DNA of 64,000 nt from Pseudomonas sp. P7548 (GTDB lineage Bacteria; Pseudomonadota; Gammaproteobacteria; Pseudomonadales; Pseudomonadaceae), in assembly GCF_013386585.1 (NCBI RefSeq), contig NZ_JACARO010000047.1:62001-126000 (forward strand). The letters are read 5' to 3'. Below, piece after piece: positions 1-64,000 of this stretch. A program made the translations under genes and the position numbers. The notes beneath the pieces are model-generated. The model was not told the origin of the DNA. It did no database searches and worked only from the letters and a program-made list of their open reading frames with translations. The first letter of the stretch is position 1. Every line of letters begins with the position of its first letter.

Positions 1-718
1 CTTCTATCCGGTCTACTGCGGCCTGTACGGCATCCAGTCGGCCCCTGTGCCCTTGGACGAGCAGTTCCAGATCCGGGTAGCGGATTACGCCAAGCCCAAC
101 GGCGGGATCATCTTCCCCAACCCGAACGCGCCGACGGGCTGCGTGCTGGCGCTGGATGCGGTGGAGCAGATCCTCAAGGCCAGTCCGGATTCGGTGGTGG
201 TGGTCGATGAAGCCTATATCGACTTCGGCGGTGAGACCGCGATCAGCCTGGTGGACCGCTACCCGAACCTGCTGGTGACCCAGACCCTGTCCAAATCGCG
301 CTCACTGGCCGGTTTACGCGTGGGCCTGGCCGTGGGCCACCCGGACCTGATCGAAGCGCTGGAGCGGGTCAAGAACAGCTTCAACTCCTACCCGCTGGAT
401 CGCCTGGCGATTGTCGGCGCGGCGGCAGCGTTTGAGGACCGTGAGTATTTCGAGAAGACATGCCAACTGGTGATCGACAGCCGCAATAAGGTGGTCGCTC
501 AGTTGGAAGGCAAGGGGTTTGAGGTGTTGCCTTCGGCGGCCAACTTCATCTTTGCCCGTCATCCCAAGCACGACGCTGCCGGCCTGGCGGCCAAACTGCG
601 TGAGCAGGGTGTGATCGTGCGGCACTTCAAGCAGGAGCGGATTGCCCAGTTCCTGCGGATCAGCATCGGTACGCCGGAGCAGAATCAGGCGCTGATCGAC
701 GGCCTGGGCGAGCTCTAA
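1..718 (+). CDS. hisC: histidinol-phosphate aminotransferase, 3' part
   Basis: The reading frame is open from base 2, so the gene starts before the window; about 239 C-terminal residues are visible. This is a fold-type I PLP aminotransferase that converts imidazole-acetol phosphate to histidinol phosphate in histidine synthesis. Visible signs are the PNPNAPTG stretch that contacts PLP, the [10 protein letters not shown] aspartate and tyrosine region, and the lysine of [14 protein letters not shown] that forms the Schiff base, followed by the C-terminal small domain ending [21 protein letters not shown] at base 47 is only an internal codon. The gene ends 19 bases before a paired palindrome that separates it from the oppositely oriented uraA. 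A paralogous aromatic aminotransferase is possible, but the sequence fits HisC best. Confidence 0.88.
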
Positions 719-736
719 GCTCCCTGAAGATCAAAA

Positions 737-829
737 AATGTGGGAGCGGGCTTGCTCGCGAATGCGGTGGTTCAGTCACTGATGTGCTGAATGACACACT
801 GCATTCGCGAGCAAGCCCGCTCCCACATT
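737..829. repeat. paired inverted REP element (REPIN-type)
   Basis: Two 29-base arms (737-765 and 801-829) are perfect reverse complements, separated by 35 bases. The arm begins AATGTGGGAGCGGGCTTGCT and recurs elsewhere in the window. It lies between the convergent hisC and uraA genes, where its hairpin could also act as a transcript barrier. This is the REPIN architecture known from P. fluorescens. Confidence 0.9.
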
Positions 830-848
830 TGGTTTTGCGTTGAGGCAG

Positions 849-2129
849 TTAGATCAACGGCTCATCCGACTTCTTGTTCTTCCAACCATCATTGCCCGGC
901 AGCAGCAGGTTCAAACCAATCGCCACCACCGCACACAGGGCAATGCCCTTGAGGCCGAAATCATCCGGGCCGGTGCCGGTGCCAACCAGCACACCGCCAA
1001 TCCCGAACACCAGCGTCACCGACACAATCACCAGGTTGCGCGCTTCGCCCAGGTCGATCTTGTGGCGGATCAGTGTGTTCATCCCCACCGCCGCAATCGA
1101 GCCGAACAGCAGGCACAGAATCCCGCCCATCACCGGCACCGGAATGCTCTGCAGCAACGCGCCGAACTTACCGATAAACGCCAGGCTGATGGCAAAGATG
1201 GCCGCCCAGGTCATGATCTTCGGGTTGTAGTTCTTGGTCAGCATCACCGCACCGGTCACTTCGGCGTAGGTGGTGTTCGGCGGGCCGCCAAACAAACCGG
1301 CTGCCGTCGTGGCGATGCCGTCACCCAGCAGGGTGCGATGCAGGCCGGGCTTCTTCAAGTAGTCGCGACCGGTCACGCTGCCCACCGCAATCACGCCGCC
1401 AATGTGTTCGATCGCCGGGGCCAGGGCCACTGGGACGATAAACAGGATGGCCTGCCAGTTGAACTCCGGCGCAGTGAAGTGGGGCAGGGCGAACCACGGT
1501 GCAGCGGCAATTTTTGCGGTGTCGACCACGCCAAAGTAGAACGACATGGCAAAACCGACCAGCACGCCGGAGATGATCGGCACCAGGCGGAAAATGCCTT
1601 TGCCGAACACCGCCACGATCAACGTGGTCAGCAGCGCCGGCATCGAGATCATCATTGCCGTCTGGTAATGGATCAGTTCGCTGCCATCACCGGCCTTGCC
1701 CATCGCCATATTGGCCGCAATCGGCGCCATCGCCAGGCCAATGGAGATAATCACCGGGCCGATGACCACAGGGGGCAGCAACCGGTCGATAAACCCGGTG
1801 CCCTTGATCTTCACCGCCAGGCCCAGGAAGGTATAAACGAAACCGGCCGCCATCACCCCGCCCATGGTCGCGGCGAGGCCGAACTGGCCCTTGGCGAGAA
1901 TGATCGGCGTGATGAAGGCAAAGCTCGACGCCAGGAAAACCGGCACCTGCCGACCTGTCACCAGCTGGAACAACAACGTGCCCAGGCCGGCGGTGAACAG
2001 TGCAACGTTTGGATCAAGACCTGTGATCAGCGGCATCAACACCAGCGCGCCAAATGCCACGAAGAGCATTTGTGCGCCAGACAGGATCTGGCGCCAAAGC
2101 GGGTCGTTGAATTCATCCTGCATGCTCAC
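849..2129 (-). CDS. uraA: uracil permease
   Basis: A 426-residue NCS2 (nucleobase:cation symporter 2) inner-membrane transporter that imports uracil. Most of the protein is hydrophobic helix, consistent with the 14-segment UraA fold. The family signature around [17 protein letters not shown] and the preceding APAIEHIGG, which carries a substrate-binding glutamate, are both visible. The GTG start at 2129 shares bases with the upp TGA stop (GTGA), so the gene is translationally coupled to upp; an ATG two codons further in (2123) is an alternative start. The pairing with upp gives import plus conversion to UMP, as in E. coli upp-uraA. No terminator is visible other than the palindrome at 737-829. 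Confidence 0.95.
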
Positions 2130-2764
2130 GCGTCCTTCTGCTTGGTGCCGAAGATCTTGTCACCGGCATCGCCCAGGCCCGGGATGATGTAGCCGTGCTC
2201 GTTCAGGCGCTCATCAATGGACGCGGTGTAGATCTGCACGTCCGGGTGGGCTTTCTCGACAGCGGCGATACCTTCCGGCGCAGCCACCAGCACCATGGCG
2301 CGGATGTCCTTGCAGCCGGCTTTTTTCAGCAGGTCGATGGTGGCGACCATGGAACTGCCGGTGGCGAGCATCGGGTCGATGATCATGGCCAGGCGCTCGT
2401 CGATTTCCGGGACGAGTTTTTCCAGGTAGGTATGGGCTTCCAGCGTTTCTTCATTGCGGGCCACGCCTACGGCGCTGACCTTGGCGCCCGGAATCAGGCT
2501 GAGGACGCCTTCGAGCATGCCGATACCGGCGCGCAAAATAGGCACCACAGTGATTTTCTTACCAGCGATCTTCTCGACCTGGACGGGACCGGCCCAACCG
2601 GGGATCTCGTAGGTTTCCAGGGGCAGATCCTTGGTGGCTTCGTAAGTGAGCAACGCTCCGACTTCCTGAGCAAGCTCACGGAAATTCTTCGTGCTAATGT
2701 CGGCGCGGCGCATAAGGCCGAGTTTGTGTCGGATCAGCGGGTGGCGGATCTCGCGAGTGGGCAT
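2126..2764 (-). CDS. upp: uracil phosphoribosyltransferase
   Basis: This 212-residue enzyme makes UMP from uracil and PRPP in pyrimidine salvage. The PRPP-binding loop [19 protein letters not shown] and the C-terminal uracil-binding [12 protein letters not shown] region are intact. The start at 2764 ([16 protein letters not shown]) is chosen because it matches the usual length of the family; the frame stays open upstream to 2788, but those eight residues are not typical. It is the first gene of an operon with uraA, overlapping it by four bases. A run of seven T residues just upstream (2787-2793, minus strand) may regulate it in response to UTP. Confidence 0.95.
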
Positions 2765-2786
2765 GGGAAAGGCTCCGGCGGCGGGC

Positions 2787-2835
2787 AAAAAAACCGGCCT
2801 AGATTAATCTATCCGAGGGTGTTGTCCTATAGACA
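2787..2835 (-). promoter_or_regulatory. upp leader: T7 tract with adjoining dyad
   Basis: Reading the minus strand, a dyad TAGATTAATCTA (2800-2811, a perfect 12-base palindrome) is followed by GGCCGG and seven T residues (2793 down to 2787), ending 22 bases before the upp start. The same bases can be read in two ways: as a -10-like TAATCT (2806-2801) with initiation at GG just before the T tract, or as an imperfect hairpin with a U tail, that is an attenuator. A -35-like AGGACA lies near 2828-2823. Either reading suggests pyrimidine-sensitive control. Confidence 0.4.
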
Positions 2836-2928
2836 TCTAGTACGTTAGTCCATTAAGGCTTGCTCGGAGCGCACGAGAAGCGTACCTTCGCCCGCTTTTC
2901 TTGCCACAGCACCCCCTTGGAGAGCGCC

Positions 2929-3486
2929 ATGTCCGCTGATCTTGAGCATATCCGTCAAATCATGCGTGAGGCTGACTGCCTGTACACCGAAGCGCAAGTC
3001 GAAGCAGCGATCGCCGAGGTCGGCGCACACATTACTCGCGAAATGGCCGACACCAACCCGGTGGTCTTCTGCGTGATGAACGGTGGCCTGATCTTCGCCG
3101 GCAAATTGCTGACCCACCTGCAATTCCCGCTGGAAGCGTCCTACCTGCACGCCACCCGTTATCGCAACGAGACCAGCGGCGGCGACCTGTTCTGGAAAGC
3201 CAAGCCAGAAGTCTCGTTCATCGACCGTGACGTGCTGATCATCGACGACATCCTCGACGAAGGTCACACCCTGGGCGCGATCATCGACTTCTGCAAACAC
3301 GCCGGCGCGCGCAAAGTGCACACCGCCGTGCTGATCGACAAGGACCACGACCGCAAGGCTCGCCCAGACCTGAAAGCCGATTACGTGGGCCTGCCATGCA
3401 TCGACCGTTACATCTTCGGTTACGGCATGGACTACAAAGGTTACTGGCGCAACGCCAACGGTATCTACGCCGTCAAAGGGATGTAA
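2929..3486 (+). CDS. hpt: hypoxanthine-guanine phosphoribosyltransferase
   Basis: A 185-residue type I phosphoribosyltransferase that salvages hypoxanthine and guanine to IMP and GMP. The PRPP loop VLIIDDILDEGHTLGAII, with its paired acidic residues, lies near residues 101-118. The start at 2929 follows GGAG at 2919-2922 and gives the family's normal length; the frame is open upstream, but those residues look like leader translation. It is transcribed divergently from upp, so purine and pyrimidine salvage share one control region of about 160 bases. The WbuC-type gene follows after three bases and is probably co-transcribed. Confidence 0.95.
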   Translation: MSADLEHIRQIMREADCLYTEAQVEAAIAEVGAHITREMADTNPVVFCVMNGGLIFAGKLLTHLQFPLEASYLHATRYRNETSGGDLFWKAKPEVSFIDRDVLIIDDILDEGHTLGAIIDFCKHAGARKVHTAVLIDKDHDRKARPDLKADYVGLPCIDRYIFGYGMDYKGYWRNANGIYAVKGM

Positions 3487-3489
3487 GCC

Positions 3490-3957
3490 ATGACTCGCTT
3501 TCTTGATCAGACACTGTTTGCTGAATTGGCCGAGAAAGCGGGCGCCAGCCCCCGTGGCCGGACCCACCACAACTTCCACCAGATGGAAGAGCCGTGCCAT
3601 CGCATGGCGGTGGGGCTGCAGCCCAGTACCTATATTCCGCCTCACCGTCACTTGGGGGCTGACAAGGCAGAAACCTTGCTGGTCCTTCAAGGGCGCCTGG
3701 GCCTGCTGGTGTTCAGCGAAGCCGGCGAAGTGATTGCCAAGCGCGTGATGCAGGCGGGCGGCGAGTGCTCCGGTGTCGATCTTGCGCCCGGCATATTCCA
3801 CGGCCTGGTGGTGCTTGAGCCCGGCACGGTGATGTTCGAATGCAAGGCCGGCCCCTATCGGCCGGTGGGGGAGGGCGAGCAGCCTGAATGGGCGCCTCGC
3901 GAAGGCGATGCCGGCGTGGCCGAGTATCAACGCTGGATGCTTGCCCAGTTCGATTGA
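3490..3957 (+). CDS. WbuC family cupin metalloprotein
   Basis: A 155-residue single-domain cupin. The first cupin motif is seen as PPHRHLGADKAETLLVLQG, with two histidines and a glutamate positioned to bind metal, and the second as GIFHGLVVLEPG with a further histidine. WbuC-type proteins occur in polysaccharide loci and as stand-alone genes in pseudomonads; their reaction is not established. The gene follows hpt by three bases (TAAGCC then ATG), which suggests co-transcription with the purine salvage enzyme. The C-terminal tail is acidic. The family call is firm; no function is claimed. Confidence 0.85.
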   Translation: MTRFLDQTLFAELAEKAGASPRGRTHHNFHQMEEPCHRMAVGLQPSTYIPPHRHLGADKAETLLVLQGRLGLLVFSEAGEVIAKRVMQAGGECSGVDLAPGIFHGLVVLEPGTVMFECKAGPYRPVGEGEQPEWAPREGDAGVAEYQRWMLAQFD

Positions 3958-3992
3958 GCTACAGTGCTCGGCCACCTTTTCTGGAGCGGCCC

Positions 3993-4478
3993 ATGAGCCT
4001 GTTGATACGCACCTGCGCTGCCCTGGCGCTGACCCTCAGCTTGCCACTGGCGGCTGCGCCTGCGGTGATGCACAGCCAGTTTTTGCCGCCCGACGACCTG
4101 ACCCTGCGCGCAGAGGCTGCCGACCAGCAACAACTGTTGCAAGTCACGGAGTACGCGGTTGTCGTCGGCAACCAGCGTCAGTCCACCCAGCAGCCGATTC
4201 CGGTGACCTCGCCGCTGATGATCCGCCTCAAGGGCAAGTCCTTGAACAAGGGCGCTACCATCGCCCAGGTGGTGCTCAACTTCGATGCCGAAAGCAAAAG
4301 CCTGAAAAAGCCGGCCTACGACGACAAGAGCAAGACCCTGACCTTGTCCTACCCCGTGGCCCAGTACCGTGTGATCGTCGACTTGCTGCGCAATGAAACG
4401 GTGTATGTGCAATTCCTGAGCTACGCCAATGGGCATATCTGGGCGGATCTGCATACCGGCGCTGTGCGTACCCAATAG
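3993..4478 (+). CDS. small secreted protein of unknown function
   Basis: 161 residues. The N-terminus (MSLLIRTCAALALTLSLPL then AAAPA) is a good Sec signal peptide with an Ala-X-Ala cleavage site near residue 22, so the mature protein should be periplasmic. The rest is a compact alternation of polar and hydrophobic residues suggesting a beta-rich domain. There is no cysteine and no catalytic motif that I recognise. The start at 3993 is set by GGAG at 3982-3985; translation upstream of it would overlap the cupin gene. It sits 35 bases after the WbuC-type gene and is followed by a paired REP palindrome. Confidence 0.75.
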   Translation: MSLLIRTCAALALTLSLPLAAAPAVMHSQFLPPDDLTLRAEAADQQQLLQVTEYAVVVGNQRQSTQQPIPVTSPLMIRLKGKSLNKGATIAQVVLNFDAESKSLKKPAYDDKSKTLTLSYPVAQYRVIVDLLRNETVYVQFLSYANGHIWADLHTGAVRTQ

Positions 4479-4491
4479 CCAGAACACAGTA

Positions 4492-4596
4492 GATCCAATT
4501 GTGGGAGCGGGCTTGCTCGCGAATGCGATAGGTCAGTCAACTTATCTTTAACTGACATTCCGCATTCGCGAGCAAGCCCGCTCCCACATTGGATCT
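4492..4596. repeat. paired inverted REP element (REPIN-type)
   Basis: The left arm (about 4493-4527) and right arm (4561-4594) pair over more than 30 bases, including flanking ATCCAAT/ATTGGAT; the left arm has one extra T. The core arm GTGGGAGCGGGCTTGCTCGC is the same as at 737, 11563 and 18591. Confidence 0.88.
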
Positions 4597-4670
4597 TCAT
4601 TGTTTCCGAAGCACGCGCGCCGCAGGTAAACTGCTTTTCCCGTGTAAATGTCTGCAGGCTGGAGTCGGTA

Positions 4671-4958
4671 ATGCGTAAAGATAAGAAACAGGTGATTGGT
4701 GACGAGATCGGCGACGACCAGATCAAGTTGTTCCTGGACTTCGAACCGGTTGATGCGACGTCGCCGTCCCTGCACAAACTGATCAAGGCCTACCGTGGCC
4801 TGCGTATCGACGATTTCGAGCGATTCCTGGGCTTCTTCAAGGAGGCCGGCCTGGACCTCGACGGCAAGGACGAGCATGGCCAGACCTTCGTCGACCTGAT
4901 CAAGGACCAGCGCAACGCGGACGAGTACATCGAATTGATCGAAAACGCTCGCGGCTGA
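4671..4958 (+). CDS. PA4642-family conserved small protein
   Basis: 95 residues, strongly acidic, soluble and without a signal peptide. It is rich in Asp, Glu and Lys, with amphipathic helical stretches such as LHKLIKAYRGLRIDDFERFL. It resembles a Pseudomonas-restricted family named after P. aeruginosa PA4642. The sequence around EHGQTFVDLIKDQRNADEYI is consistent with a small helical binding protein, but no function is known to me. It is followed by a strong bidirectional terminator shared with the convergent mqo gene, so it appears to be transcribed alone. Confidence 0.8.
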   Translation: MRKDKKQVIGDEIGDDQIKLFLDFEPVDATSPSLHKLIKAYRGLRIDDFERFLGFFKEAGLDLDGKDEHGQTFVDLIKDQRNADEYIELIENARG

Positions 4959-4971
4959 TTATCCGAGGCAT

Positions 4972-5013
4972 AAAAAAACGCCCCGTTCTCATGCAGAGGA
5001 CGGGGCGTTTTTT
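4972..5013. terminator. bidirectional intrinsic terminator
   Basis: The stem CGCCCCGT/ACGGGGCG (4979-4986 with 5000-5007) is flanked by seven A residues on one side and a T run on the other. It can stop transcripts both from the small gene on the plus strand and from mqo on the minus strand. Confidence 0.92.
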
Positions 5014-5027
5014 ATGGCTTCAAGGCC

Positions 5028-6536
5028 TCAAGCGTAGCTCTCGGTCTCGGCGGCAGGCGCAACCAGCTCCAGACTGATGTTGTTCTGCGCGTTGATCTTG
5101 CGATACAGCTCGGCGTCCGTTTCCAGGACTTTTTCCCGCGCCGGGAAGATCTCGTGCAGTTTGGCAGCCCATTCGCCGGCGGCTTTCTGCGGGAAGCACT
5201 TCTCGATCAACTCCAGCATGATCGAAACCGTCACCGAAGCACCCGGAGAGGCGCCCAGCAGAGCGGCCAGCGAGCCGTCCTTGGCCGCGACCAGCTCGGT
5301 GCCGAATTGCAGCACGCCGCCTTTCTTCGGGTCTTTCTTGATGATCTGCACCCGTTGGCCGGCCACTTCCAGGCGCCAGTCTTCGGCTTTCGCTTCCGGG
5401 TAGAAACGACGCAGGGATTCCAGGCGCTGTTCCATGGACTGGCGCACTTCGCTGACCAGGTACTTGGTCAGGTCCATGTTGTCACGGGCTACCGCCAGCA
5501 TCGGGCCGATGTTGCCGGCGCGAATCGACATGGGCAGGTCAAGGAACGAGCCGTGCTTGAGGAACTTGGTGGTGAAGCCAGCGTATGGCCCGAACAGCAG
5601 AGACTTCTTGCCATCGACCACGCGGGTGTCCAGGTGCGGCACGGACATCGGCGGCGAACCTACGGCAGCCTGGCTGTAGACCTTGGCCTGGTGGTGCTTG
5701 ACCACGTCCGGGTTGTCGCAACGCAGCCACTGGCCACTGACCGGGAAGCCGCCAAAGCCTTTGCTTTCCTCGATGCCCGAGGCCTGCAGCAGCGGCAGGG
5801 CAGCGCCACCGGCGCCGAGGAACACGAATTTGGCATCCACTTCACGGCTGTTGCCGCTGTTCACGTCCTTGATGCTCACGGTCCAGCCGGCACCGTTGCG
5901 CTTCAAGCCAGTCACGCGCTTGCAGTACTTGACCTGCGCGTCGGGCGAACTGGTCAGGTGGCTCAGCAGTTGGTTGGTCAGCGCACCGAAATTGACGTCG
6001 GTGCCGTTCATGACACGGGTGGCCGCGATTTTTTCATCGAGCGGGCGGCCCGGCATCATCAGCGGCATCCACTCAGCCATCTCGCTGCGGTCTTCGGTGT
6101 AGTGCATGTCCGAAAACGCGTGGTGCTGGCTGAGGGATTCAAAACGCTTCTTGAGGAAGGACACGCCTTTTTCGCCCTGCACGAAGCTCAGGTGCGGTAC
6201 CGGGCTGATAAAGGATTTGGACGAGCCAAAGGTGCCCTTTTTGGTCAGGTATGCCCAGAACTGCTTCGACACCTCGAACTGAGTGTTGATGTGCACGGCT
6301 TTCTTGATATCGATGGAGCCATCGGCGGCCTGCGGCGTGTAGTTCAGCTCACACAGCCCGGCGTGGCCGGTACCGGCGTTGTTCCACGGGTTGGAACTTT
6401 CCGCGGCACCCGAATCCATCAGCTCAACGACTTCCAGCTTGAGGCCGGGGTCGAGCTCTTTGAGCAGTACGGCCAGGGTGGCACTCATGATGCCGGCCCC
6501 TACCAGTACTACGTCGACTGCTTCGTTATGCGCCAT
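5028..6536 (-). CDS. mqo: malate:quinone oxidoreductase
   Basis: A 502-residue FAD-dependent peripheral membrane enzyme that oxidises malate to oxaloacetate and passes electrons to quinone, replacing or backing up NAD-malate dehydrogenase in the TCA cycle. The N-terminal dinucleotide-binding fold is seen as [20 protein letters not shown] (residues about 9-28). Mqo-type features follow, including [20 protein letters not shown], the [12 protein letters not shown] stretch and, near the C-terminus, [19 protein letters not shown]. Its length matches the family. The gene stands alone between a terminator and a 0.7 kb gap. Pseudomonads often carry two mqo genes; this one resembles the mqoB context, but that distinction cannot be made here. 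Confidence 0.95.
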
Positions 6537-7260
6537 TTAACGCGTCTCCAAAATCTGCAGCACCAAATTGACGGCATGGCTGCCAGGAGTGATGGGGCGG
6601 TTCACGTGTTGCCCCAGATTACCCATGGCCAGGATCGCCATGTCCGATTCGCAATTCCTTGCACCTTCAGCACACGCTTCCTGCCGGGCTAATCTGCCTA
6701 TGAACGCATTCATGGGCGCCTGTGGCAATTCGACTTATGGTCAAAGCGTGTGATTCGTGCAACCAATCCGTAGCGGACAGGCTCAAGCTCCGGTTGTTGA
6801 GGCGTGCTCGGTCCTGTGTGGTTGGGCTGTTCCAGACGCTGATGGTGCTTGTACAAACGCCAAACTATTCATTTGCTCGCCACACTCTTGTGAAGTTGTG
6901 AAAACCCGTTTTTTCACGCTCTTTTGAAGACGTGAACCTCAAAAAAGGGCTGCCCCAGCCTGGCACCTGGCCCGGATACCTTGCCGACACGCGGCAAAAA
7001 CGGGCAAACAACACAAGTGGCCGAGCGCAATGGCAGCTCTGGCAGATGCGATACAGAGGGGTGGTGTGCAACGACAGCAGCAAGCACGCCAGCTCTATTC
7101 GATCTGTGTGGGCGGCTCTCTGTGGGCGATTGGGGGTTAATGCCGAGGCATTAACGATGCTGCGAGGCCCGATCAGGAGACGTCCTTATAATCGGGGGGA
7201 GATTGTAGCGAAGAACGCCAAGGAAATGGGCGTGTTTTATGACTTTTATTAAGGCTTTGG
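6537..7260. other. 724-base gap without a convincing gene
   Basis: Upstream of mqo and downstream of a small minus-strand gene. The frames that cross it (for example plus-strand 6932-7252) lack a good ribosome binding site and have atypical composition. It holds a perfect 18-base dyad at 7137-7154 followed by TATAAT at 7187-7192, so it probably carries a promoter and possibly a short RNA. The mqo promoter should lie near 6540-6650, but I cannot point to clear hexamers. Confidence 0.6.
7137..7192 (+). promoter_or_regulatory. 18-base dyad upstream of a TATAAT element
   Basis: TTAATGCCGAGGCATTAA (7137-7154) is a perfect 8-2-8 palindrome. A consensus -10 hexamer, TATAAT, stands at 7187-7192. No good -35 is seen, and no gene follows on the plus strand, so the transcript, if real, would be a small RNA or a very short peptide. 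Confidence 0.4.
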
Positions 7261-7494
7261 TCAGGAAGCCAGCGCGTGACGTGGATGCTCGTGTGCCACC
7301 CTCGTGTTCACCCGGGCGCTGGCCGGCAGCGGACGGTGCATCCAGCCCAGATGGGTCTCGGCCACTTCCACCCAGCCTTCGCCGACCGGTGGCAAGCTGC
7401 ATTGCTTGAACGCCAGGCAATGGCCGTGTGCGTCAAGCAGGGCATAGTGGCGATGACGGGCGTTTGGCATGAACAGCGATTTGAGAAGGCGCAT
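7261..7494 (-). CDS. conserved hypothetical protein, 77 aa
   Basis: A small basic protein beginning MRLLKSLFMPNARHRHYALL. It is rich in histidine and arginine and has no membrane segment or signal peptide. Residues 15-53 alternate hydrophobic and polar positions and contain two tryptophans, which suggests a small folded beta domain. I recall similar short proteins in other fluorescent pseudomonads, but know no function. The start is supported by AGG nine bases upstream (AATAGGTACAAAGCC then ATG, on the minus strand). It faces away from the yajG-like gene, with which it shares an upstream region of about 180 bases. Confidence 0.6.
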   Translation of the reverse strand: MRLLKSLFMPNARHRHYALLDAHGHCLAFKQCSLPPVGEGWVEVAETHLGWMHRPLPASARVNTRVAHEHPRHALAS

Positions 7495-7676
7495 GGCTTT
7501 GTACCTATTACGTTACATGCTCGAAGGTTGCCAGTGTGCCATGACATTGAAATGACGGATTTATGCGAAATTGTAATTTCAACCCGGCTTCAGCCGCCGT
7601 TCAGGATGGCTGGTGAGTGGCGGGCGTGCACCGTTATACTGCTGGCCTGTTTGCGCCTAGTCCTGGAGAAATGAGT

Positions 7677-8264
7677 ATGTTGCAACGCCTGTTGTTCGGT
7701 TTGATCACTGTGACCAGTTTGACCCTGGTTGGCTGCGCCAACAGCCCGCAACAACTCAGCCCAGAGCCGAAAGTCACCTCGCAGCTGGCGCCGGTCGGGC
7801 ATGGCCAGCCGGTGTCGGTGCGTGTGGTCGATGGCCGTCCGTCGCCTACCCTCGGTTCGCGCGGTGGCCTGTACCCTGAAACCGCTTTGGTTTCTGTGAA
7901 TGCCCAGGACGTACTGCCCAAGCTGCAGGCCCAGGCGGAAGCCGCCGTGCGCCTGCTGGGCTTCACGCCAAGCCCCAATGCGCCGGGTGCGCCGCAGCTG
8001 ACCATCACCCTGGCCGAGCTGAAGTACCAGTCGCCTAAAGAAGGCCTGTACGTGACCGAGGCGTCCATTGGCGCCACCTTCAAGTCCGACGTCTCCGCCG
8101 GCACCCGCCGCTACAGCGGCCGTTACGGTGCGTCCCTGAACCAGCGCTTCGGCATGGCGCCGAACCAGGAAACCAACACCAAGCTGGTCAGCGATGTGCT
8201 GAGCGATGCCTTGACCCGCCTGTTCAAGGACCCAAGCATCGGCCAACTGCTCAGCTCGCAGTAA
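7677..8264 (+). CDS. yajG: YajG-type outer-membrane lipoprotein
   Basis: A 195-residue lipoprotein. The signal peptide MLQRLLFGLITVTSLTLVGC ends in a lipobox whose cysteine is residue 20. The mature domain, with RVVDGRPSPTLGSRGG and a repeated L.ITLAELKY pattern, matches the YajG family (DUF-type lipoproteins of gammaproteobacteria) with no assigned role. GGAG at 7665-7668 stands eight bases before ATG 7677 but only two before ATG 7671, so 7677 is preferred. A strong terminator follows directly, and the gene appears monocistronic. Confidence 0.85.
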   Translation: MLQRLLFGLITVTSLTLVGCANSPQQLSPEPKVTSQLAPVGHGQPVSVRVVDGRPSPTLGSRGGLYPETALVSVNAQDVLPKLQAQAEAAVRLLGFTPSPNAPGAPQLTITLAELKYQSPKEGLYVTEASIGATFKSDVSAGTRRYSGRYGASLNQRFGMAPNQETNTKLVSDVLSDALTRLFKDPSIGQLLSSQ

Positions 8265-8271
8265 CCGCTTA

Positions 8272-8309
8272 TAAAAAAACCGGGCTCAGTGATGAGCCCG
8301 GTTTTTTTG
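8272..8309. terminator. bidirectional intrinsic terminator
   Basis: The stem ACCGGGCTC/GAGCCCGGT, with a short AGTGAT loop, is flanked by an A run and a T run. It lies between the convergent yajG-like gene and the 69-aa minus-strand gene. Confidence 0.92.
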
Positions 8310-8321
8310 TGCCTGTAGCGT

Positions 8322-8531
8322 TCATGCAGCCGTTTCGACATAAAAGTCCAGCACACTCACGCCAGTGAGCAGGTCCTGCTCCGGCAGGTCGGCGTGCTGG
8401 TGTCCGCCGAGCGCGCAATACACCAGCCAATGACGGTCCTGAACGTTGAAGGCGAGGCCGCCGACGAGGGCCTCCTGCTCATCGCTTTGAGCAATCAGAT
8501 ACAGCCGATCCTGGTTTTGCGCATGCAGCAT
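8322..8531 (-). CDS. conserved hypothetical protein, 69 aa
   Basis: A small acidic soluble protein (MLHAQNQDRLYLIAQSDEQE...). GGGAG lies seven to eight bases before the ATG on the minus strand, and the stop is followed by a terminator, so it has the layout of a real gene. There is no signal peptide and no motif that I recognise. The sequence reads as a small beta-rich domain (RLYLIAQ, LVGGLAFNV, HWLVYCALGG), like small stress-related hypothetical proteins of pseudomonads. Function unknown. Confidence 0.6.
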   Translation of the reverse strand: MLHAQNQDRLYLIAQSDEQEALVGGLAFNVQDRHWLVYCALGGHQHADLPEQDLLTGVSVLDFYVETAA

Positions 8532-8713
8532 GACAAGCTCCCGAACGTTCGAAGGGCAACAGAGTGGCTTGTTAAGGTGACGTTCAGGTGACGATGTAAA
8601 TTACTGGATACATTAGCCGTTAATGGGGGACGGAGTGGTTAGGCGCAGGAGGCGACTATCGTTCAGGTTTGTATCTGAATTGATACCTGGATACTGATTC
8701 ACCGAGGTTTGCG

Positions 8714-8971
8714 ATGGCGCTGCCCGCACTGCTGATCAATGCTGTTGCTTTATTGGTGGCCTGCCCGGCTGCCGCGCTGCTGTTTATTACCCGTCTGCGA
8801 GAGCAGCGAGCGATGGCCGACCTGACCGCCCAGAGCGAAGATCGCGCGATCGACCAGCCGATGCTGTTTCTGGATGTGCGCACCGAGCGGGCGCACCGGT
8901 TGGCTTACCGCATCGGGTTTGCCTGCCTGGGCCTGGCGCTGGCCGTTTCCTGGATCAGCACCCGCCTGTAG
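8714..8971 (+). CDS. small membrane protein, 85 aa
   Basis: Two predicted membrane helices: residues about 3-25 (LPALLINAVALLVACPAAAL) and 64-82 (IGFACLGLALAVSWI). The polar loop between them is charged (RLREQRAMADLTAQSEDRAI). GAGG seven bases before the ATG supports the start. A dyad (GTATC/GATAC within CAGGT...ACCTG, 8668-8693) stands just upstream and could be an operator. It is followed by a REP pair. I know of no function; the topology suggests a hairpin with the charged loop on one side of the inner membrane. Confidence 0.65.
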   Translation: MALPALLINAVALLVACPAAALLFITRLREQRAMADLTAQSEDRAIDQPMLFLDVRTERAHRLAYRIGFACLGLALAVSWISTRL

Positions 8972-8992
8972 AAAACACCACAAAACAACTGA

Positions 8993-9107
8993 GCTGGCTT
9001 GCTGTGGCGAGCAAGCTTGCTTGCGCTGCGGTGCGAAGCGCCCCCAAAGAGCCGGCTCCAGCTACGCTGTCGAGCGGGAGCAAGCTCCCTCGCCACAGCA
9101 AGCCAGC
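8993..9107. repeat. paired inverted repeat, divergent REP subtype
   Basis: The arms GCTGGCTTGCTGTGGCGAG (from 8993) and CTCGCCACAGCAAGCCAGC (to 9107) are reverse complements with few mismatches further in. The core differs from the common element in the window: it carries GCTGTGGCGAGC in place of GTGGGAGCGGGC. Confidence 0.78.
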
Positions 9108-9128
9108 TCCCACCGTTTGAATCGGTGT

Positions 9129-10295
9129 TTACAGGGGGATTCCTGCCTTCACCCGATACTGATTGCGCACTGGCGTTGCATATTGCACCACCAGGAACGG
9201 CCGGTGCTCGGCCGGGCATTCGTTCAAGCGTCGCTCCCACTCCGCCTTGGCCTTGGCCAGCTCATCGGCCGGGAATACCTCGGCTGCCGTCGGCACCTGC
9301 AATTGCGGGTCGGCGTCGCTCCATTGGGCGTACGCCAGGTAATGCACCGGGAACAACCGATAACCGCCGAGAATCTGGCGGTCCATTTCCACCGCCAGCA
9401 ACTTGGTGTCCTCGAAGCGTTCGGTGATCGGCGGCGCGAAGTTCACGTGCACGCGGCCCTTGTAGCCGGTGATGCCCAGCGCAATGCTCACGTCGTCTTC
9501 ACCCGGCGCCTTGCTGTAGGTGCCGGTGGTGGCGCGGATGTACAGCTCGCGGGCCTTGGCTGAATCGCAGGGGTCGTATTCGTAGCTGATGGACACCGGC
9601 GTCAGGTTCAGCGACTGGATCACCTCGGCAAACGGCTCGTCCTTGCGGCTGACGTGGAACATCTTGAGGATCGCCGACTCAGTGCGATCATCCCCATCCT
9701 TGGCACGGCCTTCGGCCTGGGCGATCCAGATCGACGCGCCGTCATTGCGGATAGAGTGGTTGATATAGGCTGACAGCAACTGGTAGGCCGCCATTTTCTC
9801 TTTTCGCCCGGTGATCGAGCGGTGCACGATGAAGCTCTTGTTCAGGCGCATCAGGTCGCTGACAAACGGCTTTTGCAGCAGGTTGTCGCCGATGGCGATA
9901 CGCGGCGTTGGCAGGCCGGCGTGGTACACGGCGTAGTTGACAAAGGCCGGGTCCATCACGATGTCGCGGTGGTTGGCGAGGAACAGGTAGGCGGTGCCCG
10001 ACTTGAGCTGCTCGACCCCGGTGTAGGTCACGCCGTCGGTCGCACGGTCGATGGTGTGGTCGACGTAATACTCGACTTTGTCCTGCAGCGTGGCCACGGT
10101 GGTGACGCCGGCGAACTCACGGCGTAGTTTGCGGGCGATCATCGGCTTGAGCAGCCAGCCCAGGGCGCCGGCAAAGCGCGGGAAGCGGAAGTGGGTCAGG
10201 ATGTCCAGAAAGGCCTTGTCACTGAACAGACGTGCCAGCACTGCCGGGACTTCGCTGTCGTTGTAAGGTCGGATGGTATCGAATTCGCCCATCAT
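9129..10295 (-). CDS. 1-acyl-sn-glycerol-3-phosphate acyltransferase family protein
   Basis: A 388-residue protein of the glycerolipid acyltransferase superfamily. The active-site block is LFLANHRDIVMDPAFVNYAV; a second block, IWIAQAEGRAKDGDDRTES, corresponds to the substrate-phosphate binding EGxR motif. No membrane helix stands out, so it is probably a peripheral enzyme of phospholipid synthesis or remodelling. Oddly, the catalytic block reads H-R-D-I-V-M-D, so His and the second Asp are five residues apart where the usual motif has four, unless the adjacent Asp is the catalytic one. MM at the start gives 10295 or 10292. It is monocistronic between a REP pair and a divergent three-gene set. 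Confidence 0.8.
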   Translation of the reverse strand: MMGEFDTIRPYNDSEVPAVLARLFSDKAFLDILTHFRFPRFAGALGWLLKPMIARKLRREFAGVTTVATLQDKVEYYVDHTIDRATDGVTYTGVEQLKSGTAYLFLANHRDIVMDPAFVNYAVYHAGLPTPRIAIGDNLLQKPFVSDLMRLNKSFIVHRSITGRKEKMAAYQLLSAYINHSIRNDGASIWIAQAEGRAKDGDDRTESAILKMFHVSRKDEPFAEVIQSLNLTPVSISYEYDPCDSAKARELYIRATTGTYSKAPGEDDVSIALGITGYKGRVHVNFAPPITERFEDTKLLAVEMDRQILGGYRLFPVHYLAYAQWSDADPQLQVPTAAEVFPADELAKAKAEWERRLNECPAEHRPFLVVQYATPVRNQYRVKAGIPL

Positions 10296-10424
10296 GCTCT
10301 CTTGTTAGAAACGGCTAGGGTAAGTAAAGGAAATACCAGGGTGCGGCCCGAGTAATGGGCTCGGCCGAAAATAGCCCTGTAAATAGACCGGCGATTATAC
10401 GCACAAGTCACCTTGGAGGCTGCG

Positions 10425-10607
10425 ATGCTGGAAAACGCGACGTACGATTGTCCTTATTGTGGTGAAGCGGTCGACACAACGGTGGACCTGTCTGGAGGGG
10501 ATCAGACCTATATCGAGGACTGCCAGGTCTGTTGTCGGCCGATCGTTTTTGACCTGCAGGTCCACGGGGAAGAGTGGATGCTTGAAACCCGTAGCGAAAA
10601 CGACTGA
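10425..10607 (+). CDS. CPXCG-motif cysteine-rich protein
   Basis: A 60-residue zinc-ribbon-like protein. It has two cysteine pairs, CPYCG near residues 9-13 and CQVCCRP near residues 35-41, spaced to bind one metal ion, as in the CPXCG-containing small protein family. The start at 10425 ([13 protein letters not shown]) has GGAGG at 10415-10419; an upstream frame extension overlaps that site and is not used. It is the first of three closely spaced plus-strand genes. Function unknown; a role as a small nucleic-acid or metal-binding accessory is only inference. Confidence 0.8.
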
Positions 10608-10618
10608 CAGGTACGCCC

Positions 10619-10879
10619 ATGCAGCGAATCTACGAGCCGGAAAACCTGATGGAGGGCGAGCTGTTGCAACAGATGCTCGCCAGCGAGGGCATTGAGGCGC
10701 ACCTGGTGGGCCGGCATTTGCTCGGCGGCACCGGCGAGCTGCCGATTTTCGGGCTGCTGGGCCTGGAAGTGGATAACGACCGTGCGGTCTACGCGCGCGA
10801 GCTGATCACGGCTTATATCGGTGCCCAACCCATGCCCGGCGATGAACCCGACAGCTTCCCCGACGTGCTGGTCTGTTAG
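10619..10879 (+). CDS. DUF2007 domain protein
   Basis: 86 residues. The pattern RIYEPENLMEGELLQQMLAS followed by GIEAHLVGRHLLGG matches DUF2007, a small ferredoxin-like fold related to PII-type signal transducers. There is no signal peptide. It begins 11 bases after the CPXCG gene and ends 36 bases before the peptidase gene, so the three are likely one transcript. The C-terminus is acidic and short. No partner or ligand is known. Confidence 0.8.
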   Translation: MQRIYEPENLMEGELLQQMLASEGIEAHLVGRHLLGGTGELPIFGLLGLEVDNDRAVYARELITAYIGAQPMPGDEPDSFPDVLVC

Positions 10880-10915
10880 GCTGTTGTTCGGTTTACCCAA
10901 GAGTCGTGTTGCCCC

Positions 10916-11536
10916 ATGTGTGGACGTTATGCCCTGTTTCGCTGGAACCCTGCCTTTGCCGCCTTGCCGGGCTTTCCGGCCGACCAGCAGGCCCAGTGGA
11001 ACATTTCCCCGAATGATTCGGTGCTGATTCAGCGCGCCATCGACGGCCAGCGCACCCTGGCCCGTGCACGCTGGGGCCTCACGCCGCCGTGGCTGACGGA
11101 CCTTTCCCGCACGCCCGCCCACGCTCGTGCCGAAACCCTGGCCGAACAACCGATGTTTCGCGAAGCCTTTCGCCAGCGCCGTTGCCTGCTGCCCGCCAAT
11201 GGCTTCTACGAATGGCGCGGTACCCAGCGCAAGCGCCCGTATTGGCTGACCCCGGGGGAGGGCTCCACGCTGTTTTTTGCGGCGATCTGGGAAGCCTACC
11301 CGGTGCAGGAGCAAGTGTGGCTGAGCACGGCGGTGGTGACGCAGCCGGCGCAGAGCCAGCGGCGGCCGCTGATCCTGGATGCGGCGGGGCAGGAGGCCTG
11401 GTTGAACCCGGAGACACCGCTGCATGCGCTGCAAGCGTTGCTGGCCAGTGAGCCCTTCGCATTGCGCGAACGGGTGTTGGCCAATATGGTCAATGATCCC
11501 AAGCTCAATGGGCCGGAGTGCCTGACCCCGGCTTGA
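10916..11536 (+). CDS. yedK: SOS response-associated peptidase, YedK/HMCES type
   Basis: A 206-residue SRAP-domain protein. Family enzymes self-process to expose Cys2 and crosslink to abasic sites in single-stranded DNA, protecting them. The sequence begins MCGRYALF, so Cys2 is present. The active-site block RCLLPANGFYEWRG supplies the Asn and Glu of the family, and the HAR motif (AHARAETLAEQPMFREAF) is seen. The C-terminal conserved His normally found near SxxVN is not obvious; the end reads NMVNDPKLNGPECL. It is the last gene of the small three-gene set and is followed by a REP pair. Confidence 0.88.
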   Translation: MCGRYALFRWNPAFAALPGFPADQQAQWNISPNDSVLIQRAIDGQRTLARARWGLTPPWLTDLSRTPAHARAETLAEQPMFREAFRQRRCLLPANGFYEWRGTQRKRPYWLTPGEGSTLFFAAIWEAYPVQEQVWLSTAVVTQPAQSQRRPLILDAAGQEAWLNPETPLHALQALLASEPFALRERVLANMVNDPKLNGPECLTPA

Positions 11537-11562
11537 ATTTCTCTGTTGTCTGTTCTGGCCTC

Positions 11563-11635
11563 TTCGCGAGCAAGCCCGCTCCCACATTTTGAAGGCGTTC
11601 ACAGATCAAAATGTGGGAGCGGGCTTGCTCGCGAA
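11563..11635. repeat. paired REP element in the opposite arm order
   Basis: Arms 11563-11590 and 11608-11635 are perfect 28-base reverse complements, separated by only 17 bases. The order is reversed relative to the other pairs: here the GTGGGAGC ends face each other at the centre. It lies between the convergent yedK and chemoreceptor genes, where it would form a strong terminator-like hairpin. Confidence 0.88.
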
Positions 11636-11661
11636 AGCGGCCTGATGAACGCCGCAGCTCT

Positions 11662-13800
11662 TTAAACTTTGAACTGGTTGATCAGCCGCCGCTGCTGCTC
11701 CGCCAACTTGGTCAAATCCGCACTGGCCGCACTGGACTCATCCGCGCCACCCGCCACTTCATTGGCCACTTGGCCGATATTGATCACGTTGCGGTTGATG
11801 TCCTCGGCCACTGCGCTTTGCTCCTCGGCCGCGCTGGCGATCTGGGTGTTCATGTCGTTGATCACCGACACCGCCTGAGTGATCGTCTCCAGCGCCTCGG
11901 CCGCCTTGGCCGCGTGTTGCACGCTTTCATCGGTGCGGTTCTGGCTGTCTTCCATCACCCGCACCACGTCCCGCGTGCCTTGTTGCAGCTGCTGGATCAT
12001 GGTCTGGATTTCTTCGGTGGCCTTCTGGGTTTTCTGCGCCAGGTTGCGCACTTCATCAGCCACCACGGCAAAACCACGGCCCTGCTCGCCGGCCCGCGCC
12101 GCCTCGATGGCGGCGTTGAGCGCCAGCAGGTTGGTCTGCTCGGCAATCCCACGGATGGCGGTGAGGATGGCGTTGATGTTCTCGCTGTCTTTGGCCAGGG
12201 TTTGCACCACGCCCACTGCCTTACCGATTTCCTCGGCGAGGGCGCCGATGGAGGTGGAGGTGTCGCGCACGATGCGCATGCCCTGGCTCGCCGCCTGGTC
12301 GGCATGGCTGGCGGCCTGAGCGGCCTGGGTGGCATTGCGTGCTACGTCTTGCGCAGTGGCGGTCATCTCATGCACGGCGGTCGCGACCTGGTCGATCTCC
12401 ACCATCTGTTTATGCACGCCCTGGTTGGTGCGAATCGCGATGTCGGCGGTATGTTCCGACGAGTCGCTGACCTTCTGCACCGAACTCACCACTTGGGTGA
12501 TCATGCCCTGAAGCTTGATCAGGAAGGTATTGAAGCCGCTGGCAATTGCGCCCAGCTCATCGGCGCGATCACTGGTCAGGCGGCGGGTCAAGTCACCTTC
12601 GCCCTGGGCGATATCGTTGAGCATGGCCACCATTTGTTTGAGCGGGCGGGCAATACCGTGGCCCACCAGCCAGATCACCAGCAAACCGATGCCGGCGATC
12701 AGCAGGCCGACCATGGCCATGCCGAAGGTGTCGGTCTTGCGTTGGGCTTGCAGGTCGCTTTGCAGCTTCTGCGAGTCGGCCATCACCGCGCTGAGCGGCA
12801 GTTGCAGCATCAGGGTCCAGCGGGCTTCGGCCTGGCCGATGTTAAACGGCAGGAACAGTTCGATGTGCCCGTGTGCCTTGTCGATGTCGTAGCGCACTTC
12901 GCCGACTTTCAGTTGGCTGAGGTTGGCCAGTTCGTTGCTGTCGAGCAGGTCGGAGGCTTTTTCACCGAGCTTGCTGGCGTCCTTGGTATAGGCCACCAGG
13001 CGTCCGTTGCTGGAGATCAGGGCCAGTTCGCCAGCGCCGTTGTAGAGGTTCTGGTCGGCGCGGGTGAGCATTTCCTGGATGAAGTTCACCGACAGGTCGG
13101 CGCCGACGATGCCCTGGAAGGTGCCATCGATCATGATCGGTTCGATAAACGAGGCCAGCATCACCATGGCGTTGCCCACCTTATAAGGGGCGGGGTCGAT
13201 GGCGCAGGGTTTCTTGGTTTCCTTGGAACACAGGTAGTACTCACTGGCGCGCACGCCGGTGGAGAGGATGTTCTGGTCGTTGACGTCGGCCAGCTTGTCC
13301 AGGCCCAGGCTGCCATCGGCGTTGCGGTACCACCACGGCAGGAAGCGGCCGTCGGCGGCCATGCCGACGATGGGGCTGTTGATGTAGGCGGCGTCGTTGT
13401 GGTCGATCGCGTTGGGTTCCCAGCCGATGTAGGCGCCGAGGATCTTCGGGTTGCGCACCACGGTTTCATGCAGCAGGCCGATCAACTGTTCGCGGCCGAT
13501 CTGCAGGGCCGGCTCGCCCTTGGCGTCTTTCATGCCGAGCAGGGCATTGGTGGTGGCCAAGCCCTTGGCCGTCACCAGGGGCGCTTCCAATTCACGCTGG
13601 ATCAACGTGGCCTGGGTTTGCGCCAGGGTGGTGAGGCGTTGTTCGATGATTTGCTCGAACTGCGTCTGGGTGCGTTCCTGCACCATTTCCTGGGTGCGTG
13701 CGCCGGCAAACAAGGCGTAGAGCACCAGTACTGCGACCACGCTCAGCACGATGGCCCCGGTCAGTGCCGCGACAGAAAACTGAATCGACTTGAATTTCAT
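11662..13800 (-). CDS. methyl-accepting chemotaxis protein, dCache type
   Basis: A 712-residue transmembrane chemoreceptor. In order: a first membrane helix (residues about 9-32), a periplasmic double-Cache ligand domain (about 40-350), a second helix ([20 protein letters not shown], about 357-378), a HAMP domain and a long cytoplasmic coiled coil. The CheA/CheW-binding tip is [20 protein letters not shown], followed by [15 protein letters not shown]. The ligand domain holds the PWWYRNADG and [20 protein letters not shown] segments typical of dCache receptors that bind small organic ligands; the ligand is not predictable here. There is no C-terminal pentapeptide for CheR. The next gene is divergent, so it is monocistronic. 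Confidence 0.93.
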
Positions 13801-14028
13801 GAACGCTCCGGACGCAGGGGGAGATTGGCTGCTTTTTTGTATCGGCCACGGGGTCGGGAGGCTTAAGGCTTGTCCTACAAAATAGTGCGGGGTGTCGCAA
13901 ATGAGACTTTCGCTGCCGCAGTGAAGGTGTGGGATGTATCCGAAATCCAGCGGTTACACGTCTGGTGTATCTGGCGCCAATACAATTGACCGCCTACGAT
14001 ACGCGGCATGTTTTCAGGGAGCGTGTTC

Positions 14029-14847
14029 ATGAAGAAGTCTTGGGCGGTAAGTGGTTTGGTTGCGGCGTTGCTCATGGCGGGTTGCCAGGCGGTCAACACC
14101 ACCAGTGGCGGCGCAGTAGGCGTTGAGCGCAAGCAATATATGTACAGCATGTTGTCGAGCCAGGAAGTCGACCAGATGTACGCGCAGTCCTACCAAAAGA
14201 CGTTGACCGAGGCCAGTGGCAAGGGCGTTGTCGACAAGACCAGTGCCAATGCCAAACGCGTGCAGGCCATTGCCAAGCGTTTGATCGTCCAGGTGCCGGC
14301 TTTCCGCCCGGATGCGGCGCAATGGCAATGGGAAGTGAACTTGATCAAGAGTGACGAGATCAACGCCAACTGCGGGCCGGGCGGCAAGATTTTTGTCTAT
14401 AGCGGGCTGATCGAAACGCTCAAGCTGACCGACGATGAGTTGGCGGCGGTAATGGGCCATGAAATCGCCCACGCCTTGCGCGAGCACAGCCGTGAAGCCA
14501 TGTCCAAGGCATACGGTATCGAGATGGCCAAGCAGGGTGCTGCCGCGATCTTTGGCCTGGGTCAGAACAGCATGGCACTCGGTGATGCAGCCGTTCAGTA
14601 CGGCATGACCTTGCCCAACAGTCGCGCCAATGAAAACGAAGCTGACTTGATTGGTTTGGAGTTGTCCGCTCGTGCCGGCTACAACCCGAACGCAGCGATT
14701 ACCTTGTGGAACAAGATGGCCAAGGCTTCGGAAGGCGCGCCTCCTGAGTTCATGAGCACACACCCGGCTTCCGACAGCCGAATCGCTTCGTTGCAAGCCG
14801 CGATTCCAAAAGTGATGCCGCTGTACCAGCAGGCCAAAAAATCCTGA
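14029..14847 (+). CDS. M48-family metallopeptidase lipoprotein
   Basis: 272 residues. It has a lipoprotein signal MKKSWAVSGLVAALLMAGC with the lipidated cysteine at residue 19. The zinc protease motif MGHEIAHALREHS gives HEXXH, and the third ligand glutamate is in SRANENEADLIGLELSARAG. This is the LoiP/YcaL type of single-domain M48 protease, probably acting in outer-membrane protein quality control. AGGGAG seven bases before ATG 14029 fixes the start; an ATG at 14008 has no site. It is divergent from the chemoreceptor and followed by a long REP pair. Confidence 0.92.
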   Translation: MKKSWAVSGLVAALLMAGCQAVNTTSGGAVGVERKQYMYSMLSSQEVDQMYAQSYQKTLTEASGKGVVDKTSANAKRVQAIAKRLIVQVPAFRPDAAQWQWEVNLIKSDEINANCGPGGKIFVYSGLIETLKLTDDELAAVMGHEIAHALREHSREAMSKAYGIEMAKQGAAAIFGLGQNSMALGDAAVQYGMTLPNSRANENEADLIGLELSARAGYNPNAAITLWNKMAKASEGAPPEFMSTHPASDSRIASLQAAIPKVMPLYQQAKKS

Positions 14848-14866
14848 TGCTCCAGGTTCGCTGATG

Positions 14867-14996
14867 ATCCAAATGTGGGAGCTGGCTTGTCGGATCGCCG
14901 CACCGCTGCGATAGCATCGGCTCGGTTCATCTGCTAAACCGAGTTGCCTGCATCGCAGCGATGCGGCGACCCGACAAGCCAGCTCCCACATTGGAT
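14867..14996. repeat. long composite inverted REP element
   Basis: The outer arms (ATCCAAATGTGGGAGCTGGC at 14867 and its partner ending 14996) pair through the cores GGCTTGTCGG/CCGACAAGCC and again through CGCTGCGAT/ATCGCAGCG and CTCGGTT/AACCGAG. It is longer than the other elements, about 130 bases, and its core is GGCTTGTCGGATCGCCGCA rather than GGCTTGCTCGC. Confidence 0.85.
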
Positions 14997-15009
14997 TGGG
15001 TTTACAGAT

Positions 15010-15594
15010 CTAGATCCAGCCGCTGCTCTGCATGGCCTTGTACACCGCCACCACGGCCAGGATAAAGAACGCGGTGGCCGCCAGTCGGCGAATCAAGGTC
15101 AGCGGCAGTTTCTCCGCCGCGAAATTCCCCGCCAATACCACCGGCACGTTGGCAATCAGCATGCCCAGGGTGGTGCCGATGATCACCAGCCACAACTCCG
15201 GGTACTGCGCCGCCAGCATCACCGTGGCGATCTGCGTCTTGTCACCGATTTCCGCCAGGAAGAACGCAATCAACGTGGTCAGGAACGGCCCGAATTTGCG
15301 CGTGGTGCTGGCTTCGTCATCGTCGAGCTTGTCGGGTACCAGGGTCCACAAGGCCGTGGCGCAGAAACTCGCCGCGAGGATCCAATGCAGCACCGCATCC
15401 GAGAAGAAGCTTCCGAACCAGGCCCCCACGGCACCGGCCGCCGCATGGTTGGCCAGGGTCGCGGCGACGATGCCGGCGATGATCGGCCAGGGCTTGCGAA
15501 AGCGTGCGGCAAGGATGAGCGCGAGCAGTTGCGTCTTGTCGCCGATTTCGGCCAAGGCAACGATTGCGGTAGGTACGAGTAATGAATCCAGCAT
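15010..15594 (-). CDS. TMEM165/GDT1-family manganese exporter
   Basis: A 194-residue inner-membrane protein built as two similar halves of three helices, each carrying the family motif: AEIGDKTQLLALILA near residue 15 and AEIGDKTQIATVMLA near residue 112. The paired E-x-G-D-K-T motifs form the cation site of this Ca/Mn exporter family; bacterial members export Mn2+. The start at 15594 (MLDSLLVPTAIVALAEIG) gives the normal length; the frame is open for 225 more bases upstream, but that stretch is a riboswitch rather than protein. The riboswitch context strongly supports manganese as substrate. Confidence 0.92.
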   Translation of the reverse strand: MLDSLLVPTAIVALAEIGDKTQLLALILAARFRKPWPIIAGIVAATLANHAAAGAVGAWFGSFFSDAVLHWILAASFCATALWTLVPDKLDDDEASTTRKFGPFLTTLIAFFLAEIGDKTQIATVMLAAQYPELWLVIIGTTLGMLIANVPVVLAGNFAAEKLPLTLIRRLAATAFFILAVVAVYKAMQSSGWI

Positions 15595-15604
15595 CAGGTA
15601 GGTT

Positions 15605-15817
15605 TCCAGGGGCGGGTCGACACGGCTATGACACGTACAGCCTTCCCGCCCCGGGTAAGGTGTGCGTGTCATAGGTCTTGTCAAACCCCGGTCCGTCTGT
15701 GCGGACTCCTGGGTCGCATACGCCATGGTCTGCTGACCAAGTATGTTGACGTATGCCGGACGAGCGTGGCGCTCGTGGGAGACTACTCCCCTAGGACGGA
15801 GCGGATTCTGCCTAGGC
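15605..15817 (-). promoter_or_regulatory. yybP-ykoY manganese riboswitch with expression platform
   Basis: On the minus strand the leader contains CTAGGGGAGTAGTC (15794-15781) and CGTCAACATAC (15751-15741). These are the two loop sequences that dock to bind Mn2+ in the yybP-ykoY class, held by stems CATACG/CGTATG and GGTC/GACC. Downstream there are two competing structures: GGGGCGGG (15609-15616) with CCCGCCCC (15645-15652), and CTATGACACG (15626-15635) with CGTGTCATAG (15665-15674). No U tract follows, so control of translation initiation is more likely than termination. Confidence 0.85.
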
Positions 15818-15854
15818 AAAACCCATTCGGCAAGCCTTCTTTTTCAAACGCCCG

Positions 15855-16853
15855 TCAGCCGCGCTTGGCACGGTAAATGCGGAAACCATTGCCTTCGGCC
15901 TTGATTGCGCACACGCCCAGATGCTCTTCGATCAGCGGTTGGTACTTGAGGAAGCTGTTGGCAACCAGGCGAAGTTCGCCGCCTTTTGCCAGGTGTTTCG
16001 CGGCTTTTCGCAGCAGGTTTTCCGTGGCGAAATAATCTGTGTGCACCCCGACATGGAACGGCGGGTTGCTCAAAATCGCGTTCAAACCCATTGGCGCGGC
16101 GTCGATTCCGTCACCGGTCAGCACCTCGGCTTCCAGACCATTGGCAGCCAGCGTCAGGCGGCTGCTGGCGGCGGCGAAGGCATCCACATCGAGCAGGGTC
16201 ACGCTGTTGTGCGGGTAGCGACGTTTGACCGCAGCCCCCAGCACGCCGGCGCCGCAACCGAAGTCCAACAGGTGGCCGCTGGGCAGCTTGTCCAAGTGTT
16301 CCAACAGCAATTCGGTGCCGCGATCCAGTCGCCCGTGGCTGAACACGCCGGGCAGGCTGACCACCTTGAGGGGGCCTTCGGCCAGTGGCACATCGAACAC
16401 CTGGGCCAGGCTTTCCAGTTCGACCGCGTGCGGGGCATTGGCCACGGTGACTTGCCACAACTGGCAGTGCCGCGCGTTATCCAGCTTGCGTGGCTTGCCA
16501 AACGGGATCATCTGTTTGGCGGCGCTTTCGATGCCGGCCTTTTTCTCCCCTACCAGAAACAGCTCGGCGCCGGGCAGGCGTGCGGCCACGGCGTTGAGCA
16601 GGTAGTCGGTGAGGTCCTTGGATTTGGGCAGGAAAATCACGGCGGCATCGAACGCACGCTCGGGCACGTTCACGCCGAATTGGCTGCGCTCGGGGAAGCG
16701 TGCGTCCAGGGCTGCCTGGTCGCCCGCGTGCCAGCTCCAGCCGTGGGCATTGGGCAGGCGGCCCAGCAAGTCGTCGGCAGGCAACCCGACCAGCAGCAGG
16801 TTGCCTTGAAAAAGTTCGGCCTGACGAAGCAGTACTTCACTGCGCGGATCCAT
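15855..16853 (-). CDS. rsmC: 16S rRNA (guanine-1207 N2) methyltransferase
   Basis: A 332-residue enzyme with two tandem methyltransferase-like domains, the C-terminal one active. It methylates G1207 of 16S rRNA in the 30S subunit. The SAM-binding motif [18 protein letters not shown] and the catalytic NPPF motif ([15 protein letters not shown]) are in place. Length and domain order match RsmC. It is preceded by the 2-hydroxyacid dehydrogenase gene 30 bases away on the same strand, and its 3' end abuts the manganese riboswitch, whose promoter may lie inside or just after rsmC. Confidence 0.93.
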
Positions 16854-16883
16854 GGTCTGCTCCTTGAAAAGGGGCGCAGTTTA

Positions 16884-17849
16884 TCAACTCACGACGCGCA
16901 ACGGTGCGCCGCTGAAAAAGCCCCGGGCGTTTTCCGCCAGTTGGCCGACGATGCGCTGACGTGCTTCGCGACTGCCCCAGGCGTTGTGCGGGGTGACGAT
17001 CAACCGAGGAATATCGCCCGCCAGCAGTGGGTTGCCATTGACCGGCGGCTCCACGCTCAGCACATCGGTGGCCGCGCCGCCCAGGTGACCGCTGCGCAAC
17101 GCATCGGCCAGCGCCTGTTCGTTGATCAAGCCGCCGCGTGCGGTATTGACCACAAACGCGCCAGGCTTGAGCAACGCCAGTTCACGGGCGCCGATAAAGT
17201 CGCGGGTGTGTTCGTTGAGCGGGCAGTGCAGGGTCAGTGCGTCCACTTGGGCCAGCAGCTCATCCAACGGCACGCGATCGGCGCGGGCAGGGCGCCCTGG
17301 AATCGCACCGAGCAGCACGCGCATGCCGAAGGCCTCAGCCAGGCGCGCTACCGCGCCGCCCAACTCGCCGTGGCCGAGCAGGCCGAGGGTTTTGCCTTCC
17401 AACTCGACAATCGGGTGGTCCAGCAGGCAGAACTGCTTGGCTTGTTGCCATTTGCCGGCGCTGACATCCCGCTGGTAGTCCTTCAAGCGCGTGGCCAGGT
17501 TGAGCAACAGCATGAGCGTGTGCTGCGCCACCGCCGGCGTGCCGTAGCCCTGGCAATTGCTCACGGTGATGCCGTGCGCGCGGGCGGCGTCGAGGTCGAC
17601 GTTGTTGGTGCCGGTGGCCGACACCAGGATCAGCTTGAGTTCCGGGCAGGCCGCTAGGGTGTCGGTGCTGAGGGCGATCTTGTTGCTGATGACGACGTGG
17701 GCGCCTTGCACCCGTTCAACCACGTTCTGTGGCGTGGTGTCCGTGTACAACTGCAACTCGCTGAAGCTGTCTTGCAGCTCGCTGAGGTCAAGGTCCCCCA
17801 GGTCCAGGGAAGGGTGATCAAGGAAGACCGCACGGCGATTGTTCGTCAT
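16884..17849 (-). CDS. D-2-hydroxyacid dehydrogenase, glycerate dehydrogenase type
   Basis: A 321-residue NAD(P)-dependent enzyme of the D-isomer 2-hydroxyacid dehydrogenase family. The Rossmann nucleotide motif is GLLGHGELGGAVARLAEAFG. The catalytic triad is read as Arg in NTARGGLINEQAL, Glu in LSVEPPVNGNPL and His in VTPHNAWGSREARQ. It is closest to hydroxypyruvate reductase/glycerate dehydrogenase, although the substrate cannot be fixed by eye. The ATG at 17849 has AAGG eight bases before it; the TTG codon one position earlier is less likely. It is divergent from the LysE-type exporter and followed by rsmC. Confidence 0.88.
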   Translation of the reverse strand: MTNNRRAVFLDHPSLDLGDLDLSELQDSFSELQLYTDTTPQNVVERVQGAHVVISNKIALSTDTLAACPELKLILVSATGTNNVDLDAARAHGITVSNCQGYGTPAVAQHTLMLLLNLATRLKDYQRDVSAGKWQQAKQFCLLDHPIVELEGKTLGLLGHGELGGAVARLAEAFGMRVLLGAIPGRPARADRVPLDELLAQVDALTLHCPLNEHTRDFIGARELALLKPGAFVVNTARGGLINEQALADALRSGHLGGAATDVLSVEPPVNGNPLLAGDIPRLIVTPHNAWGSREARQRIVGQLAENARGFFSGAPLRVVS

Positions 17850-17933
17850 CAACTGTACCTTTTGCGACAGGGTTTGAAGGCGTAATCTCCGGAGCCTATC
17901 AGATGAAATAATCAGTTACTTAATGGAGTGAGC

Positions 17934-18566
17934 ATGTACGTCGCCGAGTTTTTGACCGTAGCCTTGATTCACTTGTTGGCGGTGGCCAGCCCCGGCCCGG
18001 ATTTCGCCGTGGTGGTCCGCGAAAGTGTGACCCATGGCCGTCGCGCCGGAACCTGGACAGCCCTGGGCGTGGGGTCGGCGATTTTTCTGCATGTGGGTTA
18101 CTCGTTGCTTGGCATTGGCTTGATCGTGTCCCAGTCCATCGTGCTGTTCAACGCACTCAAATGGGCGGCCGCGGCGTACCTGCTGTACATCGGCTTCAAG
18201 GCCCTGCGTGCGCAGCCCGCCAAACCACCGGTCGAAGGCGAGTTGCACCGCGAAGCGGGCGAGTGCACCCCGCGCGGCGCGTTTACCGCAGGCTTCGTGA
18301 CCAACGGCTTGAATCCCAAGGCCACGCTGTTCTTCCTGTCGCTGTTCACGGTGGTGATCAACCCGCACACCCCGCTGGCGATCCAGGCCGGTTACGGCGT
18401 GTACCTGGCGGTGGCGACAGCGCTGTGGTTCTGCCTGGTGGCCATGCTGTTCAGCCAGCAGCGCGTGCGCGCCGGCTTTGCCCGCATGGGCCACTGGTTT
18501 GACCGCACCATGGGCGCGGTGCTGATTGCGATTGGGGTGAAGCTGGCGTTTACCAGCATGAAGTAA
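17934..18566 (+). CDS. LysE/RhtB-family amino-acid exporter
   Basis: A 210-residue inner-membrane protein of about six helices. The N-terminal signature LLAVASPGPDFAVVVRESVT is characteristic of LysE/RhtB translocators, and the central GFVTNGLNPKATLFFLSLF matches the family's second conserved block. It exports an amino acid or a related small molecule; the substrate is unknown. TGGAG at 17924-17928 is five bases before ATG 17934, so that start is preferred over the GTG at 17928, which overlaps the site. It is divergent from the dehydrogenase and followed by a REP pair. Confidence 0.88.
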   Translation: MYVAEFLTVALIHLLAVASPGPDFAVVVRESVTHGRRAGTWTALGVGSAIFLHVGYSLLGIGLIVSQSIVLFNALKWAAAAYLLYIGFKALRAQPAKPPVEGELHREAGECTPRGAFTAGFVTNGLNPKATLFFLSLFTVVINPHTPLAIQAGYGVYLAVATALWFCLVAMLFSQQRVRAGFARMGHWFDRTMGAVLIAIGVKLAFTSMK

Positions 18567-18590
18567 ACGATATCTCTGGATGAGCACAGT

Positions 18591-18688
18591 CCAAATGTGG
18601 GAGCGGGCTTGCTCGCGAATACGGTGGATCAGCAATGAAGGTATTGCCTGACACACCGCATTCGCGAGCAAGCCCGCTCCCACATTGG
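18591..18688. repeat. paired inverted REP element (REPIN-type)
   Basis: The arm CCAAATGTGGGAGCGGGCTT (18591) and its partner ending ACATTGG (18688) enclose a less conserved centre. It is the same core family as at 737 and 4492, with one mismatch where the left arm reads GAATACGG. Confidence 0.87.
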
Positions 18689-18831
18689 ATCTGTGTAAGG
18701 TATCGGTAGTGGCTCAAAGCTAGCATTCATTGGGCGCTGCAAATCATTCCTTTGGCTGATTTGGCTGAAACATAAGGTCTCTAAAGTGCAAGTCTTCAAG
18801 CCAAGACCGTGTAGTCAGATAAGGGATTCGT

Positions 18832-20514
18832 ATGTTGCAGACCCGTGTTATCCCACCCGCCGAAGGCGCGTACCAATACCCGCTGTTGATCAAACGCCTG
18901 TTGATGTCCGGGACCCGCTACGAGAAAACCCGGGAAATCATCTACCGCGACAAACTGCGCTACACCTACCCCACCCTGATCGAGCGGGTGGCCCGGCTGG
19001 CCAATGTGCTGACCGAGGCCGGGGTGAAGGCCGGCGATACCGTGGCAGTGATGGATTGGGACAGCCATCGCTACCTCGAATGCATGTTCGCCATCCCGAT
19101 GATCGGCGCGGTGATCCACACCATCAACGTGCGCCTGTCGCCGGAACAGATCCTCTACACCATGAACCACGCCGAAGACCGCTTCGTGCTGGTCAACAGC
19201 GAGTTCGTGGGACTTTACCAGGCGATTGCCGGGCACCTGACGACCGTCGACAAGACCCTGCTGCTCACCGACGGTGACGCCAAGACCGCCGAGCTGCCAG
19301 GCCTGGTGGGCGAGTACGAAACCCTGCTGGCCGCCGCCAGCCCCACGTACGACTTCCAGGATTTTGACGAAAACTCGGTCGCCACCACCTTCTACACCAC
19401 TGGCACCACCGGCAACCCCAAGGGCGTGTACTTCACCCACCGCCAACTGGTCCTGCACACCATGGGCGTGGCGACGATCATGGGCAGCGTCGACAGCGTG
19501 CGTCTGCTGGGCACCAACGACGTGTACATGCCGATCACGCCGATGTTCCACGTACACGCCTGGGGCCTGCCGTATGTGGCGACCATGCTTGGCTTGAAGC
19601 AGGTCTACCCCGGCCGCTACGACCCCGAGTACCTGGTGGAGCTGTGGCGCAAGGAAAAGGTCACGTTTTCCCACTGCGTGCCGACCATCCTGCAGATGGT
19701 GCTCAATGCCAAGGCGGCCCAAGGCGTGGATTTTGGCGGTTGGAAAATCGTGATTGGCGGCAGTGCGCTCAATCGGACCTTGTACGAAGCCTCCAAGGCC
19801 CGTGGGATTCAGCTGACGGCCGCGTACGGTATGTCCGAGACCGGGCCGCTGGTGTCCTGTGCCCACCTCAATGAAGAGCTGATGGCCGGCACCGAGGATG
19901 AACGCACCACCTACCGCATCAAGGCCGGTGTGCCCGGGCCACTGGTGGAGGCGGCAATCATCGACGCTGACGGCAACTTCCTGCCTGCCGATGGCGAGTC
20001 TCAGGGCGAGTTGGTGCTGCGGGCGCCGTGGCTCAGCGAAGGTTATTTCAACGAGCCTCAGAAGGGCGCCGAGCTGTGGGAAGGCGGCTGGATGCACACC
20101 GGTGACGTGGCCACGTTGGATGCATTTGGCGTGATCGATATCCGTGACCGCATCAAGGATGTGATCAAGACGGGCGGGGAGTGGATCTCGTCCCTGGCCC
20201 TGGAAGACCTGGTCAGCCGCCATCCGGCGGTACGCGAAGTAGCGGTGGTGGGCATTGCCGACCCGCAGTGGGGTGAGCGTCCGTTTGCCTTGCTGGTGGT
20301 GCGTGATGGCCATGTGATAGGTGCGCGGGAGCTCAAGGAACACCTCAAGCCCTTCGTTGAATTGGGCCACCTGAGCAAGTGGGCGATTCCGAGCCAGATC
20401 GCGGTTGTTACTGAAATTCCCAAGACCAGCGTAGGAAAGCTCGACAAAAAACGTATCCGCATCGACATCATCGAATGGCAGGCCAACAACAGTACGTTCC
20501 TGTCCACCCTGTGA
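18832..20514 (+). CDS. AMP-forming fatty acyl-CoA ligase
   Basis: A 560-residue ANL-superfamily enzyme that activates a fatty acid via acyl-AMP to acyl-CoA. The P-loop is TTFYTTGTTGNPKGVYFTHR (residues about 183-202), the A5 motif YGMSETGPLV, and the A7/A8 hinge TGDVATLDAFGVIDIRDRIK with KTGGEWISS. The conserved C-terminal lysine that drives adenylation is in KTSVGKLDKKRIR. It resembles the medium-chain acyl-CoA synthetases of P. putida. AAGGGA precedes the ATG. It is followed by DUF1302, DUF1329 and a LuxR regulator in the same direction, which points to lipid uptake and use. Confidence 0.9.
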   Translation: MLQTRVIPPAEGAYQYPLLIKRLLMSGTRYEKTREIIYRDKLRYTYPTLIERVARLANVLTEAGVKAGDTVAVMDWDSHRYLECMFAIPMIGAVIHTINVRLSPEQILYTMNHAEDRFVLVNSEFVGLYQAIAGHLTTVDKTLLLTDGDAKTAELPGLVGEYETLLAAASPTYDFQDFDENSVATTFYTTGTTGNPKGVYFTHRQLVLHTMGVATIMGSVDSVRLLGTNDVYMPITPMFHVHAWGLPYVATMLGLKQVYPGRYDPEYLVELWRKEKVTFSHCVPTILQMVLNAKAAQGVDFGGWKIVIGGSALNRTLYEASKARGIQLTAAYGMSETGPLVSCAHLNEELMAGTEDERTTYRIKAGVPGPLVEAAIIDADGNFLPADGESQGELVLRAPWLSEGYFNEPQKGAELWEGGWMHTGDVATLDAFGVIDIRDRIKDVIKTGGEWISSLALEDLVSRHPAVREVAVVGIADPQWGERPFALLVVRDGHVIGARELKEHLKPFVELGHLSKWAIPSQIAVVTEIPKTSVGKLDKKRIRIDIIEWQANNSTFLSTL

Positions 20515-20523
20515 TGCTTTCCG

Positions 20524-20543
20524 CCGCGCCCGTTCGGGCGCGG
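20524..20543 (+). terminator. GC-rich hairpin after the acyl-CoA ligase
   Basis: CCGCGCCC-GTTC-GGGCGCGG is a perfect 8-bp stem with a tetraloop, seven bases after the stop codon region. No T run follows, so it may stabilise the 3' end or terminate weakly rather than act as a full intrinsic terminator. Confidence 0.5.
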
Positions 20544-20847
20544 CAATGCTCTATCTGGCGCCTTCACTTGTGATTTGCCGATTTTCAGCCATCCTTGCCC
20601 CGCCGACCTTTGTCGGCATGGCGAAAGGGTTGCGGCAGACGGGTCGGTGATGCAAATCACACTTTAGAGGGATCAAGCGATACCCCCTGCTGGCTATAGT
20701 CCTTCCCAGAGTTTTTCAAGGATGTTGCGCTTCGGGCCATGGGGGCTCGGTTGCCGTCCGGCATTGGAATCGTTGTATTCCGGCCGTTACATGCATCTGT
20801 AAGAAAAAGCTCACTGCCATAACAATAATGCACATGGAGTAGCGTCG
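20544..20847 (+). promoter_or_regulatory. control region of the DUF1302 gene
   Basis: A 304-base gap with no gene. It contains a hairpin GCCGAC-CTTT-GTCGGC near 20602-20617, a CRP/Vfr-like dyad GTGA-N6-TCAC (20647-20650 and 20657-20660), a -10-like TATAGT near 20697, and AACAATAA (20821-20828), an exact match to the A-rich Crc/Hfq target, placed just ahead of the GGAG ribosome binding site (20836-20839). Together these suggest catabolite control. A GG-N10-GC pair at 20620/20632 resembles a sigma-54 core but departs from the consensus. Confidence 0.5.
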
Positions 20848-22707
20848 ATGACCTCAGTAAACCAGTTCTGGCGCCGGGCAAGACTGCCCTTGGCCGTCAG
20901 TCTCGCTTCTACGCTCGCCGGGCCCGCATTCGGCGTCAGTTTCAACATCGGTGAAATCGAAGGCAGCTTTGACTCCTCCCTGTCGGTGGGGGCGAGCTGG
21001 TCGACGGCCAAACCCAACCAGGATCTGATCGGGGTCAACAACGGCGGCAAGGGCCTGTCCCAGACCTCCGATGACGGCCACTTGAACTTCAAGCGCGGGG
21101 AGACGTTCTCGAAGATCTTCAAGGGCATTCATGACCTGGAACTGAAATACGGCGACACCGGCGTGTTTGTGCGCGGCAAGTACTGGTACGACTTCGAACT
21201 CAAGGATGAAAGCCGTCCGTTCAAGGACATCAGCGACAACAACCGCAAGGAAGGCGCCAAGTCTTCTGGCGGGCAGATCCTCGACGCCTTCATCTACCAC
21301 AACTACAACATTGCCGATTTGCCGGGCAACGTGCGTTTCGGCAAGCAGGTGGTGAGCTGGGGTGAAAGTACCTTCATCGGCGGCGGCATCAACTCCATCA
21401 ACCCGATCGACGTGTCCGCATTCCGTCGCCCGGGGGCCGAGATCAAGGAAGGCTTGATTCCGGTCAACATGTTCTATGTGTCGCAAACCCTCACCGACAA
21501 CCTGTCGGCCGAGGCGTTTTACCAGCTGGAATGGGACCAGACGGTGACCGACAACTGCGGCACGTTCTTCTCGCAGCCCGATATCGTGTCCGACGGTTGC
21601 AACAACAACCTGCGTGTCTTGAACAAGCGCTCGACCATCCCGACGGCATTCCTGCCGGCACTGGCTGCCCGTGGCGTAGACATCAACAACGAAGGCGTCT
21701 TGGTGCGTCGCGGTGGCGACGACGATGCGCGTGACAGCGGCCAGTGGGGCGCGGCGCTGCATTACAACTTCGAACCACTGGACACCGAGTTCGGCGCGTA
21801 CTTCATGAACTACCACAGCCGTGCGCCGATCTTCAGCGCTCAAGCGGCTTCCCAGGCGGCGTTCAACAGTGCGGCACCGTTGGGCCAATTGGCACCGTTG
21901 GTCGTGGCGGGTAACTCCCGGTACTTCATGGAATACCCGGAAGATATTCGCCTCTATGGCCTGAGTTTCTCCACCACGCTGCCTACCGGCACCGCCTGGA
22001 GTGGTGAGTTGAGCTATCGCCCGAATGCGCCGGTTCAAATCAGCTCCACTGACATCCTGTATGCCGGTGTTACGCCTTTGCCAGGCCTGGGTGATGCGTC
22101 GATCATCAAAGGCTCGCCGGGCCAACTGCTCCACGGCTACAACCGCAAGGAAATCACCCAGTTCCAGACGACCTTTACGCACTTCTTCGATCAGGTCATG
22201 GGCGCCAGCCGCCTTACGCTGGTGGGCGAAGTCGGGGTTACTCACGTGGGTGGCCTGGAAAGCAAAAATGATGTGCGTTATGGCCGCGATCCAGTGTTCG
22301 GCCCTGGCACCTTGCCCAATGGTTTCTGCCCGACGCTCAACGGGCGGACTGTCGCCGGTGCAGGCCCGGGGGCCGATGCCAGCAACGTCTCCGCCAACTG
22401 CAACAACGACGGTTTCACCACGTCCACCTCGTGGGGCTACCGTGGTCGTGCCATCTGGGAATACCCGGATGTGTTCGCCGGCGTGAACCTCAAGCCGAGC
22501 GTTGCCTGGTCCCATGACGTCAAAGGTTATTCGCCAGGTCCTGGTGCCAACTTCGAAGAAGGTCGTAAAGCGGTCAGCCTGGGTCTGGATGCGGAATACC
22601 AGAACACCTACACCGCCAGCCTGAACTACACCAACTTCTTCGGCGGCGACTACAGCACCGTGAATGACCGCGACTTTGTCGCCCTGAGCTTCGGCGTGAA
22701 CTTCTAA
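20848..22707 (+). CDS. DUF1302 outer-membrane protein
   Basis: 619 residues. A signal peptide is seen in the first 30 residues (RRARLPLAVSLASTLAGPAFG, cleavage near residue 30). The rest has many short amphipathic stretches with aromatic residues at their ends, and the chain finishes RDFVALSFGVNF with a terminal phenylalanine, the usual signal for BAM-assembled beta-barrels. These features and the DUF1302 family pattern (SNQ/GLRFGKQVVSWGEST type block, here RFGKQVVSWGESTFIGGG) point to an outer-membrane barrel. With DUF1329 next to it, it is a candidate pore or receptor for lipids. Function unproven. Confidence 0.88.
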   Translation: MTSVNQFWRRARLPLAVSLASTLAGPAFGVSFNIGEIEGSFDSSLSVGASWSTAKPNQDLIGVNNGGKGLSQTSDDGHLNFKRGETFSKIFKGIHDLELKYGDTGVFVRGKYWYDFELKDESRPFKDISDNNRKEGAKSSGGQILDAFIYHNYNIADLPGNVRFGKQVVSWGESTFIGGGINSINPIDVSAFRRPGAEIKEGLIPVNMFYVSQTLTDNLSAEAFYQLEWDQTVTDNCGTFFSQPDIVSDGCNNNLRVLNKRSTIPTAFLPALAARGVDINNEGVLVRRGGDDDARDSGQWGAALHYNFEPLDTEFGAYFMNYHSRAPIFSAQAASQAAFNSAAPLGQLAPLVVAGNSRYFMEYPEDIRLYGLSFSTTLPTGTAWSGELSYRPNAPVQISSTDILYAGVTPLPGLGDASIIKGSPGQLLHGYNRKEITQFQTTFTHFFDQVMGASRLTLVGEVGVTHVGGLESKNDVRYGRDPVFGPGTLPNGFCPTLNGRTVAGAGPGADASNVSANCNNDGFTTSTSWGYRGRAIWEYPDVFAGVNLKPSVAWSHDVKGYSPGPGANFEEGRKAVSLGLDAEYQNTYTASLNYTNFFGGDYSTVNDRDFVALSFGVNF

Positions 22708-22750
22708 GCACACACTCTTTTTGCAGTCTGTATTTCAGGAAGACCAGAAC

Positions 22751-24115
22751 ATGAAAATAACCAAAAGTCTGTTGCACGTGGGTGTGCTTGGGCTGTCGAT
22801 CCTGGCGAGCAACGTCATGGCGGCAGTGTCGGCGGATGAAGCCGCCAAGCTGGGCACGACCCTGACGCCGATGGGCGCTGAAATGGCCGGTAACGCGGCG
22901 GGCACCATTCCGAAGTGGTCGCCGCTGCCGACCAACGCCGGCGCTGTCGACGCCCGTGGTTTCCTGGCCAACCCTTACGCCAGTGAACAACCGCAATTCA
23001 CCATCACCGCGGCAAACGTCGAACAGTACAAAGACAAGCTGGCGCCGGGGCAGTACGCAATGTTCAAGCGCTACCCGGACACCTTCAAGATGCCGGTCTA
23101 CCCGACCCATCGCGGCGCCACCGTGCCGGCGGATGTGTTCGCGGCCATCAAGAAGAACGCCACCACCACTAACCTGGTGTCGGGCGGCAACGGCCTGGAG
23201 AATTTCGAAACCGCCGTACCGTTCCCGATTCCAAAAAGCGGCGTGGAGGTCATCTGGAACCACATCACCCGTTATCGCGGTGGCAGCGTAACCCGCCTGG
23301 TAACCCAGGCCACGCCGCAAACCAACGGCTCCTTCAGCCTGGTGTATTTCAAAGACCAGTTCGTGTTCCGCGACAAGATGAAAGACTTTGACCCGAAAAA
23401 CCCGGGCAACGTGCTGTTCTACTTCAAGCAGCAAGTGACCGCGCCGGCCCGCCTGGCCGGTGGCGTGCTGCTGGTGCACGAAACCCTGGACCAGGTGAAG
23501 GAGCCGCGTTCGGCGTGGGTCTACAACGCCGGCCAGCGCCGTGTGCGCCGGGCGCCGCAAGTGTCGTATGACGGCCCGGGTACTGCCGCCGACGGCCTGC
23601 GTACTTCCGACAACCTCGACATGTACAACGGCGCACCGGACCGCTACGACTGGAAGCTGGAAGGCAAGAAAGAAATCTACATCGCCTCCAACAGCTACAA
23701 GATCGACGATCCGAAGCTCAAGTACGCCGACATCATCAAGGCCGGTCACATCAACCAGGACCTGGCGCGTTACGAGTTGCGCCGCGTCTGGCACGTGGTC
23801 GCCACCTTGAAGGAAGGTCAGCGTCACATCTACGCCAAGCGTGACTTCTTCATCGACGAAGACACCTGGCAAGCCGCGGTGATCGACCATTACGATGGCC
23901 GTGGCCAACTGTGGCGCGTCGCCGAAGCCCATGCCGAGAACTACTACGACAAGCAAGTGCCGTGGTACGCCCTGGAAACCCTCTACGACCTGCAGTCCGG
24001 CCGCTACCTGGCCCTGGGCATGAAGAACGAAGAGAAACAGGCCTATGACTTCGGCTTCACCGCCACCACCAGCGACTTCACCCCGGCGGCCCTGCGCCAG
24101 GATGGCGTCCGCTAA
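22751..24115 (+). CDS. DUF1329 periplasmic protein
   Basis: 454 residues. The signal peptide MKITKSLLHVGVLGLSILAS is followed by an AMA cleavage site (residue about 24). DUF1329 proteins have a LolA/LolB-like fold with a hydrophobic groove. Family segments seen here are TPMGAEMAGNAAGTIPKW near the N-terminus, WNHITRYRGG, and the central block AWVYNAGQRRVRRAPQVSYD. CAGGAAG at 22737-22743 sets the start; an upstream extension in frame is not credible. It begins 43 bases after the DUF1302 gene, so they form one operon. It is likely a periplasmic lipid-binding partner of DUF1302 (inference). Confidence 0.88.
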   Translation: MKITKSLLHVGVLGLSILASNVMAAVSADEAAKLGTTLTPMGAEMAGNAAGTIPKWSPLPTNAGAVDARGFLANPYASEQPQFTITAANVEQYKDKLAPGQYAMFKRYPDTFKMPVYPTHRGATVPADVFAAIKKNATTTNLVSGGNGLENFETAVPFPIPKSGVEVIWNHITRYRGGSVTRLVTQATPQTNGSFSLVYFKDQFVFRDKMKDFDPKNPGNVLFYFKQQVTAPARLAGGVLLVHETLDQVKEPRSAWVYNAGQRRVRRAPQVSYDGPGTAADGLRTSDNLDMYNGAPDRYDWKLEGKKEIYIASNSYKIDDPKLKYADIIKAGHINQDLARYELRRVWHVVATLKEGQRHIYAKRDFFIDEDTWQAAVIDHYDGRGQLWRVAEAHAENYYDKQVPWYALETLYDLQSGRYLALGMKNEEKQAYDFGFTATTSDFTPAALRQDGVR

Positions 24116-24150
24116 CCCGCGATAATTCGCCAATGTAGAAGCTGGGCTTG

Positions 24151-24241
24151 TGTGGGAGCTGGCTTGCCTGCGATAGCATCACCTCGGTAGGTCTGACAGA
24201 CCGAGGTGGCTGCATCGCGGGCAAGCCCAGCTCCCACATTT
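24151..24241. repeat. paired inverted REP element, GAGCTGG subtype
   Basis: The left arm TGTGGGAGCTGGCTTGCCTG (24151) pairs with the arm ending CTCCCACATT at 24240, and an inner stem CACCTCGG/CCGAGGTG adds to it. A degenerate half copy (GTAGAAGCTGGGCTTG) lies just upstream. It separates DUF1329 from the LuxR gene. Confidence 0.85.
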
Positions 24242-24371
24242 GTTTGTGTTGAGATTTTTTGTCGCAGTTCTTTTTCAGGCAAATGTTGCAAAGATCTACA
24301 AACCCGCCGCTTTTACCGCTAGTCTGCGGACATCTGCAATGCCGACAACAGCCTTCTACAAGAGCCCGGCG

Positions 24372-27101
24372 ATGACTGATCTGTCCCGAATCCCAGGGCC
24401 TGCAAGCGTCGTGATTCCGACCCTGGAAGCACGCTTTTTCAGGCCACCGCTGCCTGACGGCTACGTGCTGCGGCCTCGCCTGTGCGAACGGCTGGGTGCG
24501 GGGTTGGAAGGGCGCTTGCTGCTGGTCAGCGCGCCAGCGGGGTTCGGCAAAAGTTCGTTGGCGGTGGAATTCTGCCAGGGCCTGCCGGCCCATTGGCAAA
24601 GCCTGTGGCTGGGGCTGAGCCCCCGGGATAACGACCCCGGCCGCTTCCTCGAGCGCCTGCTCGACGGCCTGCAGCAATATTTCCCCCAGATCGGCGCCCA
24701 ATCCCTGGGGTTGCTGAAAATGCGCCAGCGTCACCAGCCGTTTGCCTTTGAAGAATGGCTCGATGGCTTGCTCGACGAGCTGACGCTGCACCTTTCCACG
24801 CGCGCGCCGTTGTTGCTGGTGCTGGATGACTACCACTTGGCCCAGGGTCCGGTGCTGGATCGCTGCCTGCAGTTTTTCCTCAACCATTTGCCCGACGGCC
24901 TGGTGGTACTGGTCACCAGTCGCCAGCGTCCGGATTGGCATCTGGCGCGGTTGCGCCTGTCACGGCATCTGCTGGAATTGCACGAGCAAGACCTGCGCCT
25001 GACCCACGATGAGTCGTTGGCCGTATTGCACCAGCACAGCAACTCACTGCGCGGCGAGGCGCTGGATAACCTGATCCGGCGCAGTGAAGGCTGGGTGGCG
25101 GGCCTGCGTTTCTGGTTGCTGGCCGCCTCTGAGGCCGGCAATGAAGGTGCCTTGCCGCAGAGCCAGCACGGCGGGGAAGGGCTGATTCGTGATTACCTGC
25201 TTGAAGAGGTGATCGATTGCCTGCCTGCCGAAGTCCAGGCGTTCCTCTACGACACCGCCCCCCAGGAACGTTTTTGCGCCGAACTGTGCGACGCAGTGCG
25301 TGATGCCCACGACAGTGCCGAAACCCTGCGTTACCTTCAGGCACATCAAGTATTCCTGGTACCACTGGACGAGCAGGGCCACTGGTTCCGGTATCACCAT
25401 CTGTTTTCCGATTTGCTGCGCACCCGTCGTGCAAAAAACGCCACATTGCCGGTGGCCAGTCTGCATCTGCGAGCGTGTCGCTGGTTCAACGCCCAGGGCC
25501 TGATCGATGAAGCGGTGGAGCAGGCCTTGCGCGCCGGTCATCTCGACGTAGCCGCGAACCTGGTGCAGAACCTGTCTGAAGAGCAATTGCTGGCCGAGCA
25601 GAACGTGGGCATGCTGTTGCGCTGGAAGATGGACTTGCCCGACAGCCTGCTGATCAGCACGCCGCGCTTGATCGTGCTGTACAGCTGGGCCTTGGGGCTG
25701 GCGTGCCAGCTGGATGCGGCAGAAGAATTATCTGGCTACCTCAGTCGCTTCCTGCCGGCACCGTCGGCCACCGCGCAAAAGTCGATGCTGGCCCAGTGGC
25801 TGGCACTGAGCGGGATCATCGCCCGGGGGCGCGGCGACCGCGAACTGACCCAGCGCTATTGCGGCGAGGCCCTGGAAAGCCTGCCGCAAAAGCGCTACGG
25901 CCAGCGCCTGATGTGCCTGTCGACGCTGTCCAACCTGGCCATTGTCGACGCCGACCTGTGGCGCGCCCGTGGCCTGAACCGCGAGTCCCTGGAGCTGGCG
26001 CAGCGCGTCGGCAACCCGTTGTTCGAAGCCCTGGCCCATTACGACCGCGCCCGCGTGTTGCAGGCCCGGGGCGAAATCCTGCGCTCGCTCGATGAGGTGC
26101 GTCAGGGCCTGCAGCGTTTGCATGGCCTGGCGCCCCAGCGGCTGTACGCCGTGCGTGCGCGCTTATCGCTCTACGAAGGTTATTTGCTGCTGGCGCGCTA
26201 TCAGCCTGAAACCGGCTTGGCGCGCTTGCGTGCCGGCCTGGCCGAAGCCCGTGCCTGCCGGGATATCAGTGTGCTGATCGGGCATTGCGTCATCGCCAAC
26301 TTCGAAGGGCGGCGCAATGATTTTCCCACGGCGTTCGCCGAACTCGCCGAAGCCGAGCGCCTGATGCATATCTGGGATGTGCCGCCGATCTACTACCTGG
26401 CGATGATCACCCTGATCAAATGCGAACTGTGGCTAGCCCAGGGCCGCACCGACCTGGCCGATGCCTGGCTGGCGCGGTTGGGGCAGACCTACAACGGCGA
26501 GCATGCCGCTGCGGCCCCGGAGTTTCATCCGCACCTGCCGCAACACATCGGCCTGCAGCAAGCCGCGCTGGACGCCACGCGCCATCAACCTGCCGCCGCC
26601 CTGCAACGGCTTGATGAACTGGCGCAACAGGCACACAACGACGGCCGCCAGATGATTGCCCTGATGGCGCTGACCCAACAGGCGCATCTGCTGCTCGAAA
26701 CCGGCCAGGAAACCAAGGCGCGGCCGGTGCTGGCCCGTGCTCTTGAAGCGGGAGCCGGTGGTGCGCTGCAACCCTTCCAGCGTTTGCTGGAGAGCCACCC
26801 CGACTGGATGCGCGAGCAGCTTGGCAGAGACCCCCATGGCTTGCTGAATCAAAGCCTGCTGGGGCTGCTTCCGGTGGTTGCGGTTGCCGAAACCTCACCC
26901 AGCCACGAAACCTTGAGCGCCCGCGAACTGGCGGTGCTGCAGCTGATCGCCCAAGGCTGTTCCAACCAGGAAATCAGCAATCGGTTGTTCATTTCGCTGC
27001 ACACGGTGAAGACCCATGCGAGCCATATCAACAGCAAGCTGGGCGTAGAGCGGCGCACGCAGGCGGTGGCAAGGGCGCAGGAGTTGCGCTTGATTGGCTA
27101 G
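24372..27101 (+). CDS. MalT-like LuxR-family ATP-dependent transcription regulator
   Basis: A 909-residue LAL/MalT-type regulator. An N-terminal STAND NTPase has the Walker A motif SAPAGFGKSSLAVEF (Lys60) and a hydrophobic Walker B stretch LLLVLDDYHLA. A long helical, TPR-like middle (residues about 400-830) follows, and then a C-terminal LuxR helix-turn-helix from residue 848 (LSARELAVLQLIAQGCSNQE, then SLHTVKTHASHINSKLG). Such proteins bind an inducer and ATP and activate nearby promoters. Position after acyl-CoA ligase-DUF1302-DUF1329 makes it the likely activator of that set. The start at 24372 (MTDLSRIPG) is preferred; ATG 24339 is possible. Confidence 0.9.
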   Translation: MTDLSRIPGPASVVIPTLEARFFRPPLPDGYVLRPRLCERLGAGLEGRLLLVSAPAGFGKSSLAVEFCQGLPAHWQSLWLGLSPRDNDPGRFLERLLDGLQQYFPQIGAQSLGLLKMRQRHQPFAFEEWLDGLLDELTLHLSTRAPLLLVLDDYHLAQGPVLDRCLQFFLNHLPDGLVVLVTSRQRPDWHLARLRLSRHLLELHEQDLRLTHDESLAVLHQHSNSLRGEALDNLIRRSEGWVAGLRFWLLAASEAGNEGALPQSQHGGEGLIRDYLLEEVIDCLPAEVQAFLYDTAPQERFCAELCDAVRDAHDSAETLRYLQAHQVFLVPLDEQGHWFRYHHLFSDLLRTRRAKNATLPVASLHLRACRWFNAQGLIDEAVEQALRAGHLDVAANLVQNLSEEQLLAEQNVGMLLRWKMDLPDSLLISTPRLIVLYSWALGLACQLDAAEELSGYLSRFLPAPSATAQKSMLAQWLALSGIIARGRGDRELTQRYCGEALESLPQKRYGQRLMCLSTLSNLAIVDADLWRARGLNRESLELAQRVGNPLFEALAHYDRARVLQARGEILRSLDEVRQGLQRLHGLAPQRLYAVRARLSLYEGYLLLARYQPETGLARLRAGLAEARACRDISVLIGHCVIANFEGRRNDFPTAFAELAEAERLMHIWDVPPIYYLAMITLIKCELWLAQGRTDLADAWLARLGQTYNGEHAAAAPEFHPHLPQHIGLQQAALDATRHQPAAALQRLDELAQQAHNDGRQMIALMALTQQAHLLLETGQETKARPVLARALEAGAGGALQPFQRLLESHPDWMREQLGRDPHGLLNQSLLGLLPVVAVAETSPSHETLSARELAVLQLIAQGCSNQEISNRLFISLHTVKTHASHINSKLGVERRTQAVARAQELRLIG

Positions 27102-27191
27102 GAAGGAGGCTGCCCAGTCTGGTTTACTGGTGCAATTATTCTGGCGAGAACGTCCGAAAAATGCCTATTCACTCGCACTTGAGGCCTTCTG

Positions 27192-27836
27192 ATGCAACCT
27201 GAACTGCCGACGCTTATTCGCGAAACCTTCCCCGTCGGTCCGTTGCAGTGCAACTGCACCATCATTGGCGATCCGATCACCAAAAACGCCATCGTGGTCG
27301 ACCCGGGCGGCAACCATGAACTGATCCTGGCCCGTCTCGACGCGCTGGGCCTCAAGGTGGTGAGCATCATCCATACCCATGCCCACCTTGATCATTTCCT
27401 CGCGTCCGGCCAGTTGAAAGAGAAGACCGGTGCCACCTTGCATCTGCACAAGGAGGATCAATTCCTCTGGGATAATCTGGAAATGCAATGCCAGATGTTT
27501 CGTGTGCCCTACACGCCAGTGCCTTCCCCGGATCGCTGGCTTGAGCACGAAGAGGAACTGGCCTGCGGCTGCGGCGTGGCGCTGCATACCCCAGGGCATA
27601 CACCGGGCTCTATGAGCTTCTGGTTTGCCGATGCCAAATTGTTGATTGCCGGCGACACCCTGTTTCGCCGTGGCGTGGGGCGAACGGACCTGTGGGGTGG
27701 GGATCAGGCGACTATCGTGCGGTCGATCAAGCAGCGCCTGTACACGTTGGATGAGGGTGCCACGGTCGTGGCGGGTCATGGTCCGGACACGCGGTTGGGC
27801 GATGAGATGCGTGAGAACCCTTTTGTGCGGGCATAG
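27192..27836 (+). CDS. MBL-fold metallohydrolase, YcbL/glyoxalase II-like
   Basis: A 214-residue metallo-beta-lactamase-fold enzyme. The metal motif HTHAHLDH (residues 61-68) gives H-x-H-x-D-H. Further ligands are seen in HTPGHTPGSMSF and in the C-terminal AGHGPDTRLGDE. Proteins of this size and motif set are glyoxalase II-like hydrolases (YcbL type), acting on thioesters such as S-lactoylglutathione; the exact substrate is not clear. It follows the LuxR gene by 90 bases on the same strand and may be separately transcribed. No signal peptide, so cytoplasmic. Confidence 0.88.
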   Translation: MQPELPTLIRETFPVGPLQCNCTIIGDPITKNAIVVDPGGNHELILARLDALGLKVVSIIHTHAHLDHFLASGQLKEKTGATLHLHKEDQFLWDNLEMQCQMFRVPYTPVPSPDRWLEHEEELACGCGVALHTPGHTPGSMSFWFADAKLLIAGDTLFRRGVGRTDLWGGDQATIVRSIKQRLYTLDEGATVVAGHGPDTRLGDEMRENPFVRA

Positions 27837-28068
27837 GCCGCGACTCGGTGTTTTTCCGGATACCAAGAGGCGACTGTCCTACGACTCTTATAGAGAAAAT
27901 GACAATCACCGTTCAGGAAGCGTCTGCTAGGGTTTTAGTGTGCCCACCTGTTGTGGAGCGGGGGTCTGCCGGGCAGGGAATTTTTGCCGTTTGTCGTGTT
28001 CCAAGCTCGGCACAGGTCCATTGCCAATGTCCTCTGCATCACAGAATGCAAAAGTAGGAGCTTCCTTC

Positions 28069-28839
28069 ATGTTCACTTCGCGTCGTCTGCTTGTCGTTGC
28101 CACGGCTGTTGCCCTGTTGTCCGGCTGTGCGTCTCCTAATCCATACGATGGCAGCCAAGGACAGGCGAACGGCTCATCGGGTATCAGCAACACAGCCAAG
28201 TACGGCGGCCTGGCTGCACTGGCCGGTGGTTTGGCCGGCGCCGCCATCGACCATAACAACCGTGGCAAAGGTGCCCTCATTGGCGCCGCCGTGGCCGGCC
28301 TGGGTGGCGCGGGTTATGGCTACTACGCCGACCAGCAGGAAAAGAAACTGCGGGCCAGCATGGCCAACACCGGGGTTGAAGTTCAGCGCCAGGGTGACCA
28401 GATCAAGTTGATCATGCCGGGTAACATCACCTTCGCTACCAACTCGGACGCGATCTCCAGCAGCTTCTATCAGCCGCTGAACAACCTGGCCAACTCGCTC
28501 AAGCAGTTCAACCAGAACACCATCCAGATCGTCGGCTACACCGACAGCACCGGCAGCCGACAACTGAACATGGACCTGTCCCAGCGTCGTGCGCAGAGCG
28601 TGGCCAACTACCTGACGTCCCAAGGCGTGAGCCCGACCAACCTGAGCGCACGCGGTGCCGGCCCGGATAACCCGATCGCCAGCAACGCCGACGTCAATGG
28701 CCGTGCCCAGAACCGTCGTGTAGAGGTGAACCTGGGTCCGATCCCTGGTCAGCAATATGGCCAGCCTGCCCAACAGCAGCAACAGGCGCCACAGCAGAAC
28801 AACCAGTTCCAGGGCAACCCGTACCAGCAGTACCAGTAA
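28069..28839 (+). CDS. OmpA-family lipoprotein with glycine zipper, YiaD-like
   Basis: 256 residues. The lipobox LLSGC puts the lipidated cysteine near residue 20. A glycine-zipper hydrophobic region (YGGLAALAGGLAGAAIDH and GALIGAAVAGLGGAGYGYYA, residues about 43-85) follows. The C-terminal OmpA-like domain (residues about 110-225) carries GYTDSTGSRQLNMDLSQRRA, the peptidoglycan-binding Asp and Arg pattern. The tail is unusually glutamine-rich (QQQQQAPQQNNQFQ). AGGAG eight bases before ATG 28069 sets the start. It anchors the outer membrane to the wall. A 17-bp terminator follows. Confidence 0.9.
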   Translation: MFTSRRLLVVATAVALLSGCASPNPYDGSQGQANGSSGISNTAKYGGLAALAGGLAGAAIDHNNRGKGALIGAAVAGLGGAGYGYYADQQEKKLRASMANTGVEVQRQGDQIKLIMPGNITFATNSDAISSSFYQPLNNLANSLKQFNQNTIQIVGYTDSTGSRQLNMDLSQRRAQSVANYLTSQGVSPTNLSARGAGPDNPIASNADVNGRAQNRRVEVNLGPIPGQQYGQPAQQQQQAPQQNNQFQGNPYQQYQ

Positions 28840-28851
28840 ACGCTGGCCACT

Positions 28852-28892
28852 AAAAAGGGCGCCGTGCAGTCAATGCACGGCGCCCTTTTTTA
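28852..28892. terminator. bidirectional intrinsic terminator
   Basis: A perfect 17-bp stem (AAAAAGGGCGCCGTGCA with its complement) and a five-base loop lie between the convergent OmpA-like and BON lipoprotein genes. It serves both. Confidence 0.95.
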
Positions 28893-28911
28893 TTGCGTGG
28901 TTACATCAGTG

Positions 28912-30546
<1,635 letters not shown>

Positions 30547-30547
<1 letters not shown>

Positions 30548-32358
30548 CAGCGCGGGGTGTCTGGCAGGCGCTGGATGTCGCCGCCCACGAACTTCGCCCA
30601 TGGCATCTGGCGATCAACGCGCTGGTTGGCGTTGATGCCCAGGCTGCCCGACAGGCCATCAACACGAGTATCCGGCAGTGCCTTGAGCTGGCCCAGGCGC
30701 GGCGCCAGGCGGTAGGCATCGACGCCCATCGCATACAGGCGGCCCAGGCTGCCATTGGCTTGCGGCCATTGTGCGGCGACCTGGTTGCGCAGTGGGTCGG
30801 TGGTGCTGAGCAGCCAAGGGGTTTCGCAGAACATGACGTTGGTCATGTCCAGGTACTGGTTCTTGTCGCCGCTGGCGCTGAACACGTGGGAGGTCGCGTA
30901 GACAGGCACATCACCGGCGTACTGGAAGTTCAGGGTCGGCTTGATCTGCTGGGCCAGTTGCGGGGTCACGGCCAGGAAGATGAACTCGATGTCCTGACGA
31001 CGCGACGGCTGTGCTGCTACGTCTGTACCTACCGTGCTTTGCAGGCTCTTGGCGCGACCTTCGCTTTTACGTAGTTGGAACAGGTCGGCGATCTGCTGGG
31101 CGAGGGCCACTGGCTGGTCGACGTACTCGACGCCGACGACAGTGCCGCCATTGGCTTCCCAATCCTGGCGGAAGGCCTTGTAGACACGCTCGCCCCACTC
31201 GCCACGCGGCACCATGGCGGCAGCGCGGTGCAGGCCGTCGGCGCGGGCACGACGCGAGACTTCGCGGGCTTCGTCTTCAGCGGCCAGGCCAAACTGGAAC
31301 AGCTGCGCCGGGTTCTGATCGGTCTCGCTGTAGTTCAGGGCCAGGGTGGTGATCGGCAACTGAGGGCGGGCAGCGAGTTGTTTGACCAGTGGTTTCTCCA
31401 GCGGGCCGACAACCAGTTGCACGCCGGCAGCCTTGGCCTTGGTGTAGAAGTCGTCAAGGGAGGTCAGGCGCGAGCTGTCAAAGAACTCGATGACTGGTGG
31501 CTTCTGCCCGGCTTGTTCGGCCTGGTAGTGAGCGGCCATGAAGCCTTCACGCAATGCTTTGCCGACGGAGGCCAGCGGGCCGTCCTGTGGCAGCAGCAGG
31601 GCGATCTTGTTCAGGGGCTGGCTGGCCAGCTCCTTGAGTTTGGTCAACGGCAATGGCAGTTCCACTGCGGCCGGGTGGCCCGGGTTCTGCGCGCGCCAGG
31701 TGTCGATGGCGGCCTGTTGCTGTTCCAGGGTACCGGCACCCTTAACCGCCTGGGCCAGGGTGATCCAACCGTCCAGGGTCGGGTTGCCACTGGCTTGCAA
31801 CTGCTCGGCCGGCAGGGCGGCAATCAGCGCCCAGATGGCTTCATGGTTGTTTTTAGCCGCATCACCGCTGAGCAGCGGGGCCATGGCTACGCGTTCGCGC
31901 GCGGCGGCCAGGGTCTGGCCATCGGCTTCATAAGCGCGGGCATGCACGGTGCCGGTACGTACCTGCTGGTCTGCCGGCAAGTCACGTAGGCTTTGCAGGC
32001 TCGGGTGGCTCAGGGCAGTCAACGCAGCCTTGGGCTGGTTGCGCGCCATGGCCAGCTCGGCAGCCAGGGTGCTGGCAAAGACTTGCGCGGCGGGCTTGAG
32101 AGCATCCAGCGGCACCTGTGCAAGGATCTGCGAGGAGCGGGCAGGGTTGTTCTGCTTGTAGGCCATGTCTGCCGCACTCAGGCGCAACAGGGCGGCCTTT
32201 TCTGGCGTCTTGGCGGTAGTGGCCTGTTCGAGCAGTTGCTCGATACTGGCATCCGGGGTCCGTGGAAGGTCGCCAAGGCTGGACGAGGGCGAGCTGGCGC
32301 AAGCGGCCAGCAAGGCAGCGAGGCAGAGGGCGGAGAGCAGCCGCAGGCAAGCGATCAT
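30547..32358 (-). CDS. lpoA: penicillin-binding protein activator LpoA-like lipoprotein
   Basis: A 603-residue outer-membrane lipoprotein. The lipobox LLAAC puts the lipidated cysteine near residue 20. A helical TPR-like N-terminal region (residues about 30-250) is followed by a periplasmic-binding-protein fold (about 255-590; KIALLLPQDGPLASVGKALR). In enterobacteria LpoA spans the periplasm to activate PBP1A; pseudomonads also use an unrelated LpoP for PBP1b, so the activity here is inferred. AGGA eight bases before ATG 32358 sets the start. It is the first gene of the yraN-gmhA-dolP operon, divergent from rsmI. Confidence 0.9.
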
Positions 32359-32567
32359 GTAAGTGTTCCTGATACCGATCAAATTAGCGTGGAATTGTAC
32401 CCAAGCACTGGCCCAGGCGCGATGTTACTGGCGTGAAACCGTCGATTTAGGTCGTGCAAATGTTGCTATTGGCGATCGGCGGCTGAAAAGGCATCGGCCG
32501 TGATGGCATATTTTCGAGGCATCTACGCGCTACAATGGCGCTTTTGCCAACCATCGAGGTGTGCGTT

Positions 32568-33440
32568 TTGACTGCTCCAGGTCCTTTGAATTCCACTGCA
32601 GGCTCGCTTTTTGTCGTGGCGACGCCCATTGGCAACCTGGACGACATCAGTGCCCGGGCGCTGAAAGTGTTGCGCGACGTAAAATTGATCGCGGCCGAAG
32701 ACACCCGTCACTCTCAACGCCTGATGCAGCATTTTGGTATCAGCACGCCATTAGCGGCCTGTCACGAGCACAACGAGCGTGAAGAAGGCAGTCGCTTTAT
32801 CGTGCGCCTGTTGGCCGGTGACGACGTGGCGCTGATCTCCGATGCGGGCACGCCGCTGATCTCCGATCCAGGCTATCACCTGGTTCGCCAGGCGCGGGCC
32901 GCTGGTATCAATGTAGTGCCTGTTCCGGGAGCGTGCGCACTGATTGCCGCGTTATCGGCAGCGGGGCTGCCTTCGGACCGCTTTATCTTTGAAGGTTTCC
33001 TGCCGGCCAAGGCGGTGGGGCGGCGTGCTCGCCTGCAGGCGCTGAAGGAAGAACCGCGCACCCTGATCTTCTACGAAGCCCCCCATCGTATCCTTGAATG
33101 CCTGCAGGACATGGAGTTGGTGTTCGGGGGCGAGCGCTTGGCGTTGCTGGCGCGCGAACTGACCAAAACCTTTGAAACCCTCAAAGGCCTGCCGCTCGAA
33201 GAGCTGCGGGCCTTTGTCGAGGGGGACAGCAACCAGCAGCGTGGCGAGTGCGTGGTGCTGGTGGCGGGCTGGGCCGCTCCCGAGAATGAAGACGCGGTCG
33301 GCAGCGAGGCCATGCGTATTCTGGATCTATTGCTCGCGGAGATGCCGCTTAAAAGAGCAGCGGCGTTGGCAGCGGAAATTACCGGTGTGCGCAAGAATCT
33401 CTTATATCAAGCCGCGCTGGATAAACAAAAAGGCGAATAG
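32568..33440 (+). CDS. rsmI: 16S rRNA (cytidine-1402 2'-O) methyltransferase
   Basis: A 290-residue tetrapyrrole-methylase-fold enzyme that makes the 2'-O-methyl on C1402 in the 30S decoding centre. The family motifs FVVATPIGNLDDISARAL and LISDAGTPLISDPGYHLV are intact. The start is placed at TTG 32568, with GAGGTG six bases upstream, because homologues begin close to this point; an in-frame ATG at 32535 lacks a site and would add 11 unconserved residues. It is divergent from lpoA and upstream of rnpB, the normal pseudomonad order. Confidence 0.88.
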   Translation: MTAPGPLNSTAGSLFVVATPIGNLDDISARALKVLRDVKLIAAEDTRHSQRLMQHFGISTPLAACHEHNEREEGSRFIVRLLAGDDVALISDAGTPLISDPGYHLVRQARAAGINVVPVPGACALIAALSAAGLPSDRFIFEGFLPAKAVGRRARLQALKEEPRTLIFYEAPHRILECLQDMELVFGGERLALLARELTKTFETLKGLPLEELRAFVEGDSNQQRGECVVLVAGWAAPENEDAVGSEAMRILDLLLAEMPLKRAAALAAEITGVRKNLLYQAALDKQKGE

Positions 33441-33534
33441 TTCCGGGGTTAATCCTGTATTCCGTCTGAACGTGATGGCCATTCTGAACTTTTATTACTT
33501 GTCCTAAGTCCGTCGTGCCGTTAACCTGCGCGGC

Positions 33535-33897
33535 GGAGAGTCGATTGGACAGTCGCTGCCCTCTATGAGAATTAGGGGGGGGAGGAAAGTCCGGGCTCCA
33601 TAGGGCGAAGTGCCAGGTAATGCCTGGGAGGCGTGAGCCTACGGAAAGTGCCACAGAAAATAACCGCCTAAGCACTTCGGTGCCGGTAAGGGTGAAAAGG
33701 TGCGGTAAGAGCGCACCGCACGACTGGCAACAGTTCGTGGCTAGGTAAACCCCACTTGGAGCAAGACCAAATAGGGTCCCAAGGCGTGGCCCGCGCTGGG
33801 ACCGGGTAGGTTGCTAAAGATGTCCAGTGATGGCCATCGTAGACGAATGACTGTTCAAGACAGAACCCGGCTTATAGATCGACTCTCCACCTTTTTT
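33535..33897 (+). ncRNA. rnpB: RNase P RNA (M1 RNA)
   Basis: The catalytic RNA that trims tRNA 5' ends. The 5' end AGAGTCGATTGGACAGTCGC (from 33537) pairs with the 3' end GATCGACTCTCC to form helix P1. The conserved core GAGGAAAGTCCGGGCTCC, the ACAGAAAATAACC segment and the later GTAGACGAATGACTG/ACAGAACCCGGCTTAT block are all present. A T run after CCACC (33891-33897) ends the transcript. Type A architecture, as in other gammaproteobacteria. Confidence 0.97.
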
Positions 33898-34141
33898 CCT
33901 TCTGTCCGAATCTCGAGCAGAAACCCGGTAGTAACGCAAGAATCCCTCCCTGCCGAATCATTGGCAGATGCATCTTCGTAATACCAAAAAAATCTTACTC
34001 TTAATAAATCACTTTAACTTTAAGCCATAGCTCTTTGAGCTATTTGTGCTTGTTGGGCCGAAAACATCGCCGAACTCTGGTTTCTCCTCCTTTTACGCTC
34101 CTAAATCTCCGTTCTGTAAGGCTTTTCCTTGAATCCGCGCC
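33898..34141 (+). other. AT-rich leader before the division cluster
   Basis: No gene is seen. Bases 33980-34030 are much richer in A and T than the surroundings. ATAGCTC-TTT-GAGCTAT (34027-34043) is a perfect 7-bp hairpin. The region carries the far upstream part of the mraZ promoter and possibly an additional one. Confidence 0.6.
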
Positions 34142-34171
34142 TTGACGGTGTGGTGGGCGCATTCCTATAGT
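34142..34171 (+). promoter_or_regulatory. sigma-70-type promoter of the mraZ-dcw cluster
   Basis: TTGACG (34142-34147) and TATAGT (34166-34171) are separated by 18 bases. Transcription would start near 34178, just ahead of the MraZ repeats. Confidence 0.65.
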
Positions 34172-34205
34172 GTGCGCAAGTGGCGGAAAGTGGCACAAAG
34201 TGGGT
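34171..34205 (+). promoter_or_regulatory. MraZ-binding direct repeats
   Basis: TGG triplets stand exactly ten bases apart at 34181, 34191 and 34201 (TGGCGGAAAG, TGGCACAAAG, TGGGTTTTTT), with a weaker copy, TGTGCGCAAG, at 34171. MraZ is known to repress the dcw promoter by binding TGGG-type repeats with 10-base period. Their place immediately after the -10 fits repression. Confidence 0.8.
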
Positions 34206-34245
34206 TTTTTGAACGTAAAACGCTAAAATTTGGAGAAACGCATCT

Positions 34246-34701
34246 GTGTTTCGCGGAGCTAACGCTATCAGTCTCGATGCAAAAGGCCGTCTCGCCATGC
34301 CGAGCCGGTATCGTGACGAGCTCATTTCGCGAAGTTCCGGACAGTTGATCATCACCATTGATGCCGTTGACCCTTGTTTGTGTGTTTACCCGCTCGATGA
34401 GTGGGAGTTGATTGAAACCAAGTTGCGCGCGCTGCCTTCATTGCGTGAAGAAAACCGTCGCCTGCAGCGTTTGCTGATTGGTAATGCCGTCGACCTCGAG
34501 CTTGATGGCAGTGGTCGTTTCCTGGTGCCGCCGCGTTTGCGCGAGTACGCCAAGCTGGACAAGCGCGCAATGCTGGTGGGCCAACTGAACAAGTTCCAAT
34601 TGTGGGACGAAGATGCCTGGGATGCTGTGTCTGCAGCGGACCTGGCTGCTATTCAACAACCGGGCGCCATGCCTGATGAACTGCGTGATTTGATCCTGTG
34701 A
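34246..34701 (+). CDS. mraZ: transcriptional regulator MraZ
   Basis: A 151-residue protein of two SpoVT/AbrB-like half-domains, each with the D-x-x-x-R signature: [16 protein letters not shown] (residues about 10-25) and [16 protein letters not shown] (about 85-100). MraZ forms a ring-shaped oligomer that binds direct repeats and represses its own operon. The GTG start at 34246 follows GGAGA at 34232-34236. Its stop overlaps the GTG of rsmH (GTGA). It is the first gene of the division and cell-wall cluster. Confidence 0.96.
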
Positions 34702-35641
34702 CTATTGATAGCGGCTTTAACCACATCACCGTACTGCTTGACGAAGCCGTTGAGGCTCTCGCCGTACGCGCGGATGGCTGCTATCTGGATGGCACCTTCG
34801 GCAGGGGCGGGCATAGTCGGCTGATACTCAGCCAGCTCGGGTCCGACGGCAAACTCCTCGGGTTCGACAAAGACCCTCAAGCGATTGCCACCGGGCAAGC
34901 GCTAGCGGCCGAAGACGGCCGCTTTGTCGTTGTGCAGCGTAGCTTTGCCGAGTTGGGGGCCGAAGTGGCCGAGCGCGGCATGGCAGGCAAGGTGGCGGGG
35001 GTTTTGCTCGACCTGGGCGTGTCTTCGCCCCAGCTCGATGACCCGGAGCGCGGCTTCAGTTTCATGAACGACGGCCCTCTCGACATGCGCATGGACCCCA
35101 CGCGGGGTATCAGTGCTGCGCAGTTCATCGCCACCGCACCGGTGGAAGAAATCGCCCGCGTCTTCAAGGAATACGGTGAAGAGCGTTTCGCCGGCCGCAT
35201 GGCCCGTGCCGTGGTCGAGCGCCGCGAGATCCAGCCATTTGAACGCACCGCCGACCTGGCCGAAGTGCTGAAGGTCGCCAACCCTGCGTGGGAAAAAGGC
35301 AAGAACCCGGCGACCCGTGCGTTCCAGGGCCTGCGCATTCACGTCAACAACGAATTGGGCGACCTGGAGGCTGGCCTTGAGGCTGCCCTTGAGTCGCTGG
35401 AAGTGGGCGGTCGCCTGGTGGTGATCAGCTTCCACTCCCTGGAAGACCGTATCGTCAAACTGTTCATGCGTCGTCTGGTCAAGGGCGAGTCCGACAACCT
35501 GCCGCGCAACCTGCCGGTACGTTTCGAAGCCTTTGTGCCGAAAATCAAAATCCATGGCAAAGCGCAGTTCGCTTCCGAAGCCGAACTCAAGGCCAACCCA
35601 CGTGCCCGTAGCGCTGTCATGCGTGTTGCGGAGAAGTTGCG

Positions 35642-35645
<4 letters not shown>
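34698..35645 (+). CDS. rsmH: 16S rRNA (cytosine-1402 N4) methyltransferase
   Basis: A 315-residue SAM methyltransferase that adds N4-methyl to C1402 of 16S rRNA, the same base that RsmI modifies on the ribose. Motifs: [17 protein letters not shown] (SAM site), [14 protein letters not shown] and the catalytic-region [16 protein letters not shown]. The GTG start at 34698 overlaps the mraZ stop by four bases, and its own stop overlaps ftsL by four bases (GTGA), so translation of the three genes is coupled. Its length is normal. Confidence 0.96.
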
Positions 35646-37676
<2,031 letters not shown>

Positions 37677-37677
<1 letters not shown>

Positions 37678-39140
37678 TGTCTCTTAGCCTAAATAAGATT
37701 TTTGCCCACGCCGGTCGTGATCTGTTGATTCGCGAGTTGAGCCTGGACAGCCGTAACGTACGCGCCGGTGACCTGTTCCTGGCGGTACCCGGCGGCAAGT
37801 TCGATGGTCGCGCGCACATCGCCGACGCGTTGCAGCGCGGTGCGGCCGCCGTGGCGTATGAAGTAGAAGGCGCCACCGTATTGCCGATCACTGACGTGCC
37901 GTTGATTCCGGTCAAGGGCCTGGCGGCACAACTGTCGGATATCGCCGGGCGTTTTTATGGCGACCCGAGCCGCCAGCTGAACCTGGTCGGCGTCACCGGC
38001 ACCAACGGCAAGACCAGCGTGACCCAATTGATCGCCCAAGCCCTGGATCTGCTGGGGCAACACTGCGGCATCGTCGGTACGTTGGGCACTGGCTTCTATG
38101 GCGCGCTGCAAAGCGGCCTGCACACCACGCCAAACCCGATTGCCGTGCAAGCGACCCTGGCCGACCTGAAAAAGGCCGGGGCCAAGGCGGTCGCCATGGA
38201 AGTGTCGTCCCACGGCTTGCACCAAGGGCGCGTTGCGGCGCTGGCCTTTGATGTGGCGGTGATGACCAACCTGTCCCGCGATCACCTGGATTACCACGGC
38301 ACCATGGAGGCCTACGCTGCCGAGAAGGCCAAGCTGTTTGCCTGGAACGACCTCAAGTGCCGCGTGGTGAACCTGGATGACGCATTCGGCCGCCAACTGG
38401 CAGCCGAAGACCGTGAATCGCGCCTGATCAGCTACAGCCTGGAAGATTCCAGTGCGTACCTGTATTGCCGTGATGCCCACTTCAATGACGAAGGTGTGCT
38501 CGCGACCTTGGTAACGCCGCAGGGCGAACATCATTTGCGCAGCAGCTTGCTCGGCCGCTTCAACCTGAGCAACACCCTGGCGGCTATCGGCGCCTTGCTC
38601 GGCTTGGATTACGCACTGGATGAAATCTTGCGTGTACTGCCGAAGCTGGAAGGCCCGGTAGGTCGCATGCAGCGCTTGGGTGGCGGCAAGCAGCCGCTGG
38701 TGGTGGTCGATTACGCCCACACCCCGGACGCCCTGGAAAAAGTATTGGTCGCCCTGCGCCCACACGCCAAGGGCAAGCTCCTGTGCCTGTTCGGCTGCGG
38801 CGGTGATCGTGATCGCGGCAAGCGTCCGCTGATGGCCGAGATCGTCGAGCGCCTGGCCGACGGTGTGCTCGTCACCGACGACAACCCGCGCAGCGAAGAC
38901 CCGAGCCAGATTTTCGATGACATCCGTGTCGGTTTTAAAGACGCTTCCCACGCGACCTTCGTTGCTGGTCGTGGTGCAGCCATCGCCCAATTGATCGCCA
39001 GCGCCAGCGCTGACGACGTGGTGGTGCTGGCCGGTAAAGGTCACGAGGACTATCAGGAAATCAACGGCGAGCGTCATGCCTTCTCCGACCTGGTCGAGGC
39101 CGATCACGCCCTGACCGCCTGGGAGGTCGCCCATGCTTAA
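37677..39140 (+). CDS. murE: UDP-MurNAc-tripeptide synthetase
   Basis: A 487-residue Mur ligase that adds meso-diaminopimelate to UDP-MurNAc-L-Ala-D-Glu in the cytoplasm. The ATP-binding loop is VTGTNGKTSVTQ, the carbamylated-lysine region follows SRDHLDYHGTMEAYAAEKAK, and the DNPRSEDP motif is the known marker of specificity for diaminopimelate over lysine. An N-terminal Rossmann-like UDP domain (SLDSRNVRAGDLFLAVPG) completes the order. It overlaps ftsI by one base and murF by eight. Confidence 0.96.
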
Positions 39141-40503
39141 AGCGATGACATTCAGCGAACTGCCCCAGGCCCTGTCGGCCCGTGTGTTGTCGAGCGATTG
39201 CAGCTTCGACGGCGTCAGTATCGACAGTCGCAACATCAAGCCGGGGCAGTTGTTCGTAGCACTGGCCGGCCCGCGCTTCGATGGCCATGACTACCTGAAT
39301 GATGTCGCCGCCAAAGGCGCCGTAGGTGCCTTGGTGCAGCGCGAAGTGGCAGAGTCCACCTTGCCGCAGCTGCTGGTCGCTGACACCCGCCTGGCCCTGG
39401 GCCAGCTGGGTGCGCTCAACCGCGCCGCGTTTGACAAGCCAGTGGCCGCCGTCACCGGTTCCAGCGGCAAGACCACCGTCAAGGAACTGCTCGCCGGTAT
39501 CCTGCGCACGCGCGGGCCGGTACATGCCACACGTGGCAACCTGAACAATGACTTCGGCGCACCGTTGACCCTGCTCGAACTGGCCCCGGAACACACGGCG
39601 GCCGTCATCGAGCTGGGCGCTTCGCGTATCGGCGAAATCGCCTACACCGTGGCGTTGACCAAGCCCCACGTGGTAATCATCAACAATGCCGGCACCGCCC
39701 ACGTGGGCGAGTTCGGCGGCCCGGAAAAAATCGTCGAGGCCAAGGGTGAAATCCTTGAAGGTCTTGATGCCTCGGGCACCGCTGTACTGAACCTGGACGA
39801 CAAGGCTTTTGAAACCTGGCGCGTACGCGCTGCCGGGCGCAAGGTCCTGACGTTTGCCGTGCTCAACGCCGCCGCCGACTTCCATGCCTCCAGCATCACC
39901 GTGGATGCCCGTGGTTGCCCGTCTTTCACCTTGCATACCCCGCAAGGCAGTGAGCACGTGCAGTTGAACCTGTTGGGCAACCATAACGTCGCCAATGCCC
40001 TGGCGGCTGCGGCTGCGGCTTACGCCTTGGGCGTGTCGCTGTTCGGCATCGCCACAGGCTTGGGCGCCGTGCAGCCGGTCAAAGGGCGCACCGTCGCGCA
40101 ACTGGCCACCAATGGCATGCGCGTCATTGATGACACTTACAACGCCAACCCGTCCTCGATCAATGCCGCCGTTGACCTGCTCAAGACCTTTGCCGGGCGC
40201 AAAGTGCTGGTGCTGGGTGACATCGGCGAGTTGGGTGATTGGGCCGAGCAAGGTCACCGCGAAGTGGGTGCCTACGCCGCTGGCAAAGTCGACGCGCTCT
40301 ACGCGGTCGGCACGAACATGGCCCATGCCGTCGACGCCTTCGGCCTCGGCGCGCGGCATTTCGCGAGCCAGGCCGAGCTGATCCAGGCGCTGGTCACGGC
40401 TGAACAAGACAAACAGACAACCATTTTGATCAAGGGATCGCGCAGCGCGGTGATGGAAAACGTCGTCGCGGCCTTGTGTGGCTCAAGTACGGAGAAACAT
40501 TAA
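39133..40503 (+). CDS. murF: UDP-MurNAc-tripeptide D-Ala-D-Ala ligase
   Basis: A 456-residue Mur ligase that completes the pentapeptide by adding D-Ala-D-Ala, made by Ddl. The ATP loop is [18 protein letters not shown]; the central domain has [11 protein letters not shown] and the [11 protein letters not shown] signature, and the C-terminal domain carries [18 protein letters not shown]. The start at 39133 lies eight bases inside the murE end, and its stop TAA shares a base with the mraY ATG (TAATG). Its length fits the family. Confidence 0.96.
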
Positions 40504-41585
40504 TGCTGCTGCTGCTGGCTGAGTATCTGCAACAGTTCTACAAAGGCTTCGCGGTCTTTCAGTACCTGACCCTGCGCGGGATCCTGGGTGTGCTGACCGC
40601 GCTGTCTCTGTCGCTGTTCCTGGGGCCGTGGATGATCCGCACCCTGCAGAACCTGCAAATTGGTCAATCGGTTCGCAATGACGGCCCGCAGTCTCACCTG
40701 TCCAAATCCGGCACCCCGACCATGGGCGGTGCGTTGATCCTGTCGTCCATTGGTATCAGCACCCTGCTGTGGGCCGACCTGCACAACCGCTACGTGTGGG
40801 TGGTGCTGCTGGTAACCCTGTTGTTCGGCGCCATCGGCTGGGTCGATGACTACCGCAAAGTGATCGAGAAAAACTCCAAGGGCCTGCCGAGCCGCTGGAA
40901 ATATTTCTGGCAGTCGGTGTTCGGCCTGGCCGCAGCGATCTTCCTCTACACCACGGCGCCAAGCGCGGTGGAAACCACCTTGATCATCCCGATGCTCAAG
41001 GATGCCAGCATTCCACTGGGCATCGGCTTCGTGGTGCTGACCTATTTCGTGATCGTGGGCTCCAGCAACGCGGTCAACCTGACTGACGGCCTCGACGGCC
41101 TGGCGATCATGCCGACGGTGATGGTGGGCGGCGCGCTCGGCATCTTCTGCTACCTGTCGGGTAACGTGAAATTCGCGGAATACCTGCTGATCCCCTACGT
41201 ACCGGGCGCAGGTGAGTTGATCGTGTTCTGCGGCGCGCTGATCGGTGCCGGCCTGGGCTTCCTGTGGTTCAACACCTACCCGGCGCAAGTCTTCATGGGT
41301 GACGTCGGCGCACTGGCGCTGGGCGCGGCCCTGGGCACCATCGCGGTGATCGTTCGCCAGGAAATCGTGTTGTTCATCATGGGCGGTGTGTTCGTGATGG
41401 AAACCCTGTCGGTGGTCATCCAGGTGGCCTCCTTCAAATTGACCGGGCGCCGTGTATTCCGCATGGCGCCGATTCACCACCACTTTGAACTCAAGGGCTG
41501 GCCCGAGCCACGCGTGATCGTCCGCTTCTGGATCATCACCGTGATTCTGGTGCTGATCGGCCTTGCCACCCTGAAACTGAGGTAG
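40503..41585 (+). CDS. mraY: phospho-MurNAc-pentapeptide translocase
   Basis: A 360-residue inner-membrane enzyme of about ten helices that joins phospho-MurNAc-pentapeptide to undecaprenyl phosphate, giving lipid I. Catalytic residues are in [13 protein letters not shown] (two aspartates), [13 protein letters not shown] and the cytoplasmic histidine-rich loop [16 protein letters not shown]. The start [12 protein letters not shown] at 40503 matches homologues; the upstream frame is still murF. SGTPTMGG near residue 70 is the substrate loop. Confidence 0.97.
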
Positions 41586-41591
41586 AAACGA

Positions 41592-42938
41592 GTGTCCCTG
41601 ATCGCTTCAGACCACTTCCGCATCGTTGTCGGCCTCGGCAAGAGCGGCATGTCCCTGGTTCGCTTCCTGGCGAACCGGGGCACGTCGTTTGCCGTGGCCG
41701 ACACGCGGGAAAATCCACCGGAGCTGGTCACGCTGCGCCGTGACTACCCGCACGTGGAAGTGCGTTGTGGCGAGCTGGATGTCGAGTTTCTGTGCCGCGC
41801 CGACGAACTCTACGTGAGCCCCGGCCTGGCCCTCGCGACACCGGCCCTGCAAGCCGCTGCGGCCCGTGGCGTGAAGCTGTCCGGCGACATCGACCTGTTC
41901 GCGCGTAATGCGAAGGCGCCCATCGTGGCCATCAGCGGCTCCAACGCGAAAAGCACCGTGACCACCCTGGTCGGCGAGATGGCGGCTGCGGCCGGCAAGC
42001 GCGTGGCCGTGGGCGGCAACCTTGGCACCCCGGCGCTGGACCTGCTCAGCGACGATGTCGAGCTGTACGTGATGGAGCTGTCGAGCTTCCAGCTGGAAAC
42101 CACCCACGACCTCGGCGCCGAAGTGGCGACCGTGCTGAACGTGAGTGAAGACCACATGGACCGCTACAGCGGCCTGCCGGCTTATCACCTGGCCAAGCAC
42201 CGGATCTTTCGGGGTGCCAGGCAAGTGGTGGTCAACCGCCAGGATGCCCTGAGCCGTCCGCTGATGGGCGAAGGCCTGCCGTGCTGGACCTTTGGCCTGG
42301 GCAAACCCGATTTCAAAGCCTTTGGCATTCGTGAGGAGAATGGCGAGAAATACCTGGCCTTCGAATTCCAGAACCTGATGCCGGTGCGTGAGTTGAAGAT
42401 CCGTGGCGCGCATAACCAGTCCAATGCCCTGGCGGCGTTGGCGCTGGGGCATGCCGTGGGCCTGCCGTTCGATGCCATGTTGTCGAGCCTGCGCACCTTC
42501 GCCGGGCTTGAGCACCGTTGCCAGTGGGTGCGCGACTTGAATGGCGTGAGCTACTACAACGACTCCAAGGCCACTAACGTTGGTGCTGCATTGGCCGCTA
42601 TCGAAGGCCTGGGGGCCGATATCGAAGGCAAGCTGGTGCTGATCCTTGGTGGTGACGGCAAAGGCGCCGACTTCAAAGACCTTAAAGGCCCGGTGGCTGC
42701 TCAGTGCCGCGCCGTGGTGCTGATGGGCCGCGACGCCGACGTGATCGCCGCCTCCCTCGGTGACGGCGTGCCGCAGGTACGTGCCACCTCCCTGGACGAT
42801 GCCATCGCCCAATGCCACGCCCTGGCCCAACCCGGCGATGCCGTGTTGCTGTCGCCGGCGTGTGCCAGTTTCGACATGTTCAAGAACTACGAAGAGCGCG
42901 GCCAGCTGTTCGCCCGCGGCGTGGAGGCCTTGGCATGA
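41592..42938 (+). CDS. murD: UDP-MurNAc-L-alanine:D-glutamate ligase
   Basis: A 448-residue Mur ligase. Its ATP loop reads AISGSNAKSTVTTLVGEM, that is G-S-N-A-K-S-T where most Mur ligases have G-T-N-G-K-T/S; the lysine and following Ser/Thr are kept. Other motifs are MELSSFQLE, VSEDHMDRY and NDSKATN in the C-terminal domain. The GTG start at 41592 lies six bases after the mraY stop. It ends in ATGA with ftsW. The altered loop is shared, as I recall, with other pseudomonad MurD proteins. Confidence 0.96.
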   Translation: MSLIASDHFRIVVGLGKSGMSLVRFLANRGTSFAVADTRENPPELVTLRRDYPHVEVRCGELDVEFLCRADELYVSPGLALATPALQAAAARGVKLSGDIDLFARNAKAPIVAISGSNAKSTVTTLVGEMAAAAGKRVAVGGNLGTPALDLLSDDVELYVMELSSFQLETTHDLGAEVATVLNVSEDHMDRYSGLPAYHLAKHRIFRGARQVVVNRQDALSRPLMGEGLPCWTFGLGKPDFKAFGIREENGEKYLAFEFQNLMPVRELKIRGAHNQSNALAALALGHAVGLPFDAMLSSLRTFAGLEHRCQWVRDLNGVSYYNDSKATNVGAALAAIEGLGADIEGKLVLILGGDGKGADFKDLKGPVAAQCRAVVLMGRDADVIAASLGDGVPQVRATSLDDAIAQCHALAQPGDAVLLSPACASFDMFKNYEERGQLFARGVEALA

Positions 42939-44158
42939 GTATCAACTTCCGTAACATCATCAAGCCCTACCCGTCGCCGATCATTACCGGCCGTGGCATC
43001 GACCTGGATTTCCCGATGCTCGCCGGTTGCCTCGCGCTGCTGGGCCTGGGCCTGGTGATGATCACCTCGGCATCGTCTGAGGTGGCCGCCGTGCAGTCGG
43101 GCAACACCCTGTACATGATGATCCGTCACTTGGTGTACCTGGTGATCGGCCTCGGCACCTGCATCGTCACCATGATGATCCCTATCGCCACCTGGCAACG
43201 CCTGGGCTGGTTGATGCTGATCGGTGCGTTTGGCTTGCTGATCATGGTGATCCTGCCCGGCATCGGCCGCGAGGTGAACGGTTCGATGCGCTGGATCGGC
43301 TTCGGCGCGTTCAACGTACAGCCGTCGGAAATCGCCAAGGTGTTTGTGGTGATCTACCTCGCCGGTTACCTGGTGCGTCGCCAGAAGGAAGTGCGCGAAA
43401 GCTGGATGGGCTTCTTCAAGCCGTTCATCGTGCTGCTGCCCATGGCCGGCCTGTTGCTGATGGAGCCCGACTTCGGTGCCACCGTCGTGATGATGGGCGC
43501 AGCGGCGGCGATGCTGTTCCTCGGGGGCGTGGGCCTGTTCCGCTTCACCTTGATGGTGGTGCTGGCGGTGGCGGCCGTGACCATTCTGGTCCAGGCGCAA
43601 CCCTACCGGATGGCGCGTCTGATCACCTTTACCGACCCATGGTCCGACCAGTTCGGCTCCGGCTACCAGTTGACCCAGGCACTGATCGCCTTCGGCCGCG
43701 GCGAGTGGCTGGGCGTGGGCCTGGGCAACAGCGTGCAGAAGCAGTTCTACCTGCCGGAAGCGCACACCGACTTCGTGTTCTCGGTACTCGCCGAAGAGCT
43801 GGGCGTGGTCGGTTCGCTGTGCACCGTCGCGCTGTTCGTATTCGTGTGTGTGCGTGGCATGTACATCGGCTTGTGGGCCGAGAAGGCCAAACAGTATTTC
43901 GCCGCGTATGTGGCCTACGGCTTGTCGTTCCTGTGGATCGGCCAGTTCCTGATCAACATCGGTGTGAACGTCGGCTTGCTGCCGACCAAGGGCCTGACCT
44001 TGCCGTTCCTCAGTTACGGCGGCAGTTCGTTGGTGATCTGCTGTGCGTGCCTGGGCTTGTTGCTGCGCATCGAGTGGGAGAGTCGAACTCACTTGGGCAG
44101 CGAAGAGATGGAGTTCAGCGAAAGCGACTTCGCCGAGGAGCCGACCCATGGGCGCTAA
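42935..44158 (+). CDS. ftsW: septal peptidoglycan glycosyltransferase FtsW
   Basis: A 407-residue SEDS-family inner-membrane protein with about ten helices. It polymerises lipid II at the septum in complex with FtsI. Conserved elements are MRWIGFGAFNVQPSEIAKV and LLMEPDFGATVV in the first half, then the EAHTDFVFSVLAEELG loop and GLTLPFLSYGGSS near the end. The start MSINFRNIIK at 42935 overlaps the murD stop (ATGA). An 11-base overlap with murG follows. Confidence 0.96.
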   Translation: MSINFRNIIKPYPSPIITGRGIDLDFPMLAGCLALLGLGLVMITSASSEVAAVQSGNTLYMMIRHLVYLVIGLGTCIVTMMIPIATWQRLGWLMLIGAFGLLIMVILPGIGREVNGSMRWIGFGAFNVQPSEIAKVFVVIYLAGYLVRRQKEVRESWMGFFKPFIVLLPMAGLLLMEPDFGATVVMMGAAAAMLFLGGVGLFRFTLMVVLAVAAVTILVQAQPYRMARLITFTDPWSDQFGSGYQLTQALIAFGRGEWLGVGLGNSVQKQFYLPEAHTDFVFSVLAEELGVVGSLCTVALFVFVCVRGMYIGLWAEKAKQYFAAYVAYGLSFLWIGQFLINIGVNVGLLPTKGLTLPFLSYGGSSLVICCACLGLLLRIEWESRTHLGSEEMEFSESDFAEEPTHGR

Positions 44159-45210
44159 TGTGCTGATCATGGCAGGCGGTACCGGGGGCCACGTGTTCCC
44201 GGCCCTGGCGTGCGCGCGGGAATTCCAGAGCCGTGGCTACACCGTGCACTGGCTGGGCACGCCTCGTGGGATCGAAAACGAGCTGGTGCCCAACGCCGGT
44301 TTGCCGCTGCACCTGATCAATGTGTCCGGCCTGCGCGGCAAGAGCAAATTGTCCCTGCTCAAGGCGCCGTTCGTGTTGCTCAAGGCGGTGTGGCAGGCGC
44401 GCAAGGTCATCCGTGAATTGAAGCCTGTGTGTGTGCTTGGTTTTGGTGGGTACGTGACCGGGCCGGGTGGTGTTGCCGCCAAGCTCGCCGGCGTGCCGGT
44501 GATCGTGCACGAGCAGAACGCCGTGGCCGGTACCGCCAACCGCCTGTTGGTGCCCTTGGCCGCCCGGGTGTGCGAGGCCTTCCCGAAGACCTTTGGTGCA
44601 TCCGACAAATTGCGTACTACCGGCAACCCGGTGCGCACGGAACTGTTCATGGACATCGCTCGCCAGGCACTGGCCGGGCGCAAGGCACACCTGCTGATCA
44701 TGGGCGGTAGCCTGGGCTCCGAGCCCTTGAACAAATTGCTGCCCGAAGCGCTGGCGCAACTCCCTGTGGAATTGCGCCCGGAAGTCTTCCATCAGGCCGG
44801 CAAAGATCACGGTGAAGTCACCGCCACGCGTTATCGCGAAGCCGGTGTGGAGGCGAACGTACAGCCTTTCATCAAAGACATGGCCCACGCCTATGGCTGG
44901 GCCGACCTGGTGGTCTGCCGCTCCGGTGCGCTGACCGTCAGTGAACTGGCTGCCGCCGGTCTGCCGTCCTTGCTGGTGCCTTTGCCCCACGCGATCGACG
45001 ATCACCAGACCCGCAACGCCGAATATTTGGCCGGGGAGGGCGCTGCCTTCCTGCTGCCGCAAAGAACGACTGGCGCCGCCGATTTGGCCGCACGCCTGAC
45101 CGAGGTTTTGATGCAACCGGAACGACTCAACAGCATGGCGAGCACCGCAAGCCGCCTGGCCAAACCTGACGCAACCCGCACCGTGGTCGATATCTGCCTG
45201 GAGGTGGCCC

Positions 45211-45218
<8 letters not shown>
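44148..45218 (+). CDS. murG: UDP-GlcNAc:lipid I GlcNAc transferase
   Basis: A 356-residue GT-B glycosyltransferase, peripheral on the inner membrane, that turns lipid I into lipid II. The N-terminal glycine-rich loop [17 protein letters not shown] and second G-loop [15 protein letters not shown] bind lipid I; the donor site is seen in MGGSLGS and the [18 protein letters not shown] stretch. Its start at 44148 is 11 bases inside ftsW. It overlaps murC by eight bases. Confidence 0.96.
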
Positions 45219-47609
<2,391 letters not shown>

Positions 47610-47613
47610 GCAC

Positions 47614-48483
47614 ATGAACGGCGCATCGCTTCGTCATCAGCCCCCACAAGCACCGAGCCGCAAGCCGGTGCCACGGGGTGCCAGCCGAATGGTGGCTAAA
47701 GAGCCGATGTCGGCGCGCCTGCCGAAAGCCAATTTTGGTTTCCTCAAGGCGCTGTTCTGGCCGGTGCTGCTGGTGGTGTTGGGCTTCGGAACCTACGAGG
47801 GCGCGCAGCGTCTGTTGCCGTATGCCGACCGGCCGATCACCAAGATCAGCGTGCAGGGCGACTTGAGCTATATCAGCCAGCAAGCGGTGCAGCAGCGCAT
47901 CGGCCCGTACCTGGCGGCGAGCTTCTTCACCATCGACCTGGCCGGCATGCGCTCGGAACTGGAACAGATGCCGTGGATCGCCCACGCCGAAGTCCGTCGC
48001 GTATGGCCGGACCAGGTGACGATCCGCCTGGAAGAACAACTGCCCGTGGCCCGTTGGGGTGACGAAGCGCTGTTGAACAACCAGGGCCAGGCGTTCACCC
48101 CGCGTGAGCTGGCCAACTACGAGCACCTGCCGCAGCTGTTCGGGCCGCAGCGGGCGCAGCAGCAAGTGATGCAGCAGTACCAGGCCCTGAGCCAGATGCT
48201 GCGGCCACTGGGCTTCTCCATTGCACGCCTGGAACTGCGTGAACGGGGTAGCTGGTTTTTGACGACCGGGGCAGGCAGTTCCGGCCCGGGCATCCAGTTG
48301 TTGCTGGGACGCGACCGCTTGGTGGAAAAGATGCGCCGCTTCATTGCCATCTATGACAAGACCTTGAAAGAACAGATTACGAACATTGCGAGCGTCGACC
48401 TGCGTTACGCCAACGGCCTTGCCGTCGGCTGGCGTGAACCGGCTGCGCCCACGGCAGCGCAACCCGCTGTCGCGAAGAATTAA
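47614..48483 (+). CDS. ftsQ: cell division protein FtsQ
   Basis: 289 residues. A long basic cytoplasmic tail (residues 1-45, rich in Pro and Arg) precedes one membrane helix ([19 protein letters not shown], about 47-65). The POTRA domain follows ([20 protein letters not shown]) and then the FtsQ beta domain with [23 protein letters not shown]. FtsQ docks FtsL/FtsB and helps recruit FtsWI. The start is ATG 47614, four bases after the ddlB stop. Confidence 0.95.
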
Positions 48484-48498
48484 GAAGAGGCAGGACCC

Positions 48499-49761
48499 AT
48501 GGCAAACGTGCAAAGCGGCAAAATGATCGTCGGTCTCGATATCGGCACCTCCAAGGTGGTGGCGCTGGTCGGCGAGGTCGGGGAAGACGGCACGATCGAA
48601 ATCGTCGGTATTGGCACGCATCCGTCCCGGGGCCTGAAGAAGGGCGTGGTGGTGAACATCGAGTCCACCGTGCAATCGATCCAGCGCGCCATCGAAGAGG
48701 CGCAGCTGATGGCCGGTTGCCGGATCCACTCGGCGTTCGTCGGCGTGGCGGGCAACCATATCCGCAGCCTGAACTCCCACGGCATCGTGGCGATCCGCGA
48801 CCGCGAAGTCAGCTCCGCCGACCTTGAGCGTGTCCTCGACGCTGCCCAGGCCGTGGCGATCCCGGCTGACCAGCGCGTGCTGCACACCCTGCCGCAGGAC
48901 TACGTGATCGACAACCAGGAAGGCGTTCGCGAGCCCCTGGGCATGTCGGGCGTACGTCTGGAAGCCAAGGTCCACGTGGTGACCTGCGCCGTCAACGCCG
49001 CCCAGAACATTGAAAAATGCGTGCGCCGCTGCGGCCTGGAAATCGACGACATCATTCTGGAGCAGTTGGCCTCGGCCTACTCGGTACTGACTGACGACGA
49101 AAAAGAACTGGGCGTGTGCCTGGTGGACATCGGCGGCGGCACCACCGACATCGCGATCTTCACCGAGGGTGCGATCCGTCACACCGCCGTGATCCCGATT
49201 GCCGGCGACCAGGTGACCAACGACATCGCCATGGCGTTGCGCACACCGACCCAGTACGCCGAAGAAATCAAGATCCGCTACGCCTGCGCCCTGGCCAAGC
49301 TGGCCGGTGCCGGCGAGACCATCAAGGTGCCGAGCGTGGGCGACCGTCCACCGCGTGAGCTGTCGCGCCAGGCCCTGGCCGAAGTGGTCGAGCCACGCTA
49401 CGACGAGCTGTTCACCCTGATCCAGGCTGAACTGCGCCGCAGCGGCTACGAAGATTTGATCCCGGCCGGCATCGTGCTGACCGGTGGCACCTCGAAGATG
49501 GAAGGCGCGGTCGAACTGGCCGAGGAAATCTTCCACATGCCGGTCCGCCTGGGCGTGCCCCATGGCGTCAAGGGCCTGGGCGACGTGGTGCGCAACCCGA
49601 TTTATTCCACTGGCGTGGGCTTGCTGCTGTACGGGCTGCAAAAGCAGACCGACGGCATTTCCCTGTCGGGCCCGAGCATCCGTGACAGCTACCGCGGCGA
49701 CGACGAAGCCAAGGCGCCGTTGTTCGAGCGTTTGCAGGCCTGGGTCAAGGGCAACTTCTAA
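48499..49761 (+). CDS. ftsA: cell division protein FtsA
   Basis: A 420-residue actin-like ATPase that tethers FtsZ to the membrane and signals to late division proteins. The phosphate 1 motif GLDIGTSKVVALVGEV, phosphate 2 motif VDIGGGTTDIAIFTEGA, adenosine motif VLTGGTSKMEGAVELAEEIF and 1C subdomain are visible. The C-terminal amphipathic helix is ERLQAWVKGNF, the membrane anchor. It starts 15 bases after ftsQ with a GAAGAGG-type site. Confidence 0.96.
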   Translation: MANVQSGKMIVGLDIGTSKVVALVGEVGEDGTIEIVGIGTHPSRGLKKGVVVNIESTVQSIQRAIEEAQLMAGCRIHSAFVGVAGNHIRSLNSHGIVAIRDREVSSADLERVLDAAQAVAIPADQRVLHTLPQDYVIDNQEGVREPLGMSGVRLEAKVHVVTCAVNAAQNIEKCVRRCGLEIDDIILEQLASAYSVLTDDEKELGVCLVDIGGGTTDIAIFTEGAIRHTAVIPIAGDQVTNDIAMALRTPTQYAEEIKIRYACALAKLAGAGETIKVPSVGDRPPRELSRQALAEVVEPRYDELFTLIQAELRRSGYEDLIPAGIVLTGGTSKMEGAVELAEEIFHMPVRLGVPHGVKGLGDVVRNPIYSTGVGLLLYGLQKQTDGISLSGPSIRDSYRGDDEAKAPLFERLQAWVKGNF

Positions 49762-49843
49762 GCGATTTACCGCAACACCGACACACCGCAGCACCGTTGT
49801 AAGCAGTAGGCGAAAAAACTAGAGAAATGAAAGGAGAGGGAAC

Positions 49844-51049
49844 ATGTTCGAACTCGTAGACAACATCCCCGCAAGCCCGGTCATCAAAGTGATCGGTGTC
49901 GGCGGTGGCGGCGGCAACGCTGTCAACCACATGGTCAAGAGCAACATTGAAGGCGTTGAATTCATCTGCGCCAACACTGATGCCCAGGCGCTGAAAAGCA
50001 TCGGCGCGCGGACCATCCTGCAATTGGGCACCGCCGTGACCAAGGGCCTCGGCGCTGGCGCGAACCCGGAAGTCGGCCGTCAAGCCGCCCTGGAAGACCG
50101 CGAGCGTATTGCTGAAGTGCTGCAAGGCACCAACATGGTGTTCATCACCACGGGCATGGGCGGTGGTACCGGTACCGGTGCTGCGCCGATCATTGCCGAA
50201 GTGGCCAAGGAAATGGGCATTCTGACGGTTGCAGTCGTGACCCGTCCGTTCCCGTTCGAAGGCCGCAAGCGCATGCAGATCGCCGACGAAGGTATCCGTC
50301 TGCTGTCTGAAAGCGTCGACTCGTTGATCACCATCCCCAACGAGAAGCTGCTGACCATCCTGGGCAAGGACGCAAGCCTGCTGTCCGCGTTCGCCAAGGC
50401 TGACGATGTACTGGCCGGTGCCGTTCGCGGTATCTCCGACATCATCAAGCGCCCAGGCATGATCAACGTCGACTTTGCCGACGTCCGTACTGTCATGAGC
50501 GAAATGGGCATGGCCATGATGGGCACTGGTTGCGCCAGCGGTCCGAACCGTGCACGTGAAGCCACTGAAGCGGCCATCCGCAACCCGTTGCTCGAAGACG
50601 TGAACCTGCAAGGTGCACGCGGCATCCTGGTGAACATCACCGCCGGTCCTGACCTGTCCCTGGGTGAGTACTCCGACGTGGGTAGCATCATCGAAGCCTT
50701 CGCTTCCGAGCACGCCATGGTCAAAGTCGGCACCGTGATCGACCCGGACATGCGCGACGAGCTGCATGTGACCGTGGTTGCCACCGGCCTGGGTGCAAAA
50801 ATCGAGAAGCCTGTGAAGGTCATCGACAACACCCTGCACAACAGCCAAGCCAGCCACGCGAGCCAATCGGCTGCCGCTCCAGCGCCTGCGCGCCAGGAAC
50901 TGCCGTCGGTGAACTACCGTGACCTGGACCGTCCGACCGTGATGCGCAACCAGGCTCAGGCCGGTGCTGCGGCGTCCCGTAGCCCGAATCCGCAAGATGA
51001 TCTGGACTATCTGGACATCCCGGCATTCTTGCGTCGTCAGGCCGATTAA
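49844..51049 (+). CDS. ftsZ: cell division protein FtsZ
   Basis: A 401-residue tubulin-like GTPase that forms the Z ring. The G-loop GGGTGTGAAP lies at residues 106-115, and the synergy loop carries VDFADVRTVMSEMG with the catalytic aspartates. A variable linker rich in Ala, Ser and Gln (about 320-385) leads to the conserved tip DYLDIPAFLRRQAD, which binds FtsA and ZipA. The start has an excellent site, AAAGGAGAGGG, eight bases upstream. The 82-base gap before it is the largest inside the cluster and could hold a separate ftsZ promoter. Confidence 0.98.
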   Translation: MFELVDNIPASPVIKVIGVGGGGGNAVNHMVKSNIEGVEFICANTDAQALKSIGARTILQLGTAVTKGLGAGANPEVGRQAALEDRERIAEVLQGTNMVFITTGMGGGTGTGAAPIIAEVAKEMGILTVAVVTRPFPFEGRKRMQIADEGIRLLSESVDSLITIPNEKLLTILGKDASLLSAFAKADDVLAGAVRGISDIIKRPGMINVDFADVRTVMSEMGMAMMGTGCASGPNRAREATEAAIRNPLLEDVNLQGARGILVNITAGPDLSLGEYSDVGSIIEAFASEHAMVKVGTVIDPDMRDELHVTVVATGLGAKIEKPVKVIDNTLHNSQASHASQSAAAPAPARQELPSVNYRDLDRPTVMRNQAQAGAAASRSPNPQDDLDYLDIPAFLRRQAD

Positions 51050-51086
51050 TGGAATGTATCAGGGCTATGAAGGTGATTGGTGTTCA

Positions 51087-51109
51087 GCAAAGGTCTGGTC
51101 TGCTATTAT
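51087..51109 (+). promoter_or_regulatory. lpxC: candidate lpxC promoter with extended -10
   Basis: TGCTATTAT (51101-51109) reads as an extended -10 (TG-N-TATTAT). No good -35 is present at 51080-51086 (TGTTCA), which fits an extended -10 promoter. It lies 53 bases ahead of the lpxC start and would give lpxC expression independent of the division genes. Confidence 0.45.
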
Positions 51110-51125
51110 CGCCAGCCTTTGTTGA

Positions 51126-52073
<948 letters not shown>

Positions 52074-52099
52074 GTAACAACTCTCTTTCTTTAGTTTTG

Positions 52100-52127
52100 A
52101 AAGGCCACCTTCGGGTGGCCTTTTTTT
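52100..52127 (+). terminator. intrinsic terminator of lpxC
   Basis: GGCCACC-TTCG-GGTGGCC with a seven-T tail: a 7-bp stem and stable TTCG tetraloop, 27 bases after the stop. Confidence 0.95.
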
Positions 52128-52157
52128 ATGCCTGCGAGTTCGATTGCGCCGCAGTTC

Positions 52158-52234
52158 AAATGTGGGAGCTGGCTTGCCTGCGATGGCGGTGTTGAATCCA
52201 CCGTCGCCATCGCAGGCAAGCGAGCTCCCACAGT
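52158..52234. repeat. paired inverted REP element, GAGCTGG subtype
   Basis: The left arm AAATGTGGGAGCTGGCTTGC and the right arm ending GAGCTCCCACAGT pair through GCCTGCGATGGCG/CGCCATCGCAGGC. It lies between the convergent lpxC and diguanylate cyclase genes. Confidence 0.85.
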
Positions 52235-52242
52235 GTTCGGGT

Positions 52243-53742
52243 TCACAGATTTTGTTGCGTAGCGGCATCCACGATCCGGTTGCGCCCCGTGTGCTTGGCC
52301 TCATACAACGCCTGGTCGGCACTCAACAACAGCGCCTCCAATGACACACGGCTGCGCTTGTTCCACGTGCTCATGCCAATGCTCACCGTGATCGGCGGCT
52401 CATCAACCGACAGCCGAGGCAGGCGCTCGACGCTGCAGCGAATATGCTCGGCAATCACCCAGGCGCCCTTGGCGTCGGTATGCGGCAGCACCACCGCGAA
52501 TTCTTCCCCGCCGTAGCGCGCCGCCAAATCGGCAGGGCGGCGGATGTTATCGCCGATCACCTGGGCCACCCTGCGCAACGCTTCATCCCCGCCATGATGG
52601 CCATGACGATCGTTGAAGGCCTTGAAGTGATCCACATCGATCATCAGCAGGGTCAGCGGCTCGGTTGAGCGCTGTGCCCGGTCCCATTCCAGGCGCACGC
52701 GTTGATCAAGGGTGCGACGGTTCGCCAGGCCGGTCAGGGCGTCGGTGGCTGCCAGTTCTGACAGCACCTGTTCGGCGCGATGACGGCGGCGCAGTTCCTT
52801 GCTCAACATCCAGGTCAGCCACAACAGGCCTGCGCACAGCACCCCGGTGGCCAGGCTGATGAGCACGGCGGCACGCTTCCATTGGGCGAACACCTCATCG
52901 GTGGACAACGCCACGGCCACGATCAACGGCAAGGTGCCCACGGTGGAAAAGGTGTATAGCCGCTCCTGGCGGTCAACGCTGGACGTGCCCTGGAAGCTGC
53001 CGTCGCGCTCCTTGAGCATGCGTGCCACGTTCGGGCGCTGGCTGAGGTCCTTGTCGACCATGTCCAGCTCCAGCATCGGTTGCTGCGCCAGCAGGATGCC
53101 CTGGTGGTTGATCAGGTTGATGGTGCCGTTGCTGCCGATGTTCAGGCTGCTGAACAGCTGGTGGAAGTACGACAAGCGCATGGACGCCACCGCAACGCCC
53201 TGGAAGCGCCCGTCCGGCGACGAAATGCGCCGGCTGAATGCGATGCGCCATTGGTCATCGCAGATGCACCGCGCCATGAACGGGCGACTGATATACAACC
53301 CGATATCAGGTGCCTTGCGATGCATCTGGAAATAGTCACGGTCGGCAAAGTTGCCGGTCTTGGGCGTCAGCAACGAAGAGTCGGCAATCACCTCGCCATT
53401 GGCGTCCAGCAGCAGGATATCGCCCTTGTAAGGCGCAGCGGCGGAGCGATCAAACAGCACCAGGTGGCGGATGCTCGCCGAGACGCCTTGCAGGTCATTG
53501 CGCTCGGTGGCGGCAATCAGACCCTTGAGGGCCATGTCGTAGAGTTCGACGTTACGTAGCACATCGGCGTCGATCAATTGGGTGATGTTGTTGGCGGTGC
53601 GTTTGGCGCTCTGCAGGGTGTTGGCGTGTTCGCGGATCAGCAGGGCCGTCACGATCGCCATGATCAGCAGGACGGTGAGGACGCTGCCCACGATCAGCAG
53701 GCGTTCCGGGCGGCGTGTTGGACGGGACAGGCTCGGGCTCAT
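52243..53742 (-). CDS. membrane diguanylate cyclase with periplasmic Cache domain (copy 1)
   Basis: 499 residues. TM helix 1 (about 15-37), a periplasmic Cache sensor (about 45-290), TM helix 2 (about 292-312, LATGVLCAGLLWLTWML) and a C-terminal GGDEF domain (about 330-490). The active motif is GGEEF at 411-415 with the inhibitory I-site RPAD at 402-405, so it should make cyclic di-GMP and be feedback-regulated. The start at 53742 (MSPSLSRPTRRP) is chosen because the extra 49 upstream residues run into the neighbouring gene's terminal region. It is a paralogue of the gene directly upstream. Confidence 0.92.
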   Translation of the reverse strand: MSPSLSRPTRRPERLLIVGSVLTVLLIMAIVTALLIREHANTLQSAKRTANNITQLIDADVLRNVELYDMALKGLIAATERNDLQGVSASIRHLVLFDRSAAAPYKGDILLLDANGEVIADSSLLTPKTGNFADRDYFQMHRKAPDIGLYISRPFMARCICDDQWRIAFSRRISSPDGRFQGVAVASMRLSYFHQLFSSLNIGSNGTINLINHQGILLAQQPMLELDMVDKDLSQRPNVARMLKERDGSFQGTSSVDRQERLYTFSTVGTLPLIVAVALSTDEVFAQWKRAAVLISLATGVLCAGLLWLTWMLSKELRRRHRAEQVLSELAATDALTGLANRRTLDQRVRLEWDRAQRSTEPLTLLMIDVDHFKAFNDRHGHHGGDEALRRVAQVIGDNIRRPADLAARYGGEEFAVVLPHTDAKGAWVIAEHIRCSVERLPRLSVDEPPITVSIGMSTWNKRSRVSLEALLLSADQALYEAKHTGRNRIVDAATQQNL

Positions 53743-53818
53743 CGGGTGTACTTCTGCTGCAAGGATGCCCTTAGCGTAGCCCTTGAATCGCACTGTCGGG
53801 TATCGCCGATGAGCCCGT

Positions 53819-55312
53819 TCAGCAGGCGCCAGCCTCTGCCACCCGATTGCGCCCGCTGTGCTTGGCTTGGTACAGCGCCTGGTCGGCACTGAGCAACAGC
53901 GCCTCCAGCGGTTGGCGGTTGCGTTTGTGCCAGGTGCTCATGCCGATACTCACCGTGATCGGCCGTTCGGCGCCGGCCACCCAGGGCAAATGCTCGATGC
54001 TGCTGCGGATGTGTTCGGCAATGACCCGGGCGCCCTTGGCGTCGGTATCGGGCAGCACCACCGCAAACTCCTCGCCGCCATAGCGGGCAGCCAGGTCGGC
54101 GGGGCGACGGATATTGCTGCCGATCACCTGGGCCACCGTGCGCAGTGCCGCGTCGCCACCGTGATGACCATGGCGGTCATTGAACGCCTTGAAATGGTCC
54201 ACGTCGATCATCAGCAGCGTCAGTGACTCGGTGGAGCGCTGTGCCCGTTCCCACTCCAGGCGCAGGCGCTGGTCCAGGGTGCGGCGGTTGGCCAGGCCGG
54301 TGAGGGCGTCGGTGGCCGCCAGTTCCGACAGCACCTCCTCGGCACGATGGCGACGGCGCAACTCCCGGCGCAACATCCAGGTCAGCCACAACAGGCCAAT
54401 GCACAGCACGCCGGTGGCGCCGCTGGTCAGCAGCGCGGCGCGTTGCCAGGGCGCAAAGACGTCCTCGCTGGCCAGTGCCACCACCACGATCAAGGGCAAC
54501 TCGCCGACGTTGCTGAACGTATACAGCCGCTCTGTACCCGAGAGCGACGAGATCGCCCGGAAACTGCCTTCACCTTCGCGCAACATGCGTTTGAAGTTGG
54601 GCCGGTCACTCAGGTCCTTGTCGATCATGTCGCGTTCCAGCAGCGGTTGCTGGGCCAGGAGAATGCCGCGGGTGTTCAGCAGGTTCACCGAGCTGCCGTT
54701 GCCGATGGTGAGGCGGTTGAACAGTTGATCGAAGTACGCCAGACGCATCGTCGCCACCGCGACCCCGGCAAATTCGCCATTGGGCCCCGACACTCGGCGG
54801 CTGAATGCAATGCGCCACACCTGATCGCAGTCGCAGCGGATCTTGAACGGGCGGCTGATAAATAGCCCCGCCGTGCTGTTGTTCTGGTGAGCCAGAAAGT
54901 AATCCCGGTTGGCGAAATTGCGCGGTGTCGGGTGCAGTGTCGAGGAATCGGCGATGACCGCACCATTGGCATCCAGCAACAGCACTTCGCCCTTGAAGGG
55001 CGCGGCGGTGGATTGATCAAACTGCACAAGGTGCTGAATATCGGCTGACACATGCGCCAGGTCCTTGCGCGTGGCGGCGGCGATCAGCCCTTGCAGCGCC
55101 AAGTCGTAGAGCTCGACGTTGCGCAGCACATCGGCATTGATCAGCTGAGTAATGTTGGTGGTCGATCGCTTGGCGGCCAGCAGGGTGCTGGCATGTTCGC
55201 GGCTGAGCAGGGCGGCCACGATGATCACGATCAGGAGGACGGTGAAACCACTGCCCAGCATCAGCAACAGCTCTGAGCGGGAGGGCAGGTTACCAGTACG
55301 GGGTTGACTCAT
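53819..55312 (-). CDS. membrane diguanylate cyclase with periplasmic Cache domain (copy 2)
   Basis: 497 residues with the same layout as its downstream neighbour: TM1 (about 16-39), Cache sensor, TM2 and GGDEF. GGEEF is at 412-416 and the I-site RPAD at 403-406. The GGDEF halves of the two proteins are nearly the same (shared DALTGLANRRTLDQR, IDVDHFKAFNDRHGHHGGD), while the Cache domains are similar but differ at many positions, for instance CICDDQWRIAFSRRISS in copy 1 against CDCDQVWRIAFSRRVSG here. It ends 76 bases before the start of copy 1; the two are a tandem duplication and probably one transcript. Confidence 0.92.
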   Translation of the reverse strand: MSQPRTGNLPSRSELLLMLGSGFTVLLIVIIVAALLSREHASTLLAAKRSTTNITQLINADVLRNVELYDLALQGLIAAATRKDLAHVSADIQHLVQFDQSTAAPFKGEVLLLDANGAVIADSSTLHPTPRNFANRDYFLAHQNNSTAGLFISRPFKIRCDCDQVWRIAFSRRVSGPNGEFAGVAVATMRLAYFDQLFNRLTIGNGSSVNLLNTRGILLAQQPLLERDMIDKDLSDRPNFKRMLREGEGSFRAISSLSGTERLYTFSNVGELPLIVVVALASEDVFAPWQRAALLTSGATGVLCIGLLWLTWMLRRELRRRHRAEEVLSELAATDALTGLANRRTLDQRLRLEWERAQRSTESLTLLMIDVDHFKAFNDRHGHHGGDAALRTVAQVIGSNIRRPADLAARYGGEEFAVVLPDTDAKGARVIAEHIRSSIEHLPWVAGAERPITVSIGMSTWHKRNRQPLEALLLSADQALYQAKHSGRNRVAEAGAC

Positions 55313-55388
55313 CGCGCAGACTTCAACGGAGTAGATGCTGGCAGTTTAGTGCTGCGCGATGAAAATTAAATGATTGGTTAACAGGAAA

Positions 55389-56711
55389 TCAGAACACGTT
55401 GATCGGATAGTCGACGATCACCCGGTATTCATCCACGTCCCGATCCACCGCCGAGTAGCCCTTGCCACCCCGGTTGGTCGCCCATTGCAGGCGTACCGCC
55501 AGGTCCTTGGCCTTGCCACCCTGCACCACATATTTCAGGTCAATGTCCCGTTCCCAATGCTTGGCATCTTTGCCATCGGCGCTGTACCAGGCGCTGTAGC
55601 CACGGCTATCGGGGTCGACTTTGGTCAGGTCGGTCTTGCCGCTGATGTAGGACACGGCAGACGTCAGGCCCGGCAGGCCAAGGCCGGCGAAGTCATAGGC
55701 GTACTTGAGTTTCCAGGAGCGCTCGTTGGGCCCGTTGAAGTCCGAGTACTGCTGGGAGTTGTCCAGGTAGATGCTGTCGCCCTGGGTGATGTAGTCGAAC
55801 GGGGTGTTGCCGTTCACCCGTTGGTAGGCGGCGGTAACGCTGTGGTTGCCCACGCCCACGGTGAAATGCAGGCTGTAGGTGTTGTTGTCGATCGCCCCCA
55901 GCAGCGATTGCCCGGTGTCCTGTGTGCGGTAGTAGTGCAGGCCCGGGTTGAGGCTGACCTGGTCGTTAAGGGCGTAGGTGTAGTCCAGGTCGTAGTAGTA
56001 CTGGTGCCACACGTCCTTGAGTTCGGAGGCGTACAGGTTGCTGGTCAGCCCTGGCACACCGCTGAAGGACACGCCGGCCCAGTCCAGGTGCTGGCTGTCG
56101 GCGTGGTCGGGCAAGGCGCCGTAGCTGGTGCCGATGCGGCGATGACCGCTCTGGTTGTAGAGCTTGGTGAAACTGGCCTGGCCGCCTTCGAACATCCAGC
56201 CATCGAAACTGTGGTTGGCCAGGCTCACACCTCGGAACGTCTGCGGCAGCATGCGGGTCATGCCGCCGGCGATCACCGGGTTGTTGAGGAACAGGTCGCC
56301 GGCTTTCAATTCGCTATCAAACGCGCGCATTTTCAGCGTGCCGCCAGCGGTCGAGAACGACCCCGGGGCTTTGCCGTTGCCCGAGCCCACGGGCAGGATG
56401 CTGGAACCGTCGGTGCCGCCGCCGCCGTCCAGCTTGAGGCCAAGCATGGCGTGGGCGTCCAGGCCAAAGCCGACGGTGCCCTGGGTGTAGCCGGATTCGA
56501 AGGTGCCGAGAAAGCCCTGGCCCCATTCCTTGCTGTCATCGGTGTGGATGTCGCGACGGTCGCGGTTCATGTAGTAGTTGCGGGTGTTGATCGTGAGGTG
56601 GGCGCCTTCGACGAAACCGTCGGCGGGGGTGGTGTCTGCCGCGTGGGCAAGGGGGGTAATCGTTGCTGTAATTGCGAGGAATAACGGGGTGAACGTCAGC
56701 GAGTTCTTCAC
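55389..56711 (-). CDS. OprD-family outer-membrane porin
   Basis: 440 residues. Signal peptide [20 protein letters not shown] ending in a HAA-type cleavage site near residue 24. The N-terminal block [20 protein letters not shown], with the nearby [20 protein letters not shown], is the hallmark of the OprD/OccD/OccK family, and the chain ends VDYPINVF with terminal Phe. OccD/OccK porins pass carboxylates or basic amino acids; the substrate here is not known. The start is GTG 56711 with AAAGGAGC 8-15 bases upstream. It is preceded by a terminator from the efflux operon, so it needs its own promoter. Confidence 0.92.
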
Positions 56712-56780
56712 CGGTGGAGCTCCTTTGGGTCAATCGAAAACGGCCAATGTCGTGGGGGTGTGCCTGGCCTTTTTTACGGC

Positions 56781-56809
56781 AAAAAAAAGCCGCTGAAGTC
56801 AGCGGCTTT
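56781..56809 (-). terminator. intrinsic terminator on the minus strand
   Basis: On the minus strand AAAGCCGCT-GACTTC-AGCGGCTTT is followed by a run of T. It lies between the sensor kinase stop (57035) and oprD, so it can end the efflux operon transcript. Confidence 0.88.
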
Positions 56810-57034
56810 GAACAGATTCCCAGTGTAGAGCCCTGGAAATAAGTCGAGGGAAATTCGGGTAAGCGGGAAGCTGCCTTGCCGTCTCGCTCATCGGTGCGTC
56901 AAATTAACGCAGGTGAGCGGTGCGATACAGAGTGTAACAAGATTATGACTGTTGCCCAAATCGCAACAGTTAGAGACGTGGAGGGCTTACCTGATACACC
57001 GCAGCTCCCACATTTGGGCCAAGGTGTTTTGGGG
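56810..57034. other. gap after the sensor kinase, with a dyad and a REP remnant
   Basis: No gene is seen; with the terminator and oprD leader it makes a 323-base stretch (56712-57034) without a gene. It holds a perfect inverted repeat ACTGTTGC-N7-GCAACAGT (56948-56970) and a single half REP (CAGCTCCCACATTTGG, 57002-57017). Confidence 0.6.
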
Positions 57035-58399
57035 CTATACGGGCAGGGTGATGCCAAAGGTATTGCCGCCGCCATCACTGCGCACAAACACATCCCCGCC
57101 ATGCATCAATGCAATCGCCTTGACGATGGCCAGCCCCAAGCCGTGGTTGGCGCCACTGTTGCTGCGCGAGGCATCCACCCGGTAGAAGCGCTCGAACAGG
57201 CGTGGCAAATGCTCGCTGGCAATCTCGTCTCCCGGGTTGGTGACCCCGATCGCCACCTGATGGTCCTGCACTTCAATGTTCACTTCGATGACCCGCCCGG
57301 GCGCGGTGTGCTGCACTGCGTTGCTCAGCAGGTTGATCAAGGCGCGGCGCAAGTGGGCCTTTTCGATATGGACCAAGGCATCCCCGCGCACCCTCACCTT
57401 GACCTGGGCGTCTTCGAGGATGAAGTCCAGGTAATCGAGGGTGGTTGCCACTTCATCGGCCAGGGAGCTTTCGATCAGCTTGGTGGCCTTGCTGCCCTGG
57501 TCGGCGCTGGCGAGGAACAGCATGTCGTTGATGATCGAGCGCAGCCGTTCCAGTTCTTCGAGGTTCGATTGCAGCACCTCGAAGTAGTGCTCGGCCGAGC
57601 GCCCACGGGTCAGCGCCACCTGGGTCTGGCCGATCAGGTTGGTCAGCGGCGAGCGCAGTTCGTGGGCCACGTCGGCATTGAATGACTCAAGGCGCGAGTA
57701 GGCTTGTTCCACGCGGTCGAGGGTGGAGTTGAACGAGTTGACGAACTGGCTCAGTTCCGGCGGCAGCGGCGACAAGTGCAGGCGCCCGGACAGTTTGGGC
57801 GGGGCGAGTTTCTGCGCTTCATCCGAGAGCTTGCCCAGCGGCTTGAGGCCGATGCGCGACACCCAGAAGCCCAGCAACGCCGCCAGCGCCACGCCGACAC
57901 AGGCCAGGCCGATCAGTGCCATCAGCAGTTGGTGCTGGGTGGCGCGAAAGTTCTCGGTGTCGATGGCGATCATGAAGCGCAGGGGCGGGCGTTGTTCCTT
58001 GGCCGGGAACTGGCTCAACAGCACCTTGAACGGGTACTCGTGCCCGGGCAGACGCAGGTCGCGCTTGCCGGTTGGCCCTTCGGCGAAAGCGCGGATCTGG
58101 GCGTCGGGGTTGCCGTACTCGTACGTCGGGTCGCTGCTCACCACCCAGAAGCGGATGCGCTTGTCTTCTTCGCCGAGCAGCTTGAGCTTGGCGGTGATTT
58201 TCGCCCAATGGTCCGGCGTGCCGAAGCGGTTCACCGACGACTCCAGCACGCTGTAGCGTGCGTCCAGTTCGGCGCCCGGCAACAACCCCAGGCCACGGTC
58301 CACCTGCTGGTACAGCGCGCCGCAGATCAGCATGAAGATCAGCAGTGCCACCAGCGTGAACATACCGCTCAGGCGCAGGGCGATGGAGTTAGCCGACAC
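57035..58399 (-). CDS. heavy-metal/efflux-type sensor histidine kinase
   Basis: 454 residues. TM1 (LSGMFTLVALLIFMLICGA, about 9-29), a periplasmic sensor of about 130 residues, TM2 (QLLMALIGLACVGVALAALL, about 158-180), HAMP, the phospho-acceptor His246 in FNADVAHELRSPLTNL, and an ATPase domain (NLLSNAVQHT, VTNPGDEI, RFYRVDASRS, GLGLAIVKAI). It resembles the CusS/IrlS group. GTG 58399 is chosen: GGAG is seven bases upstream, and it overlaps the regulator gene by 11 bases. It is the last gene of the efflux operon. Confidence 0.92.
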   Translation of the reverse strand: MSANSIALRLSGMFTLVALLIFMLICGALYQQVDRGLGLLPGAELDARYSVLESSVNRFGTPDHWAKITAKLKLLGEEDKRIRFWVVSSDPTYEYGNPDAQIRAFAEGPTGKRDLRLPGHEYPFKVLLSQFPAKEQRPPLRFMIAIDTENFRATQHQLLMALIGLACVGVALAALLGFWVSRIGLKPLGKLSDEAQKLAPPKLSGRLHLSPLPPELSQFVNSFNSTLDRVEQAYSRLESFNADVAHELRSPLTNLIGQTQVALTRGRSAEHYFEVLQSNLEELERLRSIINDMLFLASADQGSKATKLIESSLADEVATTLDYLDFILEDAQVKVRVRGDALVHIEKAHLRRALINLLSNAVQHTAPGRVIEVNIEVQDHQVAIGVTNPGDEIASEHLPRLFERFYRVDASRSNSGANHGLGLAIVKAIALMHGGDVFVRSDGGGNTFGITLPV

Positions 58400-59066
58400 T
58401 GCGGTTCTCCAGCACGTAGCCCATGCCACGGATGGTGTGCAGCAGTTTCTGTTCGAACGGCCCGTCGAGTTTGGCGCGCAGGCGCTTGATCGCCACTTCC
58501 ACCACGTTGGCGTCACTGTCGAAATTGATGTCCCAGACCATTTCCGCGATGGCGGTCTTGGACAGGATCTCACCCTGGCGCCGTGCCAATACGCTGAGCA
58601 GCGAGAACTCCTTGGCCGTCAGATCCAGGCGCAGGCCGTTGCGGCTGGCCTTGCGGCTGATCAGGTCGATCCACAGGTCGGCGACCGTCACCTGCACCGG
58701 CTCATGGCCACCGCTGCGACGGGTCAACGCCTGCAGGCGCGCCACCAGTTCCAGGAACGAAAACGGTTTGCCCAGGTAGTCATCGGCGCCTTCGCGCAAG
58801 CCACGAATGCGATCTTCCACGCGCTCGCGGGCGGTGAGCATGATCACCGGCGTCTGCTTGCGCGCGCGCAAGGCTCGCAGCACACCGAAGCCATCGAGGC
58901 CCGGCAGCATCACATCGAGCACGATCACGGCGTAATCGTTCTCCAGCGCCAGGTGCAAGCCCTCGACACCTTCGCGGGCTACATCGACGGTGTAGCCTTG
59001 TTCTGTCAGGCCGCGGTGCAGGTAGTCCGCGGTTTTTTCTTCATCTTCAATAATCAGGACGCGCAT
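58389..59066 (-). CDS. OmpR/PhoB-family response regulator
   Basis: 225 residues. Receiver domain with phospho-acceptor Asp51 in VIVLDVMLPGLDG, acidic pair EDEEKTADYL and the conserved Lys in YLGKPFSFLEL. A C-terminal winged helix follows (LDLTAKEFSLLSVLARRQGE and NVVEVAIKRLRAKL). It closely resembles the CusR/CopR/IrlR group of metal-response regulators. It starts nine bases after the RND permease stop and overlaps the kinase gene, so it is made with the pump it probably controls. Confidence 0.93.
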   Translation of the reverse strand: MRVLIIEDEEKTADYLHRGLTEQGYTVDVAREGVEGLHLALENDYAVIVLDVMLPGLDGFGVLRALRARKQTPVIMLTARERVEDRIRGLREGADDYLGKPFSFLELVARLQALTRRSGGHEPVQVTVADLWIDLISRKASRNGLRLDLTAKEFSLLSVLARRQGEILSKTAIAEMVWDINFDSDANVVEVAIKRLRAKLDGPFEQKLLHTIRGMGYVLENRSVG

Positions 59067-59075
59067 GACACCGCC

Positions 59076-62000
59076 TCAGTGTGTGGTCGCCAACGCAGGC
59101 GCAGGTGTGGGCCGGTGGAAAAACTTCTCAAGGTACAAGTATATGACCGGTGTAGTGAACAGCGTCAGCGCCTGGCTCACCAGCAAGCCGCCGACCACCG
59201 CGATACCCAGTGGCTGGCGCAACTCGGCGCCGGCGCCATAGCCGAGCATCAGTGGCAGGGCGCCGAGCAGGGCCGCCAAGGACGTCATGATGATAGGACG
59301 GAACCGTGTGATGCAGGCCTCGAAGATCGCATCCTGCGGGGTGAGCCCGCGTGTACGCTGGGCCTCCAGGGCGAAGTCGATCAGCAAGATGCCGTTCTTC
59401 TTCACAATACCGATCAGCAGCACCAGCCCGATCAGCGCCATGATCGAAAAGTCCTGGCCCAGCAGCCACAACATGACCAGTGCACCCAGGCCCGCCGAGG
59501 GCAGGGTCGAGATGATGGTCAGCGGGTGCACAAAGCTCTCATACAGCACCCCCAGAATGATGTAGACCGCCACCAGCGCGGCGAGGATCAGCCATGGCTG
59601 GCTCGCCAGCGAACTCTGGAACGCCTGGGCGGCACCCTGGAAGTTGCCGATGATTGAGGTCGGCATGCCGATCTCGTTTTTCGCCTGGTTAAGCAGGATC
59701 ACCGCATCGCCCAGGGCCACGCCGGGCGCCAGGTTGAACGACAGGTTGGCGGCCGGGAACATGCCATCGTGGCTGATGGACAACGGCCCGACCGTGGGTG
59801 CATCGACGCTGGCCAGTGCCGACAGTGGCACCATCTCATTGGTCAGGGGCGAGCGCAGGTAGAAGTAGTTCAGGCTTTCGGCCTTGCCGCGCTGGCGGGT
59901 GTCGAGTTCCAGCACCACTTGGTACTGGTTGATTTCGGTCTGGAACTCGTTGACCTGGCGTTGCCCGAAGGCATCGTACAGCGCCTGGTCGACGTCGGTG
60001 GCGGTCAAGCCGAAGCGTGCAGCCGCGCGGCGGTCGATGGTGATGTGGGTGATGCTGCCGCCCAGCTGCAGGTCGTTGGAAATATCGCGGAACGCCGGAA
60101 TGGAGCGCAGTTTTTCGGTCAGGCGTTGGGTCCAGGTATTGAGCGTCGCGCCGTCGTTGCTCTTGAGCACGTATTGGTACTGGCTGCGGCTGGGGCCCGA
60201 GCTGAGGTTGATGTCCTGGCCGGCGCGCAGGTACAGGACAATCCCCGGTACTGCGGCCAATTTGGGCCGGATGCGGTCGATGAATTGGCTGGCGGACACG
60301 TCCCTGTCACCCCGGTCCACGAGGGAGATCCAGAAGCGGCCGTTGGCGATGGTCTGGTTGCTGCCGGTGACGCCGACGGAGTGGGAGAAGGCTCGCACGG
60401 CAGGGTCGGCCTTCATGATTTCGGCCAGTGCCTTGTGCTTGGCAACCATGTCCGGATACGACACGTCCGCTGCGGCTTCGCTGGTACCGAGCACGAAACC
60501 GGTGTCCTGTACCGGGAAAAAACCCTTGGGGATAAACACGTAGCCGACCACGGCCAGGCCCAGGCTCAGCAGGAAAATACCTGCCATCGTGCGTTGATGG
60601 GCCAGGGCACGTCGCAGGTTTCTTTCGTACCCCGCCAGCAGGCGTTCACCAAAGCCGGGTTTGTCATGGGGGCGATGGTGGGGCGCCTTCATGAACAGCG
60701 CCGCCAGGGTCGGCGCAAGTGTCAGGGACACCACGACGGAAATCAGGATGGTCGAGGTGGCGGTCAAGGCGAATTCCTTGAACAGCCTGCCGACCACGCC
60801 GCCCATGAACAGCAGCGGGATAAACGCGGCCACCAACGACACGCTGATCGACACCACGGTAAAGCCAATCTCGCTGGCACCCTTGATCGCCGCCTCGCGC
60901 TTGTCCAGGCCGGTTTCGAGATGGCGATGGATGTTCTCCACCACCACGATCGCATCGTCCACCACAAACCCCACGGCCACCACGATGGCGACCAGGGTCA
61001 GGTTGTTCAGGCTGAAGCCCATCACGTACATCAGCGCAAAGCTGGCAATCAGCGACACGCCCAGCACGCTGGACACAATGATGGTGGCCGACCACTGGCG
61101 CAGGAAAATCGCCATCACCCCCACCACCAGCAGGATGGCGATCAGCAGGGTCATTTCCACTTCGTGCAGCGAGGCACGGATGGTGGTGGTGCGGTCCATC
61201 AGCACGCTGACCTGGACCGAGGCCGGCAGCATGGCTTCCAGGCGCGGCATTTCGGCTTGGATGCGTTCTACGGTCTCGACAATGTTGGCGCCGGGCTGGC
61301 GAGTAATCACCAGGTTGACGCCGGGAGTGTCAACCGCCCAGGCCTGGACGTAGGCGTTTTCCGAACCATTGACCACCTTGGCCACATCCCGCAGTTGCAC
61401 GGGGGCGCCGTTCTTGTAGGAGATGATCAGGTCGCCGTATTCATCCGGGTGAAACAGCTGGTCGTTGGTCGCCAGGGTCGACACGCTGTTCTTGCCGTAC
61501 AGCGCGCCCTTGGCCAGGTTCAGGCTGGATTGCTGGATGGCCAGGCGAACGTCCGCCAGGGTCAGGCCGATGGCTGCGAGCTTGTCGGGCGAGGCCTGCA
61601 CGCGGATCGCCGGGCGTTGCTGGCCGGTGATATTGATCTGGCCGACGCCGTCGACCTGGCTGAGCTGCCGGGCCAGCAGGGTTTCTACCAGGTCGCTCAA
61701 CTCGGTACCGGGCATGTCATGGGAACTGACGCTGATGATCAGCACCGGGCTGTCTGCCGGGTTGACTTTGCGCCAGGTCGGCAGGCTCGGCATATCACTG
61801 GGCAGTTTGCCGGCCGCGGTGTTGATGGCGGCCTGCACCTCCTGCGCCGCCGTGTCGATGCTCTTGTCGAGGGTGAATTGCAGGGTCAGCAGGCTTGAGC
61901 CCAGGGCGCTGCTGGAGGTCATCTGGGTCATGCCGGGGATGGCACTGAATTGCACTTCCAGCGGCGTCGCCACGGAGGACGCCATGGTGTCGGGGCTGGC

Positions 62001-62171
62001 GCCGGGTAGCTGGGCGGTCACCTGGATCGTTGGGAATTCGGCTTCCGGCAGGGGGGCGATCGGCAGTCTAGGGAACGCGATCACCCCCAGCAGCACCAGG
62101 GCGAATGTCAGCAGCAGGGTGGCGACCGGGCGGTCGATGCACCAGGCGGAAACCGACCCCCGCGCCGTCAT
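59076..62171 (-). CDS. RND efflux permease, HAE1 type
   Basis: 1031 residues and about 12 helices, in two similar halves with large periplasmic loops. The proton-relay residues are in VGFVVDDAIVVVENIHRHLE (near residue 400), two aspartates side by side as in drug-exporting HAE1 pumps, unlike the single-Asp pattern of metal-exporting HME pumps. VVSLTLAPTLAALFMK and, near the end, IGLVLLIGIVKKNGILLIDF are family blocks. It is closest to the MdtB/MdtC/MuxB group, normally found as two permeases, but here only one is present. Its ATG overlaps the adaptor stop (ATGA). Confidence 0.93.
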   Translation of the reverse strand: MTARGSVSAWCIDRPVATLLLTFALVLLGVIAFPRLPIAPLPEAEFPTIQVTAQLPGASPDTMASSVATPLEVQFSAIPGMTQMTSSSALGSSLLTLQFTLDKSIDTAAQEVQAAINTAAGKLPSDMPSLPTWRKVNPADSPVLIISVSSHDMPGTELSDLVETLLARQLSQVDGVGQINITGQQRPAIRVQASPDKLAAIGLTLADVRLAIQQSSLNLAKGALYGKNSVSTLATNDQLFHPDEYGDLIISYKNGAPVQLRDVAKVVNGSENAYVQAWAVDTPGVNLVITRQPGANIVETVERIQAEMPRLEAMLPASVQVSVLMDRTTTIRASLHEVEMTLLIAILLVVGVMAIFLRQWSATIIVSSVLGVSLIASFALMYVMGFSLNNLTLVAIVVAVGFVVDDAIVVVENIHRHLETGLDKREAAIKGASEIGFTVVSISVSLVAAFIPLLFMGGVVGRLFKEFALTATSTILISVVVSLTLAPTLAALFMKAPHHRPHDKPGFGERLLAGYERNLRRALAHQRTMAGIFLLSLGLAVVGYVFIPKGFFPVQDTGFVLGTSEAAADVSYPDMVAKHKALAEIMKADPAVRAFSHSVGVTGSNQTIANGRFWISLVDRGDRDVSASQFIDRIRPKLAAVPGIVLYLRAGQDINLSSGPSRSQYQYVLKSNDGATLNTWTQRLTEKLRSIPAFRDISNDLQLGGSITHITIDRRAAARFGLTATDVDQALYDAFGQRQVNEFQTEINQYQVVLELDTRQRGKAESLNYFYLRSPLTNEMVPLSALASVDAPTVGPLSISHDGMFPAANLSFNLAPGVALGDAVILLNQAKNEIGMPTSIIGNFQGAAQAFQSSLASQPWLILAALVAVYIILGVLYESFVHPLTIISTLPSAGLGALVMLWLLGQDFSIMALIGLVLLIGIVKKNGILLIDFALEAQRTRGLTPQDAIFEACITRFRPIIMTSLAALLGALPLMLGYGAGAELRQPLGIAVVGGLLVSQALTLFTTPVIYLYLEKFFHRPTPAPALATTH

Positions 62172-63334
62172 GGCTGCACCTTGGCGTCAGCGGTCTGGAT
62201 CACCTGGGGTGGCTCCTTGAGAATCTCGATCTTGGCACCGGACTTGAGGCGCGACTGGCCATCACTGACCAGCACGTCACCGGCCTGGATGCCCTTGAGG
62301 ATATTGAGTTCGCTGTCCTGGTACAGCACCTGCACCGGCACGATGTCCACCTTGTCGCCGTTGACGCGATACACGAAGTGCGAATCCAGGCCTCGCTGCA
62401 CCACGGTCGGCGGCACGGCCAGGGCGTTGCGGTCGAGGGCGGTCTGGATCTTGATCGTCACCAGCTGGCCCGGCCAGAGCTTCTGCGTGTTGTTACGGAA
62501 CTCGGCTTTGGCGCGGATAGTGCCAGTGGTGCTGTTGATCTGGTTGTCGATCAGGCTCAGGCGGCCTTCGCCCAGCAGCTCACTGTGTTCACCTTCGGTA
62601 TCGGCACCGAGAAAGGCGTCGACGCTGGCCGGGTGCTCGGCGGCGATCAGCCCCTGCAAGGTCGGCAGCATTTGCTGTGGTAGGGAAAACTCCACGGCGA
62701 TGGGATCGATCTGGGTGACGGAGAACAACCCTTGGGTGTCGCTCATGCGAAGGAAGTTGCCCTCGTCCACCGTACGAATGCCGACGCGGCCTGTAACCGG
62801 GGAACGAATCTGTGTGTACGAAAGCTGAACCTTGGCCGAGTCGATCGCGGCCTGATTGCCTTGCGCCGTGGCTTTCAACTGGTTGACCAGGGCTTGTTGC
62901 TGGTCGTAGGTCTGTTTCGACACGCCGTCGTCGATGCTCAATTCCTTGTAGCGCTTGAGGTTGACCAATGCCACTTGCAACTGCGCCTGGCTCTCGCCCA
63001 ACTGCGCCTTGGCCTGGTCGAGGCTGGCGCGGATCGAACGGTCGTCGATGGTTGCCAGCAGGTCGCCGGCCTTGACCAGTTGGCCTTCCTTGACCAGCAG
63101 TTTGGTGAGGATGCCGTCGATCTGCGGGCGGATCACCACGCTGTGCAGCGACAGCACCGAACCGATGCCGCTGACATAACGCGGCAGGTCCTGTTCGACC
63201 ACGTTGATCACGCGCACCGGCACGGCCGTCGACGCCACCAGTTTGGTCTTGGCGGGCCGGGTGAACACCCAGGCTGCGATGACCACTATCACGAGGATGC
63301 CTGCGATCAAGGCGGTGTTGCGTCGAATAAGCAT
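62168..63334 (-). CDS. RND efflux periplasmic adaptor
   Basis: 388 residues. An N-terminal anchor (ALIAGILVIVVIAAWVF, about 8-25) precedes the membrane-fusion core: biotinyl-lipoyl halves (HSVVIRPQIDGILTKLLVKE and RSPVTGRVGIRTVDEGNFLR), a helical hairpin of coiled coil (about 105-165), a beta-barrel (residues about 215-300) and the membrane-proximal domain. It resembles MdtA/MuxA. It is the first gene of the operon adaptor-permease-regulator-kinase. No outer-membrane channel gene is present in the window. Confidence 0.92.
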   Translation of the reverse strand: MLIRRNTALIAGILVIVVIAAWVFTRPAKTKLVASTAVPVRVINVVEQDLPRYVSGIGSVLSLHSVVIRPQIDGILTKLLVKEGQLVKAGDLLATIDDRSIRASLDQAKAQLGESQAQLQVALVNLKRYKELSIDDGVSKQTYDQQQALVNQLKATAQGNQAAIDSAKVQLSYTQIRSPVTGRVGIRTVDEGNFLRMSDTQGLFSVTQIDPIAVEFSLPQQMLPTLQGLIAAEHPASVDAFLGADTEGEHSELLGEGRLSLIDNQINSTTGTIRAKAEFRNNTQKLWPGQLVTIKIQTALDRNALAVPPTVVQRGLDSHFVYRVNGDKVDIVPVQVLYQDSELNILKGIQAGDVLVSDGQSRLKSGAKIEILKEPPQVIQTADAKVQP

Positions 63335-63375
63335 GCTGAGGGCGCCGGGACAGAAAGTGGGAGGATGAAGGCGTA

Positions 63376-63430
63376 CTTATAGCCTGTGGACCCGGTCAAC
63401 AAAGTGACCGCTATCTGACAGCGCTGTCAG
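63376..63430 (-). promoter_or_regulatory. efflux operon promoter with CusR-like palindrome
   Basis: CTGACAGCGCTGTCAG (63415-63430) is a perfect 16-base palindrome, containing TGACA-N4-TGTCA as in CusR/CopR-type boxes. A -10 TATAAG lies on the minus strand at 63381-63376, about 40 bases downstream of the palindrome centre, with no good -35. This fits activation by a regulator bound upstream. Confidence 0.6.
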
Positions 63431-63548
63431 TTAAGGTAGGACCATTCGTACAGGCGATGGTTAAAGATTAGGGAGGCACAGGTATACTGCGCGCCAGTGG
63501 GGCCCGCAAGCCGGCCTCGCCTCCTTTTCTGCACGCCCCGGAGCTTCC

Positions 63549-63782
63549 ATGACTTCCCCGACACACCCCCCTGTTGAAGCGGCCGACCTCGTCGATCCGG
63601 CCGACGCTCAAAGCGTTGAAAAAGCCGAGATCCCGGCGTTCAAGTTTCCGTTCAAGCCGGGGGAATTGGCCGGGGCCAAGCCTGCCGCGCAGCCTTGGTA
63701 CAAGGGCGGTGCCAAGAACGGCCATACCAAGACCCCAGGCATGGCACCACCGGGTACACGTCGCTCGATGGGTAAACGCTGA
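63549..63782 (+). CDS. small conserved hypothetical protein, 77 aa
   Basis: A proline- and lysine-rich, probably mostly disordered protein (MTSPTHPPVEAADLVDPADA..., ending RRSMGKR). There is no membrane segment and no motif I recognise. The C-terminal half, AQPWYKGGAKNGHTKTPGMA, is glycine-rich and basic. GGAG eight bases before the ATG (63541-63544) supports the start, and a TATACT -10 at 63483-63488 stands ahead. It is divergent from the efflux operon. Similar short proteins appear in other fluorescent pseudomonads as far as I recall. Function unknown. Confidence 0.65.
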   Translation: MTSPTHPPVEAADLVDPADAQSVEKAEIPAFKFPFKPGELAGAKPAAQPWYKGGAKNGHTKTPGMAPPGTRRSMGKR

Positions 63783-63945
63783 GAGTAATGGGTCACACAT
63801 TGCGTCGATTGTTGCCTACAGCGTTAGTCGACATTTCTGCTTGTAGGTCCGTCTCCATTTCTTGAAAGCTTGCGCAGCATTGGTCTCGCCCCGGTTGATG
63901 TCGACTGGGGCGGTTGCTGCCGTTTTTCAGGAAAAGGATGTTTCC

Positions 63946-64000
63946 GTGGTCTTGATACACATTTGTGTAGCGCTTGCCTTGTTACTCTCCGTTGATGCGG
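63946..64000 (+). CDS. possible 5' end of a gene cut by the window edge
   Basis: GTG at 63946 follows AAAAGGA (63932-63938) at a good distance and opens an 18-codon frame to the window end, VVLIHICVALALLLSVDA, which has the hydrophobic look of a signal or membrane helix. Too short to identify. The 163 bases before it hold only a weak hairpin (CGCCCC/GGGGCG, 63887-63912). Confidence 0.35.
   Translation, partial: MVLIHICVALALLLSVDA

Follow-up and report, generated by a model that had tools for sequence, protein, structure and literature searches.

Proteins of the families DUF1302 and DUF1329, both named by Pfam as families of unknown function, have been placed near fatty-acid, terpene and hydrocarbon catabolism in several papers, the consulted parts of PMC10866462 and PMC6394551 among them. 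In Castellaniella defragrans, AmeABCD is encoded by one monoterpene cassette, comprises a DUF1302 protein, a DUF1329 protein, a COG4447 protein and an HAE3 RND pump, and is described as a system for efflux and tolerance (PMC6394551). In Pseudomonas putida KT2440, PP_0765 and PP_0766 are essential on Tween 20, and a 'novel transport system' with a predicted barrel has been proposed for them (Foldy, PMC10866462); both genes are cofit with PP_2018, coding for a periplasmic protein, and PP_2019, coding for an efflux transporter (PMC10866462). Mutants of the ligase gene PP_0763 exhibit a severe defect on C5-C6 and a moderate defect on C7-C10 substrates (PMC9744835), and a C6-C12 chain range is given for the P. 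aeruginosa ligase PA3924/FadD6. The P. aeruginosa DUF1302 protein, PA3923, has been described as an outer-membrane protein that binds laminin and supports biofilm formation on it. Among the expression values in the published excerpts available to us, the MPAO1 proteins change in one direction (ligase -5.06, DUF1302 -2.80 and DUF1329 -2.62, assigned from neighbouring tags), and PP_0763 (0.50) and PP_0765 (0.45) also share one direction in KT2440; further values are 11.3 (p 0.038) for PA3922, 8.1 (p 0.143, not significant) for PA3923, -7.1 for the PP0765 transcript and -2.9 for the PP0763 protein. Because the transport role of PP_0765/PP_0766 and the chain-length work on the ligase are in print, the core idea of an earlier note on this DNA, a lipid uptake system built from the ligase, a DUF1302 barrel, a DUF1329 carrier and a MalT-like regulator, is largely published.

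Layout of the cluster and its predicted proteins

The window analysed here is a 64-kb stretch of a draft Pseudomonas genome of 7.05 Mb. It contains four genes with open frames, all on the plus strand as the earlier note had described them, and Pfam and NCBIfam profiles confirmed their families:

18832..20514, plus strand: fatty acyl-CoA ligase (PP_0763 / PA3924 FadD6-like), with an AMP-binding domain (242 bits) and the C-terminal domain
20848..22707, plus strand: predicted DUF1302 outer-membrane beta-barrel, Pfam PF06980 at 597 bits over profile positions 4-541 of 541
22751..24115, plus strand: predicted periplasmic LolA-like DUF1329 protein, Pfam PF07044 at 539 bits; the ATG at 22751 is the likely start
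24339..27101, plus strand: MalT-like regulator of the LuxR family; start uncertain (24240, 24339 or 24372)

A gap of 333 bp separates the ligase and DUF1302 genes, and one of about 220 bp, containing REP-like inverted repeats, separates the DUF1329 gene from the regulator gene. Conserved promoter-like blocks precede the ligase gene, the DUF1302 gene and, less clearly, the regulator gene. Because of these gaps and separate blocks, the four genes do not form a single operon. The co-directional arrangement described earlier stands, but the organisation is that of a two-promoter regulon plus a regulator gene, with a likely MMPL partner elsewhere. By eye, REP-like inverted repeats were seen at 18595-18690 of the window, before the ligase gene, and at 24150-24240, before the regulator gene. 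At about 60684-61274 of the window, the minus strand matches the MMPL profile with 33.5 bits; this is a portion of an RND pump gene in an open frame of 1036 aa.

An annotated P. aeruginosa record carries the ligase, DUF1302, DUF1329 and regulator genes in identical order, and we take these to be PA3924-PA3921. Gene order and content suggest that the ligase corresponds to PP_0763 and PA3924, and that the cluster as a whole matches PP_0763 (ligase), PP_0765 (DUF1302) and PP_0766 (DUF1329) of KT2440, as these are given in the consulted parts of PMC10866462 and PMC9744835. The ligase passes the NCBIfam cut-off for long-chain-fatty-acid--CoA ligases (PRK06187 subfamily; 689.4 against 476 bits), which places it in the fatty-acid activating family as claimed earlier; its orthologs act on medium chains according to the published excerpts. 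The fitness effects on medium-chain substrates that the earlier note mentioned for P. putida hold for the ligase PP_0763 (C5-C10), but for the two DUF genes the effect given in the published excerpts concerns Tween 20 and not free acids of medium chain length.

The DUF1302 protein ends in FGVNF, and signal-like N-termini were read by eye on both it and the DUF1329 protein. Its predicted structure (mean pLDDT 68.9, pTM 0.68) has about 18 long strands, counted from the strand list of the model, and aligns as a porin-type barrel across residues 36-619. The best fold match was a BenF-like porin (Z 23.4 over 322 residues), followed by Occ porins, AlgE and MOMP. The structure prediction thus agrees with the outer-membrane barrel proposed earlier. 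DUF1302 was the only Pfam family found in this protein at E <= 0.001, with no FadL/Toluene_X match at that level; FadL was likewise absent among the 50 fold matches listed in each of two structure listings, an absence that excludes nothing. In 14 genomes (L073, L103, L110-L121) an open DUF1302 gene is kept where DUF1329, the regulator and the conserved MMPL are lost, and 13 of the 14 are also without the ligase in the stretch read. The barrel may therefore be useful alone there.

For the DUF1329 protein the model (pLDDT 80.5, pTM 0.85) matched LolA3 (9tp6) with Z 20.3 over 237 residues at an rmsd of 2.8, and the DUF1329 structure 4z48 with Z 18.7, supporting the LolA/LolB-like fold that had been claimed. 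The LolA-like domain spans about residues 160-452. The C-terminal domain thus has its fold in common with the LolA/LolB carriers, whereas the protein is longer than these and has an extra N-terminal part, and the fold does not imply a lipoprotein cargo. Its nearest named relatives, at 98-99% identity, include proteins of P. paralactis, P. costantinii, P. simiae, P. grimontii and P. veronii.

A common promoter element and its link to the MalT-like regulator

Upstream regions from 36-40 relatives were compared with those of the window, and the following promoter features were recognised:

18741..18762, plus strand: element E2 (AAATCATTCCTTTGGCTGATTT), where an activator of the ligase promoter would bind, at near-constant distance to the ligase start in regulator-bearing relatives, with 0-6 mismatches
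18782..18787, plus strand: TAAAGT, the -10-like hexamer of the ligase promoter; E2 starts 41 bp upstream of it
20654..20674, plus strand: element E1 (AAATCACACTTTAGAGGGATC), candidate binding site for the regulator at the DUF1302-DUF1329 promoter; allowing up to 2 mismatches, 357 of the 398 Pseudomonas genomes searched have its first 20 bp
20695..20700, plus strand: TATAGT, the -10-like hexamer of the DUF1302 promoter; E1 starts 41 bp upstream of it

A 20-bp element is common to the promoters of the ligase and DUF1302 genes and has one geometry in both. TATAGT lies at +41 from E1 in 41 of 43 genomes, and TAGAGT, TACAGT or TAAAGT at +41 from E2 in 38 of the 43. When E1 and E2 are aligned in the register set by the -10 hexamers, a mean of 13.6 of 20 positions match across the 43 genomes, compared to at most 8.3 of 20 when the two are shifted by up to 10 positions either way. 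Both elements are present with identical geometry in the P. aeruginosa record. The pattern TGCAAATCANNCNTTNG has two exact matches in the genome of origin, both in this cluster; within the window, 5 element matches were found at up to 2 mismatches against 0.73 expected by chance, and the sole exact two are the E1 and E2 sites. A larger regulon was considered and rejected, as the seven one-mismatch matches to TGCAAATCANNCNTTNG in this genome resemble chance (the reversed control gave 1 match).

The regulator matches the Pfam profiles LuxR/GerE (65.1 bits, cut-off 23.5) and TPR_MalT (51.4 bits, cut-off 45), and its N-terminus has a weak AAA_16 match (26.1 bits) under the cut-off of 32.6. It also falls under the NCBIfam MalT equivalog cut-off (303.6 against 537 bits), indicating that it is not MalT itself. 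The MalT TPR region and the C-terminal LuxR helix-turn-helix are shared with MalT and with AlkS-type (LAL) regulators. It may resemble AlkS; the name AlkS did not occur among the 25 listed of 389 matching plasmid records. A search of titles and abstracts found no paper on the regulator or its operator, which is not proof of absence.

We examined the co-occurrence of regulator and element in 398 Pseudomonas genomes, scoring a regulator ortholog at E <= 1e-200 and E1 by its first 20 bp with at most 2 mismatches. The cross-table was made by hand, and 19 regulator-less genomes were identified by set difference. The regulator ortholog is present in 359 of the 398 genomes; 356 have both regulator and E1, 3 the regulator only, 1 the element only and 38 neither. 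The reversed E1 control pattern gave one match in each of 2 genomes. In the three regulator-only genomes (G027, G266, G320), E1 is found with 3 mismatches near the usual place, and in the element-only genome (G273) a 6-kb contig ends short of the place of the regulator. Among 73 fetched loci, E1 with at most 3 mismatches occurs in 43/43 with the regulator and in 1/30 without it (G273). The other 29 regulator-less loci keep a DUF1302 gene of this type, the best-aligned piece of which is 59-81% identical, and none of them has E1 at that level. Remnants of E1 with 4-5 mismatches are seen in regulator-less G003, G164 and G315, and the -10-like TTTAGT or a close variant is kept next to an eroded E1 in G001, G382, G394, G358 and G147. 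A DUF1302 tree was built by a quick search from 74 rows and an outgroup and has several long branches; in the pair test on it, from which G273 was left out, 7 of 7 independent pairs agree between regulator and E1 on the starred branches (p 0.0156). The simplest reading of these comparisons is that the MalT-like regulator binds E1.

E2 provides weaker evidence for a link to the regulator than E1, because it is partly kept without the regulator and has diverged in several genomes with it. Regulator-less G037 and G358 retain it with at most 3 mismatches and G001, G147, G164, G382 and G394 at 4-6 mismatches; in several regulator-bearing genomes it stands at 5-6 mismatches. Upstream of the ligase gene in regulator-less loci (L104, L105, L123-L125) we observed an inverted-repeat variant of E2 of the type CAATCA-N10-TGATTG, imperfect in L105, and perhaps another factor binds this variant ahead of the ligase. 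Six regulator-less genomes were searched for a replacement motif; the regions ahead of their ligase and DUF1302 genes had no 9-mer in common, and the YCF48 locus showed no palindrome that matched.

A distant YCF48-MMPL pair and the other DUF1302-DUF1329 clusters

The earlier note had stated that an MMPL transporter, found with DUF1302/DUF1329 in other clusters, is absent here. There is indeed no MMPL match beside the cluster, but an unlinked YCF48-MMPL pair is present elsewhere in the genome (locus L019), which led us to reject a system without MMPL. Neither DUF1302 nor DUF1329 lies alongside this pair, which from its gene type would correspond to PP_2018/PP_2019. All but one of the 59 genomes in the first sample have an MMPL of the L019 type (best matches at 77-100% identity). 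At E <= 1e-290 it is present in 379 of the 398 genomes and in 357 of the 359 with the regulator, the exceptions being G240 (77% complete) and G380. In six genomes read (G013, G023, G014, G028, G012 and G041; L093, L096-L100) the pair is part of a four-gene DUF1302-DUF1329-YCF48-MMPL cassette, and in a seventh genome of the first sample, G054, a DUF1302 match lies about 3 kb from this MMPL. Over the 74 rows, DUF1329 and the L019-type MMPL are both present in 60 and both absent in 14, with no mismatch. Joint loss corresponds to two independent events on the tree, both concordant but too few for significance; with just two independent losses, this co-loss proves little.

Control of the pair by an E-type element was also considered and rejected: neither the pair (L019) nor cluster B (L018), described below, has an E-type match at up to 2 mismatches, and the promoter box of the YCF48 gene differs. 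This box, TTAACAAAAGATAACG, is conserved upstream of TTGTCA and TAGGAT; of the 6 cassette-type loci read, all except L096 have it between DUF1329 and YCF48 as well. We scored the box as kept when at least 14 of 16 positions matched; 20 shuffled loci gave 10-13. Over the 55 rows for which both loci were fetched and the regulator state was known, with G273 left out, 38 of 40 regulator-bearing genomes keep the box, the two in which it is eroded being G050 and G057, and none of the 15 regulator-less genomes that have both loci does. By independent pairs, 4.4 of 5 agree and 0 disagree, which is not significant. Outside this table, among regulator-less genomes that also lack the A-type cluster (that of the window), the box is kept in G250, G284 and G330 and eroded in G287 and G051; the three that keep it indicate that another factor may bind the box. 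In G037 the regulator, E1 and the YCF48 box are all gone and a TAG interrupts the MMPL frame, consistent with decay of the set.

The genome of origin has three DUF1302 and three DUF1329 genes, in clusters A (in the window), B (L018) and C (L017); we saw no MMPL next to either A or B. Cluster B (L018:4794-13851; G000:C212) contains DUF1302, DUF1329 and a MalT-like regulator of its own, and the part read shows neither an MMPL gene nor an E-type element; the ORFs that precede DUF1302 in it were named by eye as class II aldolase-like, alpha/beta hydrolase-like and SDR-like. Cluster C (L017:2829-12690; G000:C173) is a complete DUF1302-DUF1329-YCF48-MMPL cassette, followed by MFS-like and fumarylacetoacetate-hydrolase-like genes and flanked by a divergent LysR-like gene (names partly by eye). 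G027 has twelve DUF1302 matches (E <= 1e-100), none within 10 kb of any of its five MMPL matches, the nearest being about 12 kb away. On conjugative Pseudomonas plasmids, L215 and L217 carry full DUF1302-DUF1329-YCF48-MMPL/RND cassettes, one of them adjoining acyl-CoA dehydrogenase and CoA-transferase genes and close to an IS1071 transposase; in L216 (pUM505 record), DUF1302-DUF1329 is followed by a DUF1254 gene, between AraC-type regulators, with no YCF48-MMPL in the stretch shown.

We tentatively consider, as a possibility of rather low probability, that the one conserved YCF48-MMPL pair is a shared motor for several DUF1302-DUF1329 outer gates, each under a MalT-like activator of its own, in the way that many receptors rely on TonB. 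The cluster of the window would then be one of these gates, for fatty acyl esters, and its activator would also control the motor in trans. Clusters A and B without an adjoining MMPL and the layout of G027 fit one motor with several gates and are no proof of it. Such an arrangement, if true, would be a new organising principle for the Gram-negative handling of hydrophobic food.

Import, efflux and comparison with known systems

We favour, with a moderate degree of confidence, the reading that the cluster encodes the outer half of an envelope transporter that handles fatty acyl compounds and resembles AmeABCD but is split between loci, joined by a cargo-activating ligase and a MalT-like activator. 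From families, predicted folds, promoter elements and co-occurrence, all drawn from sequence, we infer the binding of the regulator, the substrate and the direction of transport, of which the inward direction is the least certain. The MalT-like regulator would bind the common element and activate the ligase and DUF1302-DUF1329 promoters. The distant YCF48-MMPL (RND) pair would be the inner-membrane partner, belonging to the same circuit directly or via a second factor. Fatty acyl esters or fatty acids would be admitted by the DUF1302 barrel, the acyl chain would be shielded in the periplasm by the LolA-like DUF1329 protein, the YCF48-MMPL pair would take over at the inner membrane, and the ligase would trap the acid as acyl-CoA. 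We counted against a split import transporter the efflux role of AmeABCD, the genomes with DUF1302 alone, the two joint losses, the lack of an E-type element at YCF48-MMPL, the box kept without the regulator and eroded in two genomes with it, the exporter names of the MMPL relatives of solved structure, the partial survival of E2 and the laminin binding of PA3923.

RND pumps usually export, and because of this polarity and the description of AmeABCD as an efflux system, efflux remains a serious rival, which we consider appreciable although clearly less probable than import. The barrel, the LolA-like protein and the YCF48-MMPL pair would here expel toxic fatty acids or surfactant during feeding, so that the growth defect on Tween 20 would reflect poisoning rather than failed uptake. 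Deletion of AmeABCD in Castellaniella lowered monoterpene tolerance and raised the net influx of Nile Red, but an ameB insertion also hampered growth on the substrates (PMC6394551, consulted parts). The MMPL relatives with solved structures among the matches are named exporters, such as MmpL3-5, whereas co-regulation with an activating ligase better fits catabolism. That the barrel is a stand-alone porin or adhesin, with its neighbours linked solely through common regulation, appears improbable: retention of DUF1302 alone in 14 genomes and the laminin binding and biofilm support reported for PA3923 are consistent with it, but DUF1329 lies in the fetched stretch together with DUF1302 in 60 of 74 rows, and the two genes share the Tween 20 phenotype in the consulted parts of PMC10866462. 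Very unlikely is an esterase role, in which the DUF pair, alone or as a component of the enzyme, would cleave Tween and other acyl esters at the cell surface and leave the released acids to the ligase, since although hydrolase activity was suspected earlier, as reported in PMC10866462, its authors moved to transport, and both of our models match porin or carrier folds.

The analysis names a specific operator of 20 bp, a protein that may activate through it and an unlinked locus for the probable partner, and turns the function and direction of DUF1302/DUF1329 into a set of single-gene tests. What our literature searches did not turn up is the operator and how it is tied to the regulator, and, for the distant pump, the co-loss and the connection through its promoter. 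Like the window system, AmeABCD consists of a DUF1302 barrel, a LolA-like DUF1329 protein, a COG4447 (YCF48-type) periplasmic protein and an HAE3 RND pump; its four genes lie together, as far as described in the parts consulted, whereas here only the outer two lie together, accompanied by the ligase and the MalT-like regulator. The DUF1302 barrel and the adjacent LolA-like DUF1329 protein of AmeABCD-type systems were found here, and YCF48 and HAE3/MMPL were not found in the cassette. As the YCF48-MMPL pair is unlinked, the cluster may work like AmeABCD but is not filed as a member. The PA3924 (FadD6)-PA3921 cluster has the gene order and both elements in common with the window, and its DUF1302 protein was studied, in the excerpts available, as a laminin binder and biofilm factor. 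PP_0765/PP_0766 with PP_2018/PP_2019 of KT2440 likewise resemble the window, with the DUF pair beside the ligase and a periplasmic and an efflux partner at a distance; to the account in the consulted parts of PMC10866462, the present analysis adds the regulator, the operator, the promoters and the loss data.
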